This document shows, in pieces, positions 1 through 64,000 of a stretch of 64,000 nt of DNA. The DNA comes from Chryseobacterium aquifrigidense. Its GTDB lineage: Bacteria; Bacteroidota; Bacteroidia; Flavobacteriales; Weeksellaceae. The notes under the pieces were generated by a model. The model was not told the origin of the DNA. It saw only the letters and a list, made by a program, of their open reading frames with translations, and did not search any database. Within the stretch, counting starts at the first letter, position 1, and each line of letters starts with the position of its first letter. Location of the stretch: the NCBI RefSeq assembly GCF_006716485.1, contig NZ_VFPD01000001.1, forward strand, positions 1,935,314 to 1,999,313, read 5' to 3'. Made by a program: the position numbers and the translations under genes.

Positions 1-1
1 T

Positions 2-1048
2 AAACTTAATGATAATGAAAATCTTAAGCGCAATCCATACATGCAGATTCAGGCGCAGAGTGTGGTTTACAGGCTGAGCATTGACCCCAATGATAAAGAT
101 AAGATATCCAGGGTTCACTTAAGAAGATATGCTTCAAAAGAGAAAACAGATTTTATTGAAGAATCCGTTGATACTTCGGATGCCATTGTGATTCTGGCTG
201 CTAACGCTTTTGAAAATCCCAAAATTCTGCTGAACTCCAGATATACCGTTAACAATGTTGAAAAAACGGCTGCTAACAGCAGTGATCAGGTAGGAAGAAA
301 CCTTATGGATCATATGGTAATGCTGACATGGGGACTTTTCCCTGAACCCGTTTATCCTTACAGAGGTCCAGGTTCTACTACAAACATTTCGTCTTTCCGT
401 GACGGAAATTTCAGAGGTGAATTTTCAGCATGGATTTCTCCGCTTGACAATTGGGGATGGGGATGGCCGGCATTTTCTCCGGGATCAGATGTTACCTATT
501 TTATCACAGAGGAGAATCTTTTTGGAGCAGAATTAAGAAAAGAACTTGCCAACAGGCTTTCAAAACAGGTATTATTCCATTTTGAGATTGAGCAGTTACC
601 TAATCCCAATAACAGGGTTACCATTAACGATCAATATCTGGATGTGCTTGGAATTCCGCGTCCTGTCATTCATTATGAACTGACAGAGTATGAAATGAAA
701 GCTATGGAGCAGGCAAAAGATGCGTCGGATCAAATGTTTGAAAGATTAAACATTAAGGATTTCACAAAATATACTGCAGAAGACAAAAACTCTGTGATAT
801 ACAATGGGAAAAGATATTCTTACAACGGAGCCGGCCACATCGTGGGAACTCACAGAATGGGTTCTAAAGCCGAAGATTCTGTAACCAACAGCTATTGCAA
901 AACCTGGGATCATCCGAATTTGTACGTCGTAGGCGCAGGAAATATGACCACGCTGGGAACTTCAAATCCTACTTTAACATTATCAGCATTCACGATCCGT
1001 TCTGTAGAATCTATCCTTGCTGATCTTGAAATTCAACTTAAAAAATAA
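2..1048 (+). CDS. GMC family oxidoreductase, C-terminal part (5' end outside window)
   Basis: FAD-dependent glucose-methanol-choline (GMC) oxidoreductase, C-terminal half. The frame is open from base 2, so the ATG at 41 is internal and the FAD-binding N-terminus lies left of the window. The last 80 residues carry the family signature: GAGHIVGTHRMG with the catalytic-type His (near base 835-865), then NLYVVGAGNMTTLGTSNPTLT, where the Asn of the SNPT segment is the usual partner. The substrate cannot be read from sequence. It ends 4 bases before the start of the ferritin-like gene, and that pairing suggests one oxidative pathway. It lacks the N-terminal Rossmann GxGxxG only because of the window edge. 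Confidence 0.88.
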   Translation, partial: KLNDNENLKRNPYMQIQAQSVVYRLSIDPNDKDKISRVHLRRYASKEKTDFIEESVDTSDAIVILAANAFENPKILLNSRYTVNNVEKTAANSSDQVGRNLMDHMVMLTWGLFPEPVYPYRGPGSTTNISSFRDGNFRGEFSAWISPLDNWGWGWPAFSPGSDVTYFITEENLFGAELRKELANRLSKQVLFHFEIEQLPNPNNRVTINDQYLDVLGIPRPVIHYELTEYEMKAMEQAKDASDQMFERLNIKDFTKYTAEDKNSVIYNGKRYSYNGAGHIVGTHRMGSKAEDSVTNSYCKTWDHPNLYVVGAGNMTTLGTSNPTLTLSAFTIRSVESILADLEIQLKK

Positions 1049-1052
1049 TAAC

Positions 1053-2507
1053 ATGAGACAAAGACTTATCAATAAAACAGCGCAACCGCAGGAAACCCTA
1101 TTAACCGCAGGAAGAATGGCAGCAAGAAGCGCCGTGGTTACAGAAGCCATTTCATTACCTTCTTTATTATTTGATTCAACATTGAGCAAAGAAGACTGGA
1201 TAGAAGGATTAAAACATCACAGCAAAACCCTTACTAATCTTTTATTGAATGATCAGATTGAGGACTTTAATGCCTATCTGGAAGCTCAATTCGGTTCTGT
1301 AGCTCCAGAAGTAAAAAAAGGAGTAACAGAAATTGATTACAAACCTGTTTTGCAGGACCTTTTGCAAACAGCAATCCTTATCGAACATTCTACCATTCCT
1401 CCTTACCTTACGGCTTTATACTCCATCAAGGATGGAGCCAATGCTCTGGCTTCGCAAATTATCAGAAGTGTGGCTGTAGAAGAAATGCTTCACCTGATTA
1501 TGGTTTGTAATGTTCTGAATGCCATCGATATTCAGCCTTCTGTCAACCAAAAGGAGAACTACCCTACTTATCCTATGAAATTACCAATGAATGTGGATTT
1601 CTATGTGGGTCTGGAAACATTTTCAAGCAACAGCATTGCCACATTTATAGCCATTGAAAGTCCAAGCAAACCTTTGGTAAAAGCTCCGAAATATGATTAC
1701 GAAACCGATTCTTCTTCATTATATTCTCAAAGAGCAGCAGTACAGGATAGCAACTTCTGGACTCTTGAAAATATGAAAGGTTTCATCATGGAAAATGTAC
1801 ACACAATTGGGGAGTATTATGATGTTTTATTCTTCTACATTGTTGTTTTTCAAATTATTGCTTATTACAAAGAGCATGGGAAACTTCCAACAAATTTTGA
1901 GGAATTAAATACCGGAGGAATTTTCACTGGAAACCCGTCAAAACAGATCCGCCCTGAGCAATATTATGGAAGTGGTGGAAAACTGCATTCTGTAGAAGCT
2001 TTAGCTGGAGTGATTGCTGTTTTCCAGGAAATTAAAGGCCAGGGGGAAGGTGCTGATGATTCTATTTTTGATGTGGACCCATCTCAGTTTGAAGAAGGAG
2101 TTGAACTGGCTCATTATTTCAGATTTAAAGAGGTTTTCCACGAGCACTTCTATCTGGGAGGAAACTATGAAAATTTCATGGATGAAAATGGAATGATGCC
2201 TGTAACAACGCCTCCTACAGGAAAAGATCTTCCGGTAGACTGGAATGAGGCCTATCCTATGAAACCCAACCCTAAAGTTGAAGATTACATCAAAAACAAA
2301 GAATTACACGCCCAGGGTGTTGAGTTCAATAAAACCTACAGACGTTTATTAGATGCTATACAAAGTGCTGTGGAAGGAAACCAGAGGGAACTGGAGAAAT
2401 CTATTATGTACATGTATGCTTTGAAAGAACAGGCTGTTAATCTGATGAAACAACCGTTGGATGCTCAAAATAATGCAGGTCCGACTTTCGAATACACTGA
2501 ATTATAA
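1053..2507 (+). CDS. Ferritin-like (VioB-type) domain protein
   Basis: About 484 residues. The start ATG at 1053 is preferred over 1017, because 1017 would overlap the upstream gene by 32 bases. Residues about 90-160 match the ferritin-like domain of VioB, the iminophenyl-pyruvate dimer synthase of violacein synthesis: QTAILIEHSTIPPY, then AVEEMLHLIMVCNVLNAI. The EH and E..H residues are spaced like di-iron or haem-iron ligands. A second metal-ligand-like cluster, HYFRFKEVFHEHF, lies near base 2115-2150. There is no signal peptide. It probably works with the preceding GMC oxidoreductase (4-base gap) and the following 507-residue protein. The reaction is unknown; this domain also occurs outside violacein clusters. 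Confidence 0.75.
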   Translation: MRQRLINKTAQPQETLLTAGRMAARSAVVTEAISLPSLLFDSTLSKEDWIEGLKHHSKTLTNLLLNDQIEDFNAYLEAQFGSVAPEVKKGVTEIDYKPVLQDLLQTAILIEHSTIPPYLTALYSIKDGANALASQIIRSVAVEEMLHLIMVCNVLNAIDIQPSVNQKENYPTYPMKLPMNVDFYVGLETFSSNSIATFIAIESPSKPLVKAPKYDYETDSSSLYSQRAAVQDSNFWTLENMKGFIMENVHTIGEYYDVLFFYIVVFQIIAYYKEHGKLPTNFEELNTGGIFTGNPSKQIRPEQYYGSGGKLHSVEALAGVIAVFQEIKGQGEGADDSIFDVDPSQFEEGVELAHYFRFKEVFHEHFYLGGNYENFMDENGMMPVTTPPTGKDLPVDWNEAYPMKPNPKVEDYIKNKELHAQGVEFNKTYRRLLDAIQSAVEGNQRELEKSIMYMYALKEQAVNLMKQPLDAQNNAGPTFEYTEL

Positions 2508-2525
2508 CCATAAAAACGATATATC

Positions 2526-4049
2526 ATGCTTAAAAGAAAAAAAGAGAGTCCGGAAGCGGGAGGAGAACAGTTATTCCGCAAAATGCCGGGTCAGAATGAA
2601 GTTAATCTGGCGCAAGTAATGGACGGATATTCAAAACTTCTTATCGATGATCCGGTAAGACCATTCAGAGAAGACAACCTGCAGGCCATTGAAAATAATG
2701 TAGATTATGGAATTCTGGCTGCGCTGGATGGTACATGGGTTAGTTATAATGTTAATTACAATGAAAATGTTGCCAGGCCATCATTAGCAAGCGGAGTACA
2801 TACTACTATCATGCCTTCACCCGGAACCAATTCAGGAACCATACCGGGGAAATTCGCTTTTGACAGTGAAGAATATATTGAGAAACTGACATTTTCCATC
2901 GTTCCGGGAGGAGTACGTAACCGTGGCGGTGCCAGTGAACTTTTCTGCGGGGCAGTTAAATACGAACAGAGCATTAAAAGTGTTAATGCAATACCAGGGC
3001 AGGATGCTCTGAAATACACACCCATCCACGAAGAAAACGGAATGTACCTGTGGCTGAGTGACGTCTATAATCATGCAGCGACAAACGAATCTATTAAGAG
3101 AGACCGTGGTATTCATGCCGTTTCGACAGAAGATGCCAAGTATGGATATACCGGTGAGTACAGAGATGAGCCTTTGCTAAGGATAACACCAGACGGAGAA
3201 GCTAATCCGAAATATGTCCTTCAAAGCCAGCTGCAACCGGGACAGCCTTATTACGAAATCATTCCTGCACAGGAAATAAAGCCTGGAGCAGGGCTTGATG
3301 GTCCTTATTTTATTCCGGACTACTCTATCTCCCGAAGCGGTGTTATTCCTCATGGAAGCACTATTACTTTGCTTGGAGATATCGTTCCTCAAAATAAAGA
3401 TAATACAACGTTCTATTTAATTGAAGGTTCTCCTCAGTTTCCTTATGGTAAAGAGGCGTGGGAGACCAATCATCTTTCAATTTCACGTACCATGGGAAAT
3501 GCAGGAGTAACTTCGAAAGAAATCATTGACCTTGATAAACCTGCGCCGGATTGGGTTCATGAAACTCTTGATGATAACAATGATCCGGGTTCAAATAAGA
3601 TTTATACCCAGAGAATATTGGCGGACGATTTATATCCTTATTCTGTACGGCCTGATCTGCGACTGAGAGATACCTTAAGAGGCCAGAAAGTCAGCAATTA
3701 TGTTCATGTGAAAATGTCTTCCAAAATGAAAACCGGAGCCCAGGGAGGAGTTTTGAATGTTCCTTTTGTAAACCGTTTCGTTCCGACTGTTGAAGTGGAT
3801 ATGGACATGTGGATTGAAACAGTAATTGAAGACGGAAAAGAAATTCTTCAGCTTCAATATGAACAAATCGTATTCTTTGAGTTTGATTTCGGGAACGATG
3901 GGGGAACAACAAGCTGGCCTCATATCCAGGTAAATACCCTTCGTAAAATACAGGATATTCCAGAGGACCAGAGGAAGGTAATTGAAGAGCAGTTCTTTAA
4001 TACCAGTGGAAATGGTGCAGCTTCAGGATGTCCTTATCATAAAGGATAA
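2526..4049 (+). CDS. Conserved protein of the GMC/ferritin cluster, possibly haem-binding beta-barrel
   Basis: 507 residues, no signal peptide and no membrane segment. I do not recognise it with certainty. Near residue 65 there is ILAALDGTWVSYNV, and near residue 165 IHEENGMYLWL. This spacing recalls nitrobindin/FABP-like barrels, which have a GTW motif and an LHxExG strand, but the match is weak and the protein is much longer than those. The C-terminus is Cys-containing (SGCPYHKG). It is the last gene of the three-gene set, with an 18-base gap from the ferritin-like gene, and is followed by a strong terminator. A role in the same oxidation pathway is inferred from position only. Confidence 0.5.
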   Translation: MLKRKKESPEAGGEQLFRKMPGQNEVNLAQVMDGYSKLLIDDPVRPFREDNLQAIENNVDYGILAALDGTWVSYNVNYNENVARPSLASGVHTTIMPSPGTNSGTIPGKFAFDSEEYIEKLTFSIVPGGVRNRGGASELFCGAVKYEQSIKSVNAIPGQDALKYTPIHEENGMYLWLSDVYNHAATNESIKRDRGIHAVSTEDAKYGYTGEYRDEPLLRITPDGEANPKYVLQSQLQPGQPYYEIIPAQEIKPGAGLDGPYFIPDYSISRSGVIPHGSTITLLGDIVPQNKDNTTFYLIEGSPQFPYGKEAWETNHLSISRTMGNAGVTSKEIIDLDKPAPDWVHETLDDNNDPGSNKIYTQRILADDLYPYSVRPDLRLRDTLRGQKVSNYVHVKMSSKMKTGAQGGVLNVPFVNRFVPTVEVDMDMWIETVIEDGKEILQLQYEQIVFFEFDFGNDGGTTSWPHIQVNTLRKIQDIPEDQRKVIEEQFFNTSGNGAASGCPYHKG

Positions 4050-4069
4050 ACTATAATAAATATCAAACA

Positions 4070-4097
4070 AAAAAGAGGCAATAATCTGCCTCTTTTT
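4070..4097. terminator. Bidirectional terminator between the oxidative cluster and TetR gene 1
   Basis: An 11-bp perfect stem, AAAAAGAGGCA / TGCCTCTTTTT, with a 6-base loop (ataatc). The A- and T-tracts make it usable from both sides. It lies between the convergent gene ends at 4049 (plus) and 4116 (minus). Confidence 0.85.
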
Positions 4098-4115
4098 TAT
4101 GCTCTTTATCATAGA

Positions 4116-4754
4116 TTAAAGATTATCGTGGGTCTGTTCTACCATAAAAGATATTGCCTTTTTGATTTTTTCCCGTCCTTCAGGAGTATTGGTATCTATA
4201 CCACAGAAAAGACTGCCATTCAGAGAAGAAAACATATTCAGGTAGTATAGTCCGGAAACCATAATCGCCATAATAGAACGGTAAATATCCATTTTATCTT
4301 TAAAACGGGATTCCATCAATAATTTGAAGATATATTCTCCGTTTTCTTCCTGAGTGTCAATCAGTTTTTTTAATGATTTCCGAGGCTCAGAAATAGTCCA
4401 CAACAATAGTTTTTGAGCTTCTTTATTGGCGTATACATAATCAAACTGTGAAAGAAGCATATGCTCGATAAATTCTCTACCCCCATCTTCAAGATTCGGT
4501 TTCATCTTTTCCACTTCCTCGCTGGTTACTTTTACCCAGAAATCCTGTGTACGAACATATTCGTCCATGAGACCATCCATTCCTCCAAAATAAGTATAGA
4601 TCATTTTCTTATCTACCCCGGCAGTAGCAGCGATATCATTAATCTTCAACCCTGCATGTCCCTTCGTTTTCAGTATTTTTCCAACGGCATCCAAAAACTT
4701 TTTTTTGCTGCGTTCCTTATTTCTAATACTTCCTGATGCTGACTTTCTTTCCAT
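4116..4754 (-). CDS. TetR/AcrR family repressor 1 (paired with sRNA-like modules)
   Basis: About 212 residues from the internal ATG at 4754 (MERKSASGS), chosen because the paralogue at 5464-6093 begins at the same residue; the longest frame starts at 4775. The N-terminal TetR helix-turn-helix lies around residues 15-60 (LKINDIAATAGVDKKMIYTYFGG). The C-terminal ligand domain is of no recognised subtype. It is closely related to the protein encoded at 5464-6093, with the same ends (YYLNMF.SLNGS.FCGID). It is divergent from an inverted repeat at 4799-4820 and an sRNA-like transcription unit. I infer that it represses itself and the TTAGACAC modules. Confidence 0.9.
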   Translation of the reverse strand: MERKSASGSIRNKERSKKKFLDAVGKILKTKGHAGLKINDIAATAGVDKKMIYTYFGGMDGLMDEYVRTQDFWVKVTSEEVEKMKPNLEDGGREFIEHMLLSQFDYVYANKEAQKLLLWTISEPRKSLKKLIDTQEENGEYIFKLLMESRFKDKMDIYRSIMAIMVSGLYYLNMFSSLNGSLFCGIDTNTPEGREKIKKAISFMVEQTHDNL

Positions 4755-4798
4755 GACTAAACATTCAATATACAAGTTTAAGAAATTTTTTTATCATT

Positions 4799-4820
4799 TT
4801 AGACACCAACTAGTGTCTAA
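4799..4820. promoter_or_regulatory. Inverted repeat 1 (candidate TetR operator)
   Basis: TTAGACAC-caacta-GTGTCTAA, perfect 8-bp arms with a 6-base spacer. It sits between the TetR start (4754) and the TATATTTG box at 4836-4843, 15 bases from that box. The other three modules have a 5-base distance. The upstream sequence AAATTTTTTTATCATTTTAGACAC is shared with the other copies. Confidence 0.8.
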
Positions 4821-4835
4821 TTTAAACTATTTGTA

Positions 4836-4843
4836 TATATTTG
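4836..4843 (+). promoter_or_regulatory. -7 promoter box (TATATTTG) of sRNA module 1
   Basis: Exact match to the Bacteroidota TAnnTTTG -7 element, followed by CACAAACTAAAACCAT, which is shared with the other modules. Transcription would start near 4848-4851. No clear -33 TTTG is present, because the operator occupies that area. Confidence 0.7.
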
Positions 4844-4848
4844 CACAA

Positions 4849-5007
4849 ACTAAAACCATTATATATATAAAACACTATCGAAGTTGAAAATTTAAAAACT
4901 ATTCAGATTGTATCGTTAGTTCCCTCAGTTTAAAATATTTCGAACATCAACGACTGAGGTAAAAACACAACCAACAGCATCATTTTCCATAATGATGCTG
5001 TTTTTTA
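4849..5007 (+). ncRNA. Candidate TetR-controlled small RNA 1
   Basis: About 160 nt between a TATATTTG promoter and an intrinsic terminator, with no credible ORF. It contains hairpin CCTCAGT (4924-4930) / ACTGAGG (4954-4960) with a 23-base loop, preceded by GTT, so that GTTCCC is shared with copies 2 and 3. After the hairpin comes the shared GGTAAAAACAC. The terminator follows directly: AACAGCATCATT (4974-4985) / AATGATGCTGTT (4992-5003). The same layout recurs three more times to 6652. Function is unknown; a trans-acting regulatory RNA is the simplest reading. Confidence 0.65.
4974..5007 (+). terminator. Intrinsic terminator of sRNA module 1
   Basis: A 12-bp perfect stem AACAGCATCATT / AATGATGCTGTT, loop ttccat, then TTTTATT. 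Copy 3 has a near-identical stem. Confidence 0.88.
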
Positions 5008-5232
5008 TTTACAATTTGATCTGATATTAAATAAAATAACTTTTTCGATAGAAATTTTTGATCAGTTTTTCTTTTGTACTTAAAAGTGCTATTATTTTTA
5101 AGACATCCGTTGCTCTATTTTACAGGCTTAACTAAGCAATACCACAAATTAATAGAAATTTTTACACTCAATATGAAAATTAATTCATTGAATTTCAGAA
5201 TATTAAATAAAATTAAGAAAAATTTTATCATT

Positions 5233-5254
5233 TTAAACACTTCACAGTGTCTTA
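5233..5254. promoter_or_regulatory. Inverted repeat 2 (candidate TetR operator)
   Basis: TTAAACAC-ttcaca-GTGTCTTA, the same 8-6-8 layout as copy 1 with two imperfect pairs. TATATTTG begins 5 bases further on, at 5260. Confidence 0.7.
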
Positions 5255-5259
5255 TTTTA

Positions 5260-5267
5260 TATATTTG
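5260..5267 (+). promoter_or_regulatory. -7 promoter box (TATATTTG) of sRNA module 2
   Basis: TATATTTG followed by TACAAACTAAAACCAACT, matching copy 1 just after the promoter. Expected start near 5273. Confidence 0.7.
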
Positions 5268-5272
5268 TACAA

Positions 5273-5433
5273 ACTAAAACCAACTATATATTTTAAAACA
5301 CTATTAGGTTGAAAAATAAGACAATCCAAATTGTATTATTGAGTTCCCTTCCTTTAAGACAATTCGAATAAGAAACAACTAAAGAAGTAACACAACTTAT
5401 AGACAGACCATTAGAACTCTAATGGTTTTGTTT
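5273..5433 (+). ncRNA. Candidate TetR-controlled small RNA 2
   Basis: About 160 nt, no credible ORF. It shares with copy 1 the start (AACTAAAACCA), AAAACACTAT..GGTTGAAAA, an ATTGTAT..GAGTTCCCT block and a later GTAACACAAC. The central stem is changed in sequence but can still form (CTTCCTTTA near 5347 with TAAAGAAG near 5382). The terminator is a different sequence from copies 1, 3 and 4. It ends about 30 bases before the stop of TetR gene 2, which comes in from the other strand. Confidence 0.6.
5407..5433 (+). terminator. Intrinsic terminator of sRNA module 2
   Basis: An 8-bp stem ACCATTAG / CTAATGGT with loop aact, then TTTGTTTTTTT. It replaces the GCATCATT stem found in the other three copies. 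Confidence 0.85.
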
Positions 5434-5463
5434 TTTTATGGAATTCAGGTTTCACACAAAAAG

Positions 5464-6093
5464 CTACAGGTTTTTGTAAGTATGATCCAGCATGAAAGAA
5501 ACGGCTTTCCTGATATTATCCCGCCCTTTAGGACTGTCAACATCGATCCCGCAGAAAATACTTCCATTAAGAGACGCAAACATATTCAGGTAATAAAGTC
5601 CTGAAACCATAATCGCCATAATGGAACGTGCATCTTCAGCATTATCTTTAAAATAGCTGTCCATCAAAAGTTTAAAAATATATTCTCCGTTTTTTTCCTG
5701 GGTTTCAGTAAGTCTCTTTAAAGATTTACGGGATTCTGATAACCGCCAGAGAAGTAGTTTTTGTGCTTCTTTACTGGAATAAACATACTCGAACTGAGAT
5801 AAAAACATATTTTCCATGAAGGATTTTCCTCCATCATCCAAGTGGGACTTTAATTCTTCAGTCTCTATTTTACTCCAATAATCCTGTGACCGGATATACT
5901 CATCTATTAAACCGTCTATTCCTCCAAAATAAGAATAAATCATTTTCTTATCCACCCCGGCTGTAGCAGCAATACTATTCACTTTCAAGGCAGTATATCC
6001 TTTTGTTCTCAGTATTTTTCCAACTGCATCCAAAAATTTTTTTTTACTGCGTTCTTTGTTCCGGATACTTCCTGCTGCCGACTTTCTTTCCAT
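5464..6093 (-). CDS. TetR/AcrR family repressor 2 (paralogue of 4116-4754)
   Basis: About 209 residues from the ATG at 6093 (MERKSAAGSIRNKERSKKKF), a block almost identical to repressor 1. The longest frame starts at 6111. The N-terminal TetR helix-turn-helix (LKVNSIAATAGVDKKMIYSYFGG) and the whole C-terminal domain align with repressor 1. One four-residue stretch of repressor 1 (EVEKMKPN..) is shortened here. It is divergent from inverted repeat 3 and sRNA module 3, exactly as repressor 1 is from module 1. The gene and two following modules look like one half of a tandem duplication. Confidence 0.9.
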   Translation of the reverse strand: MERKSAAGSIRNKERSKKKFLDAVGKILRTKGYTALKVNSIAATAGVDKKMIYSYFGGIDGLIDEYIRSQDYWSKIETEELKSHLDDGGKSFMENMFLSQFEYVYSSKEAQKLLLWRLSESRKSLKRLTETQEKNGEYIFKLLMDSYFKDNAEDARSIMAIMVSGLYYLNMFASLNGSIFCGIDVDSPKGRDNIRKAVSFMLDHTYKNL

Positions 6094-6135
6094 GGTACAC
6101 TTTTCAATCATACAAGTTTATGAAATTTTTTTCAT

Positions 6136-6159
6136 TTTAGACACTTTTTAGTGTCTAAA
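6136..6159. promoter_or_regulatory. Inverted repeat 3 (candidate TetR operator)
   Basis: TTTAGACAC-ttttta-GTGTCTAAA, perfect 9-bp arms and the most symmetrical of the four. It lies between the TetR 2 start (6093) and TATATTTG at 6164. Confidence 0.8.
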
Positions 6160-6163
6160 TTTA

Positions 6164-6171
6164 TATATTTG
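6164..6171 (+). promoter_or_regulatory. -7 promoter box (TATATTTG) of sRNA module 3
   Basis: TATATTTG, 5 bases after the 8-bp core arm of repeat 3, followed by CATCAACTAATAACCATTTT, which is shared with copy 4. Confidence 0.7.
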
Positions 6172-6176
6172 CATCA

Positions 6177-6325
6177 ACTAATAACCATTTTTACTTAAAC
6201 AGACAATCTGAGTTGTGAGGTTGAGAGAGATTAGATTGCACCGTTAGTTCCCTCAGTATCAATAGTACTGAGGTAAAACATTACAGCGGCAGCATCATTA
6301 CACAAATTAATGATGCTGCTTTTAT
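6177..6325 (+). ncRNA. Candidate TetR-controlled small RNA 3
   Basis: About 148 nt, no credible ORF. The block GATTGCACCGTTAGTTCCCT parallels GATTGTATCGTTAGTTCCCT of copy 1. The hairpin CCTCAGTA (6251-6258) / TACTGAGG (6266-6273) has only a 7-base loop, against 23 in copy 1. This conserves the stem while the loop changes, which favours selection on RNA structure. A GCAGCATCATTA terminator follows. Confidence 0.65.
6289..6325 (+). terminator. Intrinsic terminator of sRNA module 3
   Basis: A 12-bp stem GCAGCATCATTA / TAATGATGCTGC (6289-6300 with 6308-6319), then TTTTATT. Confidence 0.85.
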
Positions 6326-6483
6326 TAATGACAATATTTTTAAGAGGTTACGCCATCTTATTTCAGTTTTTGACTGGTTTTAATCTACTTTTATAAATTT
6401 TCACTTTCATAGAACGCCTTATAATAAAGGGTTTTCGTTAGATTTCAAATGACTGATAAAATAATTTTCATTTTTTTTAAATT

Positions 6484-6505
6484 TTAGACACTTCGCAGTG
6501 TCTTA
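6484..6505. promoter_or_regulatory. Inverted repeat 4 (candidate TetR operator)
   Basis: TTAGACAC-ttcgca-GTGTCTTA, one imperfect pair in 8-bp arms. TATATTTG starts 5 bases later. Confidence 0.75.
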
Positions 6506-6510
6506 TTTTG

Positions 6511-6518
6511 TATATTTG
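6511..6518 (+). promoter_or_regulatory. -7 promoter box (TATATTTG) of sRNA module 4
   Basis: TATATTTG followed by CTCCAAACTAATAACCATTT, as in copy 3. Confidence 0.7.
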
Positions 6519-6523
6519 CTCCA

Positions 6524-6652
6524 AACTAATAACCATTTTATATAGAAACACAATGTAATTTGGAAAAATTAAAAGTTTCGAACAAAAAGCAACTAAGGTA
6601 AAAACACTAAATGCAGCAGCGTCATAAATTCTCTAATGATGCTGTTTTCATT
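6524..6652 (+). ncRNA. Candidate TetR-controlled small RNA 4 (shortened copy)
   Basis: About 128 nt. It keeps the operator, promoter, start sequence, the TTTCGAACA segment seen in the loop of copy 1, and ACTAAGGTAAAAACAC. It lacks the GTTCCCTCAGT half of the central hairpin. The terminator is weaker: CAGCGTCAT (6617-6625) / ATGATGCTG (6636-6644), with one G-T pair and a short T-tract. It may be decaying or specialised. Confidence 0.5.
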
Positions 6653-6730
6653 TAGTATGACTTATTTTTATTTTACTCTGCAGAAAATTGTATATACCGG
6701 GAATTCGGTATGAGAATAGTTGATATGAAG

Positions 6731-6764
6731 AGAGACTGTCCCCGGACAGTCTCTTATTTTTTTA
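6731..6764. terminator. Strong hairpin between sRNA module 4 and pgl
   Basis: A 10-bp perfect stem AGAGACTGTC / GACAGTCTCT with loop cccg, then TATTTTTTT on the plus strand. It would stop read-through from the sRNA region and may also end the gnd-zwf-pgl message, although the minus-strand T-tract is poor. Confidence 0.75.
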
Positions 6765-6778
6765 ATATTGAAAATCTA

Positions 6779-7489
6779 TTAACCTCTGGCTTTTTCGTCT
6801 GTAAAAAACTGAAATCCGTCCTTCTTCTCAATAAGTTGCATTGGATATAGTGAAGGGTTATATTCACCATTCAAAACTTCGTTCAGCGCATGCTTTTTGG
6901 ATTCACCAAATGCAATAGCCAGAATATTATCTGCATTATTGATGATAGGTGCTGTTAATGTGATTCTGAACATTTCCTGAGACTTAAGATAATAGGCAGA
7001 CACCCATTTTTCCTTTTCATTTAAAACTTCTTCCCCTGGAAATAATGAGGCTGTATGACCGTCATCTCCCATTCCCAGCAGGATAAAATCAAAAATACCA
7101 TCATCACCCAGAACAGTTCTGATCTGCTGTTCATATGCTTTTGCATAATCTTCAGGAGTTACTCCTTCAGCATACATAGGAAAGATATGGTTTTGATCTA
7201 CCGGAACCTGATGAAGAAGCGCCTCATCCGTCATTCGGAAGTTGCTTTTATCATCGTTTAAAGGAACCCATCTTTCATCTACCCAAAAAAAGTAGACTTT
7301 ATTCCATTCTATCTGTTCTTTATATTCCGGTGTTGCCAGTAATTTGAAAATGGCTTTAGGAGAAGAACCTCCACTTAACGCCACCACAAAACGGTCATTT
7401 TTCTGAATAGATTTTTTTGAAAGGTCAACAAATACATCTGCTGCCTTTTTGTACAGTTTTTCCAGATCGTCAAATACTGTAATATTCAT
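6779..7489 (-). CDS. pgl: 6-phosphogluconolactonase
   Basis: 236 residues, the usual length of DevB/Pgl proteins, cytoplasmic. It hydrolyses 6-phosphogluconolactone to 6-phosphogluconate, the second step of the oxidative pentose phosphate pathway. Family features are the phosphate-binding segment VALSGGSSPKAIFKLL (about residues 36-51), FFWVDERWVP (about 68-77), ILLGMGDDGHTASLFPG (about 136-152), and the late AFGESKKHAL. It is the last gene of a minus-strand operon after gnd and zwf, 28 bases after the zwf stop. Confidence 0.95.
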   Translation of the reverse strand: MNITVFDDLEKLYKKAADVFVDLSKKSIQKNDRFVVALSGGSSPKAIFKLLATPEYKEQIEWNKVYFFWVDERWVPLNDDKSNFRMTDEALLHQVPVDQNHIFPMYAEGVTPEDYAKAYEQQIRTVLGDDGIFDFILLGMGDDGHTASLFPGEEVLNEKEKWVSAYYLKSQEMFRITLTAPIINNADNILAIAFGESKKHALNEVLNGEYNPSLYPMQLIEKKDGFQFFTDEKARG

Positions 7490-7517
7490 TTTTTTGTCTG
7501 TTTAAATTTATATTGTT

Positions 7518-8999
7518 TTATACCCAGCTATGGCCTTGTCTTTCCACCAAAGCATTAACGTCTTCCGGTCCCCAGCTTCCTGCTTTATAATTCGGGAAAG
7601 ATAAATCTTTATTGTTTTCCCAGGCTTCCTGGATCGTTGTGACAACATCCCAGGCTTCTTCCACCTGATCGGAACGCATAAATAAAGTAAGATCTCCTAA
7701 AAGAGCATCCTGTAACAAGGTTTCATAAGCTTCCGGAGTATCTTCTTTACAGGCAAAATTATCAAAAATCATTTCTGCAGGTTTCAGATCCAGTGTCAGT
7801 CCCGGTTTTTTGGTCATGAACTGTAGTCTGATATCCATCATGGGCTGAATATTAATAATAAGTCTGTTAGCTGATAAATGATGCGGACTGTCTGAGAACG
7901 TTGAATGAGGAAGCGGTTTAAACTGGATGGTAATGTAAGAGTGCTTTTCTTTCATTTTCTTTCCGGTACGGACATAGAAAGGAACATCCTGCCATCTTTC
8001 GTTATCCAGATAAAACTTGATCGCTGCAAAAGTCTCTGTATTGGAATCCGAAGCAATTCCGTCTTCCTGACGGTAGCCTTTCACTTCCACTCCATTTATG
8101 ATTCCTTTGGCATACTGGCCTCTTACCGCATAATGATCAACCTGATCGGAAGATATTCTCCGGATTGATTTCAGCACATCAACCTTCCGGTCTCTGATTT
8201 CGCCGGACTGCAATGAAGCAGGTGGCTCCATGGCCACCATACACAGGATCTGCAACAGGTGGTTCTGAATCATATCCCTTAACGCGCCAGTCTGTTCATA
8301 AAACGCTCCTCTTGTCTCGACCCCAACTTCTTCTGCTACTGTAATCTGTACAGATTCTATGTATTTATGATCCCATAACGGTTCAAAAATTGAATTTCCG
8401 AATCTGAATGCCAATATATTCTGCACCGTTTCTTTTCCAAGATAGTGGTCGATACGATAGATCTGCTCTTCTTCAAAAGTCTTTGCCAAGAGGCTGTTCA
8501 ATTCAATCGCTGACTGTTTGTTATGCCCAAAAGGTTTCTCAATAATGATACGGTCCTTTTTCGGATCAGAAGCTAATGAGGTTGTCTTGATATGATTGGA
8601 TATCGTAGAAATAAAATTAGGTCCTATGGACAAGTAGAACAATCTGTTTGCTCTCATCCCATACACGGAATCAAATTCCTGCAATTTCTGCTGCAGCTTC
8701 TCATAAGAACTTTCCTCATCCAGCTGATGCTGAAAGTAAGTAATATGAGCCTGGAAACCTGCCCAGTCTTCCGAAGTCACTTTTTTTCTGGAGAAACTCT
8801 CGAGATTTTCTTTGATATAATTTCTAAAATTCTCGTTGGTATTTTCTGCCCTTCCCAATGCTACAATATTAAAGCCTTTGGGCATTCTGCCATCGATATA
8901 TAAGTTATAAAATGCCGGAAAAAGTTTTCTTTTTGCCAGATCTCCTGTAGCACCAAAGATAACGATAGTTGTTGGCTGCAAGATTCTATTTTGATTCAT
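7518..8999 (-). CDS. zwf: Glucose-6-phosphate 1-dehydrogenase
   Basis: 493 residues from the ATG at 8999 (MNQNRILQPTTIVIFGATGDL). The longer frame to 9095 would run into gnd and has no family support. It oxidises glucose 6-phosphate to the lactone, reducing NADP. Seen motifs are the coenzyme fold GATGDLAKRK (about residues 16-25) and the substrate-binding signature RIDHYLGKE (about 183-191). The length is normal for the family. It lies 13 bases after the gnd stop and upstream of pgl, so all three oxidative pentose phosphate enzymes are made together. Confidence 0.96.
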   Translation of the reverse strand: MNQNRILQPTTIVIFGATGDLAKRKLFPAFYNLYIDGRMPKGFNIVALGRAENTNENFRNYIKENLESFSRKKVTSEDWAGFQAHITYFQHQLDEESSYEKLQQKLQEFDSVYGMRANRLFYLSIGPNFISTISNHIKTTSLASDPKKDRIIIEKPFGHNKQSAIELNSLLAKTFEEEQIYRIDHYLGKETVQNILAFRFGNSIFEPLWDHKYIESVQITVAEEVGVETRGAFYEQTGALRDMIQNHLLQILCMVAMEPPASLQSGEIRDRKVDVLKSIRRISSDQVDHYAVRGQYAKGIINGVEVKGYRQEDGIASDSNTETFAAIKFYLDNERWQDVPFYVRTGKKMKEKHSYITIQFKPLPHSTFSDSPHHLSANRLIINIQPMMDIRLQFMTKKPGLTLDLKPAEMIFDNFACKEDTPEAYETLLQDALLGDLTLFMRSDQVEEAWDVVTTIQEAWENNKDLSFPNYKAGSWGPEDVNALVERQGHSWV

Positions 9000-9012
9000 T
9001 TCTTCCGAATTT

Positions 9013-10431
9013 TTAATTGTTTGCACTTTGCCAAGATGTATGAAAAACACCTTCTCTGTCAATACGCTGATACGTATGAGCTCCAAAATAATCACGCTGA
9101 GCCTGGATCAGGTTTACAGGAAGAGATTCTGTAGTGTAGGCATCAAAATATCCCAAAGCCGTTTGGATTCCTAAGCTTGATATTCCGTTGACAGCAGCAT
9201 ATCCCGCTGTTTTTCTTAACGCTTTGATTTTTGATTTTACCAGTTCAGAAATATCGTGATCAAGAAGAATATTAGAAAGATTAGGATTCTGGATATAAGC
9301 TGAATAGAATTTTTCCAGCAGTACGGAACGGATAATACATCCTCCTCTCCAGATTTTCACAACATCTTTAAGAGGAATTTCAAAACCATATTCTTCAGAT
9401 GCTTTTACCAGTAAAGATAAACCTTGTGCATAGCTGATCAGTGTAGAAAGGAAAAGAGCATCGCCTACTTCCTTAATGAATAATTCTGTATTTTCCGGCT
9501 TTACAATTTCGCTTTCAGCATATATTTTTGAAGCCTGAACTCTTTCGTTTTTATAGGCAGACAAAATTCTTGAAGTTACCGCAATATCAATCGTAGGAAT
9601 AGAAACTCCGATTTCCATAGCTTGTTCGGAAGTCCATTTCCCTGTTCCTTTTGCTCCTGCTTTATCTAAAATCTGATCCACAAGATAGCCCTCTGTTAAT
9701 GAATCTTTTTGGGTGAAGATATCTCTGGTAATTTCAATAAGGAATGAGTTCATTTCACCATTATTCCATTCCTTGAAAACCTGATAGAGCTGCTCATTAC
9801 TTAGCCCTGCTCCTCTTTTAAGAAGGTCATAGGCTTCACTGATCAGCTGCATAATAGCATATTCAATACCGTTATGTACCATTTTCACATAGTTTCCGGC
9901 AGATCCTTTTCCCATGTATGCTGTACAGGCTTCATTATCTACTTTTGCAGCAATGGCTTCCAGCATTGGTTTCAGAAGTTTGAATGCTTCCGGATCACCT
10001 CCCGGCATTATACTGGGTCCTGTTCGGGCTCCTTTTTCACCTCCTGACACTCCCATTCCCATAAAATGCAGTTTTTTGGATGCCAGGTCAGCAACACGTC
10101 TGTTGGTATCTTCGAAATAAGAATTTCCTGCATCAATCACGATATCACCTTCACTCAGGAGTGGGGTAATATTTTCCAGCACAGCATCTACAGGTTTTCC
10201 TGCAGGAACCATAAGAATAATTTTTCTTGGAACCTCCAGCGCAGATACAAAATCTTCTAAAGAGCCTGTACCTTTCACCTTCATTTCTGAAGCAGCTCCG
10301 CCTTCTAATTCTTTCACTTTTTCCTGATCAAGGTCAAATCCTGCGATTGAAAACCCGTTGTCAGCAATATTATAAAGCAGATTCCGCCCCATTACTCCAA
10401 GGCCAACCATTCCATAACTATATCTTTCCAT
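9013..10431 (-). CDS. gnd: 6-phosphogluconate dehydrogenase, decarboxylating
   Basis: 472 residues, full length for the long-form enzyme. It converts 6-phosphogluconate to ribulose 5-phosphate and CO2, reducing NADP. Visible features are the Rossmann motif GLGVMGRNL (about residues 10-18), MGVSGGEKGARTGPSIMPGG (about 125-144), and KMVHNGIEYAIMQLISEAY (about 183-201) with the catalytic Lys and the HNGIEY block. The C-terminal tail has the expected RDYFGAHTYQRID. It is first in the gnd-zwf-pgl operon on the minus strand; the order differs from the reaction order. Confidence 0.96.
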   Translation of the reverse strand: MERYSYGMVGLGVMGRNLLYNIADNGFSIAGFDLDQEKVKELEGGAASEMKVKGTGSLEDFVSALEVPRKIILMVPAGKPVDAVLENITPLLSEGDIVIDAGNSYFEDTNRRVADLASKKLHFMGMGVSGGEKGARTGPSIMPGGDPEAFKLLKPMLEAIAAKVDNEACTAYMGKGSAGNYVKMVHNGIEYAIMQLISEAYDLLKRGAGLSNEQLYQVFKEWNNGEMNSFLIEITRDIFTQKDSLTEGYLVDQILDKAGAKGTGKWTSEQAMEIGVSIPTIDIAVTSRILSAYKNERVQASKIYAESEIVKPENTELFIKEVGDALFLSTLISYAQGLSLLVKASEEYGFEIPLKDVVKIWRGGCIIRSVLLEKFYSAYIQNPNLSNILLDHDISELVKSKIKALRKTAGYAAVNGISSLGIQTALGYFDAYTTESLPVNLIQAQRDYFGAHTYQRIDREGVFHTSWQSANN

Positions 10432-10658
10432 TATATCGGTATTAATATGAATTTTGTTATACAGACAATAAAATTACGGAAATGCCTAGTATGAAAAAAA
10501 TAAAAGGAAATAAAAAGTTGAGAGCACTTTTGTTTTTCCCTCATTTATAATCCCCTAATATTCACATTTTCACATGATTTTGTGTTTACAGAATAAAATT
10601 CAATCATTAATATGGGAATGATCTATGAAAACAGTCTGTTTTTTGGCATAATTAAACT

Positions 10659-10666
10659 TATATTTG
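10659..10666 (+). promoter_or_regulatory. -7 box (TATATTTG) before the small gene at 10684
   Basis: TATATTTG 17 bases before ATG 10684. A start site just downstream would leave a short leader, and would exclude the in-frame ATG at 10612. Confidence 0.55.
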
Positions 10667-10683
10667 CCAAAATTTATAAAGTA

Positions 10684-11043
10684 ATGAACTATAAACTTGA
10701 ACTCAACACTCAGGAGCCTAATTCTAAAATCGTTTTTAATAATATCATATTTGATTCGTTCAAGATTAATATAGTTGAAAGATATATCGGGTCAATGAAG
10801 GCTCGTCCTACCTTATGTGAGGTTTTATTTAAAGTAAGAACTTTAGATAATGTCATTATCAACAGAAAAGATGGTCATATAAGAGTAAAGGTAAAGGGAG
10901 ATGATTTTGAAACATATCAAAAATTATCCAGAGACCTGAATTCTTACGAATACAAAAACAAACTGATTAACAGAAAAGACGTAGAACAGAATTATGTTCA
11001 TTTCATCCTGAGTTTAGTAATTACAAATTATCAGCTTAACTAA
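10684..11043 (+). CDS. Small hypothetical protein
   Basis: 119 residues from ATG 10684 (MNYKLELNTQEPNSK). The longer frame from 10612 adds 24 residues, but a promoter-like TATATTTG lies inside that extension. There is no signal peptide or membrane segment. It is rich in Lys, Asn and Ile, with a central basic part (RKDGHIRVKVKGDDF). I recognise no domain. It stands alone between the divergent gnd operon and a convergent LuxR-type regulator, and a long hairpin follows its stop. Confidence 0.6.
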   Translation: MNYKLELNTQEPNSKIVFNNIIFDSFKINIVERYIGSMKARPTLCEVLFKVRTLDNVIINRKDGHIRVKVKGDDFETYQKLSRDLNSYEYKNKLINRKDVEQNYVHFILSLVITNYQLN

Positions 11044-11051
11044 GCTGTTCC

Positions 11052-11090
11052 GACCATTCTCCTTCTATCATTTGGAGAAGGAGAACGGTC
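11052..11090. terminator. Long hairpin after the 10684 gene
   Basis: GACCATTCTCCTTCT / AGAAGGAGAACGGTC, 15 bp with one mismatch and a 9-base loop. It has no T-tract, so it may be an RNA-stabilising or Rho-type end rather than a classical terminator. Confidence 0.45.
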
Positions 11091-11204
11091 AGAAAACAAT
11101 ACACAGAGAGCAGCCGGTTTTTAAAATAAAAACGGTAAGTGATACTGAGCATTCTATTTTAATTCTCAGCGATTTTGAGCTGGAAATATTTAAAAAAGTA
11201 TAGT

Positions 11205-11963
11205 TTAAATCAAATTATTCGTTATTACGTAGGATATTGCTTCGATGATATTTTTCACTCCGATTCTTTCAAACAATTTGCTTCTGTGAAACTTTATTGT
11301 ACTTGGAGACACAAACAACTGCTCTGCGATTTCTTCTATTTTTAATCCCTGAAGGTAAAGCCGAAGTATTTCAATTTCTCTCAATTTCAGGGCAACTTTA
11401 GATTCTTCCGTCCATTTTCCCGTGGAGAGATTATATTTCCAATAGGTTTCTGAGGCATTGGAAACGATCCTGATATTTCCTGCAGACCGGTTGAGGGAAT
11501 AAGAGGCTACGCAGACTATTTTGGAGATTTCTCCGTCATCATACAGTTCTATGGGTGTAATCTTATGATTGACCAGTACATCTATGCTATTGGTATATTT
11601 TAGATGGAAATCATAGGTAATGGTGTGTACTTTTTTCTCTTCAGGTGAAAGACATTCAAAAAACTGGAATCCATAAGTACTTACTTTCTTTAAAATTTCA
11701 AGATCTTCCTTCTTGGTATATTTACGAAAAAAGTTATAACCCATTTTTTCAACTTCAGCAGAACTTAAGCCGGAGAAAAGAAGAGGATTCTCAGAAATAA
11801 ACTCTAATTTCTTTGTTTTAAGATCAGCGATATAAATACAGCCCAGACTGGTTTCCGAGACTGCTTTAAGCACATTTAAATATCTGTCGGATGCGTTCTT
11901 TTTTCCAGAAACTGATATGCCTGACGCATTCCTGGTATACAATGAATTTATTTTATCACTCAT
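11205..11963 (-). CDS. PAS-like sensor with LuxR-type HTH, transcriptional regulator
   Basis: 252 residues, cytoplasmic. Residues about 28-160 look like a PAS-type sensing domain (CIYIADLKTKKLEFISENPLLFSGLS). The C-terminal 65 residues are a LuxR/GerE helix-turn-helix: LKLREIEILRLYLQGLKIEEIAEQLFVSPSTIKFHRSKLFERI. It has no receiver domain, so it is likely a one-component regulator with an intracellular ligand or redox input. It is divergent, across a 786-base gap, from the T9SS gene cluster at 12750. Control of that cluster is possible but only inferred from position. Confidence 0.82.
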   Translation of the reverse strand: MSDKINSLYTRNASGISVSGKKNASDRYLNVLKAVSETSLGCIYIADLKTKKLEFISENPLLFSGLSSAEVEKMGYNFFRKYTKKEDLEILKKVSTYGFQFFECLSPEEKKVHTITYDFHLKYTNSIDVLVNHKITPIELYDDGEISKIVCVASYSLNRSAGNIRIVSNASETYWKYNLSTGKWTEESKVALKLREIEILRLYLQGLKIEEIAEQLFVSPSTIKFHRSKLFERIGVKNIIEAISYVITNNLI

Positions 11964-12749
11964 ATTTTTGACATGATAACAAGGGTTTCAAAACTATTTT
12001 TATTTGGCTACTTTCTGCAAACATATTCATAATTATGCTAAATAAAAAATCTGTTAAAACTTAAGTATAACTAAAATTAAAACTACAAAGCATTTATTTT
12101 AATATCAAAAAAATCTACACTTTGTTATTTTATTAAATTTTTACTATTTCTAAAAAAGCACTTTACGTCTTATACTGGTGCATAAGCGGGTTAAAAGATG
12201 TAAAAACAAAAAAAAGATCAGAAAAAAGCATGCATTTTTACGGTGACTTTTTTACATTGGCCTTTCTAAAAGCATTTTACACGGAACATTCCCCACTTAA
12301 TTCATTAATATTTGATTTAAAACTATACAAAAGTATAGTCATATTAAGTTTATATTAAATTATTTTTACCCAAACCATAATAATAAAAAACTAAACTAAG
12401 AAAACTATGAAAAAATGAGAGAAATCTAAAAACATTCAACCCATAACTACTTGTGCAGCAAAGTGAGTGATTTTTATTAAAAAATATCAAACAGTCGCTT
12501 ACCCTGTAACTGCAATTATTCCCACTTACTTAGACCCTACTATTTTTCTGTTTATCCATTGCTCACCTTTTATATAAAGAGGTGATGTGGAAATGCAGTG
12601 ATATGTTTTAACCACTTATTGTCTTTATAATTGACAAACAGAGGATTGGCTAATAGATTTCTGAAACAGATCTATAGAATGATTCCGCGTTTCCTTCTAA
12701 AAAACAGTAAGTGAATTGAATAACAGACTTTAACTTAAAATGAAACTAT
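11964..12749. other. Long AT-rich intergenic region with two palindromes
   Basis: No ORF of note. It holds a perfect inverted repeat at 12322-12339 (ACTATAC-aaaa-GTATAGT) and a near-palindrome at 12563-12585 (TCACCTTTTATATAAAGAGGTGA, one extra base). TATAATTG at 12626-12633 is a fair -7 box for the 12750 gene. The length suggests complex control of the large surface-protein genes. Confidence 0.5.
12322..12339. promoter_or_regulatory. Perfect inverted repeat, possible operator
   Basis: ACTATAC (12322-12328), spacer aaaa, GTATAGT (12333-12339). It lies in the gap between the PAS/LuxR regulator and the T9SS genes. Nothing shows which protein binds it. Confidence 0.35.
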
Positions 12750-15700
12750 ATGAGAAAAATTCTACCCATTATCTTATTTCTAATGACTTTTTCACATGCC
12801 CGGGGACAAACCTGCGCGGCTGTTCCGGTGCCATTTGCAGAGTCATTCGGTACTGGTGCCTTACCGGCTTGCTGGACCAGTCAGAATCCTTCTTCAACCT
12901 CTACAAATGCCAATGTAAAGTGGAAATTTTCCGGATCTGCCGGATATGGAGCCACGGGAAACGGAGGAAAACCGGCTGGAACTTTTGCATGGGTTGACGC
13001 CTCTTCCCCATATGCAGGTGAACACACTGTGGAACTTATAAGTCCTCAGATCAACTTAGCGGGATTAACAAATCCTTATATCAAATTCGAATGGTTTAAA
13101 GATCATCTGACCGGACTCAACGGTACAGTACCTGCCGCCGATCATAATCAGCTGAAACTTGCGGTAAATAACGGTTCGGGCTGGGTACAAGTCTGGTCGA
13201 GTGACACCAATGCTCCTGAATGGAGAACTGTTGGTGTTTCTTTGGCGGCAAGTTATGTGGGAACAACCATTCAGTTAAAATTTACAGTGGATAAAGATGC
13301 AGCAGGAAATGGAAATTTCTATGATGATGTCTTATTGGATGAAGTTCAGGTAATACAGGCTCCTACCTGTTTTGAACCTGTCACTTTACCTGCTTCCAAT
13401 ATAGCCCCTGCTTCTGCAACATTGAACTGGACAGCTCCGCTTGCTCCGGCACCGGCACCAGCCAATGGTTATGAATATTTCTACAGTATAAACAATACTC
13501 CTCCTGCTGCCGCAACATCAGGCACACCCAATCCCGGAACGAGCGTTAATATCAGCTCCCTTACTTCCGGAGCTACTTATTACTGGTGGATAAGGTCTGT
13601 TTGTTCAGCAACGGACAAATCACCATGGGTTGCAGGCGCTCCTTTCACTCCCGGGCAGATTGGAGGTGGTACAGCTACTCATGCTTTTCTACCTGTGTAT
13701 TCCTGTTCAGGATTTAATTATTCCCAGCAGATTTATATGGCTTCAGAGATTGGGGCGGCTGTCGGAACAAATAATTATATAACCGCTATAAGGTTTTTTG
13801 TTTCCACCACTGCAGCTACCCAGGCTAATTATAACCAATGGGTAGTATCTATGGGAAACACGTCACAAGTAGATTTTCCAACCACCTCAAGCTGGATACC
13901 TTCCACTTCTTTAACACAGGTATATTCCGGTACTTTGCCAACAATGACAGCGGGCACATGGGTTGAAATTCCTCTAAGTACTCCATTCTTATGGGACGGC
14001 GTCAGCAATGTGGTGATAAGTGTTGACGAGAATTCAACAGGAACATCATGTACCGCCAACTGGGGAAGTTATTCTGCGGGAAATAACCGTGGAATGATTT
14101 ATTACAATTCAACGACCAATCCGGACCCGGCAAATCTTCCTGCTGCAACAAGCAGATATGCTGTATTACCAAGGGTACAATTAACAGGAACCACATTACC
14201 AAACTGTACCAATACACCTCCAGCCAATATTGCAGTAAATAATATTACAGCCACCTCAGCCAATGTTACCTGGACTGCAACAGCCAATGCCACCTATGTC
14301 GTAAGATACAGAATCCCTCCTTCTCTTACATGGCAAACAATCAATGTAACAACTCCTTTTACCAATAGTGTAACGCTTACCTCCTTAACTGAGCAGACTC
14401 AATATGAGGTAGAGATTGCAACCATTTGCGGAACCCAGGGAATATTTTCTGCTCCTGTTGGTTTTACAACTCCTGCGCTGACTTATTGTAATGCTGCAAC
14501 AGCTACCGTGACGAATGGCTATATCAACAATATTACGATGATGGCTACCAATGTTCCTTTAACAAGTAATACTTCCGGGCCAACAACGTATACAGATTAT
14601 TCTACAGATCCTGCAAAGACAATTACACTTCTGAGAAATTCAGTTAACAATACACTGTCTGTAGGAAGATCAATTATATCAGGAACCTATTCTACCAATG
14701 CGTGGATAGATTTTAACGGAGATGGTATTTTTGATAATAATCCGGCAACAAGCCCTGGTGGGGAAAGAATCATGAATCTGGGCTATTCAAATACAACGCC
14801 TGTTACGGCTGCTTTTGATGTTCCAGCCAATGCCTACGTGGGAACAAGTAAAGTAAAAATGCGCGTCATCGTATATTCTCTCACTCCACCTAATGCTTGC
14901 GGACCTTTAACCAGCAATGGAGAAGTGGAGGATTATTATGTGAAGTTTATAGATTTACAGCCTTGTACTACTGCCGCTCCCGCTACTATTGCGGTGAATA
15001 ACCTTACGCATAATTCTGCCTATGTATCATGGATGCCTGCTTCCAATGCTACTTATATTATCAGATGGAGACAGGGAAATACAGGGGCATGGCTTCCAGC
15101 TGCAACAGGCCAGACACTTCCGGCAGGACAAAGCTTTTATACCATAACGGGACTTGCCGAGCAGACCGGATATCAGGTACAGATTGCAACTCTCTGTAAT
15201 GGAAATCAGGGGGTATTTTCTCCAAGTGTAAGTTTTACAACTCCGCCTTTAACGTATTGCAACATGACCGGAACGGGAACAAACGATTATATTTCAAACG
15301 TAAAAGTTACCCCTGTCAATTTCCCGGTAATGGACAATACTTCTGTTCAGACAAATTACATCAGTTATACATCTGCTGCTACACTTATTAATCTTGAAAT
15401 AGGTTCTCAGGGAAATCAGCTGTCAGTTTCCAAAGGCTGGGAAGGAACTCAGTATGCTGATGCTGTAAATGCATGGATCGATTGGGACAGAAATGGAATT
15501 TTTACAGATGCTGAAAAAATAATGACTTCTGCAGCAAGTACAACAACTCCTGTAACCAACACTTTTGATGTTCCTGCAACAGGTGTTTATACAGGACCTT
15601 TAACAACAACTATGAGAGTGGTCATGAAACGAACCAGTGCTCCTGTAATGTGCGCAGATGCAGCCAACGGTGAAGTGGAAGATTATGCAGTAAGATTAAG

Positions 15701-17258
15701 ACCATGTAATAATGCAACACCGGGAAATCCTGTATTCACCAATATCACCCATAATTCTGTGAATATCAGCTGGACAGCGGCGGCAAACAGTAATGCTTTT
15801 GTTTTAGAATACAGACCTGTTACAGTACCTGTTTCTGCATGGACCACTTTAAACCTGTCTGTTTTAGGAGGAAATCCGCCCGTAACAATCAATGCTTTAA
15901 CTCCTGCCACGACTTATGAAGTAAGAATTGCAGCAGTTTGCGGCAGTACGGGAACTGGAGTGTACACTCCGATTAAAACATTTACAACGAGATGTGATCC
16001 TACTCCACCATTTGTAACGATAAGTAATGTAACATCAAGCTCAGCCGTGATCACCTGGAATCCGGTTGTTCCAAGTGCTTCTTATATTTTAAGATGGAGA
16101 GAAGTAGGCACTGGCCCATGGAACACGCCAACGATCCCTCAACCACCGGCAAATTCATATACCATTCCAAACCTTGATTCATTCAAAACATATGAAGTAC
16201 AGGTGGCCAATATCTGTAATGGAGAGTTAACACCCAATCCGTGGTCTAATCCAAAAGTATTTACTACGGAAAGAATATGTGAAATTCCTCCCCCGGGGCT
16301 TATGATCACTCAGATTATGCCAACAACGGCAGAAGTTGTGTGGGATCCTTTTCCCGGAGCCACTTATCTGTTAAAATACAGAAAAGTAGGAATTCCAAGC
16401 TGGACCGATGTTGTGGTTTCTACGAACACTTATACTATCACAGGATTGCTGGAACTCACCAAATACGAAATGCAGGTATCCAATATCTGTAATGGAGTAC
16501 CTGGAAATTTTACAAAACTATATTATTTTACAACTCCTACCGTCATCTACTGCCCGATGTCAGCGGCCAATTCTACAACTGAATTTATTTCAAAGGTAAC
16601 CGTGAAACCTAATGGCAATAAGGAAATGATTAATGAATCTCTTGCATCAACCTATTCAAATTTTACGGGAAATCCTTTAAAGTTTATTGAATTGATTCAG
16701 GGATCAAAGGGCAATCAGATTACGATTGATAAGACTTTAAGTTCAGGAACTAACGCCGGCGTTGCAGTCTGGATCGACTTCAACAGAAACGGAGAATTTG
16801 ACATCAATGAAAGAATTCTGGCAGACGGCCCCAATGGAAGCCCAACAGCAAGTAGCACTTTCTCGGTTCCTGACCATGCCTTCATAAGCATGACAGATTA
16901 TAAATATGTAGTCATGAGAGTCGCTTTACAAAAGGATGGTATTCCTGTGAACTGTACCAATTTCAAAGATGGTGAAGTAGAAGATTATACGGTCAGAATT
17001 TCTAAACAACCTGTACCGAACTCTCTTAACCAAGCAGATATCCACATTTACCCCAATCCTGTCAGCTCAGTATTGCATGTAAAAAATATCAGTACAAAAG
17101 CTCAATATAAAATTTACAGCGCTGCGGGAAGATTGATATCGAATGGAATCATCCTGAACAATGCAATTGATGTGAGCAATCTTATCCACGGAATGTATAT
17201 GATAGAGATAGAAGATGGAGGTATAACTGTTCAGAAGAAATTTATAAAAGAATCATAA
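12750..17258 (+). CDS. Large secreted multidomain FN3/GEVED protein with T9SS type A sorting domain
   Basis: 1502 residues. The signal peptide is at about 1-20 (MRKILPIILFLMTFSHARGQ). A MAM/choice-of-anchor-J-like domain follows at about 25-200, then repeated fibronectin type III modules and three GEVED domains. The GEVED domains end near residues 725, 975 and 1409 (GEVEDYYV, GEVEDYAV, GEVEDYTV), each with a WIDxxxxGxF calcium-like loop. The C-terminus (about 1430-1502, HIYPNPVSSVLHV..GMYMIEIEDG) is a type A T9SS sorting signal, so the protein is expected on the cell surface or released. Adhesion is likely but unproven. It begins a plus-strand set with the genes at 17309 and 20160. Confidence 0.88.
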   Translation: MRKILPIILFLMTFSHARGQTCAAVPVPFAESFGTGALPACWTSQNPSSTSTNANVKWKFSGSAGYGATGNGGKPAGTFAWVDASSPYAGEHTVELISPQINLAGLTNPYIKFEWFKDHLTGLNGTVPAADHNQLKLAVNNGSGWVQVWSSDTNAPEWRTVGVSLAASYVGTTIQLKFTVDKDAAGNGNFYDDVLLDEVQVIQAPTCFEPVTLPASNIAPASATLNWTAPLAPAPAPANGYEYFYSINNTPPAAATSGTPNPGTSVNISSLTSGATYYWWIRSVCSATDKSPWVAGAPFTPGQIGGGTATHAFLPVYSCSGFNYSQQIYMASEIGAAVGTNNYITAIRFFVSTTAATQANYNQWVVSMGNTSQVDFPTTSSWIPSTSLTQVYSGTLPTMTAGTWVEIPLSTPFLWDGVSNVVISVDENSTGTSCTANWGSYSAGNNRGMIYYNSTTNPDPANLPAATSRYAVLPRVQLTGTTLPNCTNTPPANIAVNNITATSANVTWTATANATYVVRYRIPPSLTWQTINVTTPFTNSVTLTSLTEQTQYEVEIATICGTQGIFSAPVGFTTPALTYCNAATATVTNGYINNITMMATNVPLTSNTSGPTTYTDYSTDPAKTITLLRNSVNNTLSVGRSIISGTYSTNAWIDFNGDGIFDNNPATSPGGERIMNLGYSNTTPVTAAFDVPANAYVGTSKVKMRVIVYSLTPPNACGPLTSNGEVEDYYVKFIDLQPCTTAAPATIAVNNLTHNSAYVSWMPASNATYIIRWRQGNTGAWLPAATGQTLPAGQSFYTITGLAEQTGYQVQIATLCNGNQGVFSPSVSFTTPPLTYCNMTGTGTNDYISNVKVTPVNFPVMDNTSVQTNYISYTSAATLINLEIGSQGNQLSVSKGWEGTQYADAVNAWIDWDRNGIFTDAEKIMTSAASTTTPVTNTFDVPATGVYTGPLTTTMRVVMKRTSAPVMCADAANGEVEDYAVRLRPCNNATPGNPVFTNITHNSVNISWTAAANSNAFVLEYRPVTVPVSAWTTLNLSVLGGNPPVTINALTPATTYEVRIAAVCGSTGTGVYTPIKTFTTRCDPTPPFVTISNVTSSSAVITWNPVVPSASYILRWREVGTGPWNTPTIPQPPANSYTIPNLDSFKTYEVQVANICNGELTPNPWSNPKVFTTERICEIPPPGLMITQIMPTTAEVVWDPFPGATYLLKYRKVGIPSWTDVVVSTNTYTITGLLELTKYEMQVSNICNGVPGNFTKLYYFTTPTVIYCPMSAANSTTEFISKVTVKPNGNKEMINESLASTYSNFTGNPLKFIELIQGSKGNQITIDKTLSSGTNAGVAVWIDFNRNGEFDINERILADGPNGSPTASSTFSVPDHAFISMTDYKYVVMRVALQKDGIPVNCTNFKDGEVEDYTVRISKQPVPNSLNQADIHIYPNPVSSVLHVKNISTKAQYKIYSAAGRLISNGIILNNAIDVSNLIHGMYMIEIEDGGITVQKKFIKES

Positions 17259-17308
17259 CCTTTTTTATTAATGAAGATTCAATTTTTAAAATCAAAATTA
17301 TGTAATTC

Positions 17309-20131
17309 ATGAAAAACATTATATTCAGTTTATTATTCATCTTATTGAGCATCCCTGTTTTGGCACAAAGAGACACAGACCATTGGTTTGCTCCTTATTA
17401 TGCTTCAACAAGTTACACACAGGCATTATACCTTTCTACTGATTCTGCAACCCCTTTTGTTGTTACGATTAATAATAACAATGCTCCGATTGGTACTGTC
17501 ACAATCAGTAAAAATGCCCCACAGATATTTGTTGTACCCATTGCCGTTATCGCTGCCAATGTTACATCAGATGCATACAGTGTGATCAACAAAGGACTGC
17601 ATGTGCAGGGGACGAAGCCATTTTACTGTTCGTTAAGAATAGTAAGCAACACTACTCATGCCGAAATCATAACAAGCAAAGGGAAAGCAGGAATTGGTAA
17701 GGAATTTTATGTGGCCGGAACTCCTACTACCTCATCACTCAGCGGCTATAATTTCACAGCAGGAATACTGGCCACTGAAAACAATACTGTAGTAACCGCT
17801 ACATGGAGTGGAAACGTAACGTTCTTTGGAGCAGCTCCGGCTACCAATACTCAGACTATTACTCTTAATAAAGGACAGTCTTTTATTTTTGCAGGAGGCC
17901 CCGGAACGGGAGGACAAAACCAATCTGCTTTTATCGGAGCTAAAATTGTTTCTGATAAACCGATTACGCTTACCAACGGGAATGTGAATGGAAATTTTGG
18001 GAATAATACCGGATCGGGCTCTGATGCTATCCTTGATCAATCTGTACCTACAGAAAGACTGGGGAGTACTTTTGCCATGGTAAGAACCAGGTCTTCCTCA
18101 GATGACCTGGAAGGAGGTATCATCATTGGGACGGAAGATCATACCCAAATATTCATTAATGGTTCCACTACCCCTATAGCAACCATTAACAGTGGTGATT
18201 TTTACAGGATCACCGGGAACAATTACGTTCAGCAGGGAAATTCCGGGCATTTTAATATGTTTATTACCACTTCAAAAAATGTTTATTTATATCAATTAGT
18301 TTCGGTTAATAACAGCAGTGCAACGTGTGGGTTTAACTATATCCCGCCATTGAACTGCTTCTTACCCAGAAAAATTGACGAAATCGGGAAGATCAATGAA
18401 ATGCCAACCGGAACGGGAACAACAAGTACGGTTCCGAACGGAACTGTCGTAAAACTGAATATTTTAACGGAAGCCGGAGCTAATGTAACAGTCAACGGAA
18501 ATCCTCCGCTGGCATCAGAAGGTCCTTTTCCATTAACCGGAAATAACAGCTGGGTGACCTATGCCATTCCATCGATAACCGGGAACGTAACGGTTATTTC
18601 TGACAAAGCTGTAACAGCAGGGATCAATGGAGGATACAGTACCTCAGGATACGGAGGGTATTTTGCAGGATTTTCTTCTATTCCGTTAATTGCCAAACAG
18701 ACAGGAGAATGTATCCCGGGTATTGTCCTTGAAGTAGATGACAGCTATGATACCTATCAGTGGTATTTAAACGGTAATCCTATTACAGGTGCCAATGCCA
18801 ATGCTTATACTCCATTGGTTTCCGGAAATTATACAGTGAAAATTGCTGTAGGTTCATGTACACCGGCAATCACTCCGGTTTACAAAGTATTTACGTGTCT
18901 TGAAGAGTCTACCAAGGCAATGACGGTCTGCGAAGGATATCAGTCTATTGTACCTCAGTTTACCAATTCTACTCAAAGCTATGTTCCCAGCACGGTAACA
19001 ATTCTGACACCTCCGGCAAATGGTACGGCAACCATTGATCCGGCAGGAGTAATTACCTATGTTCCTAATTTCGGTTATATGGGTACGGATACTATTGTTT
19101 ATAAGTTTTGCGGAAACAATCCTGATTTTACAGATTGTGAACAGGTAACGTTAACTTTAACTGTTTCTGAAAGTCCAATTGTTAAAGACGCTGCTTTAAG
19201 ATCATGTTTTGAGCCTTCCAATCCTGTACTTGGCATATTTAACCTAACTTCAGCAGGAGTGAATGTACAGCCGGGAACGATTAAGCAGTATTACCCTTCT
19301 CCCGCTGACGCCCATAACGGAACCAATGAAATTCTGACTCCTGCCAATTATATCGCCCCGGACGGAGTAGTTTATATTAAAGTAAGCAATGCCAACGGAT
19401 GTTACAGAATTGCGGAAGTTACCCTTACTGTTATTCCACCTACCTATTCAGAGGTATTAAAGGATAAAATTATCTGTATGGAAAGTACTACCACACTGGA
19501 TGCCGGACCCGGATACACTTCTTATCTGTGGAGCACCGGAGCAACCACCCAGGCCATCAATAATGTGGGGGTAGGAACCTATTGGGTAGATCTGAAAACC
19601 AGAGAATGTACCACCAGACAGACCGTAAAGGTTTATCCTTCCGAACATCCTGTGATTGCAGATATTAACATCAGCAACAATACGGTTACCCTGACTGTAA
19701 TTGGAGGAACAGCTCCTTATCAGTATTCAATGGATAATATCAGCTGGCAGAATGAAAATGTATTTACCAATGTTCCGAGGGGGAGCAATACTTTTTATGT
19801 AAAAGACTCTTATAACTGTACTCCTCTGGAAGTAGAAATTACAGTTCCCAATCTTATTAATATCATTACTCCCAATGGTGACGGAATAAATGATGTGCTG
19901 GACTATTCTGCGCTGGCCGGGAAGCCTAATTTCACATTCAGTATTTATGACCGATATGGAAGCAAAATACATGAAGGAGGTAAAGTAAACGGATATCAAT
20001 GGGATGGCAGCATTGGCGGCAAGAAAGTATCCACAGGAAACTACTGGTTTGATATGGGCTGGAATGAGACCAACAAAAAACAGACTCCGATAAAATATAC
20101 GGGGTGGATTATGGTAAAAAACAGAAATTAA
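17309..20131 (+). CDS. IgGFc-binding-like secreted protein with type B (gliding-type) sorting domain
   Basis: 940 residues. The signal peptide is at about 1-19. The N-terminal third (about 30-360) resembles the IgGFc-binding N-terminal domain (FYVAGTP, GGIIIGTEDHTQIFING, YQLVSVNN). Ig/cadherin-like modules follow (WYLNGNPITGANANAYTPL near 490, GVITYVPNFGYMGTDTIVYKF near 590). The last 90 residues start NIITPNGDGINDVLDYS, the CHU_C-type gliding-motility C-terminal domain, used as the type B T9SS signal. It lies 50 bases after the preceding T9SS gene. It is probably surface-bound and possibly an adhesin; the name IgGFc-binding reflects family naming, not shown binding. Confidence 0.87.
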   Translation: MKNIIFSLLFILLSIPVLAQRDTDHWFAPYYASTSYTQALYLSTDSATPFVVTINNNNAPIGTVTISKNAPQIFVVPIAVIAANVTSDAYSVINKGLHVQGTKPFYCSLRIVSNTTHAEIITSKGKAGIGKEFYVAGTPTTSSLSGYNFTAGILATENNTVVTATWSGNVTFFGAAPATNTQTITLNKGQSFIFAGGPGTGGQNQSAFIGAKIVSDKPITLTNGNVNGNFGNNTGSGSDAILDQSVPTERLGSTFAMVRTRSSSDDLEGGIIIGTEDHTQIFINGSTTPIATINSGDFYRITGNNYVQQGNSGHFNMFITTSKNVYLYQLVSVNNSSATCGFNYIPPLNCFLPRKIDEIGKINEMPTGTGTTSTVPNGTVVKLNILTEAGANVTVNGNPPLASEGPFPLTGNNSWVTYAIPSITGNVTVISDKAVTAGINGGYSTSGYGGYFAGFSSIPLIAKQTGECIPGIVLEVDDSYDTYQWYLNGNPITGANANAYTPLVSGNYTVKIAVGSCTPAITPVYKVFTCLEESTKAMTVCEGYQSIVPQFTNSTQSYVPSTVTILTPPANGTATIDPAGVITYVPNFGYMGTDTIVYKFCGNNPDFTDCEQVTLTLTVSESPIVKDAALRSCFEPSNPVLGIFNLTSAGVNVQPGTIKQYYPSPADAHNGTNEILTPANYIAPDGVVYIKVSNANGCYRIAEVTLTVIPPTYSEVLKDKIICMESTTTLDAGPGYTSYLWSTGATTQAINNVGVGTYWVDLKTRECTTRQTVKVYPSEHPVIADINISNNTVTLTVIGGTAPYQYSMDNISWQNENVFTNVPRGSNTFYVKDSYNCTPLEVEITVPNLINIITPNGDGINDVLDYSALAGKPNFTFSIYDRYGSKIHEGGKVNGYQWDGSIGGKKVSTGNYWFDMGWNETNKKQTPIKYTGWIMVKNRN

Positions 20132-20159
20132 CCCAACCTCTAAAATATCAATTTTAAGT

Positions 20160-20597
20160 ATGAAAAAGCTATTATATATATTTCTTGTGTTCTTTTCAGT
20201 TATGATTGTGGCTCAGAAAAACACCTATGTAAAGTTTGCCGTTTACAATAACGCCATCGGAACTGCCAGCATGTTTGATCTTTATAAAGACAGCATTGAA
20301 AAGGTAAACATTTTTAAAACAAAAGCCAGCTTGCCTTCTCATTTAAAGAAATTTGACTATCTCGCTGATAACGGTTTAACAGAAATAAAGTTTAAAAAAA
20401 ATGCAGGCTTTCCTGATAGTTTATCGCTGGAAATGCTGAATGAGCAGAACAATCTGCCCAAAGACCGACCTGTATTTATTGAAGGATATCAGTTTAATGA
20501 TACCTCTACCCTTGTCTATAATGATATGATCAGCAATATTGAGCTTAAAGAGGCCAACGGACAGAAAAACATCCATATTTCAACTATAAAAAATTAA
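20160..20597 (+). CDS. Small exported protein of unknown function
   Basis: 145 residues with an N-terminal signal peptide (MKKLLYIFLVFFSVMIVAQ). The mature part has no recognised domain. It lies 28 bases after the IgGFc-binding-like gene and before a terminator, so it is the third gene of that unit. It may be a partner or chaperone of the large surface proteins, inferred from position only. Confidence 0.7.
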   Translation: MKKLLYIFLVFFSVMIVAQKNTYVKFAVYNNAIGTASMFDLYKDSIEKVNIFKTKASLPSHLKKFDYLADNGLTEIKFKKNAGFPDSLSLEMLNEQNNLPKDRPVFIEGYQFNDTSTLVYNDMISNIELKEANGQKNIHISTIKN

Positions 20598-20630
20598 TTG
20601 CTGATATCAATCGGAAGTTAATTTAAAAGC

Positions 20631-20668
20631 AGAGACTATTTCGAAATGAAATAGTCTCTGTTGCTTTT
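20631..20668. terminator. Bidirectional terminator after the T9SS gene set
   Basis: A 12-bp perfect stem AGAGACTATTTC / GAAATAGTCTCT, loop gaaat, with GCTTTT outside. It lies between convergent ends at 20597 and 20686. A related stem (GTTATTTCA / TGAAATAGC) stands at the matching place beside the paralogous regulator. Confidence 0.82.
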
Positions 20669-20685
20669 CACAATATTCTTAATCT

Positions 20686-22125
20686 TTATTTCAATAGTTT
20701 TGAAAACCAGACATAAATGTCCATATCACCGGGGATATTCAGTTTTTTCCTGAGATTGTATTTCTTGGTCTGCACAGTTCTTACCGAGGTGTGGGTATAT
20801 TCCGCAATATCTTTTGTAGAAAAATTCAGATAAATGTAGGCGCAAAATCTTACTTCTGAGATTTTCAACACTGAAACTTTAAGGAGTTCTTCTGAAAAAT
20901 GCGGACAGTATTCGTGGAAACGGGTCAGAAACTCAGGGCTGTTTTCTTTAGCAAGCCGTATGACTTCTTTAAAAATACACTCCTGTACCGGCAGTTTATG
21001 AGGTATATCAATTTTATCCTGTCCTTTGCTTTTATGTTTTTTGTAATAGCGTAAGAACAGGAAAATAAAGAGAATACATATGACTGCGCTGACCAATAAA
21101 ATAAAGAAAAGCCCCTGTGTTAGTTTTTTTTCATTCTTCTCATCAGTCTGATCTTTTTTATCAATGATATCTTTTAAAACCTGATTCTGTTTTTCTTTTG
21201 CAGTTTGAATATCCAGTAACTGATTTACATAGTATGCCGTACTGTCTTTTTCTTTCATTTCTTCATACAGACTCTTCAATTCTTTGGCTACAGACTTTTG
21301 ATGGAATTCATCCTTAAAATGGTGTCCGGCAATTTTTTTACACATCCACAGGTAATGCCGGGCACTTTTAAAATCTTTAACAGCTCTATAATATTTTGCT
21401 GCATTGAACAGATTAAAGTACAACAAACTCTTATTATCATTTTTTTTAAGATCATTAAGAGATTCCTGAATATAACCTTTTGCCAGATCATGCCTGCCCA
21501 TATCAATATATATTGCAGCCATGTAAGAAGTTGTCATAAAGCTCCAGCTCAAATGTGCTTTGTGTATTTTATACCTGTGATTTTTATTTTCTCTGTATAT
21601 TTTTGAATATTTGTAAGCGATTTTTATTTTCTCCAGTGCTTTTTCTCTCTGATTCATTTCATTATAAAACCCTGCGTACTGCCAATTGATCACATACGTG
21701 TAATAGGCATTATTTTGCCTGATGGTTTCTTCATAAATTTCATCCAGAAGGCCAAAGGCCGTAACTCTTTCTCCCAGATTAAAATACAGCAGAGATTTGA
21801 TTATGTGTTGATATAGAACGATTTCAAAATCAGATTCTTCATTGATCAGGTTTTCTTTATCCACTTTATCAATATAATAAAATGCTTTTTTTACCTCATT
21901 ATTTTTATTGTATATGTTGGCTGTTTTAAGATATCCCAATGCCATACCATCATGGTAAGAATACTTTCGGCAAATGGTAACAATACTGTCAATTTCACGT
22001 ATTTCTTTGGGACCTGCCGTACAAAATTCAACATCAAAGAGAATATTTTTCAGTTCTTCTTCTGTTTGCTGTGAATAAAAAAATGTGGAAAATAAAAAAA
22101 ACAAGAAGGTCAGCTTTCGTATCAT
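20686..22125 (-). CDS. Membrane-spanning TPR sensor with C-terminal LuxR-type HTH, copy 1
   Basis: 479 residues. The signal sequence is at 1-19. A helical TPR-like domain occupies about 25-330 and would be periplasmic. One membrane helix follows at about 336-357 (GLFFILLVSAVICILFIFLFL), then a basic linker and a C-terminal helix-turn-helix (STKDIAEYTHTSVRTVQTKKYNLRKKL). It looks like a one-component regulator that senses outside the inner membrane and binds DNA inside. The paralogue at 22776-24212 shares the layout and an identical end (NIPGDMDIYVWFSKLLK). It is convergent to the T9SS gene set, and local control is inferred. Confidence 0.82.
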   Translation of the reverse strand: MIRKLTFLFFLFSTFFYSQQTEEELKNILFDVEFCTAGPKEIREIDSIVTICRKYSYHDGMALGYLKTANIYNKNNEVKKAFYYIDKVDKENLINEESDFEIVLYQHIIKSLLYFNLGERVTAFGLLDEIYEETIRQNNAYYTYVINWQYAGFYNEMNQREKALEKIKIAYKYSKIYRENKNHRYKIHKAHLSWSFMTTSYMAAIYIDMGRHDLAKGYIQESLNDLKKNDNKSLLYFNLFNAAKYYRAVKDFKSARHYLWMCKKIAGHHFKDEFHQKSVAKELKSLYEEMKEKDSTAYYVNQLLDIQTAKEKQNQVLKDIIDKKDQTDEKNEKKLTQGLFFILLVSAVICILFIFLFLRYYKKHKSKGQDKIDIPHKLPVQECIFKEVIRLAKENSPEFLTRFHEYCPHFSEELLKVSVLKISEVRFCAYIYLNFSTKDIAEYTHTSVRTVQTKKYNLRKKLNIPGDMDIYVWFSKLLK

Positions 22126-22267
22126 GGTTTGTTCATAATCTGAATTACAATATTAATACTAACGTTCTACCATATCACTCAAACTACCTACGTATCACAT
22201 ACACAACATCACAAAAGGACAATTAAACACCATTTAAATTACAGAATTACCAATTACTTTTGTCCCG

Positions 22268-22597
22268 AAAATTATTCTATGCTTTTATATTAAAGTAGAA
22301 AATTGTGGAGACTTCAAAGTATCGGCCTATGACAACAGCTTATTATCTACCCATAAGACTTTCAATAATAAAAATACGATTACAGCATACCCTAATCCGT
22401 TCAGCGATGCTGTTACTATTTCTGACCTCTCACAAGTGGTGTCGGTTTCGGTTATGGATGCTTCCGGAAAGACAGTTAGAACGATTGAGAAACCTGCATC
22501 TCAGATCTATTTGAATGATGTAAAAGCAGGATTGCATTTCATTATTTTAAAAATGACGGATGGCACTGTAAAAAGAATAAAAGCGATTAAAAAGTAA
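22268..22597 (+). pseudogene. Orphan C-terminal fragment of a T9SS-secreted protein
   Basis: An open frame without a credible start encodes about 110 residues. From near 22368 it reads ITAYPNPFSDAVTISDLSQ, and it ends GLHFIILKMTDGTVKRIKAIKK, a complete type A T9SS sorting domain. There is no signal peptide and no cargo domain. It is followed by a GTACCTG hairpin like the one after the protease gene at 24408-27410. This is probably the 3' remnant of a secreted-protein gene lost by deletion. Confidence 0.75.
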
Positions 22598-22643
22598 CAC
22601 TTTTTCAGAATCAGAAAATAGTTTTTAATAATTAGTCTATCGT

Positions 22644-22685
22644 GTACCTGTAGGTTTCGTGTTATTTTCCTGCAGGTACTTTCTT
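22644..22685 (+). terminator. GTACCTG-family hairpin A
   Basis: An 11-bp stem GTACCTGTAGG (22644-22654) / CCTGCAGGTAC (22669-22679) with one T-G pair, then TTTCTT. It has the same stem and the same wobble position as hairpin B at 27432. Confidence 0.75.
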
Positions 22686-22723
22686 CAAAGTTTTACATAA
22701 ATTCAAAACAATTATACTTACCA

Positions 22724-22760
22724 CAAAGGTTATTTCATAATGAAATAGCCTTTGTTTTTA
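22724..22760. terminator. Terminator before the second TPR/HTH regulator gene end
   Basis: A 14-bp stem CAAAGGTTATTTCA / TGAAATAGCCTTTG with one wobble pair and a 3-base loop, then TTTTT. It matches the position of the terminator at 20631 next to the first regulator copy. Confidence 0.82.
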
Positions 22761-22775
22761 CAGATATTTTAAGCC

Positions 22776-24212
22776 TTATTTCAATAATTTTGAGAACCAG
22801 ACGTAAATATCCATATCCCCGGGAATATTCAGTTTTTTCCTTAAATTATACTTTTTAGTCTGCACGGTTCTCACTGAGGTAAAAGTATATTCAGCAATTT
22901 CTTTGGTAGAAAAATTCAGGTAGAGGTAGGCGCAGAATCTTATTTCTGATATTTTCAAAAGAGAATCCTTAAGAAGTTCTTCCGAAAAACGTGGATAGCT
23001 TTCATTGAAACGGGTTAAAAACTCTGGATTATTTTCTTTGGCAAGCTGTATAAGTTCTTTAAACGCGCTTTCATCCACGGAAGGCTGATGAGGAATATCT
23101 ATTTTATCAAGATTTTTACTTTTATGCTTTCTATAATAATACAGGAAAAGGAAGATAAAGAGAAGACATACTCCAATGCTTACAGATAAGATCAAAAAGA
23201 GTCCTTTTGTTTCCTTCTTTATATTGCTTTTTTCCAATTCATTCTGTTTGTCTACAGTATCATTCAATGTTTGATTTTGCTCGCGGTTTACCTCTTCTAT
23301 TCCCACCAGCCAGTTGGAATAGTAACCAATACTGTCTTTCTGACCAATACTTTCATATAAAGCATTAAGCTCATCTCCCACTGCAATTTGATAGTTTTCG
23401 CTTTTAAAGTAATTCTTAGCAATATTTTTAGCACTCCATAAATAGTACTGAGCCTGTTCAACATTCTTAATGACTCTGAAATATCTTCCGGCATACAGAG
23501 AAGTAATATATTTCAAACTGATATCATCTACTTTTTTTTCATTCTGAATGGCTTCTTCAATATAAATTCTGGCAGAATCCAATTTATTGAGATCTGTATA
23601 TATTCCTCCGAGATAAGCTGAAGTTTTATAACTGTTACTCAATCTGTTTTTATCAATCCGGTAGCGTTTACCTTTATTTTCTCTGTATATTTTTGAAAAT
23701 TGATACGCAATTTTGCTATACTTTAATGCGAGCTGCTTATTGGTTTCAATATATTTATCAGCATACTGTCTGTTGATCAGATAAATGAAATAAGCATTAC
23801 CTGTCTTCATTGCATCATCATAGATTTCGTCCAATTCCTTAAAAGAAGCAACCCTTTCGCCCAATTTCCGGTATAAAAAAGATTTTTGCAAATGAACATA
23901 AAAAATGACTTCAAAATCAGTGTCAGAATTAATGAGGTTTTCTTTTTCTACTTTATTGATATAATAAAAAGACTTCTTGGTGTCATTCATTTTATCATAG
24001 ATATTCGCAATCTTGAGATATCCCAATGCAACACAATCATTGTACGAATCTTTTTTACAAACTGCAATAAGACTGTCAATCTTTTCTATTTCTTTAGGCC
24101 CGGCGCTAGAAAAGTCTATATCAAAAAGAATATTCTTCATTTCTTCTTCTGTATGCTGTGCATAGAAAAAGGAAGAAATAAAAAAGAATAAAACAGTTAG
24201 TTTTTTCATCAT
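22776..24212 (-). CDS. Membrane-spanning TPR sensor with C-terminal LuxR-type HTH, copy 2
   Basis: 478 residues, paralogue of the gene at 20686-22125 over its whole length. It has a signal sequence, a TPR-like helical domain to about residue 330, one membrane helix at about 337-358 (GLFLILSVSIGVCLLFIFLFL), and an HTH (STKEIAEYTFTSVRTVQTKKYN). The DNA-binding end is almost unchanged between the copies while the sensor part differs more, so both may recognise the same DNA site with different inputs. The convergent neighbour is only a decayed T9SS gene end. It is divergent from the metalloprotease gene at 24408. Confidence 0.82.
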   Translation of the reverse strand: MMKKLTVLFFFISSFFYAQHTEEEMKNILFDIDFSSAGPKEIEKIDSLIAVCKKDSYNDCVALGYLKIANIYDKMNDTKKSFYYINKVEKENLINSDTDFEVIFYVHLQKSFLYRKLGERVASFKELDEIYDDAMKTGNAYFIYLINRQYADKYIETNKQLALKYSKIAYQFSKIYRENKGKRYRIDKNRLSNSYKTSAYLGGIYTDLNKLDSARIYIEEAIQNEKKVDDISLKYITSLYAGRYFRVIKNVEQAQYYLWSAKNIAKNYFKSENYQIAVGDELNALYESIGQKDSIGYYSNWLVGIEEVNREQNQTLNDTVDKQNELEKSNIKKETKGLFLILSVSIGVCLLFIFLFLYYYRKHKSKNLDKIDIPHQPSVDESAFKELIQLAKENNPEFLTRFNESYPRFSEELLKDSLLKISEIRFCAYLYLNFSTKEIAEYTFTSVRTVQTKKYNLRKKLNIPGDMDIYVWFSKLLK

Positions 24213-24407
24213 AATCTATCAAAATAAAAATATACTATTAACACTACGCAATCGCCAAAAACCTAAAAATACATACGTATTACATACACAATGTATTAAA
24301 ATCGCAATATAACATTGCTTATAATACAAAATTAGCAATTACTTTTGAATCACCGAATATTATATTCATTCTTTACAAAACCACTATTTAAATACCTAAT
24401 TTTTAAA

Positions 24408-27400
24408 ATGAGAAAAACTCTATTATCATTATTTTTGATTTCAGGTTTCTGTCTTTCCAATGCCCAAAGATGGGAACCCTCTTCACAGAAAGTATCTGAA
24501 ATCAGGAGAGAGGTAAAAATCAAGTATGCTTACAAAACTGATATTAATGCATTGATACAGTTATTAAAAAACGCTGAGGAAACCGGCGCTAATGCAAAAG
24601 CAGTAACGATTCAATTACCAACGGCAGAAGGAACTGTAGAAAATTTTGCGGTATACAGTAACCCTGTAATGGAAAAATCTTTGGCTGAAAAATATGGATT
24701 AGGATCTTATGTAGGGGTGGGAATTGATGACCCTTCCAAATATGTAAGATTCAGTATATCACCAGCAGAAATACAGTCAATGATTATTAAAAACGGTGTC
24801 TTTCAGTTCATAGAACCCATTACAACGGATAAAAAGACCTATGGAGTATTCTATAAAACCGAAAGAACAGAGTCTGAGCATGGCTTTAGCTGCAGCATGG
24901 AAGGGAAAAAAGAACTGGACATTAAATCTTTAAAAAACTCCGGGAAAAATAAACTTGCCGGAATCAATATTACCGGAAGGCCTGCCGCTTCTAGATACAG
25001 AACCTACCGACTGGCCTTATCTGCAACGGGTGAATATACAGCTCTTTTTGGAGGAGTTGCAGGTGCACTTGCTCAAATGAATAATACGATGACCAGGGTA
25101 AACGGTGTTTTTGAAAAAGAATTTGCCATCCATCTTACGATACAGAATCTTCCCAATATCATCTATGCCAATCCGGCTAATGATCCTTATACCAATGATC
25201 TAAACGGACAGCTGCAACAAACCTTAAGCGCTCAGGTAGGTGATGCCAATTATGATATCGGGCATGTCTTTAATGCAGACGGAGGAGATGGAAATGCAGG
25301 GTGTATAGGTTGTATCTGTACCAATCCAACAGCTGCAGAACCTTTGGGTAAAGGTTCCGGGTATACCCAAAATCAGAACCCTGTAGGAGACACCTTTGAT
25401 ATTGATTATGTAGCTCATGAAATGGGACATCAGCTTGGAGGGAATCATACGTTTTCGACAGTAACTGAAAGTTCAGATGTCAATATAGAACCGGGAGGAG
25501 GTACAACTATTATGGGCTATGCGGGAATTACTGCCAATAATGTACAGATGAACAGTGATGCTTATTTTCATTATTCATCCATCAATCAAATCCTTACCAA
25601 CCTTGAAGGCAAAGTGGGATGTGGTATAGCCGAAAATATTGCCAATAATGCACCGGCTATTACTCCGCTTATTTCCTATAACATTCCTAAAGGGACAGCC
25701 TATTATCTGGATGCCAATGCAGTAGATGCCAACGGGGATCAGTTTACCTACAACTGGGAACAGTATGACAGCGTAGGATCTACCAGTTCAATCTCCGGAG
25801 ACAGCGGTTGGGGATTCAATCCTGAAGGTTCACTTACCCGTTCTTTTCCTGCAGTGGCTTCCGGAAGAAGATATTTCCCAAGCCTGCCTGTTGTGATGAG
25901 CGGCAAACTGACCAATAAAGATACATGGGAAACAGTTTCATATATCCCAAGAGTGTTACATTATGCGGTAACTGTACGTGATAATAATCCGAACAGACCT
26001 TTAACTATTTCTGCTGAAAATACAGTAACGGTTGGAAATGACGGCCCTTTCAAATTCAGAGGATTAAGTGCTTCTACTACTCTTTATAACAATGCAACCA
26101 ACACTATTTCATGGGATGTTGCCAATACCAACCAGGCTCCCTATAATGTTGCCAATGTAAAGATTGAATATACAACCGACCTTATTAATGGATCGGCATG
26201 GACAGAACTGGTAGCTTCAACGCCTAATGACGGAAGTTTTGAAATACAGATGCCTGCTGCGCTTCAGGGAAATATTAAGCTGAGAATTTCAGCGGTAGGA
26301 AATATATTCTATGCGGTTTCTCCTACACTGACCGTAGGAAATGCCCCCGCTTCTCTGAATAATCCTCCAACAGGGCTTGCTGTTTTTGAAAATGATATCT
26401 TAAAAACCTCAGCAACCGTTTCATGGAATCATGTACCTGGAGCAACCTATTCTGTGAATTACAGAAAAACAGGAGCCGGAAACTGGTCCAATGCTGCCAG
26501 CCCTGTTAATTCAGTATTCCTGAATAACCTTGAAGATGAAACTTCTTATGAAGTTCGTGTTGCATCAGTAATCAATAATGTTGCCGGTGAATTTTCCCCT
26601 GTGTATAATTTTAAAACAAAAGGATTACGTACAGGATATGATTACTGCCTGATGACTACAGGAGGAAATACTACAAACAGTCCGTATTTCAGTGGAATAT
26701 TAAGAGTGACTTTAGCGAATGTGGATTTAGCCGGAAATGGGACAACCGTTCAGCACGCTTATAAAGATTATTCGGAAGATCCAGCCAGACTGATTCAGCT
26801 TACTCAGGGTGCTCAATATAATCTGAACTATATTGTGTATGCTAACCGTGCAGGCGGAAACTTTCAGGATTGGGTACTGGTGTGGATTGATTACAACAGA
26901 AACGGAGTATTTGAAGCTTCAGAAAGAGTAGGTATTAACGGAGCTGTTCCCAATGCCAATAAAAGACACCAGGGAAGTTTTGCATTTACGGTTCCGGCTG
27001 ATGCTTATAATGGCGACAAAACATTAAGAATGAGAGTTGCCAGCGGTTTTTACAATGCGTCAGTTGATGCGTGTACAAGCCCTTCTATAAATGATAATGG
27101 AGATCTTTTCTCCCGTGGCTCAGTATGGGATTTTTCTGTAAAGATCAATGCGGCACTTGGGGTTAAAGAATCAGCTCAATCCTCATCTGCTGATATTGAA
27201 ATTTATCCTAATCCTGCGGATACATTTATAGAAGTAAAAAATCTGAAAGGTAAAGCTGATTACAAAATTTACAGTGCAGACGGAAGACTTGTTCAGGAAG
27301 GACAACCGGACGGAAAAAGAATCAATGTTGCGTCATTGATCAAAGGAATGTACGTCATCACCATAAAGGATGATAAGACGACTTATAATACGAAATTAAT

Positions 27401-27410
27401 CAAGAAATAG
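24408..27410 (+). CDS. Secreted reprolysin-like zinc metalloprotease with FN3, GEVED-like and T9SS type A domains
   Basis: 1000 residues from ATG 24408 (MRKTLLSLFLISGFCLSNAQ, signal peptide). The ATG at 24345 would put 21 residues before a good signal peptide. The metzincin zinc site HEMGHQLGGNHTF (HExxHxxGxxH) lies at about 335-347, and a Met-turn (IMGYAG) near 366. A propeptide-like region precedes it. An FN3 module lies at about 650-735, a GEVED-like domain (VWIDYNRNGVFEASERV) at about 745-915, and a type A sorting domain at about 925-1000 (IEIYPNPADTFIEV). It is expected to act outside the cell on proteins, with unknown specificity. Confidence 0.92.
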   Translation: MRKTLLSLFLISGFCLSNAQRWEPSSQKVSEIRREVKIKYAYKTDINALIQLLKNAEETGANAKAVTIQLPTAEGTVENFAVYSNPVMEKSLAEKYGLGSYVGVGIDDPSKYVRFSISPAEIQSMIIKNGVFQFIEPITTDKKTYGVFYKTERTESEHGFSCSMEGKKELDIKSLKNSGKNKLAGINITGRPAASRYRTYRLALSATGEYTALFGGVAGALAQMNNTMTRVNGVFEKEFAIHLTIQNLPNIIYANPANDPYTNDLNGQLQQTLSAQVGDANYDIGHVFNADGGDGNAGCIGCICTNPTAAEPLGKGSGYTQNQNPVGDTFDIDYVAHEMGHQLGGNHTFSTVTESSDVNIEPGGGTTIMGYAGITANNVQMNSDAYFHYSSINQILTNLEGKVGCGIAENIANNAPAITPLISYNIPKGTAYYLDANAVDANGDQFTYNWEQYDSVGSTSSISGDSGWGFNPEGSLTRSFPAVASGRRYFPSLPVVMSGKLTNKDTWETVSYIPRVLHYAVTVRDNNPNRPLTISAENTVTVGNDGPFKFRGLSASTTLYNNATNTISWDVANTNQAPYNVANVKIEYTTDLINGSAWTELVASTPNDGSFEIQMPAALQGNIKLRISAVGNIFYAVSPTLTVGNAPASLNNPPTGLAVFENDILKTSATVSWNHVPGATYSVNYRKTGAGNWSNAASPVNSVFLNNLEDETSYEVRVASVINNVAGEFSPVYNFKTKGLRTGYDYCLMTTGGNTTNSPYFSGILRVTLANVDLAGNGTTVQHAYKDYSEDPARLIQLTQGAQYNLNYIVYANRAGGNFQDWVLVWIDYNRNGVFEASERVGINGAVPNANKRHQGSFAFTVPADAYNGDKTLRMRVASGFYNASVDACTSPSINDNGDLFSRGSVWDFSVKINAALGVKESAQSSSADIEIYPNPADTFIEVKNLKGKADYKIYSADGRLVQEGQPDGKRINVASLIKGMYVITIKDDKTTYNTKLIKK

Positions 27411-27431
27411 TTGTAATAATTAGTGTACCGC

Positions 27432-27469
27432 GTACCTGTGGGACATCTGTAATACCCGCAGGTACTTTT
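27432..27469 (+). terminator. GTACCTG-family hairpin B, after the metalloprotease gene
   Basis: GTACCTGTGGG (27432-27442) / CCCGCAGGTAC (27455-27465), 11 bp with one T-G pair, then TTTT. It lies 21 bases after the gene's stop. Confidence 0.8.
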
Positions 27470-27577
27470 CCAGATCTATTTAAAAAAAATAAAACCCAGT
27501 CATTAACTCATAGTAAATCAAAAAATCTCGAACAAAGTAAATAAACTAACATTTTCATTTAAACACCTTTTAATCTT

Positions 27578-27617
27578 GTGCCTGCAGTATAGATTGGGTT
27601 TCCTGCAGGTACTTTTT
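27578..27617 (+). terminator. GTACCTG-family hairpin C
   Basis: GTGCCTGCAG (27578-27587) / CTGCAGGTAC (27603-27612), 10 bp with one G-T pair, then TTTTT. No gene ends just before it. Confidence 0.7.
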
Positions 27618-27697
27618 AAGGGGTTTAATAAAAACAGATAAAGAAAAGTATAATTCTATATTGATAAAAAAACATTTTTAATCATCGTTTGTATTGT

Positions 27698-27737
27698 GTA
27701 CCTGCATAATAAGTGGTTGTTTGCAGGTACCTTTTTT
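27698..27737 (+). terminator. GTACCTG-family hairpin D, 26 bases before the next gene
   Basis: GTACCTGCA (27698-27706) / TGCAGGTAC (27722-27730), 9 bp perfect, then CTTTTTT. It lies just upstream of ATG 27764, so it could act as an attenuator for that gene or end an upstream transcript. Confidence 0.7.
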
Positions 27738-27763
27738 AAATAAGAATCTAAAAAACATATGAT

Positions 27764-28999
27764 ATGATAAAAAAACTACTCTTTCTGATATGTACTGGTT
27801 TTTCAGTCTTATCATTCTGCCAGTCTGATGAGGTACTGTTTATTGGAAACAGTGTCACCTATTTTAATGACATGCCTGAAATTTTCAAAAATATAGCGGC
27901 TTCAAAGGGAAAAAATGTTTCCATAACGACGCATACGCCGGGAGGAACAGGATTTGTGAATCACGTAGATGATCCGTCACTCTATCAGAAAATAAGATCT
28001 AAAAACTATCAATATGTCATCATGCAGCCAGGAACTGCTGAATCTGCCGGCCATTCCTACCCTGTTTCAGTAACCGCTGAACGTGGTCGTAAAATCAGGG
28101 ATTCTATTCGTAAATACAGTCCTTGTTCTAAAATATTTCTGTATGAAATTCCTTATGGAGTACCCTCTGCGAATGAGTACAATACGTATTTTGCATTTCA
28201 GCAGAAAATTAAGGATTCCATTACAAAGATGTCTAATCTGATGCAGGTGGAAATGGTACCTGCCGGTGAATCTGCAAGGCATTACTACAATTCTTCCCAG
28301 GATCTGGCACTTCACGGATCTTATAATGATATTCATCCTGGACCTAAAGGAAGTTATCTTGTGGCAGCTTCTATGTATTCTGCAATTTTTCAGGATCATG
28401 TTTTTCCATCCTCTTTTTATAACGGGCTGCCTCAAAATACTGCAGAAAATTTTCAGACTATTGCAGATCTCGTTTTTTTTGATAATCCGGCGCAATGGAA
28501 CAGCAATACGTTTCATCTTCATTCGGATTTTATAGCAGGAATTAACGGGACGACGGTAAATTTCACCAATCACTCTGCCAATTACACTTCAGTATTATGG
28601 AATTTTGGAGATGGTACCACCGATTCTTCATTGAATCCGGTTCATCAATATATGGTTCCCGGAACTTATACTGTTTCACTTACTGTCAACAAAAACGCCT
28701 GTGCAGAAACTTTCAGTAAAACAATTACGATTGGTTCTCTGGGAACTGCGGATACTAAAATGCCGACTGAACTTATATTTTACCCTAATCCTGTGAAAGA
28801 TTTCTGTTACCTCAAAAGTAAAGAGAAAATGAAAGACATTGTTGTTTATGATATGGCCCAACGCAGGGTTTTTGACAGAAAAAACCTTTACACTCATGAT
28901 ATAAAATTAGATTTTTCAACGTACAGTAAAGGTGCCTATCTGATCAGTATCCTTTATGAAAATGATAACAGGGAAAGCATTAAGGTTTTGGTTAAATAA
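27764..28999 (+). CDS. Secreted SGNH-type hydrolase with PKD domain and T9SS type A sorting domain
   Basis: 411 residues. The signal peptide is at about 1-19. The SGNH fold is indicated by block I FIGNSVT (about 26-32, Ser nucleophile in a GNS context) and by the C-terminal DIHPGPKGSYL (about 189-199) with the Asp-x-His pair. A PKD domain (LWNFGDGTTDSSLNPVHQY) lies at about 280-320, and a type A T9SS sorting domain follows (LIFYPNPVKDFCYL to the end). It is likely an esterase or deacetylase acting on polysaccharide or lipid at the cell surface; the substrate is not readable. Confidence 0.82.
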   Translation: MIKKLLFLICTGFSVLSFCQSDEVLFIGNSVTYFNDMPEIFKNIAASKGKNVSITTHTPGGTGFVNHVDDPSLYQKIRSKNYQYVIMQPGTAESAGHSYPVSVTAERGRKIRDSIRKYSPCSKIFLYEIPYGVPSANEYNTYFAFQQKIKDSITKMSNLMQVEMVPAGESARHYYNSSQDLALHGSYNDIHPGPKGSYLVAASMYSAIFQDHVFPSSFYNGLPQNTAENFQTIADLVFFDNPAQWNSNTFHLHSDFIAGINGTTVNFTNHSANYTSVLWNFGDGTTDSSLNPVHQYMVPGTYTVSLTVNKNACAETFSKTITIGSLGTADTKMPTELIFYPNPVKDFCYLKSKEKMKDIVVYDMAQRRVFDRKNLYTHDIKLDFSTYSKGAYLISILYENDNRESIKVLVK

Positions 29000-29011
29000 T
29001 TGAATAACAAC

Positions 29012-29041
29012 AAAAAGAGAACTCATCTGAGTTCTCTTTTT
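29012..29041. terminator. Bidirectional terminator between the SGNH and alcohol dehydrogenase genes
   Basis: A 13-bp perfect stem AAAAAGAGAACTC / GAGTTCTCTTTTT with loop atct. It lies between convergent gene ends. Confidence 0.88.
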
Positions 29042-29056
29042 TATCGGATCATGAGA

Positions 29057-30223
29057 TTAGCCTGCAACAGCCTCTTCTCTATATACCACCCCTTCGTAGC
29101 AGGCATTATAAATCGCTTTCAATTCCTCTAAAACAGGAACCCTCGGATTGAAACCTGTACAAGGGTCTGCTAAAGCATTGGCTGTGATATAATCAAGATT
29201 CTTATCCCAGTCTTCTCTTGAAATTCCGAAATCTTTGATCGCCGACTGATTATTGACTTCAGAACGTAATGTTTCAATAGCCTGGGCCAGGTCTTCAGTA
29301 GTTTGCTTCCCGATTACTCTTGCCAGATCAGGATAACGTTCTGTAGCCAGCGCATTGTAACGGATCACATTCGGAAGAAAAATAGCGTTTGAAGCTCCGT
29401 GAGGAATTCCATACAGCGCTCCTACCTGATGAGAAAGAGAGTGAACAATGCCCAGCCATGCGTTGTTGAAGGCTAAACCAGCCATAAATGATGCGTCATG
29501 CATATTCTGACGGGCCTGAATATTATCTGGATTTTCTACAGCTTCTTTAAGGTTATCAAAAACAATCTCTAAACCACCTTTAGATAAGGCATCTGCGATA
29601 TTATTATCAATATTTGAAACATAGGCCTCTACACAATGTGTCAGTGCATCAAGTCCTGTATTGGAAGTTACATGTGCTGGCATTGAAGCACAGATTTCTC
29701 CGTCAATAATAGCAATATCCGGTGTCAGTTCGTAAGAAACAACAGGATATTTTACCCCTTTCTCTCTATCGGTAATCACCGCCAGCCCTGTAGTTTCAGT
29801 TCCTGTTCCACTGGTAGAAGGAATCGCAATAAATTGGGCTTTATTTCTTAACACCGGAACTGTGAAAGGTTTGATTAAAGCATCAAATTCTACTTCTGGA
29901 TATTCGTAAAATACCCACATAATCTTTGCTGCATCGATGGCAGAACATCCACCTAAACCGATAATCCAGTCAGGCTGAAAAGTATTCATTATTTCCGCAC
30001 CTTTCAGACATGTTGCTGATGAAGGGTCTTCTTCTACCCCTTCGAAAATCTGTGTTTCGATTCCTGCTTCATTAAGATACGCTACCGCTTTGTCAAGGGT
30101 TCCGCTGTTTCTCATAGAACTTCCACCTGTTACAATAACAGCTTTTTTTCCTTTGATATTTTTTAATTCATCAAGACTTCCCGCACCATGGAAGACTTCA
30201 CCTGCAATAAATAATTTGCTCAT
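29057..30223 (-). CDS. Iron-containing alcohol dehydrogenase
   Basis: 388 residues from ATG 30223 (MSKLFIAGEVFHGAGSLDEL). The longer frame to 30283 lacks family support. This is a group III alcohol dehydrogenase (FucO/YqhD/AdhB type) using NAD(P). It shows the dinucleotide segment GGSSMRNSG, the loop GGCSAIDAAK, STSGTGTE, and the metal ligands in THCVEAYVS and HSLSHQVGALYGIPHG. The physiological substrate is probably an alcohol or aldehyde. It lies 66 bases downstream of an AraC-type regulator on the same strand, which is likely its activator. Confidence 0.93.
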   Translation of the reverse strand: MSKLFIAGEVFHGAGSLDELKNIKGKKAVIVTGGSSMRNSGTLDKAVAYLNEAGIETQIFEGVEEDPSSATCLKGAEIMNTFQPDWIIGLGGCSAIDAAKIMWVFYEYPEVEFDALIKPFTVPVLRNKAQFIAIPSTSGTGTETTGLAVITDREKGVKYPVVSYELTPDIAIIDGEICASMPAHVTSNTGLDALTHCVEAYVSNIDNNIADALSKGGLEIVFDNLKEAVENPDNIQARQNMHDASFMAGLAFNNAWLGIVHSLSHQVGALYGIPHGASNAIFLPNVIRYNALATERYPDLARVIGKQTTEDLAQAIETLRSEVNNQSAIKDFGISREDWDKNLDYITANALADPCTGFNPRVPVLEELKAIYNACYEGVVYREEAVAG

Positions 30224-30289
30224 TTTCTTATCTGATTTTAATGATACAAAATTAGACAAGCCTTCATGAGCTCTGTTATACAAACGGGA

Positions 30290-31165
30290 CTACGCGTTAT
30301 ACATTTGCGCCAGTTCCTGCTGAAGTTCGGTAGGAGTTTCTTTGAGTTTTGCTTTTACAAATTTATTGAGGGCTGAGGGAGAATTAAATCCCAGATCAAA
30401 AGCAATTTCCTTATGAGAAAGGTCAGAAAACATCAGCTGGCGTTTAATTTCTGTTAAAATACGGTTATGTATGGCCTGAATGGCTGTCTCTCCACAATGC
30501 TTTTTGGTGACAGAGTTTAATTTTTTTGGGGTAATAGCCAATTCCTCTGCATAATACTGAACGGTTCGGTAGTGTTTGTAATGCTCGTTTAACAGCTTTT
30601 TAAATCTTACATATACAGGCTGGTCTGCAGTTTTTTCATGCAAAACCGGATGCAGCCCGTGAATAGATTCAATGAGTCCCAGAAGAATAATTTTAATATA
30701 AAATCTCGCCTGTTCTTTTTTGATCAGTGTTGGCTGTTCGTAAATCTCTTTAATGATGAAAGTGTTATGTAAACTTTGTTCAAAGTCTTCACGGGAAAGC
30801 ACCGTACAATTCAGGTGTGTGGAAAGATTGACGTTATAGGTACTCAGTTCATTTTTCAAAATGTCAGAACAAAACAGGATCTCCTCAAACAGAATAATCT
30901 TTCCTGTGAGATCTTCGCTTGAATCTGCCACAAAGTGGACCTGTTCCGGAAATATAACAGATATTTTTCCAGCTTTCATCCCATGCATTTTATCTTCAAT
31001 ACAAACCTGCAGTTTTCCCTGTTCTACAATAAAAATACAAAAATGGTCTTTTTTGTGAGGTTGTGCATATAGATCCAAATGATCTTTATTCAAATCAAAA
31101 ACCCGGAAAGACAGATTTTTATCTTCCTGCTTCTGAATATTTTTTTTAATCTCCAGTTTCTTCAT
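30290..31165 (-). CDS. AraC family transcriptional regulator
   Basis: 291 residues from ATG 31165 (MKKLEIKKN); an ATG five codons earlier (31180) is also possible. The N-terminal cupin-like sensing domain (FCIFIVEQGKLQVCIEDKMHGMKAGKISVIFPEQVHF) is followed by a C-terminal pair of AraC helix-turn-helices (YYAEELAITPKKLNSVTKKHCG, then SHKEIAFDLGFNSPSALNKFVKAKL). It is upstream of and co-directional with the iron-type alcohol dehydrogenase, so a regulator-enzyme pair responding to aldehyde or alcohol is a fair inference. Confidence 0.9.
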   Translation of the reverse strand: MKKLEIKKNIQKQEDKNLSFRVFDLNKDHLDLYAQPHKKDHFCIFIVEQGKLQVCIEDKMHGMKAGKISVIFPEQVHFVADSSEDLTGKIILFEEILFCSDILKNELSTYNVNLSTHLNCTVLSREDFEQSLHNTFIIKEIYEQPTLIKKEQARFYIKIILLGLIESIHGLHPVLHEKTADQPVYVRFKKLLNEHYKHYRTVQYYAEELAITPKKLNSVTKKHCGETAIQAIHNRILTEIKRQLMFSDLSHKEIAFDLGFNSPSALNKFVKAKLKETPTELQQELAQMYNA

Positions 31166-31326
31166 AGTTCCTTTTACCACGGCAAATTTAGGATTAAAAA
31201 AAGTTATTCGCTATTAATATTGACTTGTCAGCCTAATAATAGTGATTGGTTCAAAAGCTGTATTTCCCCTCTATCACAAGGCTGACAAGAATATTTGTAT
31301 ATTTTTTAAAATATTAATACAAAAAG

Positions 31327-31358
31327 TTTGCTTTTATGACCAATCGGTCATATATTTG
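31327..31358 (+). promoter_or_regulatory. Promoter with TetR operator before the TetR gene at 31379
   Basis: -33 TTTG (31327-31330), 20 bases, then -7 TATATTTG (31351-31358), an excellent Bacteroidota promoter. The inverted repeat ATGACC-aatc-GGTCAT (31336-31351) fills the spacer, which fits repression by blocking polymerase. Confidence 0.85.
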
Positions 31359-31378
31359 CATCATTATTTACTATCATT

Positions 31379-31966
31379 ATGGCCAAAGGGGAAGAAACCA
31401 GACAGTTCATTATAGAAAAAGCAGCTCCAATTTTTAATACAAAGGGGATTGCAGCTACTTCTATGAGCGATATTATGGAGGCCACCAAGTTGTCTAAAGG
31501 CAGTATGTATGTTCATTTTGAAAATAAGGAAGTACTTGCCTGTGCTGCTGTTGAGCATAATATGCAAATGCTGAGTGATCAACTTCAAAAAACTTTAAGC
31601 AGATTCAAAACTTCCAGGGAACAGTTATTCGCCTATATTGATTTTTTTAGTGATCCCAATCATCCACCTGTAGTTGGCGGTTGTCCCCTGTTAAACTTTG
31701 GAACAGAAGCTGATGATACCAATCCAGTCGTTAAAGGAAAGGTAAACCATGGAATAAAGCAGGGAGAAAAATTAATTTGCGGTATTATAGAAAAAGGAAT
31801 TGCCAATAAAGAATTCAGAGCGGAATGGGATGCGGAAGGTTTTGCAACAGTTTTGTTTGCCATGCTTGAGGGTGGACACTTAATGTCAAGAATGGCTGGT
31901 AATAACGATAAAATGGTAACTATTGTCAATTATCTTAAAAAAACGATCGAGGAAAATACAGTGTAA
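31379..31966 (+). CDS. TetR/AcrR family repressor of the SDR gene
   Basis: 195 residues. The N-terminal HTH (AATSMSDIMEATKLSKGSMYVHFENKEVL, about 24-52) is of the YcdC/AcrR type common in electrophile or solvent stress regulators, with a C-terminal ligand domain containing CPLLNFG. Its own promoter carries ATGACC-N4-GGTCAT, and the same 16-bp repeat stands between its stop and the next gene (31983-31998). This indicates autoregulation and control of the SDR gene. It is not related to the two repressors at 4116-6093 beyond the fold. Confidence 0.92.
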   Translation: MAKGEETRQFIIEKAAPIFNTKGIAATSMSDIMEATKLSKGSMYVHFENKEVLACAAVEHNMQMLSDQLQKTLSRFKTSREQLFAYIDFFSDPNHPPVVGGCPLLNFGTEADDTNPVVKGKVNHGIKQGEKLICGIIEKGIANKEFRAEWDAEGFATVLFAMLEGGHLMSRMAGNNDKMVTIVNYLKKTIEENTV

Positions 31967-31982
31967 TTTTTTTATCCAAAAT

Positions 31983-31998
31983 ATGACCGATCGGTCAT
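31983..31998. promoter_or_regulatory. Second operator of the same TetR repressor
   Basis: ATGACCGATCGGTCAT, a perfect 16-base palindrome with the same half-sites as the one at 31336-31351. It lies 58 bases before the SDR start. Confidence 0.85.
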
Positions 31999-32056
31999 TT
32001 ATGTATACAATAATTCTTTATAAAAATATAATCATAACAATTTAAAAAACAGAACA

Positions 32057-32863
32057 ATGTCAAAAACAGTTTTAATTACAGGTGCATCAAAAGGTTTCGG
32101 AAAATCATGGGCTGAAGCTTTTTTAGCAAAAGGATACAATGTGGCAGCAACAGCCAGAAATGTAGAAACACTTCATGATTTAAAAGAAAAATATGGAGAT
32201 TCTGTACTGCCTTTAACTCTAGATGTAGATAAAAGAGAAGAATCATTAGCTGTTGTTCAGAAAGTACATCAGCACTTCGGCAGCATTGATATCCTGATCA
32301 ATAACGCAGGATATGCATTAACAGGCGCAGTGGAAGAAACCAATGAACAGGAAGCAAGAGCACAGTTTGAAACGAATTTCTTTGGAACTTTATGGCTTAC
32401 ACAGGCAGTGCTTCCTGTTATGAGAGAGCAGAAAAGCGGTCATATTATTCAGGTTTCTTCTATTTTGGGATTAGCTACTTTACCTACCATGGGACTTTAT
32501 AATGCGTCTAAGTTTGCATTGGAAGGATTAAGCGAAACGTTAGCAACGGAAGTAAAAGGATTCGGAATCAATGTAACTTTGGTAGAGCCTAACGGCTATG
32601 CTTCCAATATCTGGCATACAGGAATTAATACCCAAAGCAATCCGGTATACGATGGTGTTAAAAAGGCTTTCTCTGAATCTGAAACATCTTTTGGAAATGT
32701 AGAAGCTACTGCTCCTGCACTGATAAAGTTAGCAGAAACTGAAAATCCTCCACTGCGTTTATTGCTTGGAAAAGTAGCACTTCCGTTTGTAAAACAGAAT
32801 TACGAACAGCGTCTAAAAGTCTGGGAAGAATGGAATGATGTATCCGTAGAAGCTCACGGATAA
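32057..32863 (+). CDS. Short-chain dehydrogenase/reductase
   Basis: 268 residues, classical SDR fold. The NAD(P)-binding motif is TGASKGFG (about 8-15), followed by NNAG (about 87-90) and the catalytic Ser in QVSS with YNASK (Tyr about 148, Lys about 152). The substrate is not readable. It is controlled, by inference from the palindrome at 31983, by the TetR protein encoded just upstream. The surrounding epoxide hydrolase and OsmC genes point to handling of reactive organic compounds. Confidence 0.93.
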   Translation: MSKTVLITGASKGFGKSWAEAFLAKGYNVAATARNVETLHDLKEKYGDSVLPLTLDVDKREESLAVVQKVHQHFGSIDILINNAGYALTGAVEETNEQEARAQFETNFFGTLWLTQAVLPVMREQKSGHIIQVSSILGLATLPTMGLYNASKFALEGLSETLATEVKGFGINVTLVEPNGYASNIWHTGINTQSNPVYDGVKKAFSESETSFGNVEATAPALIKLAETENPPLRLLLGKVALPFVKQNYEQRLKVWEEWNDVSVEAHG

Positions 32864-32882
32864 TTTCCCCAAAATGCATTAT

Positions 32883-32925
32883 AAAATAAGCTCCGTCTCT
32901 GTCAGAACGGAGCTTATTTTATTTT
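32883..32925. terminator. Terminator after the SDR gene
   Basis: A 14-bp perfect stem AAAATAAGCTCCGT / ACGGAGCTTATTTT with a 10-base loop, then ATTTTT. Confidence 0.88.
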
Positions 32926-33090
32926 TCATGCTTCATCCCCGTATCGTTTTCCTTTTCACCAGCTGCAATGTCTGTTTCGCTGTGAAATATGACTAATTGA
33001 ACAAGTTATTGATTTCTAAGCCTCTTTTCAGGACATAATTTTGTCTCATCAAAAAAGAAAAACAGATTTAAAATCTAATACAGCAAAGCA

Positions 33091-34389
33091 ATGAAAACAA
33101 CAATTTCAACAATTCTTTTAGCAGCAACTTTTATCTTAGGTACGCCTGCTATTTCTAAGGCACAAAAAAATGATACTGCTACTCTATTATCAAAAAATGA
33201 TACCAGTATCCGTCCTTTTCACATCAATATTCCGCAATCTCAGCTGGATGATCTTAAAAAACGTATTTCCGAAACCCGATTCCCGGATAAAGAGACGGTG
33301 AAAGATGCTTCCCAGGGAATTCAGCTTGAACAGTTAAAAGAACTGATCACCTACTGGGGCAACGGTTACGACTGGAGAAAAGTAGAAAATAAACTGAATG
33401 CGCTTCCCCAATTTGTAACAAAAATTGACGGACTTGATATCCAGTTCATCCACGTACGTTCAAAAGAGTCCAATGCAATGCCGGTGATCCTCACGCATGG
33501 CTGGCCGGGATCTCCACTGGAGCTTATCAATGCTATAGATCCTTTGACAGATCCTGTAAAATACGGAGGGAAAGCAAGTGATGCCTTTGATGTGATTATA
33601 CCGGCAATTCCCGGATATGGTTTTTCAGAAATTCCAACGGAAACAGGCTGGAATCCGGACCGCGTGGCCCGTGCATGGGATGTATTGATGAAAAGACTCG
33701 GCTACAAAAAATATGTTTCTGAAGGGGGTGACCACGGCTCCGTTATTTCTGATGCATTGGCTAAACAAGCTCCCTCAGGCCTTTTGGGAATTCACCTGAC
33801 GATGCCGGCTACCATTCCTGCTGAACTTGTAAAGCCCATCAATGCCGGTGACCCTGCCCCATCAGGGCTTTCTGCATCAGAAGCAAAAGCATACAATGCA
33901 ATGAGTACATTCTTTGGAAGAAATGCAGCCTACGGAGGAATGATGGTGACACGCCCACAAACAACAGGATATTTACTTTCTGATTCTCCAACAGCTTTAG
34001 CAGCATTCCTTTACGAAAAAATTGCAGAATGGAGTGAAAGTGATCTTCATCCTGAGAATGTCATTGGCCGTGATGCTATCCTCGATGACATTACTCTTTA
34101 CTGGCTAACCAATACGGGAGCATCTTCTTCCCGCTTCTACTGGGAAAATAACAAAAATAATTTCAGTGCCGAGGCACAGAAAACGAAAGACATTAAAGTT
34201 CCTGTAGCTATTTCGGTATTCCCTCACGAAATTTATCAGGCTCCGGAAAGCTGGTCAAAACAAGCTTATCCTACTTTATATTATTACCATAAAGCTTCCA
34301 AAGGCGGACATTTTGCAGCATGGGAGCAGCCACAAGTCTTTACGGAAGAGCTAAGAGCCGCTTTCAAAGATTTAAGAAAAAAACTTTAA
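33091..34389 (+). CDS. Exported epoxide hydrolase-like alpha/beta hydrolase
   Basis: 432 residues. An N-terminal signal peptide (about 1-24) is followed by an epoxide-hydrolase N-terminal domain (about 40-150). The oxyanion motif HGWPGSP lies near 136-142, the nucleophile Asp is in GGDHGS near 214, and the late catalytic His is in GGHFAAWEQP near 407. This matches the microsomal/juvenile-hormone type of epoxide hydrolase. The leader suggests a periplasmic location. It is followed at 47 bases by an OsmC-type gene, which supports a detoxification role. Confidence 0.9.
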   Translation: MKTTISTILLAATFILGTPAISKAQKNDTATLLSKNDTSIRPFHINIPQSQLDDLKKRISETRFPDKETVKDASQGIQLEQLKELITYWGNGYDWRKVENKLNALPQFVTKIDGLDIQFIHVRSKESNAMPVILTHGWPGSPLELINAIDPLTDPVKYGGKASDAFDVIIPAIPGYGFSEIPTETGWNPDRVARAWDVLMKRLGYKKYVSEGGDHGSVISDALAKQAPSGLLGIHLTMPATIPAELVKPINAGDPAPSGLSASEAKAYNAMSTFFGRNAAYGGMMVTRPQTTGYLLSDSPTALAAFLYEKIAEWSESDLHPENVIGRDAILDDITLYWLTNTGASSSRFYWENNKNNFSAEAQKTKDIKVPVAISVFPHEIYQAPESWSKQAYPTLYYYHKASKGGHFAAWEQPQVFTEELRAAFKDLRKKL

Positions 34390-34435
34390 TCATAACTATC
34401 AATCAACAATATCGTTTAATTTAAATAATAAAAAT

Positions 34436-34894
34436 ATGGAACTAAGTACCATTCAGGAAGTAGAAAATACAACAGTAGTTAACATCAATAAAGTGTTGTA
34501 TTCCGGTAATGTCGTTGTAACCGGAGGTCGTAACGGCGAAGCAAAAAGCAGTGACGGAAAGTTGGATATTGAATTAACTTCTCCCGGTTCAAAAGGAAAC
34601 GGAACCAATCCGGAACAGCTATTGGCGGCAGGATGGTCGGCTTGTTTTATTGGAGCTATGCATCTGGCTTCTGCAAAAATTGGGATTACTCTTCCTGCAG
34701 GCCTATCTGTCAATACCTCTGTGGACCTTGCTACCAATGATGATGGATTTTTCCTGCAGGCTCACCTGCAGATTCTTTTACCCGGTTTAGCAATAGACCA
34801 AGCAAGAAAAGTTGTAGAGACAGCTCATGCAACATGTCCTTATTCAAAAGCAACCCGTGGAAATATCAATGTAAAGATCGATGTAGTAGTTTAA
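34436..34894 (+). CDS. OsmC/Ohr family peroxide-reducing protein
   Basis: 152 residues. Members reduce organic hydroperoxides using two cysteines. Both are present: Cys near 69 in GWSACFIGA and Cys near 133 in HATCPYSKATRGN. The N-terminal extension (about 15 residues) is short and without a leader, so the protein is cytoplasmic. The layout fits Ohr (organic hydroperoxide resistance) better than OsmC. It is likely co-transcribed with the epoxide hydrolase gene. Confidence 0.92.
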   Translation: MELSTIQEVENTTVVNINKVLYSGNVVVTGGRNGEAKSSDGKLDIELTSPGSKGNGTNPEQLLAAGWSACFIGAMHLASAKIGITLPAGLSVNTSVDLATNDDGFFLQAHLQILLPGLAIDQARKVVETAHATCPYSKATRGNINVKIDVVV

Positions 34895-34923
34895 TTTTCA
34901 CAATGTTTAGCCCATTTTGACGA

Positions 34924-34960
34924 AAACCTTCCCTGCTAAAGCAAGGAAGGTTTCTATTTG
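34924..34960. terminator. Terminator after the Ohr gene
   Basis: AAACCTTCCCTGC / GCAAGGAAGGTTT, 13 bp with one mismatch and a 4-base loop, then CTATTTG. It lies between convergent genes. Confidence 0.7.
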
Positions 34961-35007
34961 TTTAAATCTGTCTGAAAAAGATATTCCGGATATAAAAGTC
35001 TGTTATA

Positions 35008-36807
35008 TTAATTTCCAAAATTGACAAAATGAGGAACATCCGTAGCAAAGCTGTTCAGTGGTAAAAGATTATTTCTGTTACTGTTAAAGTCAAAAACAGA
35101 ATTATTATCAAAAGGAACACGTGGATAATACATAAAAGAAATCTGAATCCTGTTGAAAACCAGATAGGGATTATTAATTAAAACACCTATTCCGATTTTT
35201 GCATTGGCTTTGGTTTTCAATAATTTATCATCAGGCATTCCCAGCCAGCCCACTGCGGTAGTCAAATACGGACTGAAATGGAAATTCTTCCAGGTTTTAT
35301 TAATAAACAATTGAAGCTGATACCTCAACACTATTTTTTTTGTTCCGATATAATCCGAATTATAAACAGGAAATTCATCTGCAGAAGAAAGGTTGATCCT
35401 ATCCTTATACGAGTAATTATGCTGTGGATTTCCCAATGCTAATGTTGGAGAGAAAAAATGTCTTACTTTGGCAAATTTCCAGTCCATCAGGTTGGTAAAA
35501 TACGTTCCGTCAAAGCGAAAAGATTCCCTGTTCTGGCTGTCTTCATTAAAAAACCTTCCAAACTGTGCTTTCACAGTGAAATATCCCAGTTTTGTAAAAC
35601 GTCCGTAAGATGCAGAAATCCCCACATACGGATTTACTTCTTTATTTCTTGATAAACTTCCTGCAATGATGTTTACAGAATTACCATACGCAATATCCTC
35701 CGGCAAATCATACTGGAATATATTCTTCTGAACCGAGAAGTATCTCTGAATAAACCCAACAGACATCAGAAAACTGTTATAAGAACTGAAATATTTATAT
35801 TGATCAATTCCTGGACTGTCTTTGTACTGATAGTTTTGAAATCTTCCTATTATGGCAATATTACTGGATACCTTTTCACTGGGATCAGATGACACCGGGA
35901 TCTGATAACCACCCCATAAATCTTCACTGTACACCTTGATCTGAACTTCCGGAAACGGAGTATCCGTATTTATCGGCAATAAAACTTTCCGCATAAAATA
36001 TTCGAATGTAAAACCACCTGCCCATTTCGTTAAAGGTGAGAAAAAATCTCTTCTGAGGCTGAAATTAATCCTTTCATTTCTTGAAAAGTCCCGTTCTCCA
36101 AGGATCTGGGCATTGATATAGGTACCAAAAAGATTATGGGTGGTATAGCTTCCTAACAGATAGTCCTGCTTTTCTTTGGAATCGTTTCTGTAGAGGAAGT
36201 CCAGGGTGTGGCCCAGTCCCAGCACATTCTCTTCAGTCACGCCAAGGCCAATTTTGCTTCCGGAATAACTGATTCTCGGCTTCAGACTCCAGGAATCAAG
36301 AACTTTTACCACAACATCTATAGAATCTTTGCTGGAAGTGCTGTCTGAAACACTGATATTAACTCTGTTTATAAAAGGCATCGCTCTTAGCAGACGTTCA
36401 GATTCATAGAGCTTTTGGGCGTTGTATTCTTCTCCTTCTTCAAAAAGTAAAAAATTATTAACGGTCGATCTTCTGGTACTGGAATGAAGGTGATCCTTTA
36501 TCCAATCATACCATTTGCCTATTTCCTTACTGTCTTTAGAGCCATATCCAAAAGGGTCAATGGTCTCTATCCTGATATTTCTGATAATTTTTTTATCATA
36601 AGTTTTCTGCGAAAGTTTTTCAGTACTGGACTTCACGGAAGTAGAATCCGGCTCTCTACGAAATATAAAGCGGTGGATGAATTTGGTAACTTTTCTTTTG
36701 TCCGAAAATTCTTCTATCTTATAATAAAGTGAATCTTTCTTCTCCTGTGCATTTAAAAAGAAAAAACCACTTAAAAGGAAAATCAGAGTTAGAGTCGTTC
36801 TAGTCAT
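35008..36807 (-). CDS. BamA/TamA-like outer membrane beta-barrel protein
   Basis: 599 residues with a signal peptide (MTRTTLTLIFLLSGFFFLNAQ). Residues about 75-165 look like POTRA-type repeats (IRIETIDPFGY, then FLLFEEGEEYNAQKLYESERLLRAMPFINRVNISV). The rest alternates polar and hydrophobic residues as in a surface-antigen barrel, and the end closes with aromatic residues (HFVNFGN). It is shorter than true BamA and lacks its five POTRA domains, so it is probably an accessory member involved in outer-membrane insertion or lipid handling. It stands alone on the minus strand. Confidence 0.75.
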   Translation of the reverse strand: MTRTTLTLIFLLSGFFFLNAQEKKDSLYYKIEEFSDKRKVTKFIHRFIFRREPDSTSVKSSTEKLSQKTYDKKIIRNIRIETIDPFGYGSKDSKEIGKWYDWIKDHLHSSTRRSTVNNFLLFEEGEEYNAQKLYESERLLRAMPFINRVNISVSDSTSSKDSIDVVVKVLDSWSLKPRISYSGSKIGLGVTEENVLGLGHTLDFLYRNDSKEKQDYLLGSYTTHNLFGTYINAQILGERDFSRNERINFSLRRDFFSPLTKWAGGFTFEYFMRKVLLPINTDTPFPEVQIKVYSEDLWGGYQIPVSSDPSEKVSSNIAIIGRFQNYQYKDSPGIDQYKYFSSYNSFLMSVGFIQRYFSVQKNIFQYDLPEDIAYGNSVNIIAGSLSRNKEVNPYVGISASYGRFTKLGYFTVKAQFGRFFNEDSQNRESFRFDGTYFTNLMDWKFAKVRHFFSPTLALGNPQHNYSYKDRINLSSADEFPVYNSDYIGTKKIVLRYQLQLFINKTWKNFHFSPYLTTAVGWLGMPDDKLLKTKANAKIGIGVLINNPYLVFNRIQISFMYYPRVPFDNNSVFDFNSNRNNLLPLNSFATDVPHFVNFGN

Positions 36808-36965
36808 TAGTCATCAAAATTCAATAAAGTTTCTTGTATCAATTTATACGCCAATAAAGCTTCAATACCTACCACATTTAAGAAATTTTTTTATGTAAAG
36901 CTCACTTTATTCGATAGTCTCATTTTATAAATAAAAGAGTGTCTGTATTTTATTATAAATTCATG

Positions 36966-37191
36966 TCAGATTAAGCCTAACATCAGTATTACATTCAGCG
37001 TGAAATAAAACAATAGCAGAATAAACAGTTCTTTCAAAAAAGGTCTTTTTTTCCTGTAAATTTTGCTTACTATTGAAGATAATCCTAAAAATAATAATCC
37101 TACCACTGTCAAAAAAAATACTTCTGACCAGTAATGCTGGAATCAATTCATTACCCATCATTTGCTCCAGTTTTCTTTTGATCCTAGTCAA
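36966..37191 (-). pseudogene. Small two-helix membrane protein gene interrupted by a one-base frameshift at a T8 run
   Basis: One frame reads TTG-started TRIKRKLEQMMGNELIPALLVRSIF. After the run of eight T (plus-strand A8 at 37111-37118), a different frame reads LTVVGLLFLGLSSIVSKIYRKKRP and FLKELFILLLFYFTLNVILM, ending at a stop at 36966-36968. Removing one T joins them into a coherent protein of about 74 residues with two membrane helices and a basic loop. It may be a real inactivation, slippage-controlled expression, or a sequencing error. The start codon is uncertain. Confidence 0.45.
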
Positions 37192-37325
37192 ATCCTGAGA
37201 TCTTTACTAAACTGAGACATCCGAATGTATAAATTATGGTTTTTAAAAGAAAAAAATAGTTGTTTTACTGGTGTATTCCATTCAGATTACAATATAGTAA
37301 CCTAAAATTATAAAAAAATTTCCTT

Positions 37326-37733
37326 CTACAGTTTAAAAAAGAAGTAAACCACGGCAACCCATTCTTTTTTTATACCATGGGCGTAGCCTATTGTGCTGCG
37401 GCTGGCATTTTCAACGGTTCCGTCATCTTTAATATATCCCAAGGTAGAACGGCTGCTGTTTTCTACAGTTCCGTCTTCCCTTACATAACCTACTGTAGAA
37501 CGGCTTTTATTTTCAATAGTTCCGTCATTTCTGATATAACCAATCGTAGAATGGCTGCTGTTTTCAACAGTACCATCACTCCTGATATAACCGACTGTGG
37601 AATGGCTGCTGTTTTCAATAGTTCCATCAGTTTTAATATATCCTATGGTACTCCGGCTGCTGGATTCAATGGTTTGTGCTTTTATCAGTATCGTGCCTGT
37701 TACAGTGATCATTAAAAATAATATTTTTTTCAT
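37326..37733 (-). CDS. Exported 17-residue repeat protein (4-fold beta-flower type)
   Basis: 135 residues with a signal peptide (MKKILFLMITVTGTILIKAQ). The mature part is about five and a half 17-residue repeats of the form ENSSxSTxGYIxxDGTV, encoded by 51-bp DNA repeats between 37380 and 37680. A short hydrophobic tail follows (EWVAVVYFFFKL). The repeat (IGYI..DGTIEN) resembles the Bacteroidota beta-flower family. The function is unknown, probably a small periplasmic or surface protein. Copy number could change by recombination. Confidence 0.78.
   Translation of the reverse strand: MKKILFLMITVTGTILIKAQTIESSSRSTIGYIKTDGTIENSSHSTVGYIRSDGTVENSSHSTIGYIRNDGTIENKSRSTVGYVREDGTVENSSRSTLGYIKDDGTVENASRSTIGYAHGIKKEWVAVVYFFFKL
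37380..37680 (-). repeat. 51-bp tandem coding repeats
   Basis: Each unit encodes 17 residues around GYIxxDGTxENSSxST. Units share runs such as GTAGAACGGCT and TGGCTGCTGTTTTC on the plus strand, and differ mainly at the two residues before DGT. Confidence 0.8.
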
Positions 37734-37888
37734 TTCATTTTAATGTTTTATCCAGGTCTAAGTTAAGATTCTCTTTTCAATTTCTTTATTTAAAATTCAA
37801 GCTGAAAAACTAACGTAAATCATATAACAGGAGCATCAAGTACAATCTTTTTTTTGTTATTTTTACTCATTATAAATAAAAATAATAC

Positions 37889-38374
37889 ATGAAGAAAATT
37901 GTACTTACAGGAATAACAGTGATAGGAGGATTTCTAACGGCAAATGCACAGTGCAAACCCGTAACCGCTCTTACAGAAAGTTTTGATACCTGGAAAGATA
38001 TTAATAAATGCTGGACTGCTCAAGCGGGAAAAGCGATGCTTTATGCAAGTGACAAAAGAATTATATTTTATTCAATGAGCAATCCTGGAGAAAATATGTA
38101 TCTGGTAACACCCGAAATTAAAGCGGGAACCTATACGTTGTCTCTTGATCTTTCTGATAATGGAGGTGAAACAAGCTTAGAGCTTTTCTCAGTAGACAAC
38201 CCTTCTGATGTGAAAACTTATGTTTCAATCACTAAACCTTCCAAAATAACAGGAGAGAAAAAAACATTTACCGTTTCTTTAAAAAAAGACTCCCATTTAG
38301 GGTTGAAAGTCTTACTGAATGGAGTACATCAGGCTGTTTATATGGATAACCTGTCTCTGCAGACAAAGAAGTAG
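37889..38374 (+). CDS. Small exported protein with choice-of-anchor-J-like domain
   Basis: 161 residues. The signal peptide is MKKIVLTGITVIGGFLTANAQ. The mature protein is one beta-sandwich-like domain with LTESFDTWKDINKCWTA at its start, the usual opening of choice-of-anchor-J/MAM-like domains, and LVTPEIKAGTYTLSLDLSDNG. The end VYMDNLSLQTKK is the domain's closing strand. No T9SS sorting tail is present, so it is probably periplasmic. A strong terminator follows. Confidence 0.72.
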   Translation: MKKIVLTGITVIGGFLTANAQCKPVTALTESFDTWKDINKCWTAQAGKAMLYASDKRIIFYSMSNPGENMYLVTPEIKAGTYTLSLDLSDNGGETSLELFSVDNPSDVKTYVSITKPSKITGEKKTFTVSLKKDSHLGLKVLLNGVHQAVYMDNLSLQTKK

Positions 38375-38460
38375 ATTTAGGATAATGCCAGGTGAGCACC
38401 AGTAAAACTATGTCTTAAGAAAAAACTAAAACATTCTTAACAGTATATATTCAATACAAA

Positions 38461-38494
38461 AACTCAGAGTGAAATTTCGCTCTGAGTTTTTTAT
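38461..38494 (+). terminator. Terminator after the 37889 gene
   Basis: A 13-bp stem AACTCAGAGTGAA / TTCGCTCTGAGTT with one wobble pair and a 2-base loop, then TTTTATTTTT. Confidence 0.85.
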
Positions 38495-38584
38495 TTTTAG
38501 TTTTAAAAGGATTATGATTACGGTAGAATCTAATGCTTAAGCTCATTCAAATTTCCAAAAAATACACACTATGGAAATTAATAA

Positions 38585-38610
38585 AAAGAGTATCACTGCG
38601 GATACTCTTT
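38585..38610. terminator. Terminator for the minus-strand HTH pair
   Basis: A 10-bp perfect stem AAAGAGTATC / GATACTCTTT, loop actgcg. On the minus strand it is followed by a TTTAT tract. Confidence 0.7.
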
Positions 38611-38666
38611 AAAACTTAGAAAAAACGTGCTAATATATACTTCATTACTTGAGAATAAAAAGCAGA

Positions 38667-38999
38667 TTATACTAAAAATATCCGCTTCCACTTTGTAATG
38701 GTATTTCTGCTTAATTTAAAATGCTTCGCTAACTGACTGTTATTTAATTGATGCTTTTTTTGATAATCAAGGATTTCAAAAATAGTCTGTTTATCATAAG
38801 ATTTGAACTTTTGATTTTCAGATGACCCATCAAAAAATATAATATTATTAACTTTCAAAACATCAGATAAAGACATTGTTTCTTTTGATAGATATTTCTT
38901 TACATATTCTAATTTTTCCGGACATTTAGACTTTATGAAATCATGATAAATCCTTTTATAATTAGGTCCTGCATTTATTATTTGTACTTGCTTATCCAT
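38667..38999 (-). CDS. HTH-domain protein, second of an overlapping pair
   Basis: 110 residues. The C-terminal 35 residues are a helix-turn-helix: QLNNSQLAKHFKLSRNTITKWKRIFLV, of the type found in transposase OrfA and insertase proteins. The N-terminal part (about 1-60) has no recognised domain. The start lies inside the last codons of the gene at 38978-39394, in another frame, so translation is probably coupled. There is no DDE catalytic domain and no inverted repeats at the ends, so I do not call it an active insertion element. Confidence 0.65.
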   Translation of the reverse strand: MDKQVQIINAGPNYKRIYHDFIKSKCPEKLEYVKKYLSKETMSLSDVLKVNNIIFFDGSSENQKFKSYDKQTIFEILDYQKKHQLNNSQLAKHFKLSRNTITKWKRIFLV

Positions 39000-39394
39000 T
39001 TATTCAATGTTGATTTTGGGATCCGGTATTGAGTAATGATTTCTACCGAAGTCTTTTTTTTATTTTTTAAGAGCTCCAATATATAGTCTATAATTTCCTT
39101 TGTATAGAGACTTTTCCGGAACTGAGGCAGTTTTGATTTCACTCCATTTTTATTTTGGCTGGCGATGGGAGCGTATAATATTAAATGATTGGAATAGAGA
39201 CGGAAAAAATCATATTTCAATAATTTCGACCATTTTAGAAGTATATCAACGTCTAATGATTTCTTAGAATACATTTCGAGAATCTCCTTTTCTGTTGAAT
39301 GTAAGAATCTGCAGATTCTGCTCATCTCAATATCCTGTTCATTGACACATTCATACACCAATGCACCAATGTGAATGTCTTTCAAATTTTCCAT
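38978..39394 (-). CDS. HTH-domain protein, first of an overlapping pair
   Basis: 138 residues. The C-terminus has a helix-turn-helix close to that of the partner (KKTSVEIITQYRIPKSTLNKWISKYK). The N-terminal part (about 1-70: LLKWSKLLKYDFFRLYSNHLI) looks like a second small helical DNA-binding or oligomerisation unit. The stop overlaps the next start by 22 bases: the DNA that encodes KWISKYK also encodes the start MDKQVQII. Such pairs are sometimes called transposase subunits by similarity. A DNA-binding regulator pair is equally possible. Confidence 0.65.
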   Translation of the reverse strand: MENLKDIHIGALVYECVNEQDIEMSRICRFLHSTEKEILEMYSKKSLDVDILLKWSKLLKYDFFRLYSNHLILYAPIASQNKNGVKSKLPQFRKSLYTKEIIDYILELLKNKKKTSVEIITQYRIPKSTLNKWISKYK

Positions 39395-39432
39395 CTTTAA
39401 TTAATTTATATCTGTATTCGAAAAGTAATATT

Positions 39433-39897
39433 TTATAAGAAGTAAGTTCCTGATTTATCCTTTATTAAATTGTTGGATATATCCCCTAAAAGCTTGTGGA
39501 TTTCATTCTCACTACAAAATGTAATATCAATATTTTTTCTTAACAGCTTCCCTGAAGAATTTGAAAAAAGAATAATTAAATATTTTCGATAGGTCCTTTC
39601 CAGTATTTCTATCCTTACAATTTTTTTTTGTGGCATTTCAAAGACTGGATTTCTTCCATTTGAAAGCCATTGATAGCTTTTAATAGAAATCACCTTTCCG
39701 GAATTCTCATATTCAAATATAAACCGGTTTTTTAACAGCCCATATACCAGTACCAATAAAACGACCAGGGAAAAAACCTCTGAAGTAAAAATGTATCCAA
39801 AAAACATGAGAATACCAATGCTCAAAGAAAGTAGCGACAATAGAACTAACTGAACAATCATATGATGACTTACTCTCTTCTTATTATTTATTTTCAT
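39433..39897 (-). CDS. Small membrane protein of unknown function
   Basis: 154 residues with two adjacent membrane helices (LVLLSLLSLSIGILMFFGYIF at about 13-33, and VFSLVVLLVLVYGLLKNRF at about 36-54), then a soluble domain of about 95 residues with beta-strand character. The domain may resemble a PH-like membrane-protein fold (ISIKSYQW near its start), but this is not secure. It lies 38 bases upstream of the HTH pair on the same strand and may share their transcript. Confidence 0.6.
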   Translation of the reverse strand: MKINNKKRVSHHMIVQLVLLSLLSLSIGILMFFGYIFTSEVFSLVVLLVLVYGLLKNRFIFEYENSGKVISIKSYQWLSNGRNPVFEMPQKKIVRIEILERTYRKYLIILFSNSSGKLLRKNIDITFCSENEIHKLLGDISNNLIKDKSGTYFL

Positions 39898-40451
39898 TAC
39901 CCTTCAATTATTAAATTTGTCTATTCTTATTTATTTTCTCTGTATATATTTTGAATTCAAATGGCGGAATACTGTTATTCCATTCATTCCGGGAGCTTGT
40001 ACAAATACGCTGATTGCACTCTCTTACAGCCCTGCTATTAAAAATGTAACTTTTATAATTTTAACCATACTTAATTTTCCATGTACATTGATTCACCTAC
40101 CACTCACCTTTTATTCTTTAAGACAAAGTGACTTCATTAATAATTTAATTAACTAAAGCATGTTATTTCTTTAAAAACAAGAATAAAAACATCTCACAAA
40201 AGTGAAATAAATACAGAATTTTGTTTAAAAAATTTGAGAATTTATTTAACTTTTAATGGTTAAACAAAGCATTAAAGTTACTAATGCAAATGTCTGATAA
40301 TCTTAACAAAAGGTAAAATAATTACTGTAAAAATAGATTAGCAATATTGTAATTTTTAATTGCGTATCATGTAGTTTTTAAATGACATTTAATTCTTTCA
40401 ACAATGATTTATTTTTACTACATTTATATTAATTGAACCGAACAAACACAA
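39898..40451. other. AT-rich intergenic region before sensor kinase 1
   Basis: It holds one 79-codon frame (39917-40156) with no family resemblance, which I do not accept as a gene. No clear TATATTTG box or operator was found before 40452. Confidence 0.4.
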
Positions 40452-43400
40452 ATGTACCAACGCTCCTCAATGTATCATAAAGCAGTTATATTGCTGCTAT
40501 TATTCCGGATACTGCTATGCTATAGCCAGCAAACAGCTTCTGTATGGTATGACACAGATAATGGTCTTCCACAGAATAGTGTAAAAGATATTACTAAAGA
40601 TCAATACGGATTTATATGGCTGAGTACAGAAAACGGTTTAGTACGCTACGATGGATATAATTTTGTAACGTATAATCATCTTGATCTTAAAAACAACAGA
40701 TTTACTTCTTTTTTCGGAAGTATTGAAAAAGATTCCATTTATAATTCTACAGCTTATACGGAAAACATTGTTTTATTGTCCAGAAGAAATGTAAGTGTTT
40801 TACATCAGATGAACAGCTGTACTCAAAAAATGTTGGATGAAAGCAAGTTATATGGATTATTTGTAAAAAACGGAACTCCTGAAAAAATAGATCATAAAGA
40901 CTTCTTCATTTATTTTGACAGAAAGAATTCCTATCATCTGTTTAATAATGGAACTATACAATATAATGATAAAAAGATAGTATCCCTAAAGGAACTGCAT
41001 AAGCATTATATAGCCGATACTTTTTGTTTTGGGCAAAATATTTTTATTATTGATAAGAGGTTAAAAAAAATCATCAGAATATCTTCAGGGCAAATCAGTT
41101 ATTTAAATGCTTCAGAGATTTTCTTCCAGAATCACGTCAAAGTATACTGGAGTCAGATTAACAATCAGTGTTTTATCTTTCATAATAAGTCATTGTATAA
41201 GGTATCCTATCAAAACAATACCATCGGATTAAAAAAAATGATAGATTATGATCTTAATGAAAACTCTTTAGCATCTGTTTATCATGATGAGATTAATAAT
41301 AAAGTTTATCTCGGTACCTTATCAGACGGTTTGAATGTAGTGAAGTTTAATAATTTCCATGTGGCCAACCGGTCAAACAAATCTTATGAAAATATTTTTT
41401 ATTCGATACTTCCTTTTGAAAATGATAAAGTAATTACTGCATCTGGAGATGTATACAACGAAAACGGACTGATAAAGCAATATCATTTTAATACAACCAG
41501 CAAATATTTTTTATTCTATGATCCACAAAAAAATATTTTTGTTCAAAACGGCAGATCACTACTTCGTTTTTTCAAAGGTTCCGATTATTCAAAACACGAA
41601 TCCCTGTATTTCAAGGAAACACCACCGTACGTTTTCAATGTCAACCATTGCTATATTACAACGTTACATCTGCCTTCATTACAATCTCAACTTTCTTTTT
41701 ATAAAGATTCCGGTTTCAAACAGCCGTTTTTACAGTTTTCAATACCCAATATTGTTACATCAGTACAAGAGCTGGCCCATAATAAATGGCTGATAGGAAC
41801 CAGGGATGCCTTGTATTCGATGGAAGAACCCTCTTTTACTCTTACAAAGATCTCTACCCGTTCATTACATGTAAGAGAAATTACAAAAGCAAAAGATGGG
41901 AATATTTGGATCATGACCCAGGGAAATGGCTTCTTTCTATACAAAAAGGGTCAGCTCATTAAAATGCCCGAAGATAAAAACGGATATCTTTCATTTTCAC
42001 ATACGATTCTGGAAGACAAAAATGGTTTTCTCTGGATCAGCACCAATAATGGTTTATTCAAGGTGCTGAAAAGTAACCTGCTGCAATATTTAAAAGATAA
42101 AAAAACGTTACCCTACTACTACCGGTACAGTAAGGAAGATGGCTTTAAAACCAATGAATTCAATGGAGGCAGTTCTCCAAGTGCCGCAGCTCTCCAAAAT
42201 GGAAGTTTTGTGTTTCCATCTATCAAAGGACTGGTATTCTTTGATCCTGAAAAAATAAGAAGCTATTACCCTAAAAATTTCTTTTTGGAAAGGGTTATAT
42301 TCTATGATTACAAAAGTAGGATACAGGGAAAGCATATTAATCTGGAAAACAATTTTTATAAAACGATAATTTTAATAGATGTTCCTTATTATGCTAACAG
42401 AGCTAATTTGGTTATTGAAGGAAAACTGAAAGGTTCCAAGAATGAAAGATGGGAAAGGGTAAGCAGTGACGGCAAATATTATATCTCAAATCTGGAACCG
42501 GGCCAATATCAGCTTATGGTGAGAGTATTGACTTCTCCGAAAGGAAAATACATCTATAAAACAATGGATATCAGTGTAAAATACTTGTTTTACCAAACAC
42601 CTATTTTTAAATTCTTTATTGTTTTACTATTGTCTCTTATTGTATTTACATTCTTTAAAATAAGAATAAAAAGGCAGGAACAGAAAAAAAGAGAACTTGA
42701 AAAAATCATTACCATAAGAACCCGGAAACTTTCAAAGACCGTCTCCAAACTGGAAGATACCAAGGAACAGCTCCGAAAAGAGAGTGTACAGCAGAAAAAA
42801 CTTTTGGAGACCATAAGTCATGATATCATTACGCCCATAAAGTATTTATCCATTACCGCCCAAAAGTTATATGAGACAGACGAACATGATCGTTACATAC
42901 AAAAGAAATATTTCGAAAGTTTCTACACATCTTCTGTAGAGTTTTACAATTTCGTGAAAACGCTAAAGGAATATGCAGAGATATATAACATTTCTGAAAA
43001 AAATGAAATTTATAATATTTATGAGGTGGTAGAAGCTAAAAAAGCTCTTTTTGAGGTTGCAGCGAAAGAACAAAACACTCTTATTATCAACAATATTAAA
43101 GATCCCACTTACTCAAAAAACAACCAGAATGTGATTGCTGTCATCATTCATAATCTCATAGATAACGCGGTTAAAAATACAATTAATGGAATCATAGAAC
43201 TTTCTACCACTGAAGATAGCAGGACCTTTTTCCTGGAGGTAAAAGATACGGGTAAAGGAATGAGCCGGGAACAGATGACCTATTATGAAAAGCTTCAGGA
43301 TAATATTGAAAATGAGAAGCTGGTTTTACAAAAATACAGTTTAGGACTACACCTTATCCTTCAGCTGCTTATGATGATTAATGGTAGAATTGAATTTAAA

Positions 43401-43460
43401 AATAACACACCCAACGGAACCATAATATCCATTAAAATAAAAAAACAAAAAGATGACTAG
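40452..43460 (+). CDS. Beta-propeller sensor histidine kinase 1
   Basis: 1002 residues. A signal or first membrane segment lies at about 8-25. A periplasmic two-component propeller occupies about 30-610 (repeats such as FIWLSTENGLVRYDG, NIWIMTQGNGFFLY, FLWISTNNGLFKV), then a Y_Y_Y-type domain (about 615-710). A membrane helix lies at about 718-738 and a coiled coil at about 740-785. The kinase core has SHDIITPIKYLS (phospho-His), VIIHNLIDNAVKNT (N box) and DTGKGMS (G box). The stop overlaps the response regulator start by 8 bases. There is a near-copy at 46541-49528. Confidence 0.92.
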   Translation: MYQRSSMYHKAVILLLLFRILLCYSQQTASVWYDTDNGLPQNSVKDITKDQYGFIWLSTENGLVRYDGYNFVTYNHLDLKNNRFTSFFGSIEKDSIYNSTAYTENIVLLSRRNVSVLHQMNSCTQKMLDESKLYGLFVKNGTPEKIDHKDFFIYFDRKNSYHLFNNGTIQYNDKKIVSLKELHKHYIADTFCFGQNIFIIDKRLKKIIRISSGQISYLNASEIFFQNHVKVYWSQINNQCFIFHNKSLYKVSYQNNTIGLKKMIDYDLNENSLASVYHDEINNKVYLGTLSDGLNVVKFNNFHVANRSNKSYENIFYSILPFENDKVITASGDVYNENGLIKQYHFNTTSKYFLFYDPQKNIFVQNGRSLLRFFKGSDYSKHESLYFKETPPYVFNVNHCYITTLHLPSLQSQLSFYKDSGFKQPFLQFSIPNIVTSVQELAHNKWLIGTRDALYSMEEPSFTLTKISTRSLHVREITKAKDGNIWIMTQGNGFFLYKKGQLIKMPEDKNGYLSFSHTILEDKNGFLWISTNNGLFKVLKSNLLQYLKDKKTLPYYYRYSKEDGFKTNEFNGGSSPSAAALQNGSFVFPSIKGLVFFDPEKIRSYYPKNFFLERVIFYDYKSRIQGKHINLENNFYKTIILIDVPYYANRANLVIEGKLKGSKNERWERVSSDGKYYISNLEPGQYQLMVRVLTSPKGKYIYKTMDISVKYLFYQTPIFKFFIVLLLSLIVFTFFKIRIKRQEQKKRELEKIITIRTRKLSKTVSKLEDTKEQLRKESVQQKKLLETISHDIITPIKYLSITAQKLYETDEHDRYIQKKYFESFYTSSVEFYNFVKTLKEYAEIYNISEKNEIYNIYEVVEAKKALFEVAAKEQNTLIINNIKDPTYSKNNQNVIAVIIHNLIDNAVKNTINGIIELSTTEDSRTFFLEVKDTGKGMSREQMTYYEKLQDNIENEKLVLQKYSLGLHLILQLLMMINGRIEFKNNTPNGTIISIKIKKQKDD

Positions 43461-44091
43461 AAAAATTATTATTGCCGATGATCACTTCGTAGTAAGATTA
43501 GGCACTACCCTGATTCTGGAATCACACTACAAAGATGTAAAAGTTTCCTGTGCAGAATCCTATATGGAACTCACAGAAAAATTATATGCAGAGTCGTTTG
43601 ACCTGCTCATTTTAGATATCAATATGCCGGAAAGCAAATATTTGAGTATGATTGGTGAAATAAAAACAATACAGCCCAATCTTAAAATCCTGGTCTTTTC
43701 AGTATATGACAACGATATTGCGGTACAATATATCATTGAAGGAGCGGATGGTTACATTAATAAATTATCGGATGAAAATAATATCCTGGAAGCCGTTCAG
43801 CAAATATTAGAAACCGGAACGTATTACTCCCCGGATATTGTAAAAAAGCTTGTTTCTTCCGCTAAAAAAGACACTCCCATCAACCCACTGGAAACATTAT
43901 CCGAAAGGGAGAAGGAAATATTTGATCTTCTGGTGAAAGGATATGGGAATATTGAAATATCGAATGAACTCAACCTTCACCTTTCTACGGTGAGTACTTA
44001 CAAAGCAAGAATTTATAAAAAATTAAATATTAAGAATACTGTGGATCTTGTAAGGTTGGGCGATAGAAATCAAACGCACAAACATAAATAA
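43453..44091 (+). CDS. NarL/LuxR-type response regulator 1
   Basis: 212 residues. The receiver domain (about 1-120) has the acidic pair IIADDH, the phospho-Asp in LLILDINMPES (about 55) and a conserved Lys in NKLSDEN. The LuxR-type HTH is C-terminal (LSEREKEIFDLLVKGYGNIEISNELNLHLSTVSTYKARI). It overlaps the kinase gene by 8 bases (ATGACTAG shared), so the pair is translationally coupled. The receiver and HTH are almost identical to the second copy at 49521-50156. The target genes are not evident. Confidence 0.94.
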   Translation: MTRKIIIADDHFVVRLGTTLILESHYKDVKVSCAESYMELTEKLYAESFDLLILDINMPESKYLSMIGEIKTIQPNLKILVFSVYDNDIAVQYIIEGADGYINKLSDENNILEAVQQILETGTYYSPDIVKKLVSSAKKDTPINPLETLSEREKEIFDLLVKGYGNIEISNELNLHLSTVSTYKARIYKKLNIKNTVDLVRLGDRNQTHKHK

Positions 44092-44140
44092 ATGTACGAT
44101 TTTTGGTATTCTCAAAATTGACTGAAGCACTGAGTGTATG

Positions 44141-44170
44141 AAAAAACGGAATAAATATTCCGTTTTTTTT
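44141..44170. terminator. Bidirectional terminator after response regulator 1
   Basis: AAAAAACGGAATA / TATTCCGTTTTTTT with a 2-base loop, between convergent ends at 44091 and 44192. Confidence 0.87.
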
Positions 44171-44191
44171 GTAATGATTATGACAATTGTA

Positions 44192-45334
44192 TTACTGTTT
44201 TTTTGACTTCATTTTCTTTTGTAATTTCTGGGTTAAGACAACTAGTTTATTAATTTGTTCTTTTTGGAAATCAATCTGCCTTTGCTGTTTTATAACATGT
44301 AAGTAAAGCTCTTCCACCTTCTCCAGTGTCTGGGTTGAAAGTTCTGATAAATTAAATGAATAGAGTCCATTTTCCGTTTTTGCTAAATCATTAATAGAAG
44401 TTACCCCCGGTAAATGATTGTTCTGTTTAATAAATTTTTCTGTATCATAAATATTTAAGAATTTATATTTAGAATTCAGTAAAGATTTTCCAGTGTAATA
44501 CTCTTCAAATACATAATCAGGGTAAGTGGCTGTTGCTGTTTTAATACTTCCATTTACATTTAATTTTTCTGAACCAAAAGCAGGTTCCGTAGCATACCCT
44601 ACTGCCAGATTATTAGTTGCTGTAATATTCCCTGCTGGCGAAATATGCATCCGTACCTCGCCTAAAGCATCTCCAGCCGATGTTGTTATAAAATCTATTC
44701 CAGAAGGAAAATGTGTATTTGTGGTTCCTAAAGTAAGGACTGAACTTTTTCCGGTAGCCATAATCTGTGCTGCCGAATTTGTATCACAATAGATAAATAA
44801 AGAATAATTTCCATTATTGGAAAAACCCATTGAAGATCTTGTTCCTGTACCAGAATCCTGCACTATACCAAGGCCGGCACTATTATTAATAGTGGTCGTC
44901 TGTTGATTCACGAATTTCAGATCACTTCCATTTTGGGTAACCGTTCTGGTATTGGTAAGAACACCATCTGCATTATAAATATTATTATAACTACTGATCA
45001 GCTTCTGCCATACTACCCCATCAAAATAATAGTATCCAATTGCATCAATATTCACTCTTGGTCCGCTATTGTCACCCGTTGAGATATCTGTAATATAAAT
45101 TAATGCTCCTTTTTGATTAGTTCCATAAAGAGCATCTCCTTTAGCAGAAAGCTCTGCCCGGGTAAGTCGTGGTGCCTGAAGTCCGTCAAGATCAGTAATC
45201 CCTAGTTTTCCATTAATATCCAATGTGGAATTAGGCGCTGTAGTATTAATCCCTACACCTGCATTCTGTGCAAAAATGCCAGAAGAAGCTGCCAATAAGG
45301 CTGCTGTTAATAAAGTTGTTACATTTTTTTTCAT
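44192..45334 (-). CDS. Secreted tail-fibre-like protein with C-terminal coiled coil
   Basis: 380 residues. The signal peptide is at about 1-22. The start of the mature protein, GVGINTTAPNSTLDINGKLGI, is typical of a large family of Bacteroidota surface or fibre proteins. The C-terminal region (KFIKQNNHLPGVTSINDLAKTENGLYSFNLSEL) resembles the part before S74-type intramolecular chaperone domains, and the tail is coiled coil (QQRQIDFQKEQINKLVVLTQKLQKK). No T9SS sorting signal is present. It sits opposite in strand between the two kinase/regulator pairs. Confidence 0.75.
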   Translation of the reverse strand: MKKNVTTLLTAALLAASSGIFAQNAGVGINTTAPNSTLDINGKLGITDLDGLQAPRLTRAELSAKGDALYGTNQKGALIYITDISTGDNSGPRVNIDAIGYYYFDGVVWQKLISSYNNIYNADGVLTNTRTVTQNGSDLKFVNQQTTTINNSAGLGIVQDSGTGTRSSMGFSNNGNYSLFIYCDTNSAAQIMATGKSSVLTLGTTNTHFPSGIDFITTSAGDALGEVRMHISPAGNITATNNLAVGYATEPAFGSEKLNVNGSIKTATATYPDYVFEEYYTGKSLLNSKYKFLNIYDTEKFIKQNNHLPGVTSINDLAKTENGLYSFNLSELSTQTLEKVEELYLHVIKQQRQIDFQKEQINKLVVLTQKLQKKMKSKKQ

Positions 45335-46540
45335 TGTTTTTATATTTGTGTTTACACTTTTTATGAAGTGGATAATATGAGATAAGCAAGTACATATAAT
45401 TCTTATACCAATTTCTGCATGATTAGCATAAAAGGAATATCCGTTTGCTTAAAAAATAGAATAGAAAAAAGGCCTTTTGTTTAAGGATAAACAAAAGAAT
45501 AAAATTTTTACAGAGGCTCTATAACCTGAGATAAATGTAGTATCCTACAGATGTTTTTTCTACTTTTTTGAAGTTTAAATATATTTTATTATTCTTTCAT
45601 TTGCATTTTTTATCATTAGTGATCTGACAATTCTCTTATTAAGAATTAAACTCATTTATTTTAATGATGGTACAAATTTAATAGATGAAATCTGAAAAAT
45701 TTAATTCCTTGCGTCAAAACAAATTGTCAGTCATGTAGTATTACATCTTATTTCTGTAGTTTAAAAATTACAAACCACCATAATGAATAAACTGACAGCA
45801 GGTGTTTTACAGTACGAAGATTCCTGCTGATGCACTGTAAAAGAAAACCCTCAATAGCAGGATTTTCAAAGGTCCCGGATAAAAAATCAACTATTGCGTC
45901 ATCCAAAACAGCAGCTGCAACCAGTTCATCAACGCCTTCCGCTTCTCTTACATGACTTCTTATTGGGAAGTTCTCTTTCTGTCAAAAGCACAATTATACG
46001 TGGACCACACTTACTATTTTTTATAAAATAGAAATGAAAAATTAAACTACCTATTGAAAAATGACAATTAAAATTGTATTATATGTAGTTTTATAACTAC
46101 AGGTTAAAAAAACTCTTATAGAGAACATTTATGTACTTTTACGAAAAATATATAATTGATAATATATTGACAAAAATAATAGAGAGTTACTGCCAATTTT
46201 TAAGAGAATTCATCTTTTAAAAATAAAAATCAACTATTTACCTGTCTGATATTGATTTTATTCTATAACAGATGTCATTAATCATAATTATCAATTATCA
46301 AAAACTATTCAACAGAATATCAAAACAAATAAGCTGCGAATCATCAAAGAATGCAAAGTTTAGCAGGTATTTAATTATCCTCTACAGCTTACTCTGAAAG
46401 CCTTGGAAATTGAGACAACTATCATTTTAAATGTAAAAGCATCTGGTTTTACAATGACACTCGATACTTCTACCGGCTTTTAAAATTGCAAATTTTTACA
46501 ATTCTATACCATGAATACTTTATAATGACAAGTATTAAAA
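45335..46540. other. Gene-poor AT-rich region between the paralogous kinase loci
   Basis: About 1.2 kb. The only coding-like signal is a minus-strand open frame at 45748-45981 without a start codon (see that entry). The rest is AT-rich and has no promoter box that I would defend. Confidence 0.45.
45748..45981 (-). pseudogene. Possible decayed gene fragment, no start codon
   Basis: The frame reads about 77 residues including NFPIRSHVREAEGVDELVAA and VLDDAIVDFLSGTFENPAIE, with good codon balance compared with its AT-rich surroundings. It has no ATG, GTG or TTG in a sensible place and is preceded by a stop. The protein family is not recognised. Confidence 0.3.
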
Positions 46541-49528
46541 ATGTTTTACAAACAACTTATAGTTCTATTTTTCATCAATATACAACTGTATTGCAGCCAA
46601 CAGACGGCTTCGGTATGGTATGATACAGATAGAGGACTTCCTCAGAACAGCGTAAAGGATATTATTAAGGACAGGTACGGATTTATCTGGATCAGCACAG
46701 AAAATGGTTTGGTACGTTATGACGGAAATAATTTTGTCACCTATAATCATCTTAACTTTAAAAATAACAGATTTACCTCTTTTTTTGGAAATGCAAAGAA
46801 AGATACTATTTATATTACAACAGCTTTTGATGAAAATATTGCATTAATATCCAAAAGAAATGTAAGTATTCTGAGTCATCAACTTGGCTGCCTTCAAAGA
46901 GTATTACGCGAAAGCAGATCGAACCTTATTTTTACTAAGAATACAATAGAGGATAAGTTTGAGGATACCGATTTCTTTATTTATTTTGGTAAGAACAACT
47001 ATTATCATTTGCTGCATGACGGGACAATACAATATAGGAATAACAAAATTACAACGCTGAAAAATCTTCGTCAAAGTTATATTTCAGATACATTTTGTTT
47101 TGACAAAACTATTTTTATTATTTGCAGATCTTCAAAAAAAATAATTAAAATTTCTCCAACCCGGATCACTTATCTGGATGCACCTGAAATTTTTTTTAAG
47201 AACGATACCAAAGTATACTGGAGCCAGGTAAACAATCAATCCTTTATCATCCAGAATCACATGTTGTATAGAGTACATTACGAATACAATAACTTCAGTT
47301 TAAAAAAATTAACAGATTATGACCTTAATAAAAATTCTTTATCTTCCATCTATCATGACGAAGCGAACAATAAGCTGTACCTGGGTACATTATCTGATGG
47401 ATTGAATGTCATAAAATTCAACAATTTCCATGTTTCCAATAAATCGGATAAATCTTATGAAAATATTTTTTACTCCATACTTCCTTTTGGAAAGGATAAG
47501 GTCATTAATTCCTTAGGGGATGTATACAATAAAACCGGGCTGGTAAAACAGTATCATTTTAACACAACCAATCATTTTTTTTTACTGTATGATACTCATC
47601 AGAATATTCTTGTTCAGCAGAGATCAGGCTTAAGACGTTTTTTCAAACAGTCTGATTATTCTGAAAAAGAAAATCTTATTTTTAAAAATGAACCCTCCCG
47701 TGCCTGGAAACTGAAAAATTATTTTATTGTAACATTTCACAAACCTATTTTAAAATCTACGCTTTCCCTTTATAAAGATTCCAGTTTCAAAAAGTCGTTT
47801 TTACAGTTTTCCATTCCCAATATTATAACCACTGTGCATGAATATGGGCGTAATAAATGGCTGATAGGTACGAGAGATGCCTTGTATTCAGTAGAAGGAC
47901 CTTCTTTTAGTCCTAAAAAAATTTCTACACAGTCATTACATGTAAGGGAAATTACAAAAACAAAAGATGGAAATGTTTGGATCATGACCCAGGGAAATGG
48001 CTTCTTTCTATACAAAAAGGGTCAGCTCATTAAAATGCCTGAAGATGAAAACGGATATCTTTTATTTTCGCACACCATTTTAGAAGACAAAAAAGGTTTT
48101 CTCTGGATCAGCACCAACAATGGTTTATTCAAGGTACTGAAAAGCAGCCTGCTGCAATATTCTACAGACAAAAAAACGTTACCCAGCTATTACCGGTACA
48201 GCAAAGAAGACGGTTTTAATACGAATGAGTTCAATGGAGGATTTTCTCCAAGTGCGGCAGCCCTCCCCAATGGAAATTTTGTATTTCCTTCTATCAAAGG
48301 TCTTGTATTTTTTGATCCTGAAAAAATAAGAAGCTATTATCCTAAAAACTTCTTTTTAGAGAGGGTTATATTCTATGATTACAAAAGTAGGATACAGGGA
48401 CAGAATATTAATCTGGAAAACAATTTTTATAAAGCGGTCATTTTAATAGATGTTCCTTATTATGCCAACAGGGCTAATTTGGTTATTGAAGGAAAACTGA
48501 AAGGTTCCAAGAATGAAAAATGGGAAAGGGTAAGCAGCGATGGCAAATATTATATCGCCAACCTGGAGCCGGGACAATATCAGCTTATGGTGAGGGTACT
48601 GACCTCTCCGAAAGGGAAATACATTTATAAAACAATTAATGTCAATGTAAAACATCTGTTTCACCAGACATTGATCTTTAAATTATTCATTATCTTGCTA
48701 TTAGCACTTATTGTATTGACCCTCATTAAAATAAGAATAAAAAGGCAGGAACAGAAAAAAAGAGAACTTGAAGAAATTATCGCCATAAGAACCCGGAAAC
48801 TTTCAAAGACCGTCTCCAAGCTGGAGGATACCAAGGAACAGCTCCGAAAAGAAAGTGTACAGCAGAAAAAACTTCTGGAAACGATAAGCCATGACATCAT
48901 TACGCCCATAAAGTTTTTATCCATTACCGCCCAAAAACTCTATGAAACAGACGAGCACGACCATTACATACAAAAGAAACATTTTGAAAGTTTCTACAAA
49001 TCTTCTGTAGAGTTTTACAATTTCGTGAAGACCTTAAAGGAATATGCAGAGATTTATAATGTCTGTGAAAAAAATGAGCAGTATAACGTCTACGAAGTTG
49101 CGGAAGCTAAAAAAGCTCTTTTTGAAGTTGCTGCCAAAGAGCAAAACACTCTTATTGTCAACAATATTAAAAACCCGACTTATTCGAAAAACAACCAGAA
49201 TGTGATTGCGGTTATCATTCATAATCTCATCGACAATGCTATTAAAAATACCACCAATGGAGTTATAGAACTTTCGACGACTGAAGATATCACTACTTTT
49301 TTCCTGGAGGTAAAAGATACGGGTAAAGGAATGAGCCGGGAACAGATGACCTATTATGAAAAACTTCAGGATAATATTGAAAATGAAAAGCTGGTTTTAC
49401 AAAAATACAGTTTAGGGTTACACCTTATCCTTCAGCTGCTCATGATGATCAATGGTAAAATTGAGTTCAAAAACAATACTCCAAAAGGAACTGTTGTATC
49501 CATTAAAATTAAAAAAAAATATGACTAG
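46541..49528 (+). CDS. Beta-propeller sensor histidine kinase 2 (paralogue of 40452-43460)
   Basis: 995 residues, collinear with kinase 1: leader, propeller, Y_Y_Y domain, membrane helix (about 710-732), coiled coil, and kinase core with SHDIITPIKFLS, VIIHNLIDNAIKNT and DTGKGMS. From about residue 400 onward the two proteins are nearly identical, often also in DNA. Residues about 60-390 of the propeller differ a great deal, so the copies probably detect different ligands but feed similar outputs. The stop overlaps the regulator gene by 8 bases, as in copy 1. Confidence 0.92.
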   Translation: MFYKQLIVLFFINIQLYCSQQTASVWYDTDRGLPQNSVKDIIKDRYGFIWISTENGLVRYDGNNFVTYNHLNFKNNRFTSFFGNAKKDTIYITTAFDENIALISKRNVSILSHQLGCLQRVLRESRSNLIFTKNTIEDKFEDTDFFIYFGKNNYYHLLHDGTIQYRNNKITTLKNLRQSYISDTFCFDKTIFIICRSSKKIIKISPTRITYLDAPEIFFKNDTKVYWSQVNNQSFIIQNHMLYRVHYEYNNFSLKKLTDYDLNKNSLSSIYHDEANNKLYLGTLSDGLNVIKFNNFHVSNKSDKSYENIFYSILPFGKDKVINSLGDVYNKTGLVKQYHFNTTNHFFLLYDTHQNILVQQRSGLRRFFKQSDYSEKENLIFKNEPSRAWKLKNYFIVTFHKPILKSTLSLYKDSSFKKSFLQFSIPNIITTVHEYGRNKWLIGTRDALYSVEGPSFSPKKISTQSLHVREITKTKDGNVWIMTQGNGFFLYKKGQLIKMPEDENGYLLFSHTILEDKKGFLWISTNNGLFKVLKSSLLQYSTDKKTLPSYYRYSKEDGFNTNEFNGGFSPSAAALPNGNFVFPSIKGLVFFDPEKIRSYYPKNFFLERVIFYDYKSRIQGQNINLENNFYKAVILIDVPYYANRANLVIEGKLKGSKNEKWERVSSDGKYYIANLEPGQYQLMVRVLTSPKGKYIYKTINVNVKHLFHQTLIFKLFIILLLALIVLTLIKIRIKRQEQKKRELEEIIAIRTRKLSKTVSKLEDTKEQLRKESVQQKKLLETISHDIITPIKFLSITAQKLYETDEHDHYIQKKHFESFYKSSVEFYNFVKTLKEYAEIYNVCEKNEQYNVYEVAEAKKALFEVAAKEQNTLIVNNIKNPTYSKNNQNVIAVIIHNLIDNAIKNTTNGVIELSTTEDITTFFLEVKDTGKGMSREQMTYYEKLQDNIENEKLVLQKYSLGLHLILQLLMMINGKIEFKNNTPKGTVVSIKIKKKYD

Positions 49529-50156
49529 AAAAATTATTATTGCAGACGATCATTTTGTCGTAAGATTAGGCACTACTCTGATTTTGGAATCACACTACAA
49601 AGATGTGAAAATTTCATATGCTGAATCCTACACAGAGCTTACGGATAAGTTATATGCAGCACAATTCGATCTATTAATTCTGGATATCAATATGCCGGAA
49701 AGCAAATATCTGAGTATGATTGGTGAAATAAAAACAATACAGCCTGATCTTAAAATCCTGGTCTTTTCAGTATATGACAATGATATTGCCGTACAATATA
49801 TCATTGAAGGAGCGGATGGTTACATTAATAAATTATCGGATGAAAATAATATCCTGGAAGCCGTTCAGCAAATCTTTGAAACCGGAAATTATTACTCCCC
49901 GGAGATTGTAAAAAAACTCGTTTCTTCAGCTAAAAAAGACACTCCCATCAACCCACTGGAAACATTATCCGAAAGGGAAAAAGAAATATTTGATCTCCTT
50001 GTGAAAGGGTATGGGAATATTGAAGTATCAAACGAACTCAACCTTCACCTTTCTACGGTGAGCACTTATAAGGCAAGAATTTACAAAAAACTGAATATAA
50101 AGAATACTGTTGATCTTGTGAGATTGGGAGACCGCAATCAGGCCTATAAAAAATAA
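49521..50156 (+). CDS. NarL/LuxR-type response regulator 2
   Basis: 211 residues from ATG 49521 (MTRKIIIADDHFVVRLG). The longer frame to 49452 lies inside the kinase gene. It is nearly identical to regulator 1, with phospho-Asp in LLILDINMPES, Lys in NKLSDEN, and the same HTH except EVSNELN for EISNELN. The DNA-recognition helix is unchanged, so both regulators probably bind the same sites. The next gene downstream is a dicarboxylate transporter after 336 bases. Confidence 0.94.
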   Translation: MTRKIIIADDHFVVRLGTTLILESHYKDVKISYAESYTELTDKLYAAQFDLLILDINMPESKYLSMIGEIKTIQPDLKILVFSVYDNDIAVQYIIEGADGYINKLSDENNILEAVQQIFETGNYYSPEIVKKLVSSAKKDTPINPLETLSEREKEIFDLLVKGYGNIEVSNELNLHLSTVSTYKARIYKKLNIKNTVDLVRLGDRNQAYKK

Positions 50157-50492
50157 CTAAAATCATCGTACTTATTTTAAACATGAGGTTTTATTGTATT
50201 GTTTACTCTGCTCATATTCCCTGTGAAAATCTTAATTACAGAAGACCGTAGAGAATGATAATCAACATTATGGATTAAATGAAAAATGAAGATTATGGCT
50301 GTGAGGTCAATCGGAGGCTCAAATAACATTTCAAAAAATTGAAACTTTTTCTAAACCTTTACTACTTTCTTATTTCCATACCAGGATAAGAACTGTTTTC
50401 AGGAAGAGGATGCCCTCCTATATTCTTTTTTACTCAGATTCAATACTATATTATCCTATAATACAGCACTTTACAACTATTACAATAATCTT
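50157..50492. other. Intergenic region before dctA
   Basis: 336 bases with no ORF of note and no clear terminator. No strong TATATTTG box was seen. It could contain a site for the NarL-type regulators. Confidence 0.4.
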
Positions 50493-51764
50493 ATGAAATC
50501 AAAAAAAATTTATCAGCAGCTTTATTTTCAGGTTGTTATTGCTATCATTGGCGGAGTAATTTTAGGCCGGTTTTATCCTGAAATTGGTGAGAAAATGAAA
50601 CCCTTGGGTGACGGTTTTATCAGGCTGGTTAAAATGATTATTGCACCGGTTATTTTTATTACTCTTACATTGGGAATTGCTCACATGACAGACCTTGCAA
50701 AAGTGGGCAGGATTGCTCTAAAATCAATGATTTATTTTCTTACCTTCTCTACCCTGGCACTTTTCATTGGGCTTATTGTAGGAAATCTGCTACAGCCCGG
50801 ATCCGGATTAAACATAGATCCGGCTAATCTCTCCGGTGATATTTCTCAATATCAGCAGAAAGCGCATGGAACAACAATCACGGAATTTCTCACCAATATT
50901 ATTCCCGACACTTTGTTGAGCCCCCTGGTGGGTGATAATATTCTTCAGATCCTATTGGTTTCAATTTTAATGGGGGTTGCTTTGGTATTAACCAAAGATA
51001 AAAGCCAGAGTATCATCAATTTTTTGCAGGATTTATCGGCACCTGTTTTTAAAATTGTTCATATACTGATGAAGCTTGCTCCTATTGGGGCTTTTGGAGC
51101 AATGGCATTTACGATCGGAAAATATGGTCTTTATTCTGTTTTAAATCTTATTTTTTTGGTAGGTACTTTTTATTTCGCTTCCCTTCTGTTTGTCATTGTC
51201 ATTTTAGGGGCTGTGGCGTGGTATAATGGATTTAATATTTTCAAACTCATCATTTATCTTAAAGAAGAAGTTCTTATGGTATTGGGAACCAGCTCTTCAG
51301 AATCTGCCCTGCCCGGGATTATGGAAAAGCTTGAAAAAGCAGGCTGCTCAAAAACTATTGTAGGTTTTGTAGTCCCTACCGGTTATTCTTTTAATCTTGA
51401 CGGAACCAATATTTATATGACTCTTGCTTCACTCTTTATTGCCCAGGCTCTCAATATCCAACTATCAATCGAAAAACAGCTGGTTCTACTTCTGGTTGCT
51501 ATGTTAAGTTCCAAGGGTTCAGCAGGAGTAACAGGAGCCGGTTTTGTTACTTTGGCCGCCACATTGGCTGTTGTACCTGAAATTCCTATTGCCGGAATGA
51601 CTCTGATTTTAGGAATTGATAAATTTATGAGTGAATGCAGAGCTGTCACCAATGTTATTGGCAATTCTGTGGCTACCGTTGTTGTGGCTAACTGGGAGAA
51701 TCAACTTGACAAAAAGCAGCTTCAGCTATGCCTTAGCCATCCCAATAAAGATCTTACTGAATAA
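50493..51764 (+). CDS. dctA: C4-dicarboxylate transporter (DAACS/DctA family)
   Basis: 423 residues, a sodium or proton symporter of the DAACS family in the inner membrane. Motifs are [22 protein letters not shown] near the start, the HP1 Ser-rich loop [16 protein letters not shown] (about 268-283), [18 protein letters not shown] (about 292-309, substrate/sodium site), and [14 protein letters not shown] (about 336-349). The length is normal. It is expected to take up succinate, fumarate or malate. Control by the adjacent kinase/regulator pair is possible from position only. Confidence 0.9.
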
Positions 51765-51797
51765 AAAAGTATGACCTATCCCTTTTAATAATAATCG

Positions 51798-51869
51798 CTT
51801 CGACAGGCTCAGCCTGACAGCTTAAAAATTTCGATTGGTATTAAAGGTGTGACCCTGAGCCCATCGAAG
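51798..51869. repeat. REP-like inverted repeat after dctA
   Basis: CTTCGACAGGCTCAG (51798-51812) and CTGAGCCCATCGAAG (51855-51869) form a 15-bp stem with two mismatches around a 42-base loop. Sequences of this kind (CTTCGACAGGCTCAG) recur between genes in many flavobacterial genomes. Confidence 0.75.
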
Positions 51870-51960
51870 GGCTATCAATAAGAAAACATTTTTAATCGTT
51901 AATATGGAGCAGTAATTAAAAAGACTGGTTAAAAAAAAGTATTTCAATATTTAACTTTAT

Positions 51961-51996
51961 AAAGCCCGGTTTTTAACATTTTAAAACCGGGCTTTT
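51961..51996. terminator. Strong bidirectional terminator
   Basis: A 13-bp perfect stem AAAGCCCGGTTTT / AAAACCGGGCTTT, about 195 bases after dctA. It is probably the true end of the dctA transcript, with the REP-like repeat inside the 3' region. Confidence 0.85.
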
Positions 51997-52211
51997 ACAA
52001 CTCTAAACTTTTAGTAATCACAACAAAAACTTCATCCATGTCATTAAATAACTACAACTCTGATAGCCTTTTAAACTATATAATTCTATAGCTTTGCTTC
52101 AAACATCAGAAGTTATTTTGCTTATACCTATTTCTATTGACAAGCCTTAAATAAGCATTCATTAAACATTCATTCTATTTAGCTACCTGTATTTTTAGAT
52201 GATACAGGATT

Positions 52212-52236
52212 AAGATGAGCTCAATGAGCTCATCTT
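52212..52236 (+). terminator. Hairpin AAGATGAGCT, copy 1
   Basis: AAGATGAGCT / AGCTCATCTT, 10 bp perfect with loop caatg, then TCTGTTT. There is no ORF before it. Confidence 0.6.
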
Positions 52237-52585
52237 TCTGTTTATCCTTCCGTAAAACAACAACTACATCATATAACAATTTATAACTTCATAGATATAG
52301 TTTAATGTCTACAACTTATATTTCTTATTACTAAGCTATTTCAATAATTTTGTCAAACATTAAATTGTTTATGTATACTGTACTGTTAATACTGAAGGTA
52401 AATAAAAGTTAGAAGGACTTCTTTGAGTACAAAACTATATCTGCATGGTCAATTTCCGATTTTTAATACTATACCATTATTCATAATATAAATTCATCAT
52501 TTTAAGCTTTAAGGTATATAAGTCGGAATAAGCCAGGAGACTTTTAAAGATATAGCATAGTATTATTAGTATTTAAGTGTACAAT

Positions 52586-52618
52586 GAAAGATGGGCGTTT
52601 TGCTCATCTTTCTTTTTT
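52586..52618 (+). terminator. Hairpin AAGATGGGC, copy 2
   Basis: GAAAGATGGGC / GCTCATCTTTC, 11 bp with one wobble pair, then TTTTTT. It has the same core as the hairpin at 52212. Confidence 0.7.
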
Positions 52619-53179
52619 CACCATTCATTCTAGCTGCTTGGATAGCATTTACTATATGAAACCACGGAACCAAAAGACATCTCCAATTAAGATGACTGAC
52701 AGTAAAATAGTGGATTTTAAACTGAAAAGTGAAGCTACAAGCTTTGGGAGAAAAAGAATATCTTGAATGGTTTTGTTATCATAGACACAAACACAAAAGG
52801 ATCACCAGAAACTCCCTTTCTTTGAGTCTACTCGTCAAAGTGGGAAGATATGATCATCTCATTTAAAGAGACGAGTGTAAGCGATATTAAGACCTAATCA
52901 AAGAAGATCTATGGTATCGAAATCTACTTCCTCGATTGCTATGATACATGTAGATATAAAACATATTGATGCCGCTTCCACAAAGGAAGCGGCCAAAAAA
53001 CACTTTGGATCATTACCATCCAATGCAGTACATATTTATATGCTTTCAAATCCTGCAGAAATAATTGAGCCCCTTACAACAGCAATATATATACTATTTT
53101 TCTGCTAAAATAATCTCCTATTATTAATTCAAAATATCCTTTATTTTCAGACAAAAAACATTTATTATTTGATAAATTT

Positions 53180-54037
53180 TTATATTTCTTTATTCTGGAT
53201 ATTATATTGTTCTCCGATATAGTTCCATAAAGTAGTATTTATAGGCCTTAATATATTATTGCATGTGTTGGAAGCATTTTCTCTCAGTACGATGATGGCT
53301 GCGTGCCTTGAGAGCTGGTCACCAGATTCAATAACTTTCAACAGATCTGAGGTAATCTCTTTAGTGACAAATCCGTCCGTCAACCGCCAGATCTCCGGAG
53401 ATACGGTTTTCCCAGCAGACCACCTTTCGCGAATAAAATTGTTGGCGATGAAAGCCAGTTTTCCATTGTTACGCAAATCCAAATTGGTGATTTGATAGAG
53501 CGGACGTTTCATAAACAATGCTTTAAGGACCAATTGATTCCAGGAATCCATAGGCAGGTATTTGGCTGCAAAAGGGTTTAAAATAGCGATGGAATCAAAA
53601 ACAGAAGTGATATGGGTTGTAATACCCTCTTCAACAAGGGGAACAAACTCACAGGCATTTTCAAGGAAGAAAATTCCCTTGTAGATACTGATCAGTTCGC
53701 TGATATCTGCTGGCTGCATAAGCTTTTTTACGACAGCTACATTCTGATCTTCAGGAATACAAAGCATCAGTAAACATTGGCAGAACTGTTGAAGGTTCCA
53801 TTGGCCGGAAGTAAGGCCTGGATACAGTTTTTCAAGGTTTATTTTCTCAGATGAGCTCCATTCCGGTGAAACCGATGGAATCATTTCTGGAATCCGTCTG
53901 AAGTTCTGAAAGAAAAGGGTTTCATTTTCATATATCATCATAGTTTTCATCCAATCCATCTGGTCTTTCGGAAGCCTGGTCCGGATCAGTGCGTATATTA
54001 TTTCGCAGGAATTATTTTTAAAAGTATGCTCTGTCAT
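53180..54037 (-). CDS. EboA-domain protein
   Basis: 285 residues, cytoplasmic. The central and C-terminal parts match the EboA family: AILNPFAAKYLPMDSWNQLVLKAL, RPLYQITNLDLRNNGKLAFIANNFIRERW, and SAGKTVSPEIWRLTDGFV. EboA normally belongs to the eboABCDEF set, which is linked to export or prenylation of secondary metabolites in cyanobacteria, algae and Bacteroidota. None of eboB-F is visible within 10 kb here. It is on the same strand as the conjugation genes, 88 bases after the VirB6-like gene, so it may be cargo of the element. The function in isolation is unknown. Confidence 0.78.
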   Translation of the reverse strand: MTEHTFKNNSCEIIYALIRTRLPKDQMDWMKTMMIYENETLFFQNFRRIPEMIPSVSPEWSSSEKINLEKLYPGLTSGQWNLQQFCQCLLMLCIPEDQNVAVVKKLMQPADISELISIYKGIFFLENACEFVPLVEEGITTHITSVFDSIAILNPFAAKYLPMDSWNQLVLKALFMKRPLYQITNLDLRNNGKLAFIANNFIRERWSAGKTVSPEIWRLTDGFVTKEITSDLLKVIESGDQLSRHAAIIVLRENASNTCNNILRPINTTLWNYIGEQYNIQNKEI

Positions 54038-54125
54038 CTCAGAGTAGTGTTTTTTGAATTGTTATTTAATGGTAGATGTAGGAATGACCTCTTAATTAAA
54101 AATAAATACATCTCTTTCATATGTA

Positions 54126-54968
54126 TTATTTTCCCCGTAATTTATCATAAGCTTTTCCAGGTAAACCTCTCAGAACAGAACCGGCCTTATTACTAAATCT
54201 GTTACCTGATTCAGGATCTACCAAAAGATTAGCAAATTGTGGAACTTTTAGTATCATAAGTATCATGATAACCTGAAGAGCAATAGAAAGGAGAACATTA
54301 GTAAATTCTGTATTTCCAACAGGCAAAAGAACTATAATCACTTTCAGAATCGTTAATATGGGCTCCCACAGCAATATAGACAGGAAGCCAAAGAACCATG
54401 TCTTCAGAATTCTTTCATTAGATATAATAAGTGAAAACGGTAAGACAATCATTCCCAAAACATAATAGACAAATATCATCAGTAATTGCCTCATTAAAAT
54501 GTACCCTCCAACAATAGAAGCAACAAAATAAATAATGATGTGAAACAGTTCTAAAAAAGGATTGACCTGCAGTACATCATACACTCCATTCCCATCTGCT
54601 CCTGTTCCCTGCACATGGGTTATCCCCCTTTGGAATGCCTGTTCAAAATCAGCAGGGCTACGTCCTGTCACTTTATAGGCACCGTGTTTTATGATCTCTG
54701 ATAAAATATCTACCGTATCAAATAATAATAATTTGACCAGGGGAATGTATAAAGTAATAGCCATAAGAGTAAGAATGGGCCTTAACAGTGCATCACGTCC
54801 AATCTTTTCATCCGGATCCGACATTGCTTTCATCACTTTGTACCCGACAAAAACAAATGTAAATGTAACGGCTATGAGCAGCACATACGGTCTCGTCTCG
54901 TTAATAAACAGGTCAAATCTGGTTTGAAGAATTGTCCTGTATTGATTTAGAATTTCTTGTATTGTCAT
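54126..54968 (-). CDS. VirB6/TraJ-like conjugation membrane protein
   Basis: 280 residues with about six membrane helices (LLIAVTFTFVFVGYKVM near 30; ILTLMAITLYIPLVKLLLF near 66; LFHIIIYFVASIVGGYILM near 145; LLMIFVYYVLGMIVLPFSLII near 166; FFGFLSILLWEPILTILKVIIVLL near 200; LSIALQVIMILMILKV near 232). It ends in a short basic tail. The layout matches the VirB6/TrbL-type inner-membrane part of type IV secretion systems, as in TraJ of Bacteroidota conjugative transposons. It follows five small exported-protein genes on the same strand. Confidence 0.75.
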   Translation of the reverse strand: MTIQEILNQYRTILQTRFDLFINETRPYVLLIAVTFTFVFVGYKVMKAMSDPDEKIGRDALLRPILTLMAITLYIPLVKLLLFDTVDILSEIIKHGAYKVTGRSPADFEQAFQRGITHVQGTGADGNGVYDVLQVNPFLELFHIIIYFVASIVGGYILMRQLLMIFVYYVLGMIVLPFSLIISNERILKTWFFGFLSILLWEPILTILKVIIVLLPVGNTEFTNVLLSIALQVIMILMILKVPQFANLLVDPESGNRFSNKAGSVLRGLPGKAYDKLRGK

Positions 54969-55020
54969 TTACTTTGTATTTTTTAACATCACTGATTTTT
55001 GTATGTTGTAAATCTTACTA

Positions 55021-55599
55021 CTATTTAATTAAGACTTTATTGATTACCGATATGGATTGCAGATCTTTCTTTATAGACAAAACAGTGGCTCTGATTTTCA
55101 AAATCCTTGTTAAAAGCTTTCCAAAAACAGTATAAAACTGTCCTAAACCTCCGGAAAGAAGTCCTGATGCTAGATATCCCCTATAGTCACTTTCGGCTTC
55201 CTCTAAGTATCTGTTTTCAATGGCCAGCTCTTCGGATTTCTTTCCCAGGGAATGTTTAATAAATAATGGATTGTATTTGATGATGCTGATCACCTTTCTG
55301 AGATCTTTTATATCTGTTTTGGTAATTTCAATCGTAGCGATAGCGGCAGCAGCAAGTGCAAGGCTCTGCAGACTTTTAATGCTCTTTTTGTCATCAATCT
55401 CTTTTTCCAGCTTTATAAGTTTTTCAAACAGCTCATTTTGTTTATCTTTTAAAACAATTTCTGCTGCTAATCCTCCAATAATTCCAGTTTTGGTTCCTGC
55501 AACGGTATAATCATTAATATCAAAAGACCAGGTCTGTGTATAAAAAAAACTAAAGCTAAAAAGAAGCAGGAATGCGGATATTGGTTTAATATGTTTCAT
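55021..55599 (-). CDS. Exported helical protein of the conjugation operon (unknown 5)
   Basis: 192 residues. A signal peptide (to about residue 22) is followed by a mostly helical protein with an Ala-rich hydrophobic stretch (SLALAAAAIATIEI near 82-95). The start overlaps the upstream gene's end by 14 bases, which indicates translational coupling. No domain is recognised. From its place next to the VirB6-like gene it may be a VirB5-like periplasmic component of the transfer apparatus. Confidence 0.65.
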   Translation of the reverse strand: MKHIKPISAFLLLFSFSFFYTQTWSFDINDYTVAGTKTGIIGGLAAEIVLKDKQNELFEKLIKLEKEIDDKKSIKSLQSLALAAAAIATIEITKTDIKDLRKVISIIKYNPLFIKHSLGKKSEELAIENRYLEEAESDYRGYLASGLLSGGLGQFYTVFGKLLTRILKIRATVLSIKKDLQSISVINKVLIK

Positions 55600-56143
55600 C
55601 TTCCAGTGTTACTCGTATTACTTTATCTAAGGCCTGTTGAATGAAACGCAGTCTTTCTCCTTCAGGAATATAGTTACCGGTATCCAGATAGTTGGTAATA
55701 TTTTCTTTCTCAGCATCAAATTTCTTTTTGAATCTTCTTCTTACCAAAGCATTTGAAAGTTTACTGCCTGAAAGCGGGGAAACTGGTACTATCGGATATT
55801 TATACTTTATATAATCATAACTTGTTCCGGATAAAAATTTCAATAGATCGTCTTTTTTTGAAGCTAAACCAGATGATATGCGGGTAAGTTCCTGATTAGG
55901 CTCTATATAAATATCTTTTGTTCTTTTCGTAACAGCTGTTCTTGTTACGGCATATCCATCCAGCTTTCTGTGTGCTGAGGCCATATCTTTATAATATTCC
56001 TTAGACAGGAGATCATTAGCAGACCAATTCCAAGTGAAATGAAGTGTCACAAGCTGCGCTTTAGCTAATATAGATAACAATAGTACCCCTATGAGAACTA
56101 CCTTAGCACTGAATGATCTGAAATTAACATATAGTATATTCAT
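55586..56143 (-). CDS. Exported protein of the conjugation operon (unknown 4)
   Basis: 185 residues. An N-terminal signal or membrane segment lies at about 12-30 (VVLIGVLLLSILAKAQ), then HFTWNWSANDLLSKEYYKDM and a basic middle part (ALVRRRFKKKFDAEKENI). The protein is mostly helical. No domain is recognised. It overlaps the next gene by 14 bases and lies 22 bases after the previous one, so it is part of a tight operon. Confidence 0.65.
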   Translation of the reverse strand: MNILYVNFRSFSAKVVLIGVLLLSILAKAQLVTLHFTWNWSANDLLSKEYYKDMASAHRKLDGYAVTRTAVTKRTKDIYIEPNQELTRISSGLASKKDDLLKFLSGTSYDYIKYKYPIVPVSPLSGSKLSNALVRRRFKKKFDAEKENITNYLDTGNYIPEGERLRFIQQALDKVIRVTLEDETY

Positions 56144-56165
56144 GCCTTTAAAAATTTAGATTAAA

Positions 56166-56723
56166 CTATTTAGTAAACTGCCGGACTAATTTCCTCCTCA
56201 GCGTACTTTCTTTGATATTATCTTCTACCCGATCCAGTTTCCGGTTAATGGCAGACAGCGATGTTCTCAGGTCTTCATACAGATTAAATTTTTCTCCCAA
56301 AATGACGGCTTTTTCACCATTTAAGAAATGGGAAGACATATTCTCAATCTGACTGTCTGCTGACAGCAGATAAACCCTGTTCTCTTTCTTTTTTGAATAA
56401 TACAGGAAAGAAAGATTTTCATTATCCTGTCTGAGTTTTCGGGATCTGTCTTTCACATTATTGATAATATTATTTACCGTAAACAGCCAGATAACAGATC
56501 CAGGATAATAAATAAGCCTTTTTCTATATTCTTTATAAAAATCTTCTGTCCTTTTCTCTGTTGTTTCTTCTCTGCTCTTCAACAAATATTTTTCTACAAT
56601 AATCCCACCTGAGCCAAGATTCGACGGAACATCTGAAATCGGGCCAACAGGGTTATTGGCAAACGGCTGGGAATAAGCTCTTATTGAGGCAAATACTAAC
56701 AGTACTAACAGAAACCTGTACAT
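56166..56723 (-). CDS. Exported helical protein of the conjugation operon (unknown 3)
   Basis: 185 residues. The signal peptide ends near residue 18 (MYRFLLVLLVFASIRAYS). The mature part has long charged helices (LKSREETTEKRTEDFYKEYRKR; LSAINRKLDRVEDNIKESTLRRK), suggesting a coiled coil. It lies 30 bases downstream of the gene at 56754. No domain is recognised; a VirB5-like pilus-tip or channel-lining role is possible. Confidence 0.65.
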   Translation of the reverse strand: MYRFLLVLLVFASIRAYSQPFANNPVGPISDVPSNLGSGGIIVEKYLLKSREETTEKRTEDFYKEYRKRLIYYPGSVIWLFTVNNIINNVKDRSRKLRQDNENLSFLYYSKKKENRVYLLSADSQIENMSSHFLNGEKAVILGEKFNLYEDLRTSLSAINRKLDRVEDNIKESTLRRKLVRQFTK

Positions 56724-56753
56724 ATTGAAATAAATTTAGAGATGAATGAAAAA

Positions 56754-57341
56754 CTAGAATATAATTTCAAGGTTCTTGATTAATTGGATAAGTCCAGGAT
56801 TGTTTTGTATCAGAGATGCTAAAGCTGGCAAAGTCATCACGCCAACAACTTCCTTATCATTTTTAGAATATACCCTTATCAGCTGATCCCGGATTCTGTA
56901 AATTTCCTGTCTTTCGGCTGCCTTTATTTTTGAAGCATCCACATTCTGGAGGGAAAGAAGTGCAGCTTTATCTAACGCTAAAGATTGTAAATAATCCTTC
57001 TTAACATTGGTTATATAAGGAAGTTTTTTAAACTGATTCAATAGCACAGGTCCTATCCCTAAAACCCCGGTCTTTAAAGACTTAATCGTATTATTTTGCT
57101 TATCGAATTTATCAGACTTTTTATAATTCCTTTCTAAAAATTCTTCATCATTCCTAATCATTTCTTCCAGGTAATCATTCTGGATTTTTAACTGAACTGC
57201 TCTTGCCGCGGTATGTCCAGCAATTTCTAAAAGCTTTTTTCTTGTATCCGAATCGGTATTATTCAAATGGATAGCAACATGTACAAACTGAGCTGAAAAC
57301 AGCTGAAATGCAAAAAAAAACAACAATGGTAATGCTCTCAT
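56754..57341 (-). CDS. Exported helical protein of the conjugation operon (unknown 2)
   Basis: 195 residues. The signal peptide (to about residue 17) is followed by an almost fully helical protein (LEEMIRNDEEFLERNYKKSDKFDKQ). The C-terminal part PALASLIQNNPGLIQLIKNLEIIF is hydrophobic and may bind a partner. No domain is recognised. It lies 45 bases after the gene at 57387. Confidence 0.65.
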   Translation of the reverse strand: MRALPLLFFFAFQLFSAQFVHVAIHLNNTDSDTRKKLLEIAGHTAARAVQLKIQNDYLEEMIRNDEEFLERNYKKSDKFDKQNNTIKSLKTGVLGIGPVLLNQFKKLPYITNVKKDYLQSLALDKAALLSLQNVDASKIKAAERQEIYRIRDQLIRVYSKNDKEVVGVMTLPALASLIQNNPGLIQLIKNLEIIF

Positions 57342-57386
57342 AATAAGGGTATTGTTAAAACTTATAATACATGTGTAATATTGATA

Positions 57387-57896
57387 TTACTTGGGTATAA
57401 GGCCTAATTTGTAGAACAGATTGCTTTGTTCCGCCTCATATTTCATTTCATCCAGTTCCTGAATCAGAAAATTTAAAGTACCCATAAATCCTGCATCCAG
57501 TCTTTCTCTGTTTCCGCGGTTGATCTGTATTCCTACCCCAGCTATAAATGCATCTTCCAATATGCTGTTGGCAGCTTTAATATATTCCAGTTTCTTTCTG
57601 CATTTCCTTTTTTTAATAGGATTAAAATAAGGGTTGCAGACATTGGAGTACTTTGAAAAGTTGATAAGATCTTTTTTAGAAATGGTAGTTCTGGCTAAGT
57701 TTTCAATTTCATTAACTGCCGCAATCTGAGCCAGCTCATCCAGGCTTTTTTTAGTCGCTTTTTCATAGTCGTCAGTGGCATTTTTCTCAAAAGTCCTTTC
57801 CACTAAACCTATGGGATCAATATAGGGTATCTGCCCCTGATACTTTAATGAAAAAAAAAGCAATAGCAGAATCAGATATTTCATAACTGAATACAT
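57387..57896 (-). CDS. Exported protein of the conjugation operon (unknown 1)
   Basis: 169 residues with a signal peptide (to about residue 21, LILLLLFFSLKYQGQ). The mature part is helical, with a pair of cysteines (VCNPYFNPIKKRKCRKKL) that could form a disulphide in the periplasm. It lies 9 bases downstream of the TraN-like gene. No domain is recognised. Confidence 0.65.
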   Translation of the reverse strand: MYSVMKYLILLLLFFSLKYQGQIPYIDPIGLVERTFEKNATDDYEKATKKSLDELAQIAAVNEIENLARTTISKKDLINFSKYSNVCNPYFNPIKKRKCRKKLEYIKAANSILEDAFIAGVGIQINRGNRERLDAGFMGTLNFLIQELDEMKYEAEQSNLFYKLGLIPK

Positions 57897-57905
57897 TAAC
57901 TGTTT

Positions 57906-58766
57906 CTATATATATTCCGGGAATAAAAGTTTCTTTCTGGGAATGCGGATATTGACGCTTCTGCCTCCGGCATGCTCCCCTACTTCCAGGCTCAGTATTT
58001 CATCTTCATTCAATGTGAATTTGTCGAAGATGAAGGTAAGAACCCTTGTTTCCCCCAGTTTAATATTTCGCTGCTCACCACAGGTTTTTACCGGGGTCAG
58101 GATTCTCTCCTGATATACATAATCTTTTTTGGCGGCATTATGATTCTTAAGCTTTGATCTGAAAAGGATCTGGTCTATATCCAAAGTGATTTTAGACGTA
58201 TTATAAATTTCTACGCGTAAGACAATTTTATTCTGAAAGTTTCTGTAATAGATTCCGTTCAAAGTAAGGTTCAATCCATCATGAGTATCTTTGATTTTTA
58301 CTGTTGAAGGGGCACTTTCAGATAACATACACAATTCCTGAAGATCCTGCGCTGTCCTTTCTTCTTTTTCAATTTTGTAAATGCTTTCTTTTGCAAAATA
58401 ATCGATCGTGGTAAGGGTTTCCACCGCCTTATACGTTGTGATATCCGGATTTCTGTTATACTCCATATCAATAGAGTAATAGCTTCCTTTACCATTAATC
58501 ACGGTAAGATTTGCCTGCTGGCTTTTTAAGTTTTCCAACTCTTCACCTGTATGCTTTAATTTGAGCATATTACCAATGGTATCGGCAACGAAATAGGTAG
58601 ATCCCACATCCACATATTTTATTTTTTCATCAAAAATAATGTGTGTGGTTTTCACATCTGAAACTTCAATGGCCTGGCGCTGAGATAAGGGTTCCAGTAT
58701 TTCCTGGGCAAAAGAGACCTGAGAACATATAAAAAATAGAATAAATAATATAATGTGTTTTTTCAT
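57906..58766 (-). CDS. traN: TraN/VirB9-like conjugation protein (DUF4138 type)
   Basis: 286 residues with a signal peptide (to about residue 20). The first third (about 35-130: THIIFDEKIKYVDVGSTYFVADTIGNMLKLK) and the C-terminal half (GIYYRNFQNKIVLRVEIYNTSKITLDIDQILFRSK) match TraN of Bacteroidota conjugative transposons, which corresponds to VirB9 in the outer-membrane core complex. The start overlaps the VirB4 gene's stop by 4 bases. Confidence 0.8.
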   Translation of the reverse strand: MKKHIILFILFFICSQVSFAQEILEPLSQRQAIEVSDVKTTHIIFDEKIKYVDVGSTYFVADTIGNMLKLKHTGEELENLKSQQANLTVINGKGSYYSIDMEYNRNPDITTYKAVETLTTIDYFAKESIYKIEKEERTAQDLQELCMLSESAPSTVKIKDTHDGLNLTLNGIYYRNFQNKIVLRVEIYNTSKITLDIDQILFRSKLKNHNAAKKDYVYQERILTPVKTCGEQRNIKLGETRVLTFIFDKFTLNEDEILSLEVGEHAGGRSVNIRIPRKKLLFPEYI

Positions 58767-61120
58767 TTCTTTTGAGAATTTAAGTCAATAAAATCATTAA
58801 TGGCCACCGACATATTTCCTTTGGCTTCGTATATTCCCCGGATTACTTTGTTTTCATCGGCATTGGAAGAGTAACAGGCATATCTTTCCGGGGATACTTT
58901 CACTTTATATACATTAGACATACTTCCTACTTTAACATATACCTCTCCTTTGTCTGTAGAGTAAAGTTTTTGAAGATCAGATTCACTGAGTGATAAATAT
59001 TTAGAAAACTTGTCTTTGGATGCCATTTTCTTTTTATGGGAAAGCATGATCAGAGTATCTGTATTATTCACCATGGCTGGTCCAGCAGCTGTATCCAAGA
59101 TATCTTCCAGATCCTGGGTGGCAATGGCAACTTCTCCATAAAACTTACGGACGGTCTTGTACAAATACTTGATAAACTCTGCCATCTCTCCTTTGGAAAT
59201 AGGCTTCCAGCACTCGTCTATAAATATTGATTTCTTCACGCCCGGGATCTTTTGGATCTTGGTCATCACCAGATTAATACACAACATGGTAACTAAAGGA
59301 AACAATGTCGGGTGATCTTTGATATTATCCATTTCGAATACAATAAAACGCTCATGAATCAGGTTGGCAGGTTCTGCTGCATTAAGTATATCTTTGTAAT
59401 GTCCATCGTAAAAATCTCTGAGAGAGAGTTTAAAGCTGACCTTGTCAAAATAACTTGATTCTTCTTCAACAGCTGAATTTTCCGATATAAACTCATAGAA
59501 AGTAGCCATAGAAGGAAAAACATCATTATTGACGACATGTTCGTAATAAAGATCGAGGTAAGTGGACAATATTTGTTTTTCTTCTCTTGAAGCACCTTCT
59601 TCTCCCTTCCATAAGAAAAAGATCAATGAAAGCAGAAAGGTTTTCTTATCTATGTTGATTTCGTCTTCATCGTAGTAATAGAAAGGATTAAACTGTAAAG
59701 GAGAGTTTAAGTCATAGGTAAAATAAACACCTTCCACCAGTTCACATAACTTTTTATACGAGTTTCCGATATCGATCATAACGATATGGTGGCCCTGTTC
59801 ATAATACTGACTCGCAATATGATTGATCAGAAATGACTTTCCGGTTCCTGAAGGCCCGAAAATTAATCTGTTTCGGTTCACGATGATTCCCTTTTTCACA
59901 GGCTCATCCCATAAGTCAAGACGTAAAGGAGATTCATTCTTACGGTCACAGAAAAGAATTCCATCTTTATTGCTCTCGTAATAGGACTCAAAATTCAGTA
60001 ATGAAGAGGTTTGCTCTGATATCCCGATAAATTTATGATTCTCTGAAATATAGGCAGGCGCTCCCGGGCAATTGTTCATATATAATTCATTGAGCGCATA
60101 CTTTACCTGATAAGGAGTAATTCCCAGATCCCTGAAAGCATTTTCCAGTAAATTGACATCATGTTCCAGTTTCTTTTGCGAAACATTCCAGACAATCACA
60201 CTGAAGTGCTGATAAACAAACGTCAGCTCTCTTTCCAGCACATCTTCTACAAGATCTTCCACCTGCGAATAAGTAACCTGATTTTCTCTGGAAAGTATGG
60301 CCATACTTTTAAACTGATTCATTTTGGTCTTCAGAGAAGAAAAAACTTTTTCTGAATCCTCAATAAAAATCACCTGATTATAGATATGGTTTACATCCAG
60401 CCCTGCGGATACCGGCTGTATAAAAGGAATTCTGAAGTCAGTTTTTGGGGTGGAATATTCAATACTTTTGATGGTACTATTAATGGTAATAGGAAGCTGA
60501 TTGTTGGAAGAAATCGTATACAGTTCTGCAAATTTATTTCCTATCTGTAAGTTCTTATCAAAAAACATATCCCTCAGATTGGTCTCCCCTTCTTTTGAAA
60601 GAGATAAATATTTTCCCAACAGGGCGATAATCTTATTATTATCCAACCTTTCTACTGTGAAAAAACCTTCCTTTGTTAAAAATGAAAGACTCGATTCCAC
60701 GGCTTTGATAAAATCATCTATTCCATCTAAATATTTGTTATACTGGCTGGAATTATTAAGGATACTTACTTTACTTTTAGAGTCTTTTATTATGGTGAGA
60801 TAACACTCATGACTCATTGTAGGCTTTTCATGAAAAAACCTGTTATCGCTTGATGCTAAAAAATTAGGACTGTCCGATACCTGCTCTTTGATAGAATCTA
60901 CAAAAAAGAAATCCTGTTTCTGCAAGATTGTTCCGGCAGGTAAAGATCTGATTACTTTGTCAAAAATAACACTGATCTGCTCAATCTGATCGCTATCAAG
61001 CGAATATATCTGAGGGAGCATCACTTTATACACCAAGCCAACATCCCCTTTTTTGCTAATTAACAAATCATCGTCTACCGCTAATATGTTAAAAGCCTTT
61101 TTGATATCTATATCTTTCAT
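58763..61120 (-). CDS. traG: VirB4-type conjugation ATPase (TraG family of conjugative transposons)
   Basis: 785 residues. The Walker A motif is in LIFGPSGTGKSFLINHIASQ (about residues 415-434), and Walker B in KSIFIDECWKPI (about 630-641), followed by the Gln-containing EVAIATQDLEDIL. The N-terminal part is the VirB4 membrane-proximal domain. The protein energises assembly of the mating channel at the inner membrane. It overlaps traN by 4 bases. It is named TraG in the Bacteroidota transposon nomenclature, not the coupling protein of that name in plasmids. Confidence 0.93.
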   Translation of the reverse strand: MKDIDIKKAFNILAVDDDLLISKKGDVGLVYKVMLPQIYSLDSDQIEQISVIFDKVIRSLPAGTILQKQDFFFVDSIKEQVSDSPNFLASSDNRFFHEKPTMSHECYLTIIKDSKSKVSILNNSSQYNKYLDGIDDFIKAVESSLSFLTKEGFFTVERLDNNKIIALLGKYLSLSKEGETNLRDMFFDKNLQIGNKFAELYTISSNNQLPITINSTIKSIEYSTPKTDFRIPFIQPVSAGLDVNHIYNQVIFIEDSEKVFSSLKTKMNQFKSMAILSRENQVTYSQVEDLVEDVLERELTFVYQHFSVIVWNVSQKKLEHDVNLLENAFRDLGITPYQVKYALNELYMNNCPGAPAYISENHKFIGISEQTSSLLNFESYYESNKDGILFCDRKNESPLRLDLWDEPVKKGIIVNRNRLIFGPSGTGKSFLINHIASQYYEQGHHIVMIDIGNSYKKLCELVEGVYFTYDLNSPLQFNPFYYYDEDEINIDKKTFLLSLIFFLWKGEEGASREEKQILSTYLDLYYEHVVNNDVFPSMATFYEFISENSAVEEESSYFDKVSFKLSLRDFYDGHYKDILNAAEPANLIHERFIVFEMDNIKDHPTLFPLVTMLCINLVMTKIQKIPGVKKSIFIDECWKPISKGEMAEFIKYLYKTVRKFYGEVAIATQDLEDILDTAAGPAMVNNTDTLIMLSHKKKMASKDKFSKYLSLSESDLQKLYSTDKGEVYVKVGSMSNVYKVKVSPERYACYSSNADENKVIRGIYEAKGNMSVAINDFIDLNSQKK

Positions 61121-61153
61121 AATCTTAGGAAATAATTATTAAACCATTGCGCT

Positions 61154-62323
61154 CTAATTAAAACCAGAGGCGTTATTTGAGGATCTTATATTGATCCATA
61201 ACTGGTATTTTTTAGGTAAGAACACTCTCCTTTTTTCAAATATTTCTTTGCTTATTTCTTTTCCTGCTGATAAAATGGCCAGGTTTCTCGCCTCCTTTAA
61301 ATCGATCCCGGTATTACCCCCTAAAACAGAGCCGCCATTTGTTCCTCTTTGAATAGCATAATCGAAAACATCTTTTGATACCGTCGAAGGGATTTTAAGC
61401 CATGACTGATTATTCACCTGAATACCTTCTCTCCCATCATAGTCATATACTCTAAAGTTTAACTGGTACAGAACATTATCTTTTTTATAGCTTTCAATAT
61501 CAATATTGATACGGTCTTCCCCTAACGATATTCTTCCATAAACAATCGAATTCTTAGGAATTACCAAACCACCCGGAACATCTGTAAGCCTCATATCTTC
61601 TTTTATCCTGATAGGGATAATATTTTTATCTAATATTCTCTTCTGCTCTAAGGTTTCTGAAGGAATCAGCTGTAAAATCTTTTTATTGTTTCCGGCCGTT
61701 GTTCCCTGGAAAAAATTCTTTTGATCACGAACATCATTTTTAGCCAGATCCTTTTTATTTTCCTTAGTTTTTAATGTATCACCGGAATCCAGGGAATTTC
61801 GGGAGGCTGCACCTTCCGTTAATCCTGCACGGATCTTATCCTGAAGCTCAAATATTTTGCTAAGGCTGCTTTCAGTACCTGAACCATAATCGGAACCATA
61901 ACCTGAATTTGAACTATAACCGGAATCTGAAGGATAACTTCTTCCCGGTGAAGAGATATTGGATAAAGCTTTCATATAGCGCTCCTGCCTTTTGGCATAA
62001 TCATTTTCTTCAGTTTTACCGTCAAAACTCTGAAGCTGTCCCTGTAATAATTTTTCATCTTCGGGAAGTTCTGTATCTATGCCATACTTTCCATCTTTTG
62101 AAAAGTATTTCTTTAAATCCCTTTCATCCTGATTATAGATTTCTAATTTTGATTTTTCTTCAAGCTGTTTCTCATCAACATTAGGAGTTAATATCAACTT
62201 ATCATTTGACTCCTTCATTTTTGGGAATAGTATCAGACTGATAATTAAAATAAGAATACCTAGAGCAGCTACAAAAACAACCCCAATAATGATCTTCTTT
62301 TTTTTGTCCAGATTTGCAAACAT
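61154..62323 (-). CDS. traM: TraM/VirB10-like conjugation protein
   Basis: 389 residues. One membrane helix lies near the start (about 10-33), followed by a long low-complexity periplasmic linker (Ser/Gly/Tyr-rich near 125-155: SGYSSNSGYGSDYGSG). The C-terminal VirB10-like barrel domain (IPIRIKEDMRLTDVPGGLVIPKNSIVYGR) matches TraM of conjugative transposons. It spans the periplasm as a core complex scaffold. It lies upstream of the VirB4 gene by 33 bases. Confidence 0.88.
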   Translation of the reverse strand: MFANLDKKKKIIIGVVFVAALGILILIISLILFPKMKESNDKLILTPNVDEKQLEEKSKLEIYNQDERDLKKYFSKDGKYGIDTELPEDEKLLQGQLQSFDGKTEENDYAKRQERYMKALSNISSPGRSYPSDSGYSSNSGYGSDYGSGTESSLSKIFELQDKIRAGLTEGAASRNSLDSGDTLKTKENKKDLAKNDVRDQKNFFQGTTAGNNKKILQLIPSETLEQKRILDKNIIPIRIKEDMRLTDVPGGLVIPKNSIVYGRISLGEDRINIDIESYKKDNVLYQLNFRVYDYDGREGIQVNNQSWLKIPSTVSKDVFDYAIQRGTNGGSVLGGNTGIDLKEARNLAILSAGKEISKEIFEKRRVFLPKKYQLWINIRSSNNASGFN

Positions 62324-62326
62324 ATT

Positions 62327-62827
62327 TTATAAACTATTTTTACACATAATATTGAGAAATAATAATGGGTCAATTTTTTTACCTTCAACTATTATTTCAT
62401 AATGGAGATGAGGACCAGTAGAACGTCCTGTATTTCCACTTAAGCCTATCAGCTGCCCGGGCTTTACGGATTCTCCTTTTCCAACAAATAAAGCCATTAA
62501 ATGTCCATATCTGGTTCTAAAGCCTCCCTCGTTATCAATTAAGATGGTATTGCCATATCCTCTTTCGTATGCTGAACTTAAAACGATCCCATAATAGGTA
62601 GAAAATACAGCAGTTCCTGGAGGTACAGAAAAGTCAACACCCTGATGCTTTTTAAATACTCCATCAACAGGATGCTTTCTATACCCGTAATTGGATGAAA
62701 CAATTTTACTATAGGATTCAACCGGTGGTATCATCTTTTGTGATTGTACTTTCTGATAAGTAAATACAGTAAAAAGAATAAAAAAGGCAGGAAGTATCCT
62801 ATTTCTTTTACTAAGAAATTTATACAT
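62327..62827 (-). CDS. M23 family peptidase (LytM-type) of the conjugation operon
   Basis: 166 residues with a signal or membrane segment (about 12-29). The LytM zinc site is complete: HQGVDFSVPPG (HxxxD) and HLHYE (HxH). It cuts peptide cross-links in peptidoglycan. It lies 3 bases upstream of traM, so it is likely used to open the wall for the transfer channel, where other systems use a VirB1-type transglycosylase. The domain is compact, without LysM or coiled coil. Confidence 0.92.
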   Translation of the reverse strand: MYKFLSKRNRILPAFFILFTVFTYQKVQSQKMIPPVESYSKIVSSNYGYRKHPVDGVFKKHQGVDFSVPPGTAVFSTYYGIVLSSAYERGYGNTILIDNEGGFRTRYGHLMALFVGKGESVKPGQLIGLSGNTGRSTGPHLHYEIIVEGKKIDPLLFLNIMCKNSL

Positions 62828-62868
62828 AAGAAGTTGTCGTCATTTTATGTTTTCCCGATTACAAAAAA

Positions 62869-64000
62869 TCAATTTTGTTGAGCATCCTCATGAGAAGACG
62901 GCTCACTGCTCATAGCAGCTTCTTCTTCCCGGGAAATTCTATATAATTCGTTTTCAATAAGAATATCTACCTCTTTTACAATTCTTTCAAAATTTCCATT
63001 TAAAACCTCATTGATCATTTCACCTTCTATAATGGTGGGTATTTTATTCTTTATCTGATCCGTACGCTTCTCTACTTTTATTTTTCCTCTGAAGATCTTC
63101 CGGTTAATTTCTTCTCCGAAATTATCAGCAACCACTCCTACAAATTCTCCCTGAGAAAGCTGAGATATAGCAGATACCGGAATTGCATACTCTAAATTCT
63201 CATTAATGGAATAGGAGTTATTCGTATCAATGGTTACATTTTTTAATTTTTGCTTTTTCTTTCCAAATATTTCCTGGAGCTTGCTTGCCGTCTCACTTCT
63301 TACTGAACCACTGAAAATATTACCTACGATATTAAATATGGTTTCCGCTACTTTATCGCCATAATCTCTCTTCAGCTGTTCGAGATCCTGCATTCCGATA
63401 GTTGTAGAAACTTTATTCGATCTTGCCGTGGCAATCAGGTTATCCAACCCCATAAAATACATGGTAGGCAGCTCGTCCAATATCACTGAGCAAGGCTGTC
63501 TTCCCTGTTGGTTTATTTCTTTCAGAAGCTGTGTAACCACAAGCCCTAACGCAGGGGAATTGGTGGTTTGGGTACTTGGTGAATTGGCAATGATTAATAT
63601 GCATGGACTTTCGGGATTATTGATACTTAATGAAATATTTTCTTCAGGAAAAACATTATTACCCATCACCCAGAATAATTCCTTTGTTGCTAATTGAGAC
63701 AGAGGTATTCTCGCAGAGGCTGTCTGACCTGAAAGCTGCTCGTAAGCCTGTTTTGCCAAAGCATCTGCAAAAGGAGTCATAAAGAACCTCAGTTCTGAGT
63801 ATTGGCCAAAAACCTTAAATACTTTTTCATCCGGCAAAGAAGCTAAAGAGATGGCATGAGGCAGTGTACAGAATTTCCCGTCTTCATAAATTCTCAGAAA
63901 ATAAATGCAGGCCGCGAAATAGGAAATGGCTGACTGGGCAAAAAAGTCTTTTTCAGTAATCCATTCTTTATTTAAGTTAAATAAGATCGTTTGTGATGCT
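62869..64000 (-). CDS. Type IV coupling protein (VirD4/TraG type), C-terminal part, 5' end outside window
   Basis: The frame runs open to the right edge, so ATG 63837 is internal and the Walker A part is missing from view. The Walker B region CSVILDELPTMYFMGLDNLI and the segment IATARSNKVSTTIGMQDLEQLKRDYG are typical of VirD4-like coupling proteins, which bring DNA to the transfer channel. The acidic tail (VEKRT to the end) is variable. It is followed by the M23 peptidase gene in the same direction. Confidence 0.9.
   Translation of the reverse strand, partial: ASQTILFNLNKEWITEKDFFAQSAISYFAACIYFLRIYEDGKFCTLPHAISLASLPDEKVFKVFGQYSELRFFMTPFADALAKQAYEQLSGQTASARIPLSQLATKELFWVMGNNVFPEENISLSINNPESPCILIIANSPSTQTTNSPALGLVVTQLLKEINQQGRQPCSVILDELPTMYFMGLDNLIATARSNKVSTTIGMQDLEQLKRDYGDKVAETIFNIVGNIFSGSVRSETASKLQEIFGKKKQKLKNVTIDTNNSYSINENLEYAIPVSAISQLSQGEFVGVVADNFGEEINRKIFRGKIKVEKRTDQIKNKIPTIIEGEMINEVLNGNFERIVKEVDILIENELYRISREEEAAMSSEPSSHEDAQQN

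Follow-up and report, generated by a model that had tools for sequence, protein, structure and literature searches.

The window analysed here, a stretch of 64,000 nucleotides from Chryseobacterium aquifrigidense, contains between positions 4799 and 6652 four plus-strand modules that had been noticed in a first-pass annotation and that proved to be real, each consisting of a palindromic 22-bp operator, a TATATTTG box, a body without a conserved reading frame and a terminator. The array is bounded by tetR1 on one side and by the gene for 6-phosphogluconolactonase (6779-7489, minus strand) on the other. As had likewise been described, two of the modules are directly divergent from paralogous TetR genes, namely module 1 from tetR1 and module 3 from tetR2. 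The individual features are listed below, with the operators given as predictions for which no binding data exist:

4116-4754, minus strand: tetR1, repressor of the TetR/AcrR family, 212 aa (PF00440 at 1.5e-7; recognition helix VDKKMIYTYF; AlphaFold TetR fold)
4799-4820, no strand assigned: operator 1, TTAGACACCAACTAGTGTCTAA, between tetR1 and RNA 1
4836-4843, plus strand: -7 promoter box of RNA 1, TATATTTG (consensus of PMC9723704; identity 0.99 in 18 species)
4848-5007, plus strand: RNA 1 (M1), noncoding, with stem CCTCAGT/ACTGAGG and terminator at 4974-5007 (model match 143.5 bits; fold z -4.5; covariation)
5233-5254, no strand assigned: operator 2, TTAAACACTTCACAGTGTCTTA
5260-5267, plus strand: -7 promoter box of RNA 2, TATATTTG
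5272-5437, plus strand: RNA 2 (M2), lacking an ATG; (TTG)AAAAATAAGACAATCCAAATTGTA can still be made out as the former signal-peptide region
5464-6093, minus strand: tetR2, paralogue of tetR1 (72% identity; PF00440 at 6.4e-8)
6137-6158, no strand assigned: operator 3, TTAGACACTTTTTAGTGTCTAA, between tetR2 and RNA 3 (0.99 identity in 18 species)
6164-6171, plus strand: -7 promoter box of RNA 3, TATATTTG
6176-6325, plus strand: RNA 3 (M3), noncoding, with strong stem CCTCAGTA/TACTGAGG and terminator (fold z -4.9; 105 bits)
6484-6505, no strand assigned: operator 4, TTAGACACTTCGCAGTGTCTTA
6511-6518, plus strand: -7 promoter box of RNA 4, TATATTTG
6523-6652, plus strand: RNA 4 (M4), shortest form, without the GTTCCC arm, with TTTCGAACA..ACTAAGGTAAAAACAC and terminator kept (106 bits)

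The module bodies comprise about 130-160 nt without a conserved reading frame, and their transcription is inferred from sequence. On paper, the promoter box, the terminator and the absence of such a frame fit a short stand-alone sRNA gene. Since TAnnTTTG corresponds to the -7 box that has been published for sigmaA promoters of flavobacteria (positions -12 to -5; PMC9723704), RNA starts can be predicted at about 4848, 5272, 6176 and 6523, which agree within about a base with those assigned previously (4849, 5273, 6177 and 6524). The TATATTTG box follows the operator after 15 bp in module 1 and after 5 bp in each of the other three modules. All four bodies begin with AACTAA-AACCA and end in a hairpin followed by a T-run, and the 3' end of RNA 2 lies about 27 nt short of the tetR2 stop. 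The further elements that had been described as recurring do so only in part: the GTTCCC block is found in modules 1-3 but is absent from module 4, the central stem is clear in modules 1 and 3, weak in module 2 and absent from module 4, and GGTAAAAACAC is exact in modules 1 and 4 but altered in modules 2 (GAAGTAACAC) and 3 (GGTAAAACAT). In comparison with shuffled sequences, the folding signal of bodies 2 (z -2.5) and 4 (z -2.3) is smaller than that of bodies 1 and 3.

With 31.5 and 32.7 bits for the PF00440 N-terminal HTH domain, against a gathering threshold of 24, TetR1 and TetR2 both qualify as members of this family. The AlphaFold model of TetR1 (pLDDT 82.5) further matches TetR proteins in the PDB with a TM score of about 0.5-0.7 and meets the criterion of a nine- to ten-helix all-alpha fold. 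These PDB neighbours are of low identity, several of them being fatty-acid or multidrug regulators, and do not fix a ligand. In a search of the 5.13-Mb genome with at most one mismatch, the operator occurs in four places only, all of them at this locus (up to two mismatches yield many weak matches in the genome), and a third, distant TetR of the genome (47%) resides in another context without an operator. Across the TetR relatives, a palindrome is located 60-70 bp before the tetR start codon, and throughout the Bacteroidota the helix VDKKMIY pairs with sites of the ACACTN4AGTGT type and LDKKLIY with sites of the CACCN4GGTG type. The core copies of TetR with FDKKLIY, which are located behind another gene, have no operator, and in a few exceptions to the code, such as L131 and L134, no site was found. 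The operator halves thus co-vary with the recognition helix, while binding itself is inferred from sequence alone. As the helices of tetR1 and tetR2 differ in one residue only, the operators should be common to both proteins, and since on the opposite strand the operator precedes a TAAACTTG box by about 20 bp, autorepression is likely.

In the source genome, a covariance model of the RNA retrieves exactly these four copies (E 1e-17 to 5e-12, next match E 4) and none away from the locus. The search across genomes that had been suggested as a check detected the RNA in 30 Chryseobacterium genomes, and it is thus not confined to one strain. Outside the genus the model gave no credible match, including the TetR loci of other genera (L131-L144); a single hit (L204) falls on the end of a galE-like gene and its terminator, where no TetR is present, and was taken as chance. 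The earlier statement that no named RNA family has this form is borne out by Rfam, in which no family, Flavo-1 and 6S-Flavo included, matches at gathering thresholds, and the best sub-threshold matches at relaxed thresholds are implausible. In 98 genomes within the genus, operator clusters adjoin a TetR gene and a TATATTTG-AACTAA start, besides scattered single chance matches. In total, 141 distinct modules were extracted, with a few false entries such as antisense matches or wrong terminators. The loci contain 1-3 TetRs and 1-7 RNAs, extra modules occur without a tetR of their own, and the order tetR1-M1-M2-tetR2-M3-M4 is common to 18 species; judged by TetR1, C. indologenes AA5 is the nearest named genome to the window. 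A mobile-element origin was rejected, as this TetR was found on no phage or viral contig and its plasmid relatives are at most 41% identical.

Among the 18 species with identical layout, the mean pairwise identity of the RNA segments ranges from 0.71 to 1.00, namely 0.99-1.00 for the -7 box, 0.90-1.00 for the 5' word, 0.76-0.89 for the middle, 0.74-0.92 for the 3' word and 0.71-0.87 for the terminator. Fourfold-degenerate sites of the neighbouring tetR genes, in contrast, reach only 0.62 and 0.55, and the 60 nt after the terminator 0.37-0.62, from which we conclude that the RNAs themselves are under selection. M1 is the weakest-conserved module and has decayed in some species (L061 and L073), so that not every copy can be essential. 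Compensatory changes are seen in 14 of 18 pairs of the central stem and terminator, a value reached by none of 500 shuffles; this control leaves the effect of relatedness in place, however, and the same sequences had in part served to derive the structure. Whatever the middle, most copies show hardly any change in the words AACTAA.AACCAT and ACTAAGGTAAAAACAC. At a distance of 60-120 nt downstream, identity is high for M2 and M4 (0.78 and 0.82), where the stretch extends into tetR2 and into a further conserved element ahead of pgl, respectively.

The origin of the RNAs, as well as the existence of long variants, had been missed in the first-pass annotation. At most loci with one TetR the predicted transcript is 280-560 nt long, and its frames read as a broken, secreted serine hydrolase of the PF00144 family, a family assignment that was confirmed for the intact versions of this enzyme. 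In L122, the relic best matches the hydrolase of Myroides (L135) over 87 residues (41%, E 6e-17) and across an in-frame stop, and the change of SVTK to SVGI removes the lysine of the SxxK motif, so that the requirement of a functional catalytic motif is not met. Given their stops and frameshifts, the missing rest of the gene and two separate pieces that are collinear with the Flavobacterium hydrolase, the long variants are a PF00144 relic and not an active member. In Flavobacterium (L137) and Terrimonas (L142), the hydrolase gene is directly divergent from a TetR homologue, and in Myroides it is part of an operon divergent from one, in each case with the operator in between.

The short RNAs appear to have arisen from this relic by trimming. 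The W-F-P-Q-F codons of L121 read TGGTTCCCTCAGTTT, which is the GTTCCCTCAGTTT word of RNA 1, and the start region KKLKTIPIALF corresponds to GTTGAAAAA..AAGACAATTCAGATTGTATTATT in RNAs of the second class, where TTG stands instead of an ATG start. M1, M2 and M4 align with the relic above dinucleotide shuffles (z 5-14 in most comparisons), whereas M3 aligns poorly with its 5' half and, except for the word, not above such shuffles; that the RNA 3' word stems from the hydrolase 3' end is not demonstrated. The RNA-linked TetRs form one clade (100/98) with the long-RNA TetRs near its base, and the nearest TetRs outside (Chishuiella, Myroides, Sphingobacterium and Pedobacter) have protein-coding neighbours. 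As the tree was rooted by midpoint, the direction of change rests on the decay itself, and no intact hydrolase beside a TetR could be found within the RNA-bearing genus among the loci searched.

From our point of view, it is reasonably probable that the sRNAs are a multicopy family which goes back to the former target gene of the repressor and which this dedicated repressor controls, although transcription, DNA binding, the ligand and the RNA target have not been shown. The ancestral unit would have been a TetR gene divergent from a PF00144 (class-C beta-lactamase-type) serine hydrolase gene, with one palindromic operator serving both. In one Chryseobacterium lineage, the hydrolase gene may then have lost its start codon, gained stops and frameshifts and lost about 300 codons, while promoter, operator, the first ~70 nt, the WFPQF-codon word and the 3' end with the terminator were kept as a non-coding RNA gene, which would subsequently have been trimmed to 110-170 nt and multiplied to the present numbers. 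A TetR dimer on the operator would cover the site at which the RNA promoter is expected to have its -33 element, and on the tetR side it would sit immediately upstream of the -7 box; our working model is therefore that TetR represses both the RNAs and itself. Release by an unidentified ligand would allow all RNAs of a locus to be made together and then terminated. The earlier suggestion of TetR repressors dedicated to their own genes and a small RNA family is thus supported as far as sequence can test it, with transcription and DNA binding remaining unshown: there is no other operator in the genome, the helix/operator code holds, neither a conserved frame nor an Rfam match exists, the RNA bodies are under purifying selection, and the arrangement recurs in about 30 species.

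Other explanations of the modules have to be considered. A coding role of the transcripts, with short peptides translated from TTG or GTG, appears hardly tenable to us: in roughly half of the 18 species, M2 does contain a frame that opens with TTG, spans 20-26 codons and resembles the former signal peptide (MKNKTIQIVLF...), but such frames are broken by indels between close species, leaving 10 codons in L054 and L107 and 3 in many M1 copies. Moreover, no ATG-initiated frame is present in 52 of 103 short RNAs, an ATG close to the 5' end is nearly absent from M1, M2 and M3 of the 18 species, and most gaps between long RNAs of closely related species have lengths that three does not divide. The modules could also be mere remnants of a hydrolase gene under TetR control, which were copied along with tetR and continue to be transcribed but have no function of their own. 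The long variants are clearly broken genes, tandem duplication of a tetR-module unit would explain the arrays, and some copies decay (L057 in addition to those mentioned above); we nevertheless regard this as improbable, because the spacers and the fourfold sites of tetR have diverged more than the bodies, stems are kept by compensatory changes, there are modules without their own tetR, and the frame was apparently dead before the clade radiated, yet its ends persist. An arrangement of up to seven operators per locus, in a genome without any other, would further be compatible with decoys that titrate TetR and set a threshold, the transcripts being by-products. Selection, however, acts on the 5' and 3' words and the terminator and not on the operator alone, and nearly all copies retain both the promoter box and its spacing, which makes such a role very unlikely.

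If the RNAs are functional products of the locus, as we prefer to think, they most likely act in trans, with base-pairing as first and protein binding as second choice. Pairing would probably involve the conserved words that lie close to the 5' end and ahead of the terminator. The genome itself shows no excess of exact or nearly exact complements to these words (32 and 17 hits versus 64 and 10 for reversed controls), which does not exclude short seeds; one near-exact pair to the words (L207) is in sense orientation inside an apparent coding region and was discarded as coincidence. Pairing with the tetR mRNAs or among the RNAs did not exceed shuffles. It is possible, if on balance unlikely, that the RNAs instead bind a protein through invariant single-stranded words, either as a sponge or in a 6S/CsrB-like manner. 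The near-invariance of the two words, the repetition of CTCAGTTTA in the long forms and the lack of outstanding complementary targets would suit this possibility, whereas no Rfam family, 6S included, matches and no candidate binding protein has been tested. Hfq is not detectable in the genome (no PF17209 match), so that the criterion of an Hfq-dependent, Qrr-type system is not met and the single RRM protein that is present might serve as partner. In Bacteroides, RbpB is a protein of the RRM type. A published study describes it as a global RNA-binding protein in that genus (PMC11697453).

Taken further, a protein-coding gene would have turned once, and traceably via long intermediates, into a multicopy regulatory RNA family, the old TetR being kept as an RNA-only switch and the RNAs regulating in trans, perhaps the process of the lost hydrolase; we would give this full scenario an even chance. 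The source of new bacterial sRNAs is an open question, and the present case offers living intermediates in one genus, in a series that leads from an intact hydrolase beside TetR (in other genera) via a relic of 280-560 nt and an RNA of 110-170 nt to arrays of up to seven. If true, the TetR regulon would apparently comprise nothing but RNA and its own regulator, in a genome without detectable Hfq and within a phylum about whose sRNAs little is known.

In Vibrio, LuxT and the LuxR/HapR-type regulators have large mRNA regulons, and the Qrr sRNAs need Hfq and target known mRNAs. Control of an sRNA by a TetR-family protein is already known from there, as LuxT represses qrr1 (PMC8043402) and a feedback links LuxR to the Qrr RNAs (PMC2680268). 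Both systems share a TetR-family protein that controls a homologous multicopy sRNA family (Qrr1-5 in Vibrio); in the present genome, however, the regulator adjoins the RNAs, the operator is confined to this locus and Hfq is not detectable, and no sequence relation to the Qrr RNAs was seen in Rfam scans. Regulator genes divergent from the sRNA they control are represented by SgrR/SgrS, GcvA/GcvB and OxyR/OxyS of enterobacteria, which differ in that the regulators are not TetR repressors and the sRNA is single-copy and without hydrolase origin. Flavo-1 and 6S-Flavo are RNA motifs of the same phylum without a match in the window. Rfp18 and other RNAs of Flavobacterium psychrophilum (PMC9723704) are stand-alone flavobacterial sRNAs as well, but belong to another genus and give no hint of an array linked to operators, and the main text of that paper does not mention a TetR. 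In an incomplete literature search, we found no TetR whose operator is confined to the tetR gene and to a neighbouring family of RNAs that stems from the former enzyme target, and nothing clearly to the point on TetR-controlled sRNAs in flavobacteria or on bacterial sRNAs from decayed genes. The TetR-PF00144 units of Flavobacterium, Terrimonas and Myroides share with the present locus the homologous TetR, the type and place of the operator and the divergent layout, and differ in that their regulated gene is intact and protein-coding, whereas in Chryseobacterium it is a non-coding relic or RNA.

The interval between RNA 4, one of the four plus-strand noncoding modules, and the 6-phosphogluconolactonase gene pgl holds a further conserved element, listed here with the genes that adjoin the TetR repressor gene tetR1:

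41-4049, genes for a GMC oxidoreductase, a ferritin-like protein and an FMP-type haem peroxidase
6678-6765, T-run on the plus strand, two hairpins and the sequence joining them

The element is present in 17 of the 18 species compared and consists of a first hairpin, ACCGGGAATTCGGT, that varies in loop and arm, an almost invariant linker, AGAATAGTTGATATGA, and a second hairpin, AGAGACTGTCC..GGACAGTCTCT, followed by the T-run. No TAnnTTTG box was found at this element, which could be either the 3' end of pgl or an additional RNA.

In one species a 3.4-kb insert (L079:1950-5350), with an IS1595-like transposase gene identified by eye and other genes, separates RNA 1 from RNA 2, and both modules are still recognisable. 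Several long RNAs, in which a broken hydrolase gene forms the middle, carry a tandem duplication of the hydrolase-derived WFPQF word, TTCCCTCAGTTTATTCTCTCAGTTTA (L118-L124). As for RNA-binding proteins, a PF17209 search of the organism's own genome did not find Hfq, and a single RRM_1 protein is encoded there (G000:C1:1002783-1002989).

A peroxidase gene similar to the one beside tetR1 also adjoins solo TetR loci of other species. A core TetR paralogue with the helix FDKKLIY (L086:2450-3082, L145-L169) is flanked on one side by a gene for an 8-amino-7-oxononanoate synthase-type aminotransferase and on the other by a dnaX-like gene, an arrangement found in the window genome and many Chryseobacterium species, and has no operator of its own at these loci. 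Within the TetR subfamily to which these repressors belong (L131-L144), operator half-sites co-vary with the recognition-helix residues, VDKKMIY being paired with ACACT and LDKKLIY with CACC, and this co-variation amounts to a ready-made specificity code.
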